A stretch of DNA of 28,210 bases from a virus. Below, piece after piece: positions 1 to 28,210 of the stretch. The position numbers and the translations under genes were made by a program. The first letter of the stretch is position 1, and each line of letters opens with the position of its first letter. Under the pieces are notes generated by a model. The model saw only the letters and a program-made list of their open reading frames with translations, made no database searches and was not told the DNA's origin. The stretch covers positions 1 through 28,210 of the IMG/VR virus record IMGVR_UViG_3300045952_000030. One strand, written 5' to 3'.

Positions 1-68
1 TTCACATTTACATGCTCATCATTACGAGCAAGCCAGAGAAAGTAGAGACGCCAAAGGTATCTCATCAT
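1..68 (-). CDS. Partial hypothetical protein, N-terminus only
   Basis: An open frame starts with two consecutive ATG codons that overlap the TGA stop of the nuclease gene (ATGA arrangement) and runs off the left edge. The visible start is MMRYLWRLYFLWLARNDEHV, rich in aromatic and basic residues. The stop/start overlap is the same translational coupling used across this operon, so it is probably a real gene, but only about 22 residues are visible. No function can be given; a short membrane-associated protein is possible from the hydrophobic start. Confidence 0.5.
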   Translation of the reverse strand, partial: MMRYLWRLYFLWLARNDEHVNV

Positions 69-928
69 GATTCTTCGCCTCCAATATCCCACTTCTTACC
101 AACGATGTAGTCATTACGCAATGCTTCCGCTCGCATATTTCTGTTCAGTTCACAAACATCCTTGAACTTACAGACACCATACTTGTTTTCACAATGCGTA
201 AAATTTGGAGGCCATTTACCTGTCTTGCTATATTCAGCTAATCGATATGCATAGAACGGAACAATCTCTTGCTTCCATTCATGTAATCTATCAGCCGTAT
301 AATTCATTACAACTCGCGTGAATCTATCCTTTGGTGCTAAGGTCTTTTGAAATCCAACCTTATCTACAATCATCTGTCGTGTATCTTGCACAATACACTG
401 ACCCATGAATTGATTATTCAATGAGAGCGTATCTCTACGCTGCTTCATTGTCTTGTAGTCTACTGGAAGAATTAACTGTCCAGTATTTGTAACTGTATCG
501 AGCTTGGCTTTCCAGATAACGCGGATGTTATCATCTACGTATATCTCTTTACTCTTAACTACTTCAGCTTCGAGTGGACGCCAACCATCATTAAGATAAT
601 ACTTCTCATATTCGACACACGTATCGAATGCGAGTGCAATATCTTCTGATGTGCTGTTCTTTACTTCATCAGATTTAGAATACTGAATAGCAGCAGTCAT
701 TCCGAATGCAATGGCTTGCGCCTTTTTCATTCCTTGAATTATCTGCTTATTCTTATTCTCGAAATAGGCATGAACAATACTGCCCATTTCCATAGATACA
801 GACTTACCACCCTTAGGTTGCAAGTCACAATTGAAAGTCCAGTCATACAATCTCCAGCATGACATCGCTGTAGATAATAACTGACTATCAAGGATGATAT
901 TAGTTCTTGCTGGAAGAATTATGTCCAT
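65..928 (-). CDS. Cas4/RecB-like PD-(D/E)XK nuclease
   Basis: A 287-residue protein predicted to be a DNA exonuclease of the PD-(D/E)XK superfamily, probably acting in phage DNA replication or recombination in the cytoplasm. Visible motifs in order are GSIVH with His53, Glu120/122, Asp144 in AKLD, the core VDYKT with Asp157 and Lys159, and a QFMGQ motif with Gln173. One cysteine near the N-terminus (Cys24) plus three close to the C-terminus (Cys246, Cys253, Cys259) match the one-plus-three pattern that binds an iron-sulfur cluster in Cas4 and AddB nucleases. The ATG at 928 is chosen over the upstream TTG because it overlaps the stop of the preceding micro-protein. It lies in the same operon as an SNF2 helicase, a sensible partner. 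The family is fairly certain; the exact role is inferred. Confidence 0.8.
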   Translation of the reverse strand: MDIILPARTNIILDSQLLSTAMSCWRLYDWTFNCDLQPKGGKSVSMEMGSIVHAYFENKNKQIIQGMKKAQAIAFGMTAAIQYSKSDEVKNSTSEDIALAFDTCVEYEKYYLNDGWRPLEAEVVKSKEIYVDDNIRVIWKAKLDTVTNTGQLILPVDYKTMKQRRDTLSLNNQFMGQCIVQDTRQMIVDKVGFQKTLAPKDRFTRVVMNYTADRLHEWKQEIVPFYAYRLAEYSKTGKWPPNFTHCENKYGVCKFKDVCELNRNMRAEALRNDYIVGKKWDIGGEES

Positions 929-1017
929 CAACTTTTCCAAGCAGCTATGATTAGCACTGCTACTATTCCAATAGCTAGTATAATGCTAACCCAATCATGG
1001 GATTCTTTTTCCATCAT
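928..1017 (-). CDS. 29-residue single-span membrane micro-protein
   Basis: The frame encodes a 9-residue polar head followed by one strongly hydrophobic helix (VSIILAIGIVAVLIIAAW) and a short KS tail. The start ATG overlaps the TGA of the upstream gene (ATGATGG) and its own TGA overlaps the ATG of the nuclease, so it is fully embedded in the coupled operon. Length, single helix and N-terminal charge would fit an inner-membrane micro-protein, for example a regulator of a membrane process. No family is recognised. The clean transmembrane segment and the tight overlaps on both sides support a real gene. Confidence 0.6.
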   Translation of the reverse strand: MMEKESHDWVSIILAIGIVAVLIIAAWKS

Positions 1018-1253
1018 AAGTTCTCTATCTTATCCTTGAGAACATCGATGATTGACTTGTCAATTAAAATCTTGAGCTTATCCGTTGACATGGTTCGTTC
1101 CATGTATCGCTGGACAGCATCATCAATTAATACACCTTGTTCTCGAACTGTTTCTTCAGCAATTCGAGTTGCGCGTGCTTGAATTTCCTTGATGATTGCA
1201 TCGCGCACATATCGCGCAATAGTTTCATCTTCAATTGTAATGTTAAGTTCCAT
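1014..1253 (-). CDS. Hypothetical protein, 79 aa
   Basis: A small, mostly helical and charged protein beginning MELNITIEDETIARYV. It contains repeated Ile/Glu/Lys-rich stretches, such as AIIKEIQARATRIAEE, that look like amphipathic helices. The start at 1253 is preferred because it overlaps the end of the upstream gene (…GGAAATGGAACTTAA) and because the longer frame would cover most of that gene's C-terminal coding. No cysteine motif, signal peptide or membrane segment is visible. Function unknown; it could be a DNA-binding accessory or a chaperone-like small protein, but nothing shows this directly. Confidence 0.65.
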   Translation of the reverse strand: MELNITIEDETIARYVRDAIIKEIQARATRIAEETVREQGVLIDDAVQRYMERTMSTDKLKILIDKSIIDVLKDKIENL

Positions 1254-1464
1254 TTCCAATATCCTCAAAATCAAATTCATCACGGTTCTTACAATACTGC
1301 GATAAGATGATGTTCTTGACAGCACTCATCGAAGTCTTGTATTTTTTTGCTAAGGCCCGGATTCTTTCCTTTGTTATTGGATGTAATTTCTCCGAACCAT
1401 TGACTCGCTTTACATCATTTGCCAGTTTCGGCAATAGGTGAATCTTTGGTTTCTGCTTTGCCAT
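1243..1464 (-). CDS. Small basic protein, possible HTH
   Basis: A 73-residue protein starting MAKQKPKIHLLPK. The stretch from about residue 29 (PITKERIRALAKKYKTSMSA) resembles an HTH DNA-recognition segment, with a helix, a turn at KYKTS and a second helix continuing into VKNIILSQYC, so a small DNA-binding protein is a reasonable guess. The start is placed at the ATG after a GGAAAG ribosome site (1464); the in-frame upstream extension is Lys/Gly-rich and overlaps the previous gene. The C-terminus is acidic (DEFDFEDIGNG). It overlaps both neighbours. Confidence 0.6.
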   Translation of the reverse strand: MAKQKPKIHLLPKLANDVKRVNGSEKLHPITKERIRALAKKYKTSMSAVKNIILSQYCKNRDEFDFEDIGNGT

Positions 1465-1705
1465 CTTCTTTCCATTTCCTTTCTTGATATTCCTTGAACT
1501 GCCCACCTCGCGTAAGTCTTGTCAAGTTACCTAAGCAAGACCAGCAAAGATGGAAGTTATCTTTCGAGTTATTCTCTATCTTTTTTCCAGAAGCATCCAC
1601 TGTAATTATCATTACATGGACAACTTGACTTGTCTTTTGGTCTGCATGATAAGCAGATGGTTCGCCTTCCATTCTTTCACAGCCGTTACACTTGAAAAGA
1701 ATCAT
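1415..1705 (-). CDS. Zinc-ribbon-like small protein
   Basis: A 96-residue protein with CNGC near residues 6-9 and CWSC near residues 54-57, separated by a hydrophilic beta-like stretch (VVHVMIITVDASGKK). Two CxxC pairs at this spacing are the signature of a zinc ribbon. The C-terminal third is strongly charged (KEYQERKWKEDGKAETK). The start ATG overlaps the TGA stop of the HTH gene upstream (ATGA), indicating coupled translation. No catalytic domain is visible; such proteins usually contact nucleic acid or other proteins. Family not recognised. Confidence 0.65.
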   Translation of the reverse strand: MILFKCNGCERMEGEPSAYHADQKTSQVVHVMIITVDASGKKIENNSKDNFHLCWSCLGNLTRLTRGGQFKEYQERKWKEDGKAETKDSPIAETGK

Positions 1706-2007
1706 ACGCCTAATGCCGCTGCAATCTTTTCAAGTTTCTTACTCATCTCGCGCATAAGAGAGACAAGAGTTTCAGGTTCCTTCTTGATTCGTGGCATCTT
1801 TGGAAGTGGAACTAATTTCTTTTTAGTTTCCCCGTCTCGTTTCGCCATAAACAATTCCACCTCAACAGCATCAAGTAGCGCACGAAATCTCTTAGCACCA
1901 CGGGGGCGCTTATTTACTGGTGTAAATTGTCCTTCCTTGATTAACTTGCGAACGTGACTTAAAGTATATCCTAACTTTTCAGACGCTTCCTTTACTGTCA
2001 TCGTCAT
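1702..2007 (-). CDS. Helix-turn-helix (excisionase/MerR-like) DNA-binding protein
   Basis: A 101-residue protein. Residues about 4-50 (MTVKEASEKLGYTLSHVRKL) have the pattern of a winged helix-turn-helix of the excisionase/MerR type: an xxEAAexLg helix, a turn, a recognition helix SHVRKLIKEG and a wing with R-P-R-G. The C-terminal half is basic, then helical (REMSKKLEKIAAALG). The start is taken at the ATG following AGGAAAAG (about 8 nt upstream), six codons inside the longest frame. It overlaps both neighbours. It probably regulates transcription or shapes DNA for replication; no target site can be assigned. Confidence 0.7.
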   Translation of the reverse strand: MTMTVKEASEKLGYTLSHVRKLIKEGQFTPVNKRPRGAKRFRALLDAVEVELFMAKRDGETKKKLVPLPKMPRIKKEPETLVSLMREMSKKLEKIAAALGV

Positions 2008-2191
2008 TTTTCTTTTCCTTTTCAAAATCAGTTAATGGCCTTGTTTCACCATTATACTGTGTGCAATTACAATGTGCACATCTACCTTTATTTAATCTAT
2101 CACCGTAGTGTGCCCATTCAACATGACCACATGAGCACATATAGTGAACATTCATTAACCACTCTTGATGAGACTTGCATTCATGCGTCAT
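1979..2191 (-). CDS. Small Cys/His-rich protein, probable zinc binder
   Basis: A 70-residue protein with the motif CSCGHVEWAHYG followed by CAHCNC about 18 residues later. The cysteine and histidine pairs could hold one zinc ion. The C-terminus is acidic (NDDDSKGSV). The start ATG shares ATGA with the stop of the upstream 48-residue gene. It resembles the small zinc-finger proteins frequent in phage early operons, but I recognise no named family. Confidence 0.6.
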   Translation of the reverse strand: MTHECKSHQEWLMNVHYMCSCGHVEWAHYGDRLNKGRCAHCNCTQYNGETRPLTDFEKEKKNDDDSKGSV

Positions 2192-2334
2192 GGCAATCTC
2201 TTTTTACTACACCACCAACAAATGGTGTAATCTGAATAGTCACATTTTCTTATCCAATGTAACCATTTGTTAAGACATTGGTCACACAAAAATATACTTT
2301 TCATGCGACCATATATCCAACATTCATGTATCAT
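2188..2334 (-). CDS. 48-residue CxxC micro-protein
   Basis: A short gene between the helicase and the next small gene. Its ATG overlaps the helicase TGA (ATGA) and its own TGA overlaps the next ATG in the same way, so it closes the operon without any gap. The product has CDQC at residues 17-20 and CWWC at 39-42, a typical two-knuckle zinc ribbon, and is rich in Trp and Lys. Function unknown. The double coupling and the zinc pairs are good evidence despite its size. Confidence 0.6.
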   Translation of the reverse strand: MIHECWIYGRMKSIFLCDQCLNKWLHWIRKCDYSDYTICWWCSKKRLP

Positions 2335-4445
2335 TTCTTAAGAGAAGCTGCTTTTGTTAACTTTCCCTTTTCCTTTTCAGCAACTCGCTTAACAATACTC
2401 ATTGCGAGTTCCTTTGCAAGTGAGAGACTAAAGACTTGCATCTCTCCCTTATTCATACTACTATGGAACCATGCTCGCTTTCTTTCTACAATATCTGCGA
2501 GTGTTTCATCAATAGTATCTGCCGCAGTTGCGAACGTTACATTCACTATGCTGTGCGTAGCTGCAATCCTTCTAAATCTTCCGGGCGCAGCTTGGTCTTC
2601 GTTTTGTGGATTCCATTGTCTTTCATGCATAATTGCATCACCGCATGTTTGAAGATTAATTCCTTCTCCAGCAGCACCAGTAGATGCAACCATGAATGCG
2701 CGCTTACTTGCGTTGAATTCTGTAGCCATTTGTTCACGTTGAAGTGAATTTAATCCCGCGTGAAGATTAAATACAGCAATATCCGTGAACTTCTCTTTCA
2801 TTTGACGATAGATGATATCTCCTACGTCAATGTGATGGACGAAGACAACCATCTTACGTTCGGTTTCTTCATAGAATTCTTCTAGCTTTTCCATTGTTGA
2901 TGGAATTTTAGCTAGTCCTGTAATGTGTCTCATCCTAGCCATCTGTGCTAGGATATTCATATCATTGAATGCTTGGTCTTCTGTGCCATCAATGACATGT
3001 TGATTATACCATTTGACGAAATCAGATTCCGATTCGTCATACATCATCTGTTCCCTATCATCTAAGTTCGTGAAGTGGAACTGACGATTGACTGACGGCA
3101 TCTGAATTGCTACATCGGCAACTTCTCGCCTAAGTGCAATATCTTTGATGTATTCTTGAAACTTCTTTGGGTGACGAATACCTGCATGGCGCGTATATTT
3201 GCCATCGTAGATAACATCTACCCATTGACGCACAAAGTTCGCATGAGAATGGAACTTATCAGGTGAAAGAATATTTAAAATTGGGAAGAATTCATCTCCC
3301 CTATTCTTCCACGGTGTTCCACTCAAAGCGATTACTTGCTTATCTTTGCAAAGTATTCGGAATCGTTGAGTGCGCGAACTATCAGGATTCTTAATCTGCT
3401 GAACTTCATCACCAACTACAGTCTTGATGAAGCTCAACTTCTCGATATCGAATCCAATTTCAATAGTCTTTTTCTTGAGTTTCTTAATCTTAGGCACCAT
3501 CAAATCATAAGAGATGATGTAGCACTTCAGATTAGGAATAACCCAATCGTCAGACTTTTCAATTACTTGTGGTAGATAAGTAGGACCAAGCCAGCGGAGA
3601 ATTTCTTTGAACCACTGGAACTTAATACCAGACTTAACTACGAACAAGATAGGAAATGCTTCGGGAGGTGCGAATAAAAGATACATGAGAACTTGGACAG
3701 TCTTACCAAGTCCCATTTCATCGAAAATAGCAGCACCTTTGTTTACTGCTAATCCTGCTTCGATGAATCGCGCACCTTCAACTTGGAATGGGAAACCACG
3801 ATATTCATTGCAGTTGAGGCAATGATTACCATTCCAATCGTGCTTACAATTCTTTACATGTTCTTTCCAAAAATTAGAAACTGCTGTCTCGAAAGGTGTT
3901 CCTTTCTTCAGCAGCTTAACTTCTACGTGATTACACTTGTAAAAAATCAGCTTTCGATTTGGTTTTAGCGGGTCTTTTTCTTCGATAATAATTTCTCTAT
4001 CGAAGATTGCAACTTTACCACAAGTAGGACACTTATCCTGTAGACGTGTCACTTGATACTTGTGCTTTGTAATTGTTTCAGTTTCTGTGATGACTTCCAC
4101 GTCAGCACCAGAACGAATCGCGTCAATAATATCATCACGTAATGCATGAGAACTACAAGTGCTAATATGCGTGCAACCTAATTCACGCGCTTTAGCAGCC
4201 CATATTTCATCATGACCGTGACCCTTAGTTAATGCATGAGCAACCTCATGATTAACAGTATTCTTTCCTTCTATCTCACCTACTTGGTCAAGATAATGTC
4301 CATTCAAGATAATGCACTTATCTCGATATGAACACAATCCATAGTAGTGTGGACTCGGATTATTATTGATGCGAATAGTCCAGTCAGTCAAATTATGCGC
4401 GTCTAATCTTTCACGCGCATATTTTACTGCTTCTATTCTATTCAT
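2331..4445 (-). CDS. SprT-like metalloprotease / SNF2 helicase fusion
   Basis: A 704-residue protein joining two activities. Residues 1-100 resemble a SprT-like zinc metalloprotease, with HEVAH at 66-70 as the HExxH site and GHGHDEIW at 75-82 holding the likely third ligand. CPTC (139-142) and C-rich NHCLNCNEY (around 208-214) form zinc ribbons. From about 218 an SNF2/SWI2-type helicase follows: Q-motif-like FPFQVEG, Walker A DEMGLGKT (242-249), motif II DEVQ (346-349) in place of the usual DEAH, motif III SGTP (375-378), then the C-terminal lobe with motif V STGAAGEGINLQ (588-599) and motif VI DQAAPGRFRR (617-626). SprT-like proteases degrade DNA-bound proteins; SNF2 motors translocate on duplex DNA. 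A joint role in clearing protein roadblocks or crosslinks is an inference. A near-consensus promoter lies just upstream and GAAAGGAAAT precedes the ATG. Confidence 0.85.
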   Translation of the reverse strand: MNRIEAVKYARERLDAHNLTDWTIRINNNPSPHYYGLCSYRDKCIILNGHYLDQVGEIEGKNTVNHEVAHALTKGHGHDEIWAAKARELGCTHISTCSSHALRDDIIDAIRSGADVEVITETETITKHKYQVTRLQDKCPTCGKVAIFDREIIIEEKDPLKPNRKLIFYKCNHVEVKLLKKGTPFETAVSNFWKEHVKNCKHDWNGNHCLNCNEYRGFPFQVEGARFIEAGLAVNKGAAIFDEMGLGKTVQVLMYLLFAPPEAFPILFVVKSGIKFQWFKEILRWLGPTYLPQVIEKSDDWVIPNLKCYIISYDLMVPKIKKLKKKTIEIGFDIEKLSFIKTVVGDEVQQIKNPDSSRTQRFRILCKDKQVIALSGTPWKNRGDEFFPILNILSPDKFHSHANFVRQWVDVIYDGKYTRHAGIRHPKKFQEYIKDIALRREVADVAIQMPSVNRQFHFTNLDDREQMMYDESESDFVKWYNQHVIDGTEDQAFNDMNILAQMARMRHITGLAKIPSTMEKLEEFYEETERKMVVFVHHIDVGDIIYRQMKEKFTDIAVFNLHAGLNSLQREQMATEFNASKRAFMVASTGAAGEGINLQTCGDAIMHERQWNPQNEDQAAPGRFRRIAATHSIVNVTFATAADTIDETLADIVERKRAWFHSSMNKGEMQVFSLSLAKELAMSIVKRVAEKEKGKLTKAASLKK

Positions 4446-4477
4446 ATTTCCTTTCGTTTAAAGAAAATTAACAGAGC

Positions 4478-4506
4478 ATTGTAGCACGGTTGAGGCACCG
4501 TGTCAA
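4478..4506 (-). promoter_or_regulatory. Sigma70-like promoter of the helicase operon
   Basis: On the minus strand TTGACA (4506-4501) and TACAAT (4483-4478) are separated by 17 bp. The -35 box is perfect and the -10 differs from TATAAT at one position. It lies about 35 bp before the helicase ATG and should drive the leftward operon down to the window edge. Confidence 0.8.
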
Positions 4507-4516
4507 CAACTATTTT

Positions 4517-4550
4517 TGTCCTATTTAGAGGACACTAGGTCAAGTGACCT
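4517..4550 (-). other. Pair of short hairpins between operons
   Basis: Two adjacent perfect stems, TGTCCT/AGGACA (4517-4522 with 4529-4534) and AGGTCA/TGACCT (4537-4542 with 4545-4550), lie right after the stop codon of the coiled-coil gene and before the helicase promoter. No U-run follows on the minus strand, so a classic intrinsic terminator is not shown. They may weaken read-through or protect the 3' end. Confidence 0.4.
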
Positions 4551-4551
4551 A

Positions 4552-5277
4552 CTATTTTGCTGTAGGAACTTTTAATCCTTTTAGAATTTCTACAGCAGCC
4601 TCAGGAGTAATATTTCTAGCTTGACATGTCATCTGGATTAGATGTTCTTGAATACCAGACCTTTGTGAAGCAGCTATTACTCCGGTCTTATCCCAATTTT
4701 TCTTGGGAGCTTCTTTCTTAATCTTTTGTGGAATGACTACTGGTTTGTAACCAGCGTCTGTAATCTTAATTTTCTCGCGTTCCTCTTGAGTTAATTGCTT
4801 TTGCAAGTTAACCCAATATGTTTGAATCGCGCGCTGTTCGTTCTCGTATTCAGTCTTTTGTGCGTCTAATCCGAACAAAAGCTCTGAAAGATGAGCGTGT
4901 CTTTCTGCTAGAACACGCCCAAGTGCGAAGTTTTTCTTTTCAATCGATGGTTCAGCATCGATTTCTTTCTTTAGTTCCGTGATAGCTGCTAACTTCGCAT
5001 TGAAGATATCAGCTTGAATACGAATCTGAGCATTCTCTTTCTTGATTCTGTCAAGAAGTTCTTGCTCTTTGTGCTTCTGTAATCTTTCCTCTTGCAGTTC
5101 CGGCGTTTGGTATGCCATAGCCGCAGCAACATCTTTTGCTACGCACTCATCGCATTCCCAAATTGAACCACATTTGGTTATCTTACAGTCCTTGTTATCG
5201 CATGATTCACAATCACCATGCGAAACAGTGCCGTTGATAACTGGACCTATTGGGTTAGAATGTGGTAAGCTATCCAT
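4552..5277 (-). CDS. Cys-rich N-terminus plus coiled-coil protein
   Basis: A 241-residue protein of unknown function. Residues 23-45 hold six cysteines (C23, C26, C31, C36, C42, C45), enough for one or two zinc sites. Residues about 58-170 are a long charged helical region with heptad-like spacing (RLQKHKEQELLDRIKKENAQ), probably a coiled coil. The last 70 residues are basic, then end in an apparent small helical domain (GIQEHLIQMTCQARNITPEA). The ATG follows AGGGATTGC. The layout suggests a dimeric DNA- or protein-binding factor, but no family is recognised. It overlaps the upstream micro-ORF by 31 nt. Confidence 0.75.
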   Translation of the reverse strand: MDSLPHSNPIGPVINGTVSHGDCESCDNKDCKITKCGSIWECDECVAKDVAAAMAYQTPELQEERLQKHKEQELLDRIKKENAQIRIQADIFNAKLAAITELKKEIDAEPSIEKKNFALGRVLAERHAHLSELLFGLDAQKTEYENEQRAIQTYWVNLQKQLTQEEREKIKITDAGYKPVVIPQKIKKEAPKKNWDKTGVIAASQRSGIQEHLIQMTCQARNITPEAAVEILKGLKVPTAK

Positions 5278-5336
5278 GCAATCCCTAGAAACGTGTAAAG
5301 GAACTTTTTCTTTTCAGACTCTGACATCTCCGTCAT
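5247..5336 (-). CDS. 29-residue membrane micro-protein
   Basis: The ATG overlaps the TGA of the upstream zinc protein (ATGA), and the frame ends in TAG inside the start of the next gene. The product has a charged head (MTEMSESEKKK) and one hydrophobic helix (FLYTFLGIAWIAYHIL). It parallels the 29-residue membrane peptide at 928-1017 in size and arrangement but not in sequence. The coupling supports translation; the size makes this uncertain. Confidence 0.45.
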   Translation of the reverse strand: MTEMSESEKKKFLYTFLGIAWIAYHILTQ

Positions 5337-5638
5337 GTGTTTAACTTTTCGAGGAGTTCTTTCAGTTTGTCATCTAGTGGTGCTTCGATTACAGGTTGTT
5401 CTCGAAGCACACCCGTTCTACAATGAAAGCATGTAGGCTTAACGCTACCCAATGCTCCCATATCTAACTGGAATATTTCACCACAACTCCAGCAGATACT
5501 GTTCTTACCTTCAATTGTAGCTTCCATATGCTTTGGTAAATAGTGATTGCAATCTGGAAGCGCGCAGGCCCAAATATCAGCGAATGAAAACTTCACCCGA
5601 TGATACTTGTGAACGTGACGTTTTGCTTTTGTGCTCAT
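5333..5638 (-). CDS. Multi-CxxC zinc protein, 101 aa
   Basis: The product begins MSTKAKRHVHKYHRVKFSF and has a CALPDC-type pair, a CWSC pair and a CFHC pair. It looks like a zinc-ribbon fold with one extra cysteine pair. The start at 5638 is preferred over the upstream GTG because GGAAG stands just before it and the longer version would read into the repeat-bearing leader. The C-terminus is a short amphipathic helix (DDKLKELLEKLN). Probably a nucleic-acid-binding or adaptor protein; family unknown. Confidence 0.65.
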   Translation of the reverse strand: MSTKAKRHVHKYHRVKFSFADIWACALPDCNHYLPKHMEATIEGKNSICWSCGEIFQLDMGALGSVKPTCFHCRTGVLREQPVIEAPLDDKLKELLEKLNT

Positions 5639-5667
5639 AATACTTCCGAATATTGCGCGTTTAGGAG

Positions 5668-5695
5668 TCTCAAGATATTTCAATCTCAAGATATT
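5668..5695. repeat. 12-bp direct repeat in a leader region
   Basis: Two exact copies of TCTCAAGATATT (5668-5679 and 5684-5695), 16 bp apart start to start, lie between the tRNA and the zinc-protein start. They could be an operator for a dimeric regulator or chance duplication. Confidence 0.4.
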
Positions 5696-5755
5696 AAGGA
5701 TTAACTCCACTCACTTATTCCCATATCCGGATATTCGTGAGCATCCTAAACTTGG

Positions 5756-5839
5756 TGCCACTAACAGGAATCGAACCTGTATGAGCTTTCGCTCCGAAGA
5801 TTTTAAGTCTTCTGCGTCTGCCATTTCCGCCATAGTGGC
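5756..5839 (-). tRNA. tRNA-Leu (anticodon UAA)
   Basis: An 84-nt class II tRNA on the minus strand. The acceptor arm GCCACTA pairs with TAGTGGC (5833-5839 with 5757-5763). The D-arm is GCG/CGC. The anticodon stem GAAGA/TCTTC encloses CTTAAAA, placing anticodon TAA. A long variable arm GAGC-GAAA-GCTC is typical of tRNA-Leu, and the T-arm ACAGG-TTCGATT-CCTGT is canonical. The discriminator A is followed by an encoded CCA (5755-5753). UUA codons are common in the late genes of this phage, so the tRNA probably supports their translation. It is transcribed with the minus-strand early genes. Confidence 0.95.
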
Positions 5840-5851
5840 TAATTTCCGAAT

Positions 5852-6046
5852 CTGATTGATTGGATGCTCTACTCAGTAACTAGTCACTAACCTAGGATTT
5901 AAACTAGTTAGGGGGCTAAGTAAAGCATCCAATAAATCAGACCGGATATAAATATCCGTCTAGGTCCGACATAGGACCGAACATCTACTCTCACTTTCAC
6001 CGTCTAGGTGCTCGCTCCGCACGATGCGAGAAGATTATTGAGTAGA
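5852..6046 (-). ncRNA. Structured non-coding stretch beside the tRNA
   Basis: No gene fits here; instead there is a chain of stems. A 25-bp imperfect stem (5852-5876 with 5916-5940) encloses an inner stem (5877-5884 with 5903-5910). Next come CGGATAT/ATATCCG (5943-5949 with 5952-5958) and GGTCC/GGACC (5963-5967 with 5974-5978). Last is TCTACTC/GAGTAGA (5984-5990 with 6040-6046) closing a junction of two hairpins, CACC/GGTG and CTCGC/GCGAG. Two of three mismatches in the long stem are G-U only in minus-strand RNA, so that strand is favoured. It may be a leader RNA 5' of the tRNA or an independent RNA. Confidence 0.5.
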
Positions 6047-6066
6047 ACCAACTCTTTCAAAGTCTT

Positions 6067-6315
6067 TCAATCTTTATGCCTATTAGTTTCAAACAATCGA
6101 AACTCATAAGCGTTCTTTTCGTCCCAATCTAAGTAAGTCCACATTGTAATCAATGTGATATCACTTGGAAGGTTTCGATTCAACTTTGTTTTCAAGATGC
6201 AATTCATTATCCATTGCATAATGAAAACTGGTAAGTAACACTCGAATTGAAATACTTGGTTCAATGATTTGTCCATGCACCAAGTTTCAATTGTCCAAGT
6301 GCGGCGTTTGAACAT
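6067..6315 (-). CDS. Hypothetical protein, 82 aa
   Basis: A small protein starting MFKRRTWTIETWCMDKSLNQ, with a hydrophobic centre (CYLPVFIMQWIMNCIL) that could be buried or one weak membrane helix, and an acidic/basic tail. Its start overlaps the stop of the preceding gene as TAATG, so translation is coupled. The N-terminal beta-like pattern and cysteines do not match any family I know. Confidence 0.6.
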   Translation of the reverse strand: MFKRRTWTIETWCMDKSLNQVFQFECYLPVFIMQWIMNCILKTKLNRNLPSDITLITMWTYLDWDEKNAYEFRLFETNRHKD

Positions 6316-6560
6316 TAGTAACCGTCTGGTCTTTCGACAGGTTCAAAGAATGGCTCTATCTTTACTTTCTCATATGTCGTGATTTGAAGTGCCGCATCAG
6401 GACGGTCTGAGAAATTTGCTACCACTATGGGATGTCCATAGAGAAGCACATCACTACCTTCTAAATGAAGGAAAGATGTGCTAGGTCCAATTTCAACGTG
6501 TGAAGCTACATGTTCCTCAACTTCACCCTTGTGGTGATTCTTGATTGTTACTAGGAACAT
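6315..6560 (-). CDS. Hypothetical beta-rich protein, 81 aa
   Basis: The sequence alternates hydrophobic and polar residues (MFLVTIKNHHKGEVEEHVAS, then VLLYGHPIVVANF), as in an all-beta small domain, and ends ERPDGY. The start lies inside the end of the 46-residue gene upstream (ATGTTCCTAG) and the stop is shared with the next start as TAATG. No metal or catalytic motif is visible. Function unknown. Confidence 0.65.
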   Translation of the reverse strand: MFLVTIKNHHKGEVEEHVASHVEIGPSTSFLHLEGSDVLLYGHPIVVANFSDRPDAALQITTYEKVKIEPFFEPVERPDGY

Positions 6561-6691
6561 GCTGCTTCTTTCTTGTCAAATTCTGCAAGTTCCGCGCAGA
6601 ATTTCTTGAAAGCTGCTTGCCACATTTGTTCAGATGGATAATCGGCACTGAAGTGATATGCCATTATCCAATCGTATCTTTTCTTGCTCAT
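6551..6691 (-). CDS. 46-residue hypothetical protein
   Basis: Begins MSKKRYDWIMAYHFSADYPS and continues as an amphipathic helix ending KFCAELAEFDKKEAACS. The start shares an A with the TAA of the upstream DnaJ-zinc-finger-like gene (TAATG) and its TAG falls inside the following gene's start. It is a compact soluble peptide with no recognised family. The tight overlaps at both ends are the main evidence. Confidence 0.6.
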   Translation of the reverse strand: MSKKRYDWIMAYHFSADYPSEQMWQAAFKKFCAELAEFDKKEAACS

Positions 6692-7080
6692 TAACAGCCC
6701 ATCTTCCTTTCCATCGCACAGAGTTGATTATATTCCATCTCATCTCTGATACGATTTTCTATTAGGTTCTTGATGTTCTCTGGCGTTTCGTCTATAGGTT
6801 CAGGCAAGACGCGCGAACCTTTACACTCATTGCAAGGAACATCATACATTCCAGAGAAATAATTTTCTCTGAAATCTGGGTCTTCATCGAAGTCCTCACG
6901 ACTTAAACCGTGAGAATCTATCGATGGATTGACGTGAGAACCTTTGCCATTGCAAACTTCACAAACTACGTATTTGCATTTGACTTCGATAGGCTCATTC
7001 TCACCGTCATCTATGGTTGCCGTCATTGTCTTTTCATCGAATGACGTAAACCATTGAAGGCGATATTCTCGTCTATCCAT
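6691..7080 (-). CDS. DnaJ-type cysteine-repeat zinc protein
   Basis: A 129-residue protein with two half-sites of the DnaJ central zinc-finger type: CEVCNGKG (40-47) and CNECKGS (83-89). They are separated by an acidic segment containing NPSIDSHG and DEDPDF that I recall from other phage hypothetical proteins with this layout. In DnaJ such repeats bind zinc and unfolded protein; here there is no J domain, so only zinc binding is predicted. The ATG follows AAGGGGTAA, a strong ribosome site. It is the first gene of a four-gene coupled run leading leftward. Confidence 0.75.
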   Translation of the reverse strand: MDRREYRLQWFTSFDEKTMTATIDDGENEPIEVKCKYVVCEVCNGKGSHVNPSIDSHGLSREDFDEDPDFRENYFSGMYDVPCNECKGSRVLPEPIDETPENIKNLIENRIRDEMEYNQLCAMERKMGC

Positions 7081-7101
7081 TTACCCCTTTCAGAATAGAG
7101 A

Positions 7102-7746
7102 TGGTAGACTTGGCTAACGCCCGTCAAACTTAACTGTTACGCCTACCAGATAACAGCCGCAAAGAGTTGAAGTATGTTTTGTTTTCGGGACATGAGCACT
7201 CATAACTTCTGTCACGTCTAGTTAGTTTCGATACGCGCGAACTAGAACATATACACGTATCTATCGGTTTCGTCATTTTACATGCTTACCGCAACCGAAA
7301 AACATTCACATAACCTTAATCATCCCCATTAAGGTGAGTAGCAGTTTCATTCGCGCTATCTGTTAGCCGCTTTTACGGTTTCTAAGTAACTGCTAGACTT
7401 TTTACGTCCAACCTTCTGCATTTCGCGGGCTTAGGACCGACAGGTAATACCTCTAAGGATATTACACTGGCTGCATTACTTTGGGCCTATCCTGATTATG
7501 ACCCGCGCAGGTTTTAACATAATCAGTTACGGATAAAATTTCTATCCGTCAATGTTATTGTCACTCTAGCCGTGGCCCTTACGTCTTATCAGACTATTTA
7601 GCTACGGCTTCTGATATTTATATCCCGCAGTGAAGCCGTAAGTTCAGCGGTGAAGATAGCTAGTCTTCAACTACTTAGCTTAATCCTTTCTGAGCTTTCG
7701 CTCGGATTATAGTTTCATAGTGTAGGATTCACCCTTGGGCTACCTA
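7102..7746 (-). ncRNA. Candidate large ornate non-coding RNA (~650 nt)
   Basis: No open frame of note, but perfect local stems succeed one another. Examples are TGGTAG/CTACCA (7102-7107 with 7143-7148), CTAGTT/AACTAG (7218-7223 with 7240-7245), TCGGTT/AACCGA (7264-7269 with 7293-7298), CCTTAAT/ATTAAGG (7314-7320 with 7328-7334) and AGCAGTT/AACTGCT (7340-7346 with 7388-7394). Further stems are GTAATA/TATTAC (7444-7449 with 7460-7465), CTGATTATG/CATAATCAG (7492-7500 with 7518-7526), ACGGATA/TATCCGT (7529-7535 with 7543-7549), TACGGCTTC/GAAGCCGTA (7603-7611 with 7632-7640) and TGAAGA/TCTTCA (7651-7656 with 7664-7669). TAATCC…GAGC-tetraloop-GCTC…GGATTA spans 7681-7709; its loop is GAAA (GNRA) only on the minus strand, which favours minus transcription. 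Size, phage setting and a nearby tRNA recall GOLLD and ROOL RNAs; identity is not shown. Confidence 0.55.
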
Positions 7747-7747
7747 C

Positions 7748-7824
7748 AAATTAGTGCATATCATATTTCTATATTCGGTCTGTTGAACCGCGCGAGCCTT
7801 AAACCGCGTGATATGCACTAATTT
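7748..7824 (-). repeat. 77-bp hairpin element with 16-bp perfect arms
   Basis: Exact arms AAATTAGTGCATATCA and its reverse complement (7748-7763 with 7809-7824) enclose 45 bp that include CGGT/ACCG and CGCG/CGCG stems. It stands at the 5' end of the ornate RNA if that is read from the minus strand. The same total length and a matching core order (GTT, CGCGCG, GCCTTA) occur in the hairpin at 24458-24534. Confidence 0.65.
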
Positions 7825-7846
7825 CTAGATATCCAAAGATGCTAGG

Positions 7847-8087
7847 AATAGTGTCCTCAAAAGTGGACAGACTGAGTGAGAGTGTCCCTGTCTAGTCTAT
7901 CACATTCGAGCCTAGCAAGTCAACTGACAAGTTTTGTCACCCTGTAGTGAGTATTTATATATGTAAAAAAAAAATAAAAAAACAAAGACAAGACACCTAG
8001 CAGGGCAGATGGGTGCGATTAGGGCCAACAGTGACAGGCTAGAGACAGACATACACTCTCAGTCTGTCATCTAGTCTGGACACTATT
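7847..8087 (-). other. Inverted-repeat-bounded non-coding stretch with A/T run
   Basis: AATAGTGTCC (7847-7856) pairs with 8078-8087, and GACAGACTGAG (7866-7876) with 8058-8068, enclosing about 180 bp without a gene. Inside are a 6-bp palindrome TGACAA/TTGTCA (7925-7930 with 7934-7939) and a long A-run with one interruption (T-run on the minus strand) at about 7965-7981. The right arm begins exactly at the stop codon of the next gene. It may be a 3' end or spacer between the small gene and the ornate RNA. Confidence 0.45.
7894..7923 (-). promoter_or_regulatory. Possible promoter for the ornate RNA
   Basis: On the minus strand TTGACT (7923-7918) and TAGACT (7899-7894) are 18 bp apart. The boxes match consensus at five and four of six positions. 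It points leftward into the 77-bp hairpin and ornate RNA. It is weaker than the promoters at 4.5 and 12.1 kb. Confidence 0.35.
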
Positions 8088-8297
8088 TTAGTTAGGCCAA
8101 GTAGCAAACCATGTAGTCACTTGCTCATACTCTTTCTGAGACAAGGAACTATTCTGGTAGTTGAGAATCTTTCGAGCAGCGAGTTTCAATCGAAAGACTG
8201 AAACGTTACAATCTGCTGTGCAACAAGTTTCTGCATGATGAACAGCAGCATTGTAGAGATTCTCTATCAGCATGAATGCTTCTGAGCAATTCTCCAC
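8088..8297 (-). CDS. Hypothetical protein, 69 aa
   Basis: A GTG start with AGGA about ten bases upstream begins a 69-residue helical protein (MENCSEAFMLIENLYNAAVH) containing a CCTADC cysteine cluster and ending in TTWFATWPN. An alternative ATG eight codons in lacks a ribosome site. Base composition and codon use agree with neighbours. No family is recognised; the Cys cluster and His residues could bind a metal. It is isolated between two non-coding structured stretches, unlike the coupled genes to the left. Confidence 0.55.
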   Translation of the reverse strand: MENCSEAFMLIENLYNAAVHHAETCCTADCNVSVFRLKLAARKILNYQNSSLSQKEYEQVTTWFATWPN

Positions 8298-8319
8298 TAT
8301 TCAGTTGTCCTAGGGATAT

Positions 8320-8503
8320 TCGTATCGGAATTAATACGACGCATCTACTCTTTACTATCTGTTATGAATGAATCAGAGAGTAGATGCCGCCTACCAGAAT
8401 TTATCTGATAGTCAATCTTTCGATTGTCCTATGCCTAACGTCTATTTATACTCGCATAGTCGAGTTTGGCGAATTAGGATGGTTAGTTACTTCCCATCCT
8501 AAT
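8320..8503 (-). other. Chain of intergenic hairpins, incl. a three-hairpin junction
   Basis: The 208-bp gap holds TCGTAT/ATACGA (8320-8325 with 8334-8339) and an 11-bp perfect stem GCATCTACTCT/AGAGTAGATGC (8341-8351 with 8377-8387). Next is a junction closed by CGCC/GGCG (8388-8391 with 8468-8471) containing CAATC-GAAA-GATTG (GNRA loop in minus sense, 8413-8426) and ACTCG/CGAGT. Last is a 10-bp perfect stem (8473-8482 with 8494-8503) three bases past the stop codon of the next gene. No U-run follows on the minus strand, so these are not obvious terminators. Confidence 0.5.
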
Positions 8504-8505
8504 AT

Positions 8506-8913
8506 TTACTGCATTCCGAGTGCAGCCTTCGCAGTGGCCGTAGCCGTAGCTTCGTCCATCTGGTTAGCCATAAGAATCTTGACCATCTGCTTGAGACGGA
8601 AGTCAGGATTCTCAAGAGTAGGCTTCTGAATACCTGCCTGCTCTAATGCAGCGTTCTGTGCAGCAGCACGAGCCTTTGCATTTCGCTTCTGATTTACGAA
8701 ACTACGCAAATCAGCTTCGTCGGGACGCTCATCAGCAGGAATAGTATCACCCTTCTGAAGTTCGTATACGACGTAGTTGAACAGAATTACAGGAACAACA
8801 GGCTCACCGTTGAAAGTCTCAATCTTTCCAGACTTTTCTGTGCGCTTGCCGACTTCCTTCTGCTCAACAGCAGGAGTTTCAGTAGCCACATCGTTTGCAA
8901 CTGCGTCACTCAT
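8506..8913 (-). CDS. Hypothetical alanine-rich helical protein, 135 aa
   Basis: The start at 8913 (MSDAVANDVATETPAVEQKE) is chosen because GGTGAG precedes it and the longer frame reads through structured leader DNA. A low-complexity acidic N-terminus is followed by a folded stretch (VVPVILFNYVVYELQKGDTI) and then an Ala/Arg-rich helical half (RNAKARAAAQNAALEQAG) ending in ATATATAKAALGMQ. No motif points to a function. GC content is higher than in adjacent genes, which may mean strong expression or a different origin. Confidence 0.7.
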   Translation of the reverse strand: MSDAVANDVATETPAVEQKEVGKRTEKSGKIETFNGEPVVPVILFNYVVYELQKGDTIPADERPDEADLRSFVNQKRNAKARAAAQNAALEQAGIQKPTLENPDFRLKQMVKILMANQMDEATATATAKAALGMQ

Positions 8914-9167
8914 AATCTCACCATTCTTTCTGCTAAAACTATTTCCGAGGTTTACGGTGCCGACCGACAAGACCATTGTCTCATAGTCGGTTCGCAGAGT
9001 CAACAGAAATTTAGGCCGTCTCACAAGATACTGGCCGGAGTGTGCAAGTCCGTTAAGACCTGACGGTAATTGTCAATCGTCCGACTCGGAAATAAAAATA
9101 TTCTCCGAGTGTAAAACAATTGAGCCAGCGTTCTTGTGATTCACCGATAAGTCTGATTTGCAGCATT

Positions 9168-9332
9168 TCAGAATCTCACTTTCTGTAGTCTACGACTACC
9201 GATGTTTTCAAGAAGTGTGTAGAACCAAACGTGTGTTGCTGTTAGGTAAAAATAACTCTTATCAGTCATTCTTACCCAAGTATCTCCACGCTTCTCGAAG
9301 ATAGACCACCTAGCTTGTTTTCTTTTCTTCAT
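9168..9332 (-). CDS. 54-residue basic protein
   Basis: A short frame starting MKKRKQARWSIFEKRGDTWV and ending RRLQKVRF. It is basic and rich in Trp, Phe and Tyr, with an alternating pattern suggesting a small beta sheet. The ribosome site is poor (TTCCTAACA before ATG), so the call rests on composition and on the fact that it fills an otherwise empty 435-bp gap. No family recognised; a nucleic-acid-binding peptide is possible from the charge. Confidence 0.45.
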   Translation of the reverse strand: MKKRKQARWSIFEKRGDTWVRMTDKSYFYLTATHVWFYTLLENIGSRRLQKVRF

Positions 9333-9416
9333 TGTTAGGAATCTAGCCAGTATCCAGTGAGACAGCCAAATCTCTGTGGACTTTTACGATGCATCTACAT
9401 AGGGATAGAATAGATT

Positions 9417-9700
9417 ATATCTCTAATGAATCACTCAGTCTGTTAAAGTTACTTTTCTTTACCGACCATACTTCAGACGATGAGCACTGATGATAGTATC
9501 GCTGGCTTTGTCACGGGGCATTCCAGCAATCATCAGCACTCGAATTGCTTTCCTGATTTGTCGAATCTGATTACTGCGAAGTGAAAGCAAATAATCAGCA
9601 TGAGACATAATCGAAGACTCGAAACTCTGCTCAGCCACGGCGAAAACTCTTTCTTTCATTTCCGTTTCTCCAGACTGACTGAGTGATTGATTAGAGATAT
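9417..9700. repeat. Inverted-repeat module A around a small gene
   Basis: The left arm 9417-9442 (ATATCTCTAATGAATCACTC…) is matched by the inverted right arm 9671-9700. There is one substitution and a four-base insertion (duplicated GACT) in the right arm. The arms lie just outside the coding region of the 66-residue gene, so its mRNA 5' and 3' ends could pair. Module B starts at the next base. Confidence 0.75.
9459..9659 (-). CDS. 66-residue small protein in module A
   Basis: Begins MKERVFAVAEQSFESSIMSH after GGAGAAACGGAA, a good ribosome site. The rest is helical and basic (LLSLRSNQIRQIRKAIRVLM), ending in AHRLKYGR. The region from residue 25 to 60 could be a helix-turn-helix (IRVLMIAGMPRDKASDTIIS), so DNA binding is possible but unproven. 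The gene is enclosed on both sides by the arms of a long inverted repeat, and its neighbours have the same arrangement. Confidence 0.65.
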   Translation of the reverse strand: MKERVFAVAEQSFESSIMSHADYLLSLRSNQIRQIRKAIRVLMIAGMPRDKASDTIISAHRLKYGR

Positions 9701-9970
9701 GAGTTTATATCCCTAATGAATCGCCTAGCAGTGTTTAACTAACTACTCACCCCAAATGATGAGTTTCATTAGTTCTCAGTGACTTCGATACCCTTGTTCT
9801 TCATTTCCTCGACAGCCCAAGCCTTGAGCGTATCCTTGATATCCTTGCACTCCAGCAATTCCTTGACAGTGCAAGCGCCGGTAGACGTGAGATACTTCAT
9901 CCAAGTCATAGCAGTTACCCTCGTTTCTAGTTTGGTTAACTGCTAGGCAATTGATTAGAGATATAAACTC
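9701..9970. repeat. Inverted-repeat module B around a small gene
   Basis: Arms 9701-9731 and 9940-9970 are 31 bp each and match at 28 positions when inverted. Two of the three differences are G-U pairs in minus-strand RNA. The third, a G opposite G in TAATGAATC, recurs at the same place in module A, so the two arm pairs share ancestry. The module encloses the 46-residue gene. Confidence 0.8.
9769..9909 (-). CDS. 46-residue protein in module B
   Basis: Starts MTWMKYLTSTGACTVKELLE after CGAGGGTAA, a strong ribosome site, and ends NKGIEVTEN. The product is acidic and helical, with two cysteines (residues 13 and 21). No family is recognised. It lies in the centre of a 270-bp inverted-repeat module with about 38 bp on its 3' side and 30 bp on its 5' side before the arms. 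Good ribosome site, sensible composition and the module position support it. Confidence 0.6.
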   Translation of the reverse strand: MTWMKYLTSTGACTVKELLECKDIKDTLKAWAVEEMKNKGIEVTEN

Positions 9971-9977
9971 TACTCGC

Positions 9978-10242
9978 CTCTATCCGTAAGTCTAATGGAA
10001 TGCTCAAGTATTTCCGGCACTGGATTAACAGCTAGAGTGGAATTGTTGGCTAGCTCAGCACTATTGATGTTCGGGATATACAGCTTGATTGCTTGGGTTT
10101 AGCGTCCCATTTAGCACGCTTCAAGACTGAGGTTTAACCCGTGGTGTCTAGGCAACTGCCAAATGCTAAAGACTGTTTCGACAGTGAGTAGAATGCTACC
10201 GTATCCGTAATCTTGAGCACTCTATTAGACTCACGAATAGAG
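9978..10242 (-). ncRNA. Inverted-repeat module C without a gene
   Basis: Arms 9978-10008 and 10212-10242 (31 bp, 27 matches) enclose about 200 bp with no start-to-stop frame of useful size on either strand. Of four arm differences three are G-U in minus-strand RNA. Inside are GCTAG/CTAGC around 10032-10055, ACTGT-TTCG-ACAGT (10172-10185) and GGCA/TGCC. The right arm can also fold locally (CTCTATT/AATAGAG, 10220-10226 with 10236-10242), an alternative to the long stem. It is probably an RNA element and may switch between two folds. It fills most of the 389-bp gap 9910-10298. Confidence 0.6.
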
Positions 10243-10263
10243 ACGAGTAAATCTCTATCCCTT

Positions 10264-10619
10264 GGGTTTCCATGCACTCATCTAGACGCCAGAAAGAATT
10301 ACTTACCTAGTGCAGCTTTCAATTCCTGCTGTGCGATAAGCTCGCGTTGTGACGGTGGTCTGTCAAACTTACGAGCTTTGATGTGCTCAGTTTTCAGCCG
10401 GAAGCGAATACCTTTCAATTCGCCGTTTGGATACTGGCGCGTTCCACCGTGTAATTCTTCACTCTGCACACGGCGATAATTTCCGATGCCAGCTTTGAAT
10501 CGTGCGATTTCTCGGAGTAGGGATTGTGTCATCCATTCCTCACGAGTCATACGTTTCCGATTGCATTTCTTCATTTCAGACTCCGTTTCGTGGCGTCTAA
10601 AAGAATGCATGAAAACCCC
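10264..10619. repeat. Inverted-repeat module D around a small gene
   Basis: The left arm 10264-10294 (GGGTTTCCATGCACTC…TAGACGCCAG) is matched inverted by 10586-10619. Three differences are G-U in minus-strand RNA, one is a transversion and one base is inserted. It encloses the 91-residue gene including its ribosome site. Confidence 0.75.
10299..10574 (-). CDS. 91-residue basic protein in module D
   Basis: The start at 10574 (MKKCNRKRMTREEWMTQSLL) follows CGGAGTCTGAA. The longer frame from 10610 would begin inside the repeat arm. The protein is very basic, with RMTREEWMTQSLLREIARFK as a helix, a middle rich in Arg/Gly (ELHGGTRQYPNGELKGIRFR), and RPPSQRELIAQQELKAALGK at the end. It probably binds nucleic acid, given the charge. 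No family recognised. It is the rightmost of the repeat-enclosed genes. Confidence 0.65.
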   Translation of the reverse strand: MKKCNRKRMTREEWMTQSLLREIARFKAGIGNYRRVQSEELHGGTRQYPNGELKGIRFRLKTEHIKARKFDRPPSQRELIAQQELKAALGK

Positions 10620-10956
10620 GCTTACTTCCGCCCTTTGATGATTTCACTTGCTTGCTGGCTGGCATCTACCATCGGAACTTTCGTGGTGCGTTCCTACTCT
10701 ACTGGGCCACCAGTTTTTGCATAGGTGTTGTGGGCTTTTCAGCTATTCAGTTCTCTGGTATGTGCGCGGTTTCCCATCACACCACGTCCAAGGTGGTGCT
10801 TAGCACTCCCTAGCAGCTACACTTCCACTACAAGTGTAGGTTCTCACACGTCTAGTCGATAGGCACTCCCGCGATAGCGCGACGCTTACCGTGCGCCGGG
10901 CGTAAATTACACTAGTAGTAGTGCATATGCCGCGCCACTATGAAAGCTTACAGGAA
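10620..10956. other. Non-coding structured spacer
   Basis: Only very short frames are present. Stems include CACCAC/GTGGTG around 10780-10800, CTACACTT/AAGTGTAG (8 bp, 10817-10824 with 10832-10839), a CGCGATAGCGCG palindrome near 10870 and CACTA/TAGTG near 10910. Base composition is more GC-rich than the iteron-like stretch that follows. No promoter could be fixed with confidence. Confidence 0.4.
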
Positions 10957-11230
10957 TGCACGTCACTGCACGCTATGACAATTGCACATCACACTTTAGC
11001 GTGACATGGATTGTCATAGGTGACAATAATTGTTGTCATATGAAATAGTGGGTAAGAGTATGTCGGATGCCCACATTTGCACATGATTTCGTATGAAAAT
11101 GTGAGAAATAAAAATCATGCCAAGAAAAAGTGTGAAGATATGTAAACTTTTGCACATAATTGCGCGTCATTATACATCACACGGGTGCACACCAATGCAC
11201 GTAAAGTTACATAATTTCCCGAAAGTGCAC
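10957..11230. repeat. Iteron-like cluster of TGCAC words
   Basis: TGCAC occurs eight times on the plus strand in 274 bp (10957, 10967, 10983, 11078, 11151, 11186, 11196, 11226), often as WTGCACRT. Interspersed are TGACAAT dyads: ATTGTCA/TGACAAT (10010+1000, i.e. 11010-11016 with 11021-11027) and TGACAA/TTGTCA (11021-11026 with 11033-11038). A perfect TATAAT lies on the minus strand at 11174-11169, with a poor TTGGTG 15 bp upstream. The stretch is AT-rich, gene-free, and lies between small minus genes. A replication origin or a multi-site operator are both possible. Confidence 0.5.
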
Positions 11231-11259
11231 GGCATTGAACACACAGGCCGGTTACTATT

Positions 11260-11496
11260 TTATTTAAGCCATCCCTCAGATTTAAGAGTTAATTGTAAAT
11301 TTTTAGCTTCTTTCAGAAATTCAATGAATTCATCTAAATTTTCTTCGGCAATTTGAATTACTTGGCTCGATTGGCCAATATAAATAATTCTAGGTTGTTC
11401 CTCATATTGACGCACTGATAAATCAATTTCAGCTACGAATCCGATTTGGCGGCTGAGAAATCTAGAGCATTTAAGTATCACCATTGTTTTATTCAT
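11260..11496 (-). CDS. Hypothetical protein, 78 aa
   Basis: Starts MNKTMVILKCSRFLSRQIGF. The ATG overlaps the TAA stop of the upstream gene (ATGAATAA) and GGGG lies just before it; an ATG two codons earlier is also possible. The sequence looks like a small alpha-beta domain, with beta strands (GFVAEIDLSVRQYEEQPRII) followed by a helix (EENLDEFIEFLKEAKNLQ). This pattern, with IYIGQSSQVIQIAEENLDE, is similar to the small host-transcription-related PC4-like fold, but that is a weak impression. Function unknown. Confidence 0.65.
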   Translation of the reverse strand: MNKTMVILKCSRFLSRQIGFVAEIDLSVRQYEEQPRIIYIGQSSQVIQIAEENLDEFIEFLKEAKNLQLTLKSEGWLK

Positions 11497-11662
11497 CCCC
11501 ATAGAGTCTCATACAGAAAACATCTTTCTTGGCAAATACTTTTATATCACCACATTTGAATTTAATAACAAAGTGATTTAGAGTCTCATCTACACCTTCT
11601 ACTCCTAGAAATAGTAATATCTCACGTTTTTGCTTTGATGGCGGCCAAAGTAGAACGCGCAT
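11489..11662 (-). CDS. Hypothetical protein, 57 aa
   Basis: A short frame starting MRVLLWPPSKQKREILLFLG and ending CMRLYGDE. It contains two likely beta hairpins (HFVIKFKCGDIKVFAKKDVF). It is coupled to its neighbours: its ATG comes six bases after the upstream TGA and its TAA overlaps the downstream ATG. Two cysteines are present without a clear metal motif. Not recognised; position in a tight four-gene run is the best evidence. Confidence 0.6.
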   Translation of the reverse strand: MRVLLWPPSKQKREILLFLGVEGVDETLNHFVIKFKCGDIKVFAKKDVFCMRLYGDE

Positions 11663-11668
11663 AACATC

Positions 11669-11845
11669 TCATCGCTTTGGAGCCTCATTTACAGTTAATC
11701 GCTCACTGATACACTCTGGACAAATAATCAAAGCCCGCACTATAATTCCTTTGTCTGGAGTATCTGTGGGAATTGGATAGAAACCAGTAGATACAGATTT
11801 CCTGCAATATGCGCAATGGAGATAAGCAATCTCAGTTGTGTTCAT
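11669..11845 (-). CDS. 58-residue zinc-ribbon protein
   Basis: Starts MNTTEIAYLHCAYCRKSVST and has CAYC (11-14) and CPEC (42-45), a clean two-knuckle zinc ribbon with 27 residues between the pairs. The C-terminus is a short basic helix (ISERLTVNEAPKR). The start lies inside the end of the upstream gene (14-nt overlap). It is one of many small CxxC proteins in this phage. Function unknown. Confidence 0.65.
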   Translation of the reverse strand: MNTTEIAYLHCAYCRKSVSTGFYPIPTDTPDKGIIVRALIICPECISERLTVNEAPKR

Positions 11846-12083
11846 CATCTGGGTTTCCTTTTGGATTGAGTATTCGTTCTATGTTCCAGTAGGCCATTCT
11901 ATGTTTAGAGTTACAGAAGACCTGCCAAGGACGAGTAGGTTTAAAGATAGTCCCACAAAACTTACAGATGACTGTAAATTCTGCTTTTGATTCTGGTGAT
12001 TTGTAGAGACTTTCACACTTTTTAACAAGGTTGTCGGCAAACGCATTTAGAGGCGATTTGCGGCGGGGCGGGTTTGAAGCCAT
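11832..12083 (-). CDS. FCS-type zinc-finger protein, 83 aa
   Basis: The first gene behind the leftward promoter at 12.13 kb. The core CKFCGTIFKPTRPWQVFC followed by NSKHRMAYW matches the common phage and bacterial motif CxxCGxxFxPxxxxQxFCSxxCR, with a His replacing the last Cys (SKHR), so a single treble-clef-like zinc site is likely. The N-terminus is basic (NPPRRKS). Such proteins are thought to bind nucleic acid. Start by first ATG; the leader to the promoter is about 40 bp. Confidence 0.7.
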   Translation of the reverse strand: MASNPPRRKSPLNAFADNLVKKCESLYKSPESKAEFTVICKFCGTIFKPTRPWQVFCNSKHRMAYWNIERILNPKGNPDDEHN

Positions 12084-12131
12084 TCTAGGTGCTCCAGAGA
12101 ACGATATGCGTTCATTAGGGCGCGCTAGTGG

Positions 12132-12160
12132 ATTCTAGCACTTGTCAACTCATCTGTCAA
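12132..12160 (-). promoter_or_regulatory. Leftward sigma70-like promoter
   Basis: Minus-strand TTGACA (12160-12155), 17-bp spacer, TAGAAT (12137-12132). The -35 is perfect and the -10 has one deviation. It should drive the leftward gene run starting at 12083. It interleaves with the rightward promoter. Confidence 0.8.
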
Positions 12161-12170
12161 GTGGTAAGAT
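12142..12170 (+). promoter_or_regulatory. Rightward sigma70-like promoter of the late genes
   Basis: TTGTCA (12142-12147), 17-bp spacer, TAAGAT (12165-12170), reading into the small terminase gene whose ATG has AGGAAA upstream. Its elements interleave with the leftward promoter, so one polymerase would block the other. A repeated TGTCAA (12143-12148 and 12155-12160) lies across both and may be an operator. Confidence 0.7.
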
Positions 12171-12206
12171 GCCCGCGCGAGGCGGATAATTTCATAGGAA
12201 AATAAA

Positions 12207-12845
12207 ATGCCATTAGGAATAGTATCGGCGGAAGATTATGAACGGGAACGGAATACAAACAATAAGGAAGACATTTCTTCAAAAGAAGTCGTATCAGAAG
12301 ATACGTCTGAAGTTGGAGTTGATACAGATATTACAGGCGAATCAGTTGGAATTGTTGGCGAGATTGAAAGAATTGCTCGTGTCGGTAGGGGACCAGGAAA
12401 TACTAATGTTCCTCAATCGATTAGAAGGATTATCGGTGAGAGTTCAGTTGAGGAAGGTTCGGGAGCGGCTCAAGCAATTGGTAGATTCTTAGGTATCTCA
12501 CAATCTTCTGTTTCTGCATATTGTAACGGAGCAACATCCACAGCTACTTACAATAGGCCCAATGAAGATTTAGTTTCTCACTTGAATAAGACCCGCCGTA
12601 AAATTAGTAGACGCGCACAAGGAAAACTCTTTAAGGCTTTGGGTAAGATTGATGACCAAAGTTTAGCAGGATTAACTGCGCTCGAAGCATCTTCAGTTGC
12701 AAAGAACATGTCAACTATCGTAAAGGATATGGAACCCGATACAAGAAATCAGGGAAATACATTTAATGGACCTGTAATCACGTTCTATGCTCCTCAGCTA
12801 GTTCGTGAGGAAACTTTTGAGGTGGTTCACGCAAACGAGACATGA
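12207..12845 (+). CDS. Putative terminase small subunit
   Basis: A 212-residue protein at the expected place upstream of the large terminase. Residues about 86-106 (GAAQAIGRFLGISQSSVSAY) form a clear helix-turn-helix of the kind that lets small terminases recognise the packaging site. An acidic disordered N-terminus (residues 8-45) precedes it, and a helical middle (TRRKISRRAQGKLFKALGKI) could be the oligomerisation region. The ATG follows AGGAAAATAAA, directly behind the rightward promoter. An alternative is a transcription regulator; position and size favour the terminase. Confidence 0.65.
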   Translation: MPLGIVSAEDYERERNTNNKEDISSKEVVSEDTSEVGVDTDITGESVGIVGEIERIARVGRGPGNTNVPQSIRRIIGESSVEEGSGAAQAIGRFLGISQSSVSAYCNGATSTATYNRPNEDLVSHLNKTRRKISRRAQGKLFKALGKIDDQSLAGLTALEASSVAKNMSTIVKDMEPDTRNQGNTFNGPVITFYAPQLVREETFEVVHANET

Positions 12846-13258
12846 GAAATATTATAACGGCAATTAGCATATTGCTGTTATCGAGTGTAACAGCATATGC
12901 TCAAGACGTTCCGGTGACAGGATATGACCTAGATATCCGTGGGACATCTAGTTCAACTTATTCGTTTCTGCCGTCAACTGTCCGATGTGCGATAGTTGAT
13001 ATACCCGGTAATCCCGGCACAGTGAATCCTAGATATTTAGTTTGGGATGACACTGCAACTACAGTATGTGTGCATGACACAGGCGCAAATACTGGAGCTT
13101 TATTTGCTCTCCCGATTGGAAGCTATACCGCGCAACTATATGCAACTAATGGAACCGGAACGGATAAAATTCGTTCTAATCCATCAAATCAAGTAAATTT
13201 TTCTCGGCTCGCTATGCCTGCGGCGAGAACGGGATTGCGTGTTCGGGTTGCTCAGTAA
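12842..13258 (+). CDS. Secreted beta-sandwich-like protein
   Basis: A 138-residue protein whose first 20 residues (MRNIITAISILLLSSVTAYA) are a textbook Sec signal peptide with an AYA-Q cleavage site. The mature part is all beta-like, with Tyr/Thr-rich strands, two or three cysteines, and a C-terminus (FSRLAMPAARTGLRV) reminiscent of the linker after FN3-type domains. The start overlaps the terminase stop (ATGA). Exported proteins inside a packaging operon are unusual; roles in host envelope modification or superinfection exclusion are possible. An A-AAT-TTT heptamer lies at 13195-13201 (see the next gene). Confidence 0.65.
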   Translation: MRNIITAISILLLSSVTAYAQDVPVTGYDLDIRGTSSSTYSFLPSTVRCAIVDIPGNPGTVNPRYLVWDDTATTVCVHDTGANTGALFALPIGSYTAQLYATNGTGTDKIRSNPSNQVNFSRLAMPAARTGLRVRVAQ

Positions 13259-13464
13259 TTACATCACAAATTACTGCACTTTACCCGGATGTGAATTTAG
13301 CAGGAATTGGTAGATTCTTTGTAATCGCAACTCAATCAGAATATAATATTCCCCTTTATGTTCTGATTGAAGGTAGGTTACAGGAAATTACAATTCCTGG
13401 CTATAGCAGGCCAATAGAGCGTGGTGACTTATGGTCCCATCTCTATTGTGCAGCGGAGAGATAA
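13258..13464 (+). CDS. 68-residue protein with apparent ATT start
   Basis: After the previous TAA the reading frame in -1 is open for 69 codons and reads like a real protein: (M)TSQITALYPDVNLAGIGRF, then a beta-rich part ending RPIERGDLWSHLYCAAER. No ATG, GTG or TTG exists near its natural start. The first sensible codon is ATT in the overlap TAATT, the same geometry as the TAATG couplings elsewhere in this genome. Alternatives are a -1 ribosomal frameshift from the upstream gene at A-AAT-TTT (13195-13201), giving a fusion of about 207 residues; a GTG at 13291; or a sequence error. Its TAA is followed by the next ATG one base later. Confidence 0.55.
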   Translation: MTSQITALYPDVNLAGIGRFFVIATQSEYNIPLYVLIEGRLQEITIPGYSRPIERGDLWSHLYCAAER

Positions 13465-13465
13465 G

Positions 13466-13696
13466 ATGGCATATTCAACTTTGCTTATTGGCCCTACGAA
13501 CAACTTAGTTCAAAATGAAGTATATGCGCTACCTGCGCGCTTGGTGTTTATCAAATCAAGTGCGGCCCTTGAAGTTGGCGATACTTCTGGTTCTTTTAGT
13601 GCTCTTGCTGGGGCCAATACTACTGGCGTTAATTGTGCTGGTGGCTTTGTTCGTTGCACAACTGGTGCTGCTGTCGTGAGATGTAAAGTGATGTGA
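13466..13696 (+). CDS. Small beta-rich structural-type protein, 76 aa
   Basis: The start at 13466 (MAYSTLLIGPTNNLVQNEVY) follows GGAGAGATAAG. The sequence is rich in Ala, Gly, Thr and Val with alternating strands (ARLVFIKSSAALEVGDTSGS), typical of small phage virion or decoration proteins. It resembles in style the small proteins after the capsid gene but no direct relation can be claimed. Two or three cysteines lie near the C-terminus. Function unknown. Confidence 0.6.
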   Translation: MAYSTLLIGPTNNLVQNEVYALPARLVFIKSSAALEVGDTSGSFSALAGANTTGVNCAGGFVRCTTGAAVVRCKVM

Positions 13697-13699
13697 CAT

Positions 13700-13813
13700 A
13701 TGAAAGCTATCCAAGACCCAGAAATGAATTACATCTGGGTTTGGGTAGGAGCGACGGTAGTGCTCCTAATAGCTGTAATAGCGTTCGCAATTAGTTTCGC
13801 TCATGGCATTTAA
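13700..13813 (+). CDS. 37-residue membrane micro-protein
   Basis: Starts MKAIQDPEMNYIWVWVGATV and continues as one strong transmembrane helix (VWVGATVVLLIAVIAFAISF) with a short tail. It ends in TAA inside the start of the large terminase (11-nt overlap). It could be a small holin-like or membrane accessory protein. Hydrophobic profile and position are the evidence. Confidence 0.55.
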   Translation: MKAIQDPEMNYIWVWVGATVVLLIAVIAFAISFAHGI

Positions 13814-15446
13814 TGTTAAAGAATGGCGACCTACTAAAAAGCAGGAGCTATTCTTATCACTTCCTTGGTCAATTAAAGAAGCATTTTTTGGTGGCGGTGT
13901 AGGTGGTGGTAAATCGGATTTACTTCTTGTTTACCCGATTATCCATTCTCTGCATAAAAATCCGAGATTCAAACAGCTTCTAACGAGACGGACACATCAG
14001 GAATTAAAAAAGGAGATTGTTCCACGTTCTTATGAAATCTATCCGAAATTCGGTGCGACGTTCAATCTCACCGATATGGTTTGGACATTTCCTAGAGAGG
14101 ACCAATTCGGAAGTGGATTTCGTAATTCAGGTGCGCGAATCTTCTTAGGACATATCGAACATGAAAAGGATGTAAAGAATTATGATTCGATGGAGATTAA
14201 TGTTTATTCTCCAGACGAATTAACTCATTTGACAGAGTATATGTATCTTTACATTGCTCTGACGAGAGTAAGAACAAGTGACCCGGCATTACCTGCGATT
14301 ATACGCGGTGCTGGTATGCCAGGTGGTGAAGGACATACATTTGTAAAGAAAAGATTTGTAGACCCATATCCACAGGGTGGAAAAAGAATTATTGGGCGCG
14401 CTGGTGTCCAAAGATTTTATGTTCACGCTACGCTCCTTGACAATCCTCATATAGACCCAGATTACAAAAATAGCATTATGGCTCTGCCAGAAGCAGAGCG
14501 TAAAGCTAAACTTGGTGACTGGAATGCTTTTCAGGGTCAAGTCTTTGATGAGTTCAGGGATAATAGATATCCTGATGAACCAGAAAATGCTTTGCATGTA
14601 ATTCCTGAATTTCAATTACCTGAGTGGTGGCCTCGAATAGTTGTAGGTGATTGGGGATATGCTGCAAAGACGTGGGTAGGATTTGGTGCCATAGCTCCTA
14701 ATAAGCGATTATATTGTTACCGTGAACTTGTATATAAGAAAGTTAAGATTGAAGAATGGGCACCAGAAGTTAAATGGTTTGCAGATAGAGAGAATGTTAA
14801 ATTAGTTAAATTCTGCAAATCAATTGGACAGGAAAGAGGACAGGAACATACTATTCAAGAACAAATTGAATCAGCATTAGGTAGACCAGTTGAATTGTCT
14901 AACAATGTGGCTGGTAGTAGAATCGCTGGAAAGATGTTGATTCATGAATTCTTACGATGGAAACCAAAACCACGTATGCCGAAAGAAGAACTTCCGGTAT
15001 ACAGTGAGGAGCAAGCGTTACGTATATATCGCGCGAAGGGACAGAAAGCATACGAGCAATATCTTGCTTTGTATTCTTACGCTGAACCCGAAGAAGAAGT
15101 TTTACCAAGACTTATTATCTTTGGACCAAGTGAAGATAATCCTCATGCAGGATGTCCAGAGTTAATAGAAGCAATCAAGACTTGCACTTACGATAAGAAC
15201 CGAACAGAAGATATCGCAGAATTTGAAGGTGATGACCCGATAGATGGACTGCGATATTTAGTAGATGCTGCTGATAGTTATGTGAGAGATGCTCAATACG
15301 AATTCAATAAGATTCAAAAGCAAGAAGCTCTTGCACAATTATTACAAAATACTCAGGACTGGACTGGTTATTATCGTCAGATGAAGAAATTAGAATCCCA
15401 AGAAAGAGTAGTAGGGATTAAAAGGTATTCAAAAAGGAGACACTAA
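13803..15446 (+). CDS. terL: Terminase large subunit
   Basis: The 547-residue ATPase/nuclease motor that packages phage DNA into the prohead. The N-terminal ATPase shows Walker A GGGVGGGKS (30-38), the adenine-side motif (RRTHQELKKE) and Walker B/catalytic DE (138-139 in VYSPDEL), followed by a coupling-type region. The C-terminal RNase H-like nuclease begins at VVGDWGYA with Asp283, and further acidic residues lie downstream. Length is typical. It forms a complex with the small terminase and docks on the portal encoded 3 kb downstream. The start ATG lies within the end of the membrane micro-protein. The stop overlaps the next start (TAATG). Confidence 0.95.
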   Translation: MAFNVKEWRPTKKQELFLSLPWSIKEAFFGGGVGGGKSDLLLVYPIIHSLHKNPRFKQLLTRRTHQELKKEIVPRSYEIYPKFGATFNLTDMVWTFPREDQFGSGFRNSGARIFLGHIEHEKDVKNYDSMEINVYSPDELTHLTEYMYLYIALTRVRTSDPALPAIIRGAGMPGGEGHTFVKKRFVDPYPQGGKRIIGRAGVQRFYVHATLLDNPHIDPDYKNSIMALPEAERKAKLGDWNAFQGQVFDEFRDNRYPDEPENALHVIPEFQLPEWWPRIVVGDWGYAAKTWVGFGAIAPNKRLYCYRELVYKKVKIEEWAPEVKWFADRENVKLVKFCKSIGQERGQEHTIQEQIESALGRPVELSNNVAGSRIAGKMLIHEFLRWKPKPRMPKEELPVYSEEQALRIYRAKGQKAYEQYLALYSYAEPEEEVLPRLIIFGPSEDNPHAGCPELIEAIKTCTYDKNRTEDIAEFEGDDPIDGLRYLVDAADSYVRDAQYEFNKIQKQEALAQLLQNTQDWTGYYRQMKKLESQERVVGIKRYSKRRH

Positions 15447-15604
15447 TGTTACAACTTCTAATGTTTGTTCTCATTCTTGGAGTGATAGCATGGGTTGTTT
15501 CCTCAATTCCTATGCCTGAACCCTTCCATAAGATTGCTTATGCAATTCTTATTGTTATCTTGATTGTTCTTCTCTTTAGAGCTATTCCAAGTCTTGGATT
15601 CTGA
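15446..15604 (+). CDS. Two-span membrane protein, holin-like
   Basis: A 52-residue protein starting MLQLLMFVLILGVIAWVVSS, a turn at IPMPEPFHK, then a second helix AYAILIVILIVLLFR. This hairpin of two helices around a proline-rich loop is a recurrent small phage membrane protein often annotated as a holin; I infer the same here without proof. AAGGAGA precedes, and the ATG overlaps the terminase TAA. Confidence 0.65.
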   Translation: MLQLLMFVLILGVIAWVVSSIPMPEPFHKIAYAILIVILIVLLFRAIPSLGF

Positions 15605-15619
15605 AGATGGAGAAGAACA

Positions 15620-15820
15620 ATGGTAAAGAGATATAATGTAATCGGAATAGATATAGATGGTGACGCAGAAACAGCAGAATTAATTATTGAAAATCCTCAA
15701 GGACATGTATCGTATATAAAGATTCAATTAGTAAAAGAGGAAGAAGATGTTAAAGTGGCTAGACCAACAACTCGAAAAAAGAAGACAGCATCAGCTTCTT
15801 TTATTAGAGAAAAAGAATGA
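15620..15820 (+). CDS. Hypothetical protein, 66 aa
   Basis: Starts MVKRYNVIGIDIDGDAETAE after GGAGAAGAACA. The first half is a beta-rich small domain (ELIIENPQGHVSYIKIQLVK); the second is a charged tail (EEEDVKVARPTTRKKKTASA) likely disordered. Not recognised. An out-of-frame overlapping frame begins inside it, but that start is not favoured. Confidence 0.6.
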   Translation: MVKRYNVIGIDIDGDAETAELIIENPQGHVSYIKIQLVKEEEDVKVARPTTRKKKTASASFIREKE

Positions 15821-15833
15821 ACATGAAGTAGAA

Positions 15834-16118
15834 ATGCGCGTTTGTCAATCATGTGAAACTTTGAAACAACAACTTGAATTTCAGAATCAGTTGATTCGAG
15901 AACTATCAAATCCGATTCCTATTCCAGTTGAAGTTAATACTGAAAAATTTGAACCAATTAAACCGAAATTTATTCCTTGGTCTGTAAGACGCGCACAGCT
16001 TCAAAAAGAAGACAGAACATTAGCCGAAAAATTAAAGAAGGAAAAGGAAGCTGAAATTACGGCAGATGATTTAGATAAGGAATTAGAGGAAATTCAGAAT
16101 GCCGTTCAATCCTCTTGA
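15834..16118 (+). CDS. Coiled-coil protein with a CxxC, 94 aa
   Basis: The start at 15834 (MRVCQSCETLKQQLEFQNQL) is chosen because the longer frame from 15747 would be read out of frame over half of the previous gene. However, that upstream ATG does have AGAGGAAG before it. The protein has CQSC at residues 4-7, a helical Gln/Glu-rich stretch, a proline segment (NPIPIPVEV) and a charged C-terminal coiled coil (RTLAEKLKKEKEAEITADDL). It overlaps the next gene by 20 nt. Possibly a head-associated or scaffolding accessory; unknown. Confidence 0.55.
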   Translation: MRVCQSCETLKQQLEFQNQLIRELSNPIPIPVEVNTEKFEPIKPKFIPWSVRRAQLQKEDRTLAEKLKKEKEAEITADDLDKELEEIQNAVQSS

Positions 16119-17280
16119 GTGGTTAGGCGCATATACTCCGTCAGTAGCTCCGCTGACTGAGGAAGAACTGCGTAAACGTGAGAAAAGAGATTTAGAAATA
16201 CGCACTGCGCAGCCACAATGGAGAAAAGATTTAGGCACGCTTGCTGATATCGCAACAGATAATCCTGTTACTAATTTTGCTAAAGGTTGGTTCAGTGGTT
16301 CAGAAGCACCAAAACCGGGTGAATCATTAAGTGCAGCTAATTGGGGCGAATTAGCTAATGCAGCTTCAGATGCAATTCCTGGTAAAATGCTAGCTAGTAA
16401 GGGATTAGCATTAGCAGGAATGCCGTTAGCTTGGTATCGAAGGACTGGAAGATTAAAAGAAGGATTACATAGAGCACAAAAAGGAAATTGGGATTTGATT
16501 GAAGATGCTGCATTAAAATCTAGTGCTCATGGTAAGGGTGTATATTCTTTTGGAAGTAAACCAGCAGCAGAAAGATATCGCGCACAGTGGCAAGAAGAAG
16601 GAATGCCAGAAGTTGGCAGAACTAGAGAATTAGATGCTGCCGCTCAGAATGTTCTTGATTTGGTAGAACCTAATCCACAAGATATTCATAAGTATTTAAG
16701 AACTTATCCTGAAAATATTCAGGAAGTTCATCGTGAATACTTTAATGATTTAGTGAACCGAGGAATGACTAGTGATGAAGCTTATAAGCAATTAGCAAAA
16801 GTAATGGCTCAAGCTCCTAGTGGTAATGTTGAGGGAATGGTTAAAGAAGGATTTGATGCGCTTCGCTATCCATATGGTGGTGAAAGTGCGTGGATGTTTC
16901 CTACGTCTACTCCTATTTATTCAGTTGATAGGTCTACAGGAAGACTTAAGAAATCTCCATTCAATCAAGCTGCATTAGATGCACGTAGACAATCTATTAG
17001 TGCGCAGCCTCAAATTTCAGTAACTCCAGAAACTCCGGCAGGACCAAAAGTAGGAGATGTATTACCTTCTGGTCGTAGATTTCAGGAGAAAGCTGCTCCA
17101 GCTCCTAGAAAACATCCTACTGAATATAGGCCGCCACAAGCTCGAATGAGTCTAGCAGAATTAATGGCTCAGAAACCTGCTGGACCTGTTATGCGTAAGG
17201 TAAAACTTCCTAATGGTAAGGTTGTAGAAATCACTGAGGAAGAATTCCTTAAGATGCGTGGCACGAGAGGTGGTGGATAA
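16099..17280 (+). CDS. Virion-associated protein with ADP-ribosyltransferase-like domain
   Basis: A 393-residue protein. The middle looks like an ADP-ribosyltransferase (ART) fold as seen in phage polyvalent proteins: LHRAQKGN (123-130) as the first strand with a basic residue, GKGVYSFGSKPAAERY (145-160) as the YFS-type motif followed by a helix, and GFDALRYPYGGESAWMF (251-267) with Glu262 as the candidate catalytic Glu, then PIYSVD. N-terminal and C-terminal parts are low-complexity or helical (Ala/Pro-rich tail). The stop overlaps the next start. If active it would modify host proteins after ejection; it may equally be only a structural relic. Domain assignment is by eye. Confidence 0.55.
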   Translation: MPFNPLEWLGAYTPSVAPLTEEELRKREKRDLEIRTAQPQWRKDLGTLADIATDNPVTNFAKGWFSGSEAPKPGESLSAANWGELANAASDAIPGKMLASKGLALAGMPLAWYRRTGRLKEGLHRAQKGNWDLIEDAALKSSAHGKGVYSFGSKPAAERYRAQWQEEGMPEVGRTRELDAAAQNVLDLVEPNPQDIHKYLRTYPENIQEVHREYFNDLVNRGMTSDEAYKQLAKVMAQAPSGNVEGMVKEGFDALRYPYGGESAWMFPTSTPIYSVDRSTGRLKKSPFNQAALDARRQSISAQPQISVTPETPAGPKVGDVLPSGRRFQEKAAPAPRKHPTEYRPPQARMSLAELMAQKPAGPVMRKVKLPNGKVVEITEEEFLKMRGTRGGG

Positions 17281-17498
17281 TGCCTGTAGTTCATGGGACA
17301 TCAATTGCAATTCACTATTGGCAAGAAAAGAACGGTAGTATTCCAGAAGCTACCGTAGAAGTTTCAATTCCAGGTAATAAAAAAATTTTCATGACTGTTC
17401 AAATTCTTGGAATATCAGATAAATTTACTCCAAAGAATATTCCAGTAGGAACAACAGTTGAGGAATTAGAGAAAGAACAGAATGCCAGCCAAATCTGA
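17280..17498 (+). CDS. Small beta protein, 72 aa
   Basis: Starts MPVVHGTSIAIHYWQEKNGS with alternating strands (ATVEVSIPGNKKIFMTVQIL), then a short acidic helix (VEELEKEQNAS). The ATG shares bases with the preceding TAA (TAATG). No motif for function. It may be a small accessory of the neighbouring head proteins; family unknown. Confidence 0.6.
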   Translation: MPVVHGTSIAIHYWQEKNGSIPEATVEVSIPGNKKIFMTVQILGISDKFTPKNIPVGTTVEELEKEQNASQI

Positions 17499-17634
17499 AA
17501 AACAATATAAGTTTATGCAGGCTGTTGCTCATGGTATGAAGCCTAAGAAGGGAAATTTGTCTAAAAGTATAGCTAAAGAATTTGTTAGGGAAACACCTCA
17601 AACTTTACGTGAACGTTTTAATAAGAAAAAATAA
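17482..17634 (+). CDS. DUF3008-like small protein
   Basis: A 50-residue basic protein starting MPAKSEKQYKFMQAVAHGMK. The MPAKS…Q..FM opening and the later SKSIAKEFVRET stretch resemble the DUF3008 family, small basic proteins widespread in phages and bacteria with no defined role. It overlaps the previous gene by 17 nt and its TAA overlaps the next ATG (TAATG). High Lys content hints at nucleic acid binding. Confidence 0.7.
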   Translation: MPAKSEKQYKFMQAVAHGMKPKKGNLSKSIAKEFVRETPQTLRERFNKKK

Positions 17635-18677
17635 TGCCTGCTTACCGTAAACCAGAATATAAAGGACCAGGAAGTTCTTTATTAAAAGCATATCAAGGCT
17701 GGAAGGAACAAGAACCTTCAGTTATGGATGCTGCATGGGAAGCACCTGCTAAGAAATTAGCAAATGTTGCAGATTTTTTCATACCATCAGAAACTGATGT
17801 AGCAACAACTAATTTTGCACCAGGTCTTGGTTCTGTTGGTGTTCCATTAATTAGTATATTTAAAAATAAAGCTGCTCGAATGGCAGGAACAGAAGCTTTT
17901 AGAAAAAAAGCAAAAGAATTAATGTCATTTTTAATTGAAGAATATGGTGCTGAGGGATTAGCTAAAAATATTGATACAGCTACTGAAGAATTTGCTAGAA
18001 GATATCCTAGAATTGCTGCTCATACCGATTTAAAACCTGCAATATTTCCCGGAACTACTTATCGAGGTGCAGTATTAAACGAACCCGGTAAAGTTGTAAG
18101 ACCTGTTCCTACTGAATTTGGGTCAGCTTCTATTGGACATAGAAGGCCAGAAGACCTTGATAAAGTTATGACTACAATGTTTCATGAGGGAACTCATGTT
18201 GCTCAAGCATTAGGTAATTCTAAATTTAATGAATTATATAATAAAGCAAATCAATTAGGAAAAGAAGCTATTTCAAAAGACAGGATTCCGTTTGCTGCTG
18301 CTGATGCTTATTTAGATAATCCTTTTGAAATAACTGCAAGAGCTTCAGGTCATCGTGGTTATGATGATTGGGCTAGAAAACGTTCAGGTTATTATCCATT
18401 TGAATATAAAAAGAAAAATGCAATAACTGAATTTAAAAAGAAATTTGGGATGGAAGAATATAATAAAATTCGTAATCCAACAAATGAGCCATTAAAAGAA
18501 TCTGTAACTAAAGCATTTTCTAAAGTTGAACCGGAAGAAACTGAGATTCAAAAAATTCTTAGACAAAGTCAAGGAAATAGAATCGAACCAGATTATAAAG
18601 ATTTCGATTTTCAGAAGTGGTTTACTAGAGAGAACAAACGTAAGTTAGAGGAAGAAGCTCGGAACCTAAAGAAATGA
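17634..18677 (+). CDS. Polyvalent metallopeptidase-like protein (HEGTH)
   Basis: A 347-residue protein whose middle contains MFHEGTHVAQALG with the HExxH zinc site (184-188), followed about 44 residues later by DNPFEITARASG, where Glu232 is a good third ligand, as in zincin-type peptidases. The N-terminus (1-60) is a linker with basic and hydrophobic segments; the C-terminus is helical and charged. Phages often carry such peptidase domains in polyvalent or ejected proteins. Here it lies between terminase and portal. It may process head proteins or host targets. The stop overlaps the portal start (ATGA). Confidence 0.65.
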   Translation: MPAYRKPEYKGPGSSLLKAYQGWKEQEPSVMDAAWEAPAKKLANVADFFIPSETDVATTNFAPGLGSVGVPLISIFKNKAARMAGTEAFRKKAKELMSFLIEEYGAEGLAKNIDTATEEFARRYPRIAAHTDLKPAIFPGTTYRGAVLNEPGKVVRPVPTEFGSASIGHRRPEDLDKVMTTMFHEGTHVAQALGNSKFNELYNKANQLGKEAISKDRIPFAAADAYLDNPFEITARASGHRGYDDWARKRSGYYPFEYKKKNAITEFKKKFGMEEYNKIRNPTNEPLKESVTKAFSKVEPEETEIQKILRQSQGNRIEPDYKDFDFQKWFTRENKRKLEEEARNLKK

Positions 18678-21028
18678 CTAAAGAAGACGATGACCGCACA
18701 GAAACTCTACTGAAACAAATAGTAGAGGATTTCTGGAAGGAAGACCAAGCTACTCGTGAGCGACAAGTGCGTGAATGGCGTCGCTTAAAGTTGCTATGGG
18801 AAGGATTTTCTCGAACATGGTATTCAGAAGTAGCCCATGATTGGAGAATATATGACCCCACCGCTTCAGATGATGGTGGTCAAGAGGATTATTATGATAA
18901 ACCTGTTAATGTTTTCAGAGCTTATCTTGAGTCTATTATTGCTGCTCTTTCTGTTACTGTTCCCGCTATCAAGTGTTTCCCAGATGATGCTGATAACACT
19001 CTTGATAACCTTACAGCTAAAGCGGGCGACAAGATAGCAAAGTTAGTTTACCGTCATAATGATGCGCCATTGCTTTGGTTGCAAGGATTATTTATTTATT
19101 GCACTGAGGGAATGACAGCGGCATATTCCTATTCTAAAGAATCAAAAGAATATGGTGAAGTTAAAGAACCGAAATACGAAAATGTTCCAGAAACGCATCA
19201 ATATACAATTTGCAGCAATTGCCAAACTCGATTAGCTGATGTTGTTCTTAGTGATGCACTTGACGACAGATTTAATCCGTCTGATGAAGACATTCCAACT
19301 CAAGATTTCATTCAACAAGATGAGGAATTATGTCCGGAATGCATGGCAATGATGCAGCCGACATTACAAACAGAACAATTAGTTGTTTCTAGATTAGTTG
19401 GAACTACATCACAACCAAAAGCTAGACAGTGTATCGAAGTTTATGGTGGCTTAAATGTTAAAGTCGCCAATTATGCGCGGAAAACGGCTGATACTCCATA
19501 TCTTATCTGGAGTTTCGAGAGCCATTATTCCGTTGCGCGCGAAAAGTATCCAAATATTCGAAATTGTATTCAACCTGGAGAAAATAGCGGAATTGATTAT
19601 TATGAGAAGTGGGCCAGATTAAGTCCACAGTATCAGGGCGAATGGCCTATGAATTTAGTAACCGAACGTCATGTTTGGTTACGTCCTTGTGCATTTCAAA
19701 CTTTAGATAAAGAAGATGCTGAATTTCTTTTTAAGAAATTTCCTAACGGAGCCAGAGTAATCTTCGTTAATGAGGAGATAGCGGAATATTGCAATGAGTC
19801 TCTTGATGATAAATGGACCCTCACGCAGAATCCGCTTTCCGATTATATCTATTTTGACCCATTAGGAACTCTTTTAACAAGTGTTCAGGAAATTACGAAC
19901 GATATTATTTCATTAACCTTACAGACAATCGAGCACGGAATTCCGCAAACATTTGCTGACCCCGCGGTATTGAATTTTAATCAATATCAGCAGCAGGAAA
20001 CTACTCCCGGCGCGATTTATCCGGCTACTCCAAAATCCGGTAAATCGATGAGCGATGCATTCTATGAAGTTAGGACTGCGACGCTTAGTCAGGAAGTTCT
20101 CCCGTTTGCTAACCAGATTCAAGCCTTGGGTCAAACTGTTTCTGGTGCTCTGCCTTCATTATTTGGAGGAGATATACAGGGAAGTAAAACGGCTTCTCAG
20201 TATTCAATGAGTCGCGCACAGGCATTACAGCGACTTCAGAATACTTGGAAGATGTTTACAATGTGGTGGAAGCAAATTTTTGGAAAAGTAATTCCTGCAT
20301 ATATTGAAGCTGTAGTTGGAGACGAGAAATACGTTGAAAAGGATGCATCAGGCAATTTCATCAACATTGTTATTCATCGAGCCGAATTAGAAGGTAAATT
20401 AGGACAAATTGAACTTGAAGCAAATGAGAACCTCCCCGTTTCATTTGCTCAACAGAAGGATGCGATTATGCAGATGATGCAAACTCAGCATCCTTTAGTT
20501 CAAGAATTATTAATGGCACCAGAAAATTTACCTCTGCTTTATGAAGCTCTTGGTATAGCGGACCTTTATATTCCAGGCCAAGATTCTCGTGATAAACAAT
20601 ACGATGAGATTAAAGTTCTACTTCAAAGTGAACCTATACAGGCTCCACCAGACCCAATGATGATGCAAGAAATGCAGGCTGGAAAACCTGTAGACCCCGC
20701 AATGATGCAACCACAATTGGAACCATCAGTTCCAGTTGATGAATTTGATAATGACCAAATAGAGTTAGAAATTTGTATTAAATGGTTAAATTCTGAGGCT
20801 GGCAAACAAGCTAAAGCTGAAAATCAGCCCGGCTATCAGAATGTAGTATTACATGCAAAAGCACATAAGACTGCAATTCAATTTAAAATGATGGAACAAA
20901 TGCAGCAACAAATGATGGCTAATCCTATGCCTCCTGGTAACGAGAAAGGTGCTAGCTCACCAGAGAGACCAAAAGAAACAGATAAAGAAGCACCCATAAC
21001 TGGAGATGGTGATGTCACTGTTAACTAA
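18674..21028 (+). CDS. Portal protein
   Basis: A 784-residue protein between terminase and scaffold/capsid, the usual place and size of a large podovirus-type portal. It forms the dodecameric ring at the head vertex that the terminase docks on. Supporting segments are the N-terminal helical EDFWKEDQATRERQVREWRR, a conserved-looking NVFRAYLESIIAALSVTVPA, and a long C-terminal helical stretch. Residues 180-183 and 220-223 (CSNC and CPEC) form a zinc-ribbon insertion, uncommon in portals. The C-terminal 150 residues are rich in Gln, Met and Pro (MMQEMQAGKPVDPAMMQ). It overlaps the scaffold gene. Confidence 0.85.
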   Translation: MTKEDDDRTETLLKQIVEDFWKEDQATRERQVREWRRLKLLWEGFSRTWYSEVAHDWRIYDPTASDDGGQEDYYDKPVNVFRAYLESIIAALSVTVPAIKCFPDDADNTLDNLTAKAGDKIAKLVYRHNDAPLLWLQGLFIYCTEGMTAAYSYSKESKEYGEVKEPKYENVPETHQYTICSNCQTRLADVVLSDALDDRFNPSDEDIPTQDFIQQDEELCPECMAMMQPTLQTEQLVVSRLVGTTSQPKARQCIEVYGGLNVKVANYARKTADTPYLIWSFESHYSVAREKYPNIRNCIQPGENSGIDYYEKWARLSPQYQGEWPMNLVTERHVWLRPCAFQTLDKEDAEFLFKKFPNGARVIFVNEEIAEYCNESLDDKWTLTQNPLSDYIYFDPLGTLLTSVQEITNDIISLTLQTIEHGIPQTFADPAVLNFNQYQQQETTPGAIYPATPKSGKSMSDAFYEVRTATLSQEVLPFANQIQALGQTVSGALPSLFGGDIQGSKTASQYSMSRAQALQRLQNTWKMFTMWWKQIFGKVIPAYIEAVVGDEKYVEKDASGNFINIVIHRAELEGKLGQIELEANENLPVSFAQQKDAIMQMMQTQHPLVQELLMAPENLPLLYEALGIADLYIPGQDSRDKQYDEIKVLLQSEPIQAPPDPMMMQEMQAGKPVDPAMMQPQLEPSVPVDEFDNDQIELEICIKWLNSEAGKQAKAENQPGYQNVVLHAKAHKTAIQFKMMEQMQQQMMANPMPPGNEKGASSPERPKETDKEAPITGDGDVTVN

Positions 21029-22325
21029 TATTCTTTTAGCTCCTGAAAATGCGGGTGGTGGAAGTCCTGCGCCTATTGAAGATAAGGGATTAAATCAAGC
21101 GCAGTTGGAAGAAATGTTAAATACTGAAGATGAGTCTGAACAACCAGAAGAAATTGATTTAAAACCTGAAAAGAAAGAAAAAGAGGAGAAAGATGAAGAT
21201 AAAGAACAAGACGAAGAAAAAGGAGAGGATGAAGAAAAGGATGAGGAATCTGAGGAGAAAACTCTCGAAGATGAATTAGAAGAAGATTTAGCACAACCTG
21301 ATGAAGATAAATTAGAAGCTCTTGTTACGCCTGCTCGACGTAAGGATATTCTTGCAAAGTATCCGAATCTTTTTAAAGAATTTCCTTATCTTGAACATGC
21401 TTACTATCGGGAGCAAAAATATACTGAATTATTTCCAAATCCCAAGGATGCCCAAGTTGCATCTGAAAAAGCTCAAACTTGGGATAAATTTGAAGCTGAA
21501 ATCAGTAATGGTGATTTAAAACCAATTCTAACTGCATTAGCAGAACAGGATAAAAACTCATTTCATAGAGTTGCGGATACAATTCTTGAAACAATTCAAG
21601 ATATTGACCCGGTAGTTTCAACTCATATTTATTCAGGAGTCTCTAAGCGCATTATCGAATTGATGGTTGATGCCGGTCGTAAGCAGGGTAATGAATCTCT
21701 TACGGCTGCTGCTCAATTAATGCATCAGTTCTTATTTGGTGCGCGTGAATGGGAACCCCATAAGCCATTACATAGAGAAACTCAGCGTGACCCAAGACTT
21801 GATGAAATTAATACTAGAGAACGACAGTTATTAGAGCGTCAGTTCCAAGGCGCGCGAGACGAAATCGGAACTAAAATCAATAATTCGATTCGAGCTACAA
21901 TCGAACGCCATATTGACCCTAAAGAGTCAATGACAGCTTATCTTAAAGGAAAAGCTGTTGAAGATGTTCTCTTAGATGTTCAAACTCAAATGAAGGGTGA
22001 TGCGAGATTTCAGAAAATCCTCACCCAACTTTGGCAATCGGCAGTAAATAAGGATTTTGATGAGGCAAGTAAGAACGCTATTCGTTCTGCGGTAATGTCT
22101 AAAGCAAAATCGCTGTTGCTCCCAGCCATTCAAAAGGGGCGAAAAACAGCTTTAGGCACTGTAGCACGCAAGGTTGGTAATGAAGTAACTAGACCGGAAA
22201 AATCTGGTCCAACAAAATCTACTGGGAATTCCACATCCCCGATGAATCGTGGAAAGACAGATAAGGAAAAGGCTAGGGCCATTCCGTCTAACGTGTCCAC
22301 TAAGGACTTTTTGTTAGCGGATTAA
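21012..22325 (+). CDS. Capsid scaffolding/assembly protein
   Basis: About 437 residues immediately before the capsid gene. Residues about 30-100 are almost only Glu, Asp and Lys (PEKKEKEEKDEDKEQDEEKG), then a helical middle and a basic C-terminus, typical of phage scaffolds, which bind the capsid protein through a basic C-terminal tail and leave the prohead. The ATG at 21012 has GGAG at suitable distance; one at 21006 is also possible. It overlaps the portal gene slightly. The assignment rests on composition and gene order. Confidence 0.75.
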   Translation: MSLLTNILLAPENAGGGSPAPIEDKGLNQAQLEEMLNTEDESEQPEEIDLKPEKKEKEEKDEDKEQDEEKGEDEEKDEESEEKTLEDELEEDLAQPDEDKLEALVTPARRKDILAKYPNLFKEFPYLEHAYYREQKYTELFPNPKDAQVASEKAQTWDKFEAEISNGDLKPILTALAEQDKNSFHRVADTILETIQDIDPVVSTHIYSGVSKRIIELMVDAGRKQGNESLTAAAQLMHQFLFGAREWEPHKPLHRETQRDPRLDEINTRERQLLERQFQGARDEIGTKINNSIRATIERHIDPKESMTAYLKGKAVEDVLLDVQTQMKGDARFQKILTQLWQSAVNKDFDEASKNAIRSAVMSKAKSLLLPAIQKGRKTALGTVARKVGNEVTRPEKSGPTKSTGNSTSPMNRGKTDKEKARAIPSNVSTKDFLLAD

Positions 22326-22343
22326 CATTCATCGGAGACACAA

Positions 22344-23597
22344 ATGGCAGTTACTGAAACCCAAGTAAATGCTCTCGAATTGGAGAAAGTTCTCCCAAAG
22401 ATTCGAGTTGCATTTGAACGGGATGATAAGTTCTATGCTAGTATCGCAAAGCGCGATGTAGAGAAAATCTCTAATCGCCAGATGCGAGTTCCATTAGAAC
22501 TTCGTCCCGGCGGTTCGTTCGGATACTTTGATGCAGATGGTGGTGATTTAGGTCGTGGTGGTGGTCCTACGTGGGATAAGGCAGTTCTCAATTGTGTATT
22601 CTTGTCAGAGAACATTGAATACACAAAGTTAACTGATTGGTCCACGGATAGTGACCGTAAATCAATCGCATCTGCTACTCGTAAATTAACTGCTTCTGCA
22701 TTACTTGAGCTTCGTAGGCAATTAGATGCTCAGATGATGCAGGATGGTAGCGGTGTTATCGGAACTGTTGACACTCCCACTGCTTCAGCAACTTCTGACA
22801 GTGTTCTCATGGAGAATGACTTTGGCGTTAGGTTAATGCGCTTTGGTCAGGAAGTTCAGATTTTCGATTCAACTCTCGCTACTAATCGTGGTTCTGCTAC
22901 GATTACTACTTGGGATGTTGAAAACAAGACGGTAGTTTTAACTCCTTCGACTACTGGTCTTGTTGCCGGTGATAAGATTGTGACTAAGGGTATCGCTAGT
23001 CCCAGTTCTTATCCCGCGCTGTATGGTGTTCCATACCATCACAGTGCAGCATCAACGGGAACTTGGTTAGGATTCTCGCGCGCTGCTACTCCTGAAATTC
23101 GTAGCAATCGTGTGAATGCTGCTAGTGACCCGTTAACGTTACCTTTACCGCGACTCGTTATCAATAAGATTGGTAATCGAGTTGGTATTGATAACGACTT
23201 CAAGCCTGTTGCATGGTGTCATCCTGCACAAAAACAGGCTTATGAAGAAATTGGTCAGCTTATCTCCAACATCTATATCGATAAAAAGTCTACGGGCGAA
23301 GGCTCATTAGACCTTTATTTCGATAAGATGCAGATGGCTGGTGCGCCAGTTTCTCCATCTTTCAACTGGAACACTTCACGCATCGATTTCGTGAATAACG
23401 ATGTCTGGGGCCGTGCCGAGATTTACCCCATTGGTTTCTATAAGACTGATGGGCGTAACATCTTTGAAATCCGCGGCGCATCTGGTGGTGTTGCTACTGC
23501 GGAAATCTTCTACATGTGTGTCGGTATGCAGACTTTCGTAGGAAATCCTGCTGCTACCGGCTACATTGATAACCTTGCTGTTCCTTCGGGGTATTAA
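22344..23597 (+). CDS. Major capsid protein
   Basis: A 417-residue protein after a strong ribosome site (CGGAGACACAA). It has an HK97-type pattern: an N-terminal helix-rich arm (NALELEKVLPKIRVAFERDD), an extended-loop-like stretch rich in Gly (GGSFGYFDADGGDLGRGGG), a spine-like helical segment (RKLTASALLELRRQLDAQMM), a beta-rich insertion around residues 140-210, and the C-terminal P-loop and A-domain-like part (FEIRGASGGVATAEIFYMCV). It should form the icosahedral shell. GC and codon use are richer than in flanking small genes, as expected for a highly expressed gene. Position and length make this secure; the sub-family is not known. Confidence 0.85.
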   Translation: MAVTETQVNALELEKVLPKIRVAFERDDKFYASIAKRDVEKISNRQMRVPLELRPGGSFGYFDADGGDLGRGGGPTWDKAVLNCVFLSENIEYTKLTDWSTDSDRKSIASATRKLTASALLELRRQLDAQMMQDGSGVIGTVDTPTASATSDSVLMENDFGVRLMRFGQEVQIFDSTLATNRGSATITTWDVENKTVVLTPSTTGLVAGDKIVTKGIASPSSYPALYGVPYHHSAASTGTWLGFSRAATPEIRSNRVNAASDPLTLPLPRLVINKIGNRVGIDNDFKPVAWCHPAQKQAYEEIGQLISNIYIDKKSTGEGSLDLYFDKMQMAGAPVSPSFNWNTSRIDFVNNDVWGRAEIYPIGFYKTDGRNIFEIRGASGGVATAEIFYMCVGMQTFVGNPAATGYIDNLAVPSGY

Positions 23598-23599
23598 TA

Positions 23600-23818
23600 A
23601 TGGCAGCCACACTTACTGTCACCGGCTACACTGGACCCGGCCAAACGTTAACAGCGAAAGTATTCACTAACGTATTGGCATTCCATGTAGATACACCAAC
23701 TAGTATGCTTTCTTTCACTCAGAGTGGAAGTCAGCAGACTACCTACGTAGATATTACTGCTGCTACTACGGTCACTGCGACTAAGAGCGGAACTACGTGG
23801 ACTTTGACGATTAGCTAG
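23600..23818 (+). CDS. Small head/decoration-type protein, 72 aa
   Basis: Starts MAATLTVTGYTGPGQTLTAK two bases after the capsid stop. All-beta and Thr/Ser-rich with little charge (TAATTVTATKSGTTWTLTIS). This composition and position fit a capsid decoration or head-completion protein. No motif gives more. Its ribosome site lies in the capsid stop region. Confidence 0.6.
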   Translation: MAATLTVTGYTGPGQTLTAKVFTNVLAFHVDTPTSMLSFTQSGSQQTTYVDITAATTVTATKSGTTWTLTIS

Positions 23819-23828
23819 GAAGGCTGAA

Positions 23829-24131
23829 ATGTTTTCGGGCCTAACTACTAAGTTAAGTGAAGAAACTCTTGCTTTAGGAACCACCATCTATCCTAAAGCA
23901 GATTTACTTCACGTTACGGATACTACATCAACGACGGTGCTTGCCACTATTTCCCCTGCCTTTGGTGGGGGATTTAGTGGTTGCCACGTCATTGTAAATC
24001 GAAGTGGTAACAGCATCACTACTGTTACTACTGGAAATATTGCTACAGCTATAACTATCGGTCAAAACGTGGCCGTGCTTGTAGCTTATAGCAAGTTAAC
24101 TAACAAATTCTATATGGGAGCATTGGCGTAA
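23829..24131 (+). CDS. Beta-rich virion protein, paralogue A
   Basis: A 100-residue protein starting MFSGLTTKLSEETLALGTTI after GGAAGGCTGAA. The C-terminal half (TTVTTGNIATAITIGQNVAV, then LVAYSKLTNKFYMG) is clearly related to the next gene, with TTVTTGNIAxA, QNV and a Y..xTxKxY end in the same order. Such proteins are often surface decorations or short fibre modules on the head. Function inferred only from position and composition. Confidence 0.6.
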   Translation: MFSGLTTKLSEETLALGTTIYPKADLLHVTDTTSTTVLATISPAFGGGFSGCHVIVNRSGNSITTVTTGNIATAITIGQNVAVLVAYSKLTNKFYMGALA

Positions 24132-24132
24132 G

Positions 24133-24453
24133 ATGTCTGACTTGCTTTCAGCTAATTTCGCTACTGTCCAGAGCAATCAGCAGCCAGCACCTAACACCAT
24201 TGCTGCTGCTACTACGATTGCTCCACAGACGTTAAATACGATTGTGACTGGCACGACGGCTGTTCAGAATATTACGCCGCCGGTAACAGGTCAGCATCTG
24301 TTGTTTTTAACGTTTACGGATGCTACTCCGGGCACTACAGTTACTACAGGTAATATTGCAAATGCTGTAGTGCCTACTCAGAACGTGCCCAGCATGTTCC
24401 TCTACAATCCAAATACTGCAAAGTATTATGGATGGGCTAACAACTTAACGTAA
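24133..24453 (+). CDS. Beta-rich virion protein, paralogue B
   Basis: A 106-residue protein starting MSDLLSANFATVQSNQQPAP, nearly abutting its paralogue. It shares TTVTTGNIANA, QNV and LYNPNTAKYYG with it, indicating a tandem duplication followed by divergence, mostly in the N-terminal halves. A Thr/Ala-rich N-terminal segment may attach to the capsid. The stop TAA is part of a TAAGGAG ribosome site that appears to serve the methyltransferase gene downstream. Confidence 0.6.
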   Translation: MSDLLSANFATVQSNQQPAPNTIAAATTIAPQTLNTIVTGTTAVQNITPPVTGQHLLFLTFTDATPGTTVTTGNIANAVVPTQNVPSMFLYNPNTAKYYGWANNLT

Positions 24454-24457
24454 GGAG

Positions 24458-24534
24458 ATTGGGGGAGCAACTAAGTCTAGCTAGGTAAAGTGTTCGCGCG
24501 CTGGCCTTAGCATAAGACAAGTTGCTCTCCCAAT
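24458..24534 (+). promoter_or_regulatory. 77-bp hairpin between Shine-Dalgarno and start codon
   Basis: Arms 24458-24472 and 24520-24534 pair over 15 bp with a single G-U that is allowed on the plus (coding) strand. AAGGAG (24452-24457) ends exactly where the stem starts; ATTTAT (24535-24540) and the ATG of the methyltransferase follow exactly where it ends. Folded, the spacer from AAGGAG to ATG is six bases; unfolded, over 80. No other ribosome site is seen before that ATG. The interior carries CTAAG/CTTAG and a CGCGCG…GCCTTA core shared with the hairpin at 7748-7824. Confidence 0.65.
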
Positions 24535-24540
24535 ATTTAT

Positions 24541-25119
24541 ATGAATATCGAAAGAGCATTATCTATTGATGGATGGATGTCGGAAGCTGAATTAAAGTTT
24601 CTGGCAAATCACGCCCAAACATCTAGATTAATTATTGAATTTGGTTGTTGGAAGGGACGCTCTACAAGAGCATTAGCAGATAATACTAATGGATTAATAT
24701 TTGCTGTAGACCCCTGGAATGGAATCTATTATGCAGATAATGATACCGTTCATGGAATTAGAACTGATGTGTTTCCAGAATTTGAAACCAATCTAAAAGA
24801 TAAAATTGATGCTCGTGTAGTAATTCCATTTAGAAAATATTCTGAAGATTTTTATACATCTTGGAGTCCTGATTTCATTTTCATTGACGGGGACCATCGT
24901 TACGAAACTGTTAAGAAAGATATCCTTTTAGCAATGGAATTACTCAGGGAAGGTGGGGTATTAGCAGGACATGATTACACACATAGAGATTGGCCCGGCG
25001 TAAAGAAAGCTGTTGATGAAATATTTCCCAATGTTAACTTAGTAGATTCTATTTGGTGGATACATGTCTCCAAAGATTATGATAGCAATACCTACAATGG
25101 AAATGGGAAGGCAAGCTAA
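24541..25119 (+). CDS. SAM-dependent methyltransferase (class I)
   Basis: A 192-residue protein with the class I methyltransferase pattern: motif I IIEFGCWKGRST (31-42) for S-adenosylmethionine, acidic Asp57 in FAVDPWNG, and FIFIDGDHRYE (112-122) as the motif IV-like strand with possible metal-binding Asp/His, then VLAGHDY (140-146). This resembles the Methyltransf_24 group. The substrate is unknown; O-methylation of a sugar would fit the glycosyltransferase that follows with 56-nt overlap. Translation seems to depend on the hairpin-bridged ribosome site upstream. Confidence 0.8.
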   Translation: MNIERALSIDGWMSEAELKFLANHAQTSRLIIEFGCWKGRSTRALADNTNGLIFAVDPWNGIYYADNDTVHGIRTDVFPEFETNLKDKIDARVVIPFRKYSEDFYTSWSPDFIFIDGDHRYETVKKDILLAMELLREGGVLAGHDYTHRDWPGVKKAVDEIFPNVNLVDSIWWIHVSKDYDSNTYNGNGKAS

Positions 25120-25825
25120 ATTTTGGGGATGGTTTTTATGCATTGATAAACCGGATGGAACAACAGTTTCGATGTCTCATGGACAGTCGCCCGCGCAAAA
25201 TCGAAATATTCTTATTCGACAGGCGCTAGAACATAATTGCACTCATATTTTCTTCGTCGATGATGATGTTCTCATTCCACAAGATGCTTTAAAAAGATTG
25301 CTTGCGCATGATAAAGATATTGTTTCAGGTCTTTATTTAATGCGTAATTTTCCACATGCTCCTATTGCATTTAATGTAGCAATGAAGGATGGAAAATGTA
25401 GATTTAAGTTTTTAAATAATGAGGAAACTGGATTAATTGAAGTTGTAAATTTTGGATTAGGATGCTGTTTAATTAAGACTGATGTATTTAGAAAGATGCC
25501 CGACCCGTGGATTAGAATTGGGCAATTAAATACACAAGAATGGAACGACGATATTGATTTTTTCAATCGTGCTAGAGGTGATTATGATTATCATCTTTGG
25601 CTTGATTTGGACGTTAGATGCGGTCATATGGGAACGGTAGTCATTTGGCCCGAATATAAAGAAGATAAGGGAATCTGGTTAACAAGTTATGATACACAGG
25701 GAGCAGGACATGCATCATTTTATGCAGCTACTCCTCAACAAATTTATGGTAGCGATGAATATGAAAAGATGTTAGAAGCAAGAAAGCACTTAGTTACGGT
25801 GGATTTAAGTCATGGAAAGAATTGA
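25064..25825 (+). CDS. GT-A-type glycosyltransferase-like protein
   Basis: A 253-residue protein starting MSPKIMIAIPTMEMGRQAKF. It has the Rossmann-like nucleotide-sugar fold of family-2-type glycosyltransferases: IAIPTME strand, QNRNILIRQALEHNCTHIFF, then the DDD (66-68) metal-binding motif in FFVDDDVLI, followed by GLYLMR and a later acidic DDIDFFNRA. It might glycosylate a virion protein or host surface polymer. Overlaps the methyltransferase and the next gene, implying a joint pathway. The donor and acceptor are not predictable. Confidence 0.75.
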   Translation: MSPKIMIAIPTMEMGRQAKFWGWFLCIDKPDGTTVSMSHGQSPAQNRNILIRQALEHNCTHIFFVDDDVLIPQDALKRLLAHDKDIVSGLYLMRNFPHAPIAFNVAMKDGKCRFKFLNNEETGLIEVVNFGLGCCLIKTDVFRKMPDPWIRIGQLNTQEWNDDIDFFNRARGDYDYHLWLDLDVRCGHMGTVVIWPEYKEDKGIWLTSYDTQGAGHASFYAATPQQIYGSDEYEKMLEARKHLVTVDLSHGKN

Positions 25826-26363
25826 GGATTTGAATCAAAGATTAATTGATACCTATGGATTAGATACGTCATCATCTGACCCAATATGGCGTATAGTCTA
25901 TGCATGGGACCAATTTGAACATAGATATGGAGAGTATGAAGATAGAACATCTTCTGGATTATTCATTCGGCGTGTAACGGAAACTAGACTTGTTCCAAAA
26001 TATCGTCAATGGATTAGAGAAGGATATTATGTTCTTGAGAATCTTTGTGTAGTTCCGGTATCTCAATTAATGGATTTACCAGCTACAAAGGTTTCTTACG
26101 AACCTATCTTCGTTTATCAAAATTTTACGAAAAATATTCCACTTCCACCAATTTGGTCAGTTACTAAATTAGTAATTGATGGTGTTCATTTAGCAATGGG
26201 CAAAAGAAATGGTTATGCAAGATATAAAGATATGGATATAAAAGAAAGAGAAAAAGAATTCCAAGAAATGTATGATTATCTCTATGGTGATGCAACTGAT
26301 TTGACAGATGCATTAAGGAATAGAGAAGCAATTGTAGTTCCCGGTTCTAAGGAGATTAATTAA
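25812..26363 (+). CDS. Hypothetical protein, 183 aa
   Basis: Starts MERIEDLNQRLIDTYGLDTS, and is rich in aromatic and charged residues (WRIVYAWDQFEHRYGEYEDR). A helical C-terminus follows (KEREKEFQEMYDYLYGDATD). No cysteine motif, signal peptide or membrane span. Overlaps the glycosyltransferase by 14 nt. I recall similar proteins next to capsid/connector genes in metagenomic phages but cannot name a family. It could be a virion or regulatory protein. Confidence 0.65.
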   Translation: MERIEDLNQRLIDTYGLDTSSSDPIWRIVYAWDQFEHRYGEYEDRTSSGLFIRRVTETRLVPKYRQWIREGYYVLENLCVVPVSQLMDLPATKVSYEPIFVYQNFTKNIPLPPIWSVTKLVIDGVHLAMGKRNGYARYKDMDIKEREKEFQEMYDYLYGDATDLTDALRNREAIVVPGSKEIN

Positions 26364-26365
26364 TC

Positions 26366-27052
26366 ATGGCATTAGGTGTTGGTGCTTTCAGGGCTGCGCG
26401 TCGTAGAACAATTCGTGCGCCAGTTAATCCAATCGATAAATGCACGTTAGTAAGCATTTTTCCAAGAGATGTCCATGAAAGGAAATTAACACTTCAGCCG
26501 GGAGAATTTCATATTCCGGCTGGCTCGTATGAAAATCCGTCATTACTTGTAATCGGTCCATCTAGTTGGTGGAGAGATGTTGGTGATGATGAGCCATTAC
26601 TTGAAATTCCTCAAAGTTCTTCAGTAATGGCAGAATCGATTGTAAGAGATTATCTTACAGGCATGATTGCTTGTAATATGCGAGATTCTATGCCGGGATT
26701 ATTTTGGCTTCCTGGTGAAGTTCTCGTTGAAGAATTAAAATTAAAGTATAAGCCTACTTTTGATAAAGCGCATAATGCTCAACTTAATTATTGGAGTAAT
26801 TTAATTAGGTTAGCTGACGCTCTTTGGGCTAGAACTCAGGGAAATCCACTTGCAGTTCCTGATATGGCTAAATTAGCATGTCATGAATTAAAGCAGGCTC
26901 GTGATTGGGCAAAGACTTTCGTAGCTCAAGAAGTTGTTAGATGCGTCGCGTGCGGTTCAATTAGAAATCCTGCCTTTCCTGTTTGTCCAACTTGTAAGGC
27001 AGTAATTGACCCAGATAAAGCTAAGGAACTTAAGATTAAGTTCGCGGAGTAA
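26366..27052 (+). CDS. Hypothetical protein with C-terminal zinc ribbon, 228 aa
   Basis: Starts MALGVGAFRAARRRTIRAPV. An N-terminal basic segment and beta-rich region (CTLVSIFPRDVHERKLTLQP) precede a helical core. The last 40 residues hold CVACGS and CPTCK, a zinc-ribbon pair, followed by a Lys-rich helix. Two bases separate it from the preceding stop. Likely virion- or DNA-associated; not recognised. Confidence 0.65.
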   Translation: MALGVGAFRAARRRTIRAPVNPIDKCTLVSIFPRDVHERKLTLQPGEFHIPAGSYENPSLLVIGPSSWWRDVGDDEPLLEIPQSSSVMAESIVRDYLTGMIACNMRDSMPGLFWLPGEVLVEELKLKYKPTFDKAHNAQLNYWSNLIRLADALWARTQGNPLAVPDMAKLACHELKQARDWAKTFVAQEVVRCVACGSIRNPAFPVCPTCKAVIDPDKAKELKIKFAE

Positions 27053-27056
27053 ATAT

Positions 27057-27275
27057 ATGGATATTGGTGAAACAGTTGAAGCTCTTAAAGCTGGTAAAAA
27101 AGTTGTAAGAAGTGGATGGAATGGTAAGAACATGTGGTTGGAACTTCAAGTTCCTGATGCGCATTCTAAAATGAGTCTTCCGTATGTTTATATGAAAACT
27201 GCGGATAATCATTTAGTTCCGTGGCTTTGCTCACAAACTGATTTGCTTGCAACTGATTGGTCAGTTGTGGAGTAA
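27057..27275 (+). CDS. DUF2829 / Tad2-like protein (possible anti-Thoeris)
   Basis: A 72-residue protein starting MDIGETVEALKAGKKVVRSG. It carries the hallmarks of DUF2829: GWNGKNMWL (20-28), LPYVYMKTAD (41-50) and PWLCSQTDLLATDW (55-68). Tad2, an oligomeric phage protein that sequesters the signal made by Thoeris defence, belongs to this family. The function here is therefore likely signal sponging, but not all DUF2829 proteins have been tested and this one lies among head genes rather than in an early operon. The start at 27057 is favoured by GGAGTAAATAT; the longer frame would overlap the upstream gene. Confidence 0.8.
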   Translation: MDIGETVEALKAGKKVVRSGWNGKNMWLELQVPDAHSKMSLPYVYMKTADNHLVPWLCSQTDLLATDWSVVE

Positions 27276-27278
27276 CTA

Positions 27279-27968
27279 ATGGCAACTCCAGATGTTACGG
27301 CAGGAACAATAATGGATGGGTCTAGAGCTTTACTTAATGACCAAGAAGCTCAGATTTATACCGATGTAAATCTGCTGTCATATCTCAAAACTGCATTTCG
27401 GGAGTTACGGGAGTATTTAGAGGAATCTAATATTCCCGTAACTAATAAAGTTGATTCTGTTCTGTCTATTGACGCAGGAACAACTGTTGTTTCTTTTACA
27501 AGCACTCCGCCATTACCCGATGATTTGGTGGAAATTCAACGAGTTTGGTATCGAACAGTAGATACTGACCCTTGGTATCCATTAACTCGTAGAGAATTCG
27601 TTCCGCCCCAATTAGAAGGAATTGAATATACTGGATTCACTTTTTGGGCATGGGTAAATAATGAACTACATCTGCTTCCAAGTAGTTCAGACCTTGATAT
27701 CAAATTAGAATATATTCAGCAGGTATCAGAACCTACTGATGAAAATTCTAATATTGGAATCATCAATGGTCAATCATTTCTTGAAGCTAGATGTGCTGCA
27801 TTAGCTGCGCGTTATATGATGGAAAATCCAGAACGCGCACAAGATTTAGATGCAGTATCACAAATGGCACTTGATAGAACAATCAATATTGAAAATAAAG
27901 CTAAGCAGTCTATATTCGTTCGTAGGCGTCCATTCCGCGCCGGATGGAAATCTAGGACTCAATTCTAA
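27279..27968 (+). CDS. Head-tail connector/adaptor candidate
   Basis: A 229-residue protein starting MATPDVTAGTIMDGSRALLN. The opening with a conserved-looking LLSYLKTAFRELREYLEESN helical region, beta-rich middle (PPLPDDLVEIQRVWYRTVDT), and a helical C-terminal part (LEARCAALAARYMMENPERA) resembles adaptor proteins that bind below the portal ring in podovirus-like phages. The stop overlaps the next start (TAATG). Assignment comes from gene order and overall pattern and is moderate. Confidence 0.6.
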   Translation: MATPDVTAGTIMDGSRALLNDQEAQIYTDVNLLSYLKTAFRELREYLEESNIPVTNKVDSVLSIDAGTTVVSFTSTPPLPDDLVEIQRVWYRTVDTDPWYPLTRREFVPPQLEGIEYTGFTFWAWVNNELHLLPSSSDLDIKLEYIQQVSEPTDENSNIGIINGQSFLEARCAALAARYMMENPERAQDLDAVSQMALDRTINIENKAKQSIFVRRRPFRAGWKSRTQF

Positions 27969-28210
27969 TGCCATACCGGGGTCATGAAGAAGTTGAAATT
28001 AGTAGGTTTGGTGGGCTCTTTGACCAAGGTGATGTCGAAGAAGTTCCACTTGACCATTTTACAGATTGCGAAAATTTACGTTTGATCGGAGCAGAAGGTT
28101 TTGGCTCCAGATATGGTATATCCCCACATCAAGACGTGGCGTCTCCGCTTGGTAATATTAGGCGGCTTTACAACTACGTCACTCCTACTGGTAATACTCT
28201 GCTTTCACTG
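27968..28210 (+). CDS. Virion protein, 5' part (runs off window)
   Basis: The frame begins MPYRGHEEVEISRFGGLFDQ and continues to the edge with a beta-rich pattern (FGSRYGISPHQDVASPLGNI). The ATG overlaps the TAA before it. The FGGLFDQGDVEEVPLDH-like opening recalls long beta-propeller or tail-associated virion proteins that follow connectors, but only 81 residues are visible, so this is a guess. Confidence 0.6.
   Translation, partial: MPYRGHEEVEISRFGGLFDQGDVEEVPLDHFTDCENLRLIGAEGFGSRYGISPHQDVASPLGNIRRLYNYVTPTGNTLLSL

Follow-up and report, generated by a model that had tools for sequence, protein, structure and literature searches.

Small genes of an uncultured virus are framed by complementary arms that fold in silico into long helices on the gene-sense RNA. 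The window, as we call the whole stretch of DNA analyzed here, is the 28,210-base record of this virus, with leftward early genes on the minus strand. At about 7.0 to 11.2 kb the leftward transcript is RNA-rich, its open reading frames (ORFs) being small and few, and five modules, A to E, were found there (Table 1). These modules are very likely functional RNA helices in the gene-sense transcript, and our analysis leans toward reading them as leader-trailer (processing-stalk) helices, built gene by gene in the manner of an rRNA precursor. The parts, boxA and leader-trailer helices, are known; what we did not find in the literature is such helices around single phage protein genes, in tandem and recurrent in unrelated phages. 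The searched literature, openly licensed papers only, held no prior description of wrapped phage genes.

Wrapped modules of the window

A first-pass annotation of this DNA had described four inverted-repeat modules, A to D, and all four were recovered by repeat finders and by a stem scan compared with shuffled sequence. It had correctly placed the end of A at 9700 and the beginning of B at 9701, had noticed the G-G mismatch shared by A and B, and had seen no gene in C, where we likewise found no minus-strand ORF. The extent of C and the gaps given around it (7 and 21 bp) required revision: C comprises 40 positions, shares 2 nt with the end of B, and lies 12 nt from D. One small gene each had been assigned to A, B, and D; those of A and B stand as described, while gene D probably starts at ATG 10574, which is favored because ATG 10610 falls within the arm. 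The four modules were also not the full set, as module E (9011-9370) and two downstream long hairpins (7847-8087 and 7734-7838) had been missed.

Table 1. Positions of early genes, module arms, and wrapped genes in the window.
Feature	Position	Strand	Description
Helicase	2331-4445	-	Leftward early gene
Pistol-ribozyme-like RNA	8419-8465	-	Directly after gF; 31 bits, gathering score 34.5 (RF02679)
gF	8506-9024	-	Conserved early gene after module E; probably starts at an ATG further downstream
Module E 3′ arm	9011-9039	-	
Gene E	9168-9332	-	Candidate ORF within module E, 54 aa; weak start context
Module E 5′ arm	9342-9370	-	29 positions
Module A 3′ arm	9417-9443	-	27 bp with 9674-9700
Gene A	9459-9659	-	66 aa
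Module A 5′ arm	9674-9700	-	Abuts module B at 9701
Module B 3′ arm	9701-9732	-	32 bp with 9939-9970
Gene B	9769-9909	-	46 aa, no family; SD-like GAGGG upstream
Module B 5′ arm	9939-9970	-	
Module C 3′ arm	9969-10008	-	40 positions with 10212-10251
Module C 5′ arm	10212-10251	-	
Module D 3′ arm	10264-10295	-	32 positions with 10587-10618
Gene D	10299-10574	-	91 aa from ATG 10574; SD-like CGGAG; protein CGGAGTCTGAAATG
Module D 5′ arm	10587-10618	-	
Terminase large subunit	13803-15446		Rightward gene

Repeat finders gave 93% complementarity for the arms of A and 91% for those of B, and placed D at 10264-10291/10591-10618 (86% complementary). When minus-strand G-U pairs are counted, the helix of C consists of 34 Watson-Crick pairs, five G-U, and one A-C, and its loop (10009-10211) is structured. 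Genes A, B, and D each have a Shine-Dalgarno (SD)-like stretch just on the loop side of the 5′ arm, with start codons 14, 29, and 12 nt past the arm, respectively. The small wrapped proteins matched no family in Pfam or PHROGs, and the gene D protein had no relative in IMG/VR and none beyond the same phage. For the gF family, the AlphaFold model was moderate (pLDDT 79, pTM 0.54) and had no significant BFVD match.

The stem scan was run in the minus sense with G-U pairs allowed, against a null of 400 dinucleotide shuffles of window 4500-12200. Real stems in this region scored 32.5, 27.5, 23, 22, 21.5, 21.5, 20, and 18.5, with modules A, B, C, and D at 22-32.5, while none of the 400 shuffles exceeded 17.5 and their 95th percentile was 15.0. 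Some stems are expected from AT-rich intergenic DNA, but eight of at least 18.5 against this shuffle maximum refute chance or a low-complexity artefact, an explanation to which we give virtually no credence. Long hairpins at 7866-8068, 7734-7838, and 5851-5941 were added by the scan. Poly-U hairpins were considered as gene wrappers (around ORF 7912-8052) and rejected; this ORF is a poly-T tract, so these hairpins were excluded from the module count.

Unconstrained folding of minus strand 9400-10260 (z = -9.4) gave A, B, and C one helix each. In an unconstrained fold of 1,651 nt, mean arm pair probability was 0.84-0.97 for B, C, and D, 0.85 for A, and 0.79 for E, with some opening around the starts of A, B, D, and E (mean unpaired 0.42-0.59). 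An outer helix closing A-B-C as a four-way junction appeared in the shorter of these two folds, was absent from the 1,651-nt fold, and was dropped.

Mispairs were then read in gene sense. Among all stems of the window region, detected strand-blind, G-U mispairs numbered 18 and A-C mispairs 3; the corresponding counts in modules A-E were 11 and 1. Across 29 wrapped modules from this and other phages, whose helices are nearly perfect over 19-38 positions, there were 49 G-U versus 17 A-C (p = 1e-4). The modules of L028, L080, L149, and L184 are reversed, A-C mismatches exceeding G-U, and the G-U excess could be mimicked by C-to-T mutation of the non-template strand. The outer arms of A and B are alike, and their common mismatch, at pair 12 in both (G-G on the plus strand), is C·C in the transcript. 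Between their inner arms, six pairs have changed on both sides in a compensatory way, two have changed on one side, and one pair is broken. Because of the G-U bias, the compensatory changes between A and B, and the strong folds, the helices appear to act as RNA, not DNA.

Wrapped genes and boxA in other phages

Helices of 19-38 bp around single genes were found in related soil phages and in unrelated phages, with arms related within one genome and unrelated between genomes. Relatives were gathered via the helicase (73 IMG/VR loci). Among cultured phages, the helicase found distant relatives only, and neither a DNA search with window 8500-12500 nor tblastn with the wrapped proteins gave a match. 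The closest relative, L014, has the same order of wrapped module, gF, pistol ribozyme, poly-U hairpin, and second hairpin, the last ending in AGCCCAAGGGTGA. The arms of its wrapped module (4558-4589/4933-4964) are mutually complementary and unrelated in sequence to those of module E; gene E and its L014 counterpart gave no BLAST alignment, so the two E modules are compared by position alone. In L007, two adjacent modules have near-identical arms and different genes (the module-2 protein has no relatives beyond the same phage), and L028, L046, and L067 have one wrapped module each.

The wrapped gene of L028 and L046 is homologous to gF of the window, and a gF homologue is the wrapped gene in L028, L080, L082, L083, and L085. 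When 10 loci with close homologues were compared (L079-L088), complementary arms framed the gene in six: L079, L080, L082, L083, and L085/L087, the last two with the same arms. These wrapped homologues are 113-128 aa long (L079, L080, L082, L083, L085), their arms differ, mostly completely, and their flank helices score 19-20.5 compared to at most 14.5 for shuffled flanks. Arms were absent in the other four loci (L081, L084, L086, L088); a plain sigma-70-like promoter takes their place in L084, L086, and L088, and a short hairpin follows the gene in L081, L086, and L088. Distant homologues of gene A (43-44%) in L045 and L036 are also unwrapped and lie directly after a gF-like gene. Since homologous genes have different arms or none, the helix is a swappable setting and not a fixed part of the gene. 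The first-pass annotation had taken genes kept without arms as grounds for rejecting its proposal; this is the situation in some relatives (the four armless loci, L045, and L036), which makes the arms optional, not unreal.

Two contigs not obtained by similarity to the window extend the layout: L171, in which three modules abut at gaps of 2 and 4 nt, and L229, in which each of two modules has a boxA-like string of its own at its head. The wrapped proteins of L098 and L101 (147 and 144 aa) were considered as gF homologues; their identity is merely 13-23%, and homology is not claimed.

In rRNA operons, boxA (consensus GYTCTTTAANA; PMC5725501) loads RNA polymerase with NusB/S10 and further factors, and the rRNA flanks pair as a leader-trailer helix, which must be longer than 17 bp and which RNase III cleaves (PMC10250234). 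A string like GGCTCTTTGACAACTGAATA precedes or forms part of the 5′ arm in the wrapped loci, and boxA was found at or before the 5′ arm in L007, L028, L080, L082, L085, L098, L101, and L229. No complete boxA was found at the window's own modules, with GANAACTGAATA half-matches on the minus strand only at 8306 and at 10752, the latter 134 nt before D. Within family 1, the correlation between boxA and arms (p = 0.048) is partly circular because the motif was derived from those same sites; a boxA pattern scan of IMG/VR, independent of any protein, provided the independent test. A long-range helix within 100 nt after GYTCTTTGANAAYTGAATA was present at 19 of the 76 distinct sites read, compared to 2/76 in the opposite direction (p = 8e-5) and 4/380 at random places (p = 1e-12). 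About 10 of these 19 boxA-led helices frame one ORF of 67-204 aa.

The string was also sought in bacteria. A too-long boxA pattern gave only two matches on genome contigs, and the search was repeated in 59 genomes of one phylum, nine of which contain GYTCTTTGANAAYTGAATA (reversed control, 0/59). In the eight bacterial loci read, the string lies shortly before 16S rRNA in L243 and L245 and shortly before 23S rRNA in L241 and L244. This context, together with the consensus, identifies the string as rrn boxA with its usual downstream bases. In another of the eight, L240, the string (1501-1519) precedes a CRISPR-like repeat-spacer array. In L242, a putatively bacterial sequence, boxA itself is the 5′ arm of a 28-bp helix (1499-1526/1958-1985) around some 430 nt whose ORF is broken or very small. 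In L168, boxA and its exact complement form a perfect 21-bp inverted repeat (438-458/867-887) framing 408 nt.

Several further elements lie near the modules. In L014, a pistol ribozyme occupies the same place after gF (5469-5537, plus strand) and scores 45.6 bits, above the gathering threshold; the pistol loop pairing covaries between the window and L014 (CTATGC/GCATAG versus TCTAAGC/GCTTAGA). A twister-P1-like match (RF03160) at window 7408-7482 on the minus strand (41 bits, E 1.6e-6, gathering score 67.2) sits in a strongly folding 500-nt noncoding stretch. Both matches adjoin the modules on the same strand; they differ from them in being separate elements, and in the window both fall below the gathering score. 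Large ornate RNAs of the GOLLD, ROOL, and OLE types gave no Rfam match at gathering or E ≤ 5.

A giant hairpin upstream of the helicase (window 7847-8087, minus strand) is conserved in many relatives (L016 7639-8018, L030 8108-8514, L036 8345-8753, L065, L068, and others). In many of them its arms are imperfect repeats of about 11 nt, and arm sequences are wholly different between phages. The apex combines AT-rich sequence with a poly-T run, which is 16-20 long in many relatives and shorter in the window, and the hairpin is possibly a replication origin or an RNA element. Downstream of it, a GCGAA...TAATATTATC...TTCGC hairpin (L017 ~8836-8875, L065 ~8515, L068 ~8766, L016 ~8080) is like the nonanucleotide origin loop of rolling-circle viruses. 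The hairpin at window 7734-7838 (minus strand), without an Rfam match, has a counterpart in the same place in L014 (6079-6233), and both are followed by the common string TAGCCCAAGGGTGA. tRNA genes occur among the early genes of the window (5753-5839) and L014 (7218-7289, 7512-7627, 8670-8753), each with a long hairpin nearby (window 5851-5941, L014 7297-7391). A 26-base imperfect palindrome, GTCATAGGTGACAATAATTGTTGTCA, is found on opposite strands in the window (~11035-11065) and L014 (~4020-4045); it is operator-like and belongs to a noncoding stretch with repeated TGTGCA words.

Interpretation of the helices

The modules resemble rrn leader-trailer units in their complementary flanks, in a 20-40 bp helix around one RNA, in their tandem arrangement, and, in many phages, in an identical boxA string at or before the 5′ arm. 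Their helices, of 27-40 positions in A-E and 19-38 in the 29 modules, are longer than the 17 bp that the rRNA helices must exceed. They differ in wrapping a short protein-coding message rather than rRNA (an Rfam scan found no rRNA in the window, and the wrapped RNAs are protein genes), in lacking a full boxA in the window, and in that RNase III cleavage is putative here. Early mRNAs of T7-like phages are processed by RNase III at local hairpins between genes. They too are phage early polycistronic RNAs with double-stranded elements, whereas in the modules each gene has one arm on either side. Lambdoid nut sites, which combine boxA, boxB, and N antitermination, are a precedent for phage use of boxA and Nus factors; here, in contrast, no boxB hairpin or N gene was identified, and boxA accompanies individual modules, together with a long-range helix.

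Under the processing-stalk reading, each small gene in the leftward early transcript is framed by complementary arms, with the start signals of A, B, and D just on the loop side of the 5′ arm. Once transcribed, the 3′ arm would pair with the 5′ arm and close the message into its own loop domain, and the helices may insulate neighboring genes. Each helix would be an RNase III substrate of the right size, from which single-gene mRNAs could be released; we infer this enzyme from helix length only. Paired 5′ and 3′ ends would shield the message from exonucleases and RNase E. Where boxA is present, host Nus factors may guard the transcript against Rho and ease the pairing of the distant arms, and in the window lineage the pistol and twister-like ribozymes may add further cuts. 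Counting against this reading are the geneless module C, the weak start signal of module E, the lack of a full boxA in the window, the relatives without arms, the few modules in which A-C mismatches prevail, and the loss of the A-B-C closing helix from the longer fold.

The first-pass annotation had proposed either an RNA-stability or processing system or a cassette-like architecture. The former is well supported as an RNA-level feature by the G-U bias, the compensatory changes between A and B, the unrelated yet complementary arms, and the boxA link elsewhere. The cassette idea is partly supported, in that neighboring modules of one genome share arms and hold different genes. As a mobile element it is not supported: no arms common to genomes, target duplications, or recombinase signature were seen, and homologues occur without arms. 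A DNA-level explanation, in which the arms are terminal inverted repeats of small non-autonomous one-gene mobile cassettes or bound invertible segments, would fit the arm sequence common to neighboring modules with different genes (window A/B, L007, L171, L229). We consider it highly improbable in view of the sense-strand G-U bias, the imperfect arms with compensatory changes, and the constant gene orientation and gene-arm distance. No terminal repeats common to different genomes were found, arms being unrelated even around homologous genes, and the modules abut without target-site duplication, with no repeat at the A/B junction and C touching B.

Two alternatives at the RNA level accept the helices and assign them another role. 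The helices might merely stabilize or circularize the message, or join stop and start so that ribosomes are recycled, and short mRNAs would then persist even where translation-coupled protection is absent. The ends of each message are indeed paired, the fold leaves the starts of A, B, D, and E partly unpaired, and RNase III cleavage is inferential for this phage. We nevertheless regard a role without processing as unlikely, since 19-38 near-perfect positions surpass the needs of closure and match the RNase III range, and the boxA association suggests rRNA-like handling. In hok-type mRNA, the 5′ and 3′ ends of a small mRNA pair, and fold-back regulation of this kind, with the 3′ arm locking the 5′ end and translation silent until trimming, would suit small genes whose mRNA ends are paired. 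It is highly improbable here: unlike in hok-type mRNA, the ribosome site of the modules lies in the loop, with start signals just past the arm and outside the helix, and wrapped genes are of many kinds, up to about 200 aa in other phages, with no toxin-family match among the proteins. For antisense RNA, the search covered Rfam.

Beyond the window, we tentatively suggest, as a possibility short of an even chance, that phages have a general architecture in which single genes form units like rRNA precursors, with boxA and a leader-trailer helix. Unrelated phages would have used it repeatedly and independently, co-opting host rrn antitermination, folding, and RNase III, while the window lineage would have kept the tandem helices and put other means, self-cleaving ribozymes among them, in the place of boxA. 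If this is true, phages give ordinary protein genes the packaging of bacterial ribosomal RNA, and host factors dedicated to rRNA (NusB/S10, SuhB, RNase III) would directly shape phage gene expression. BoxA with complementary flanks would then be a sequence handle for such units in any phage, and boxA would have a testable role beyond rRNA, nut sites, and CRISPR arrays. The modules would also represent a natural design for insulated single-gene mRNAs.
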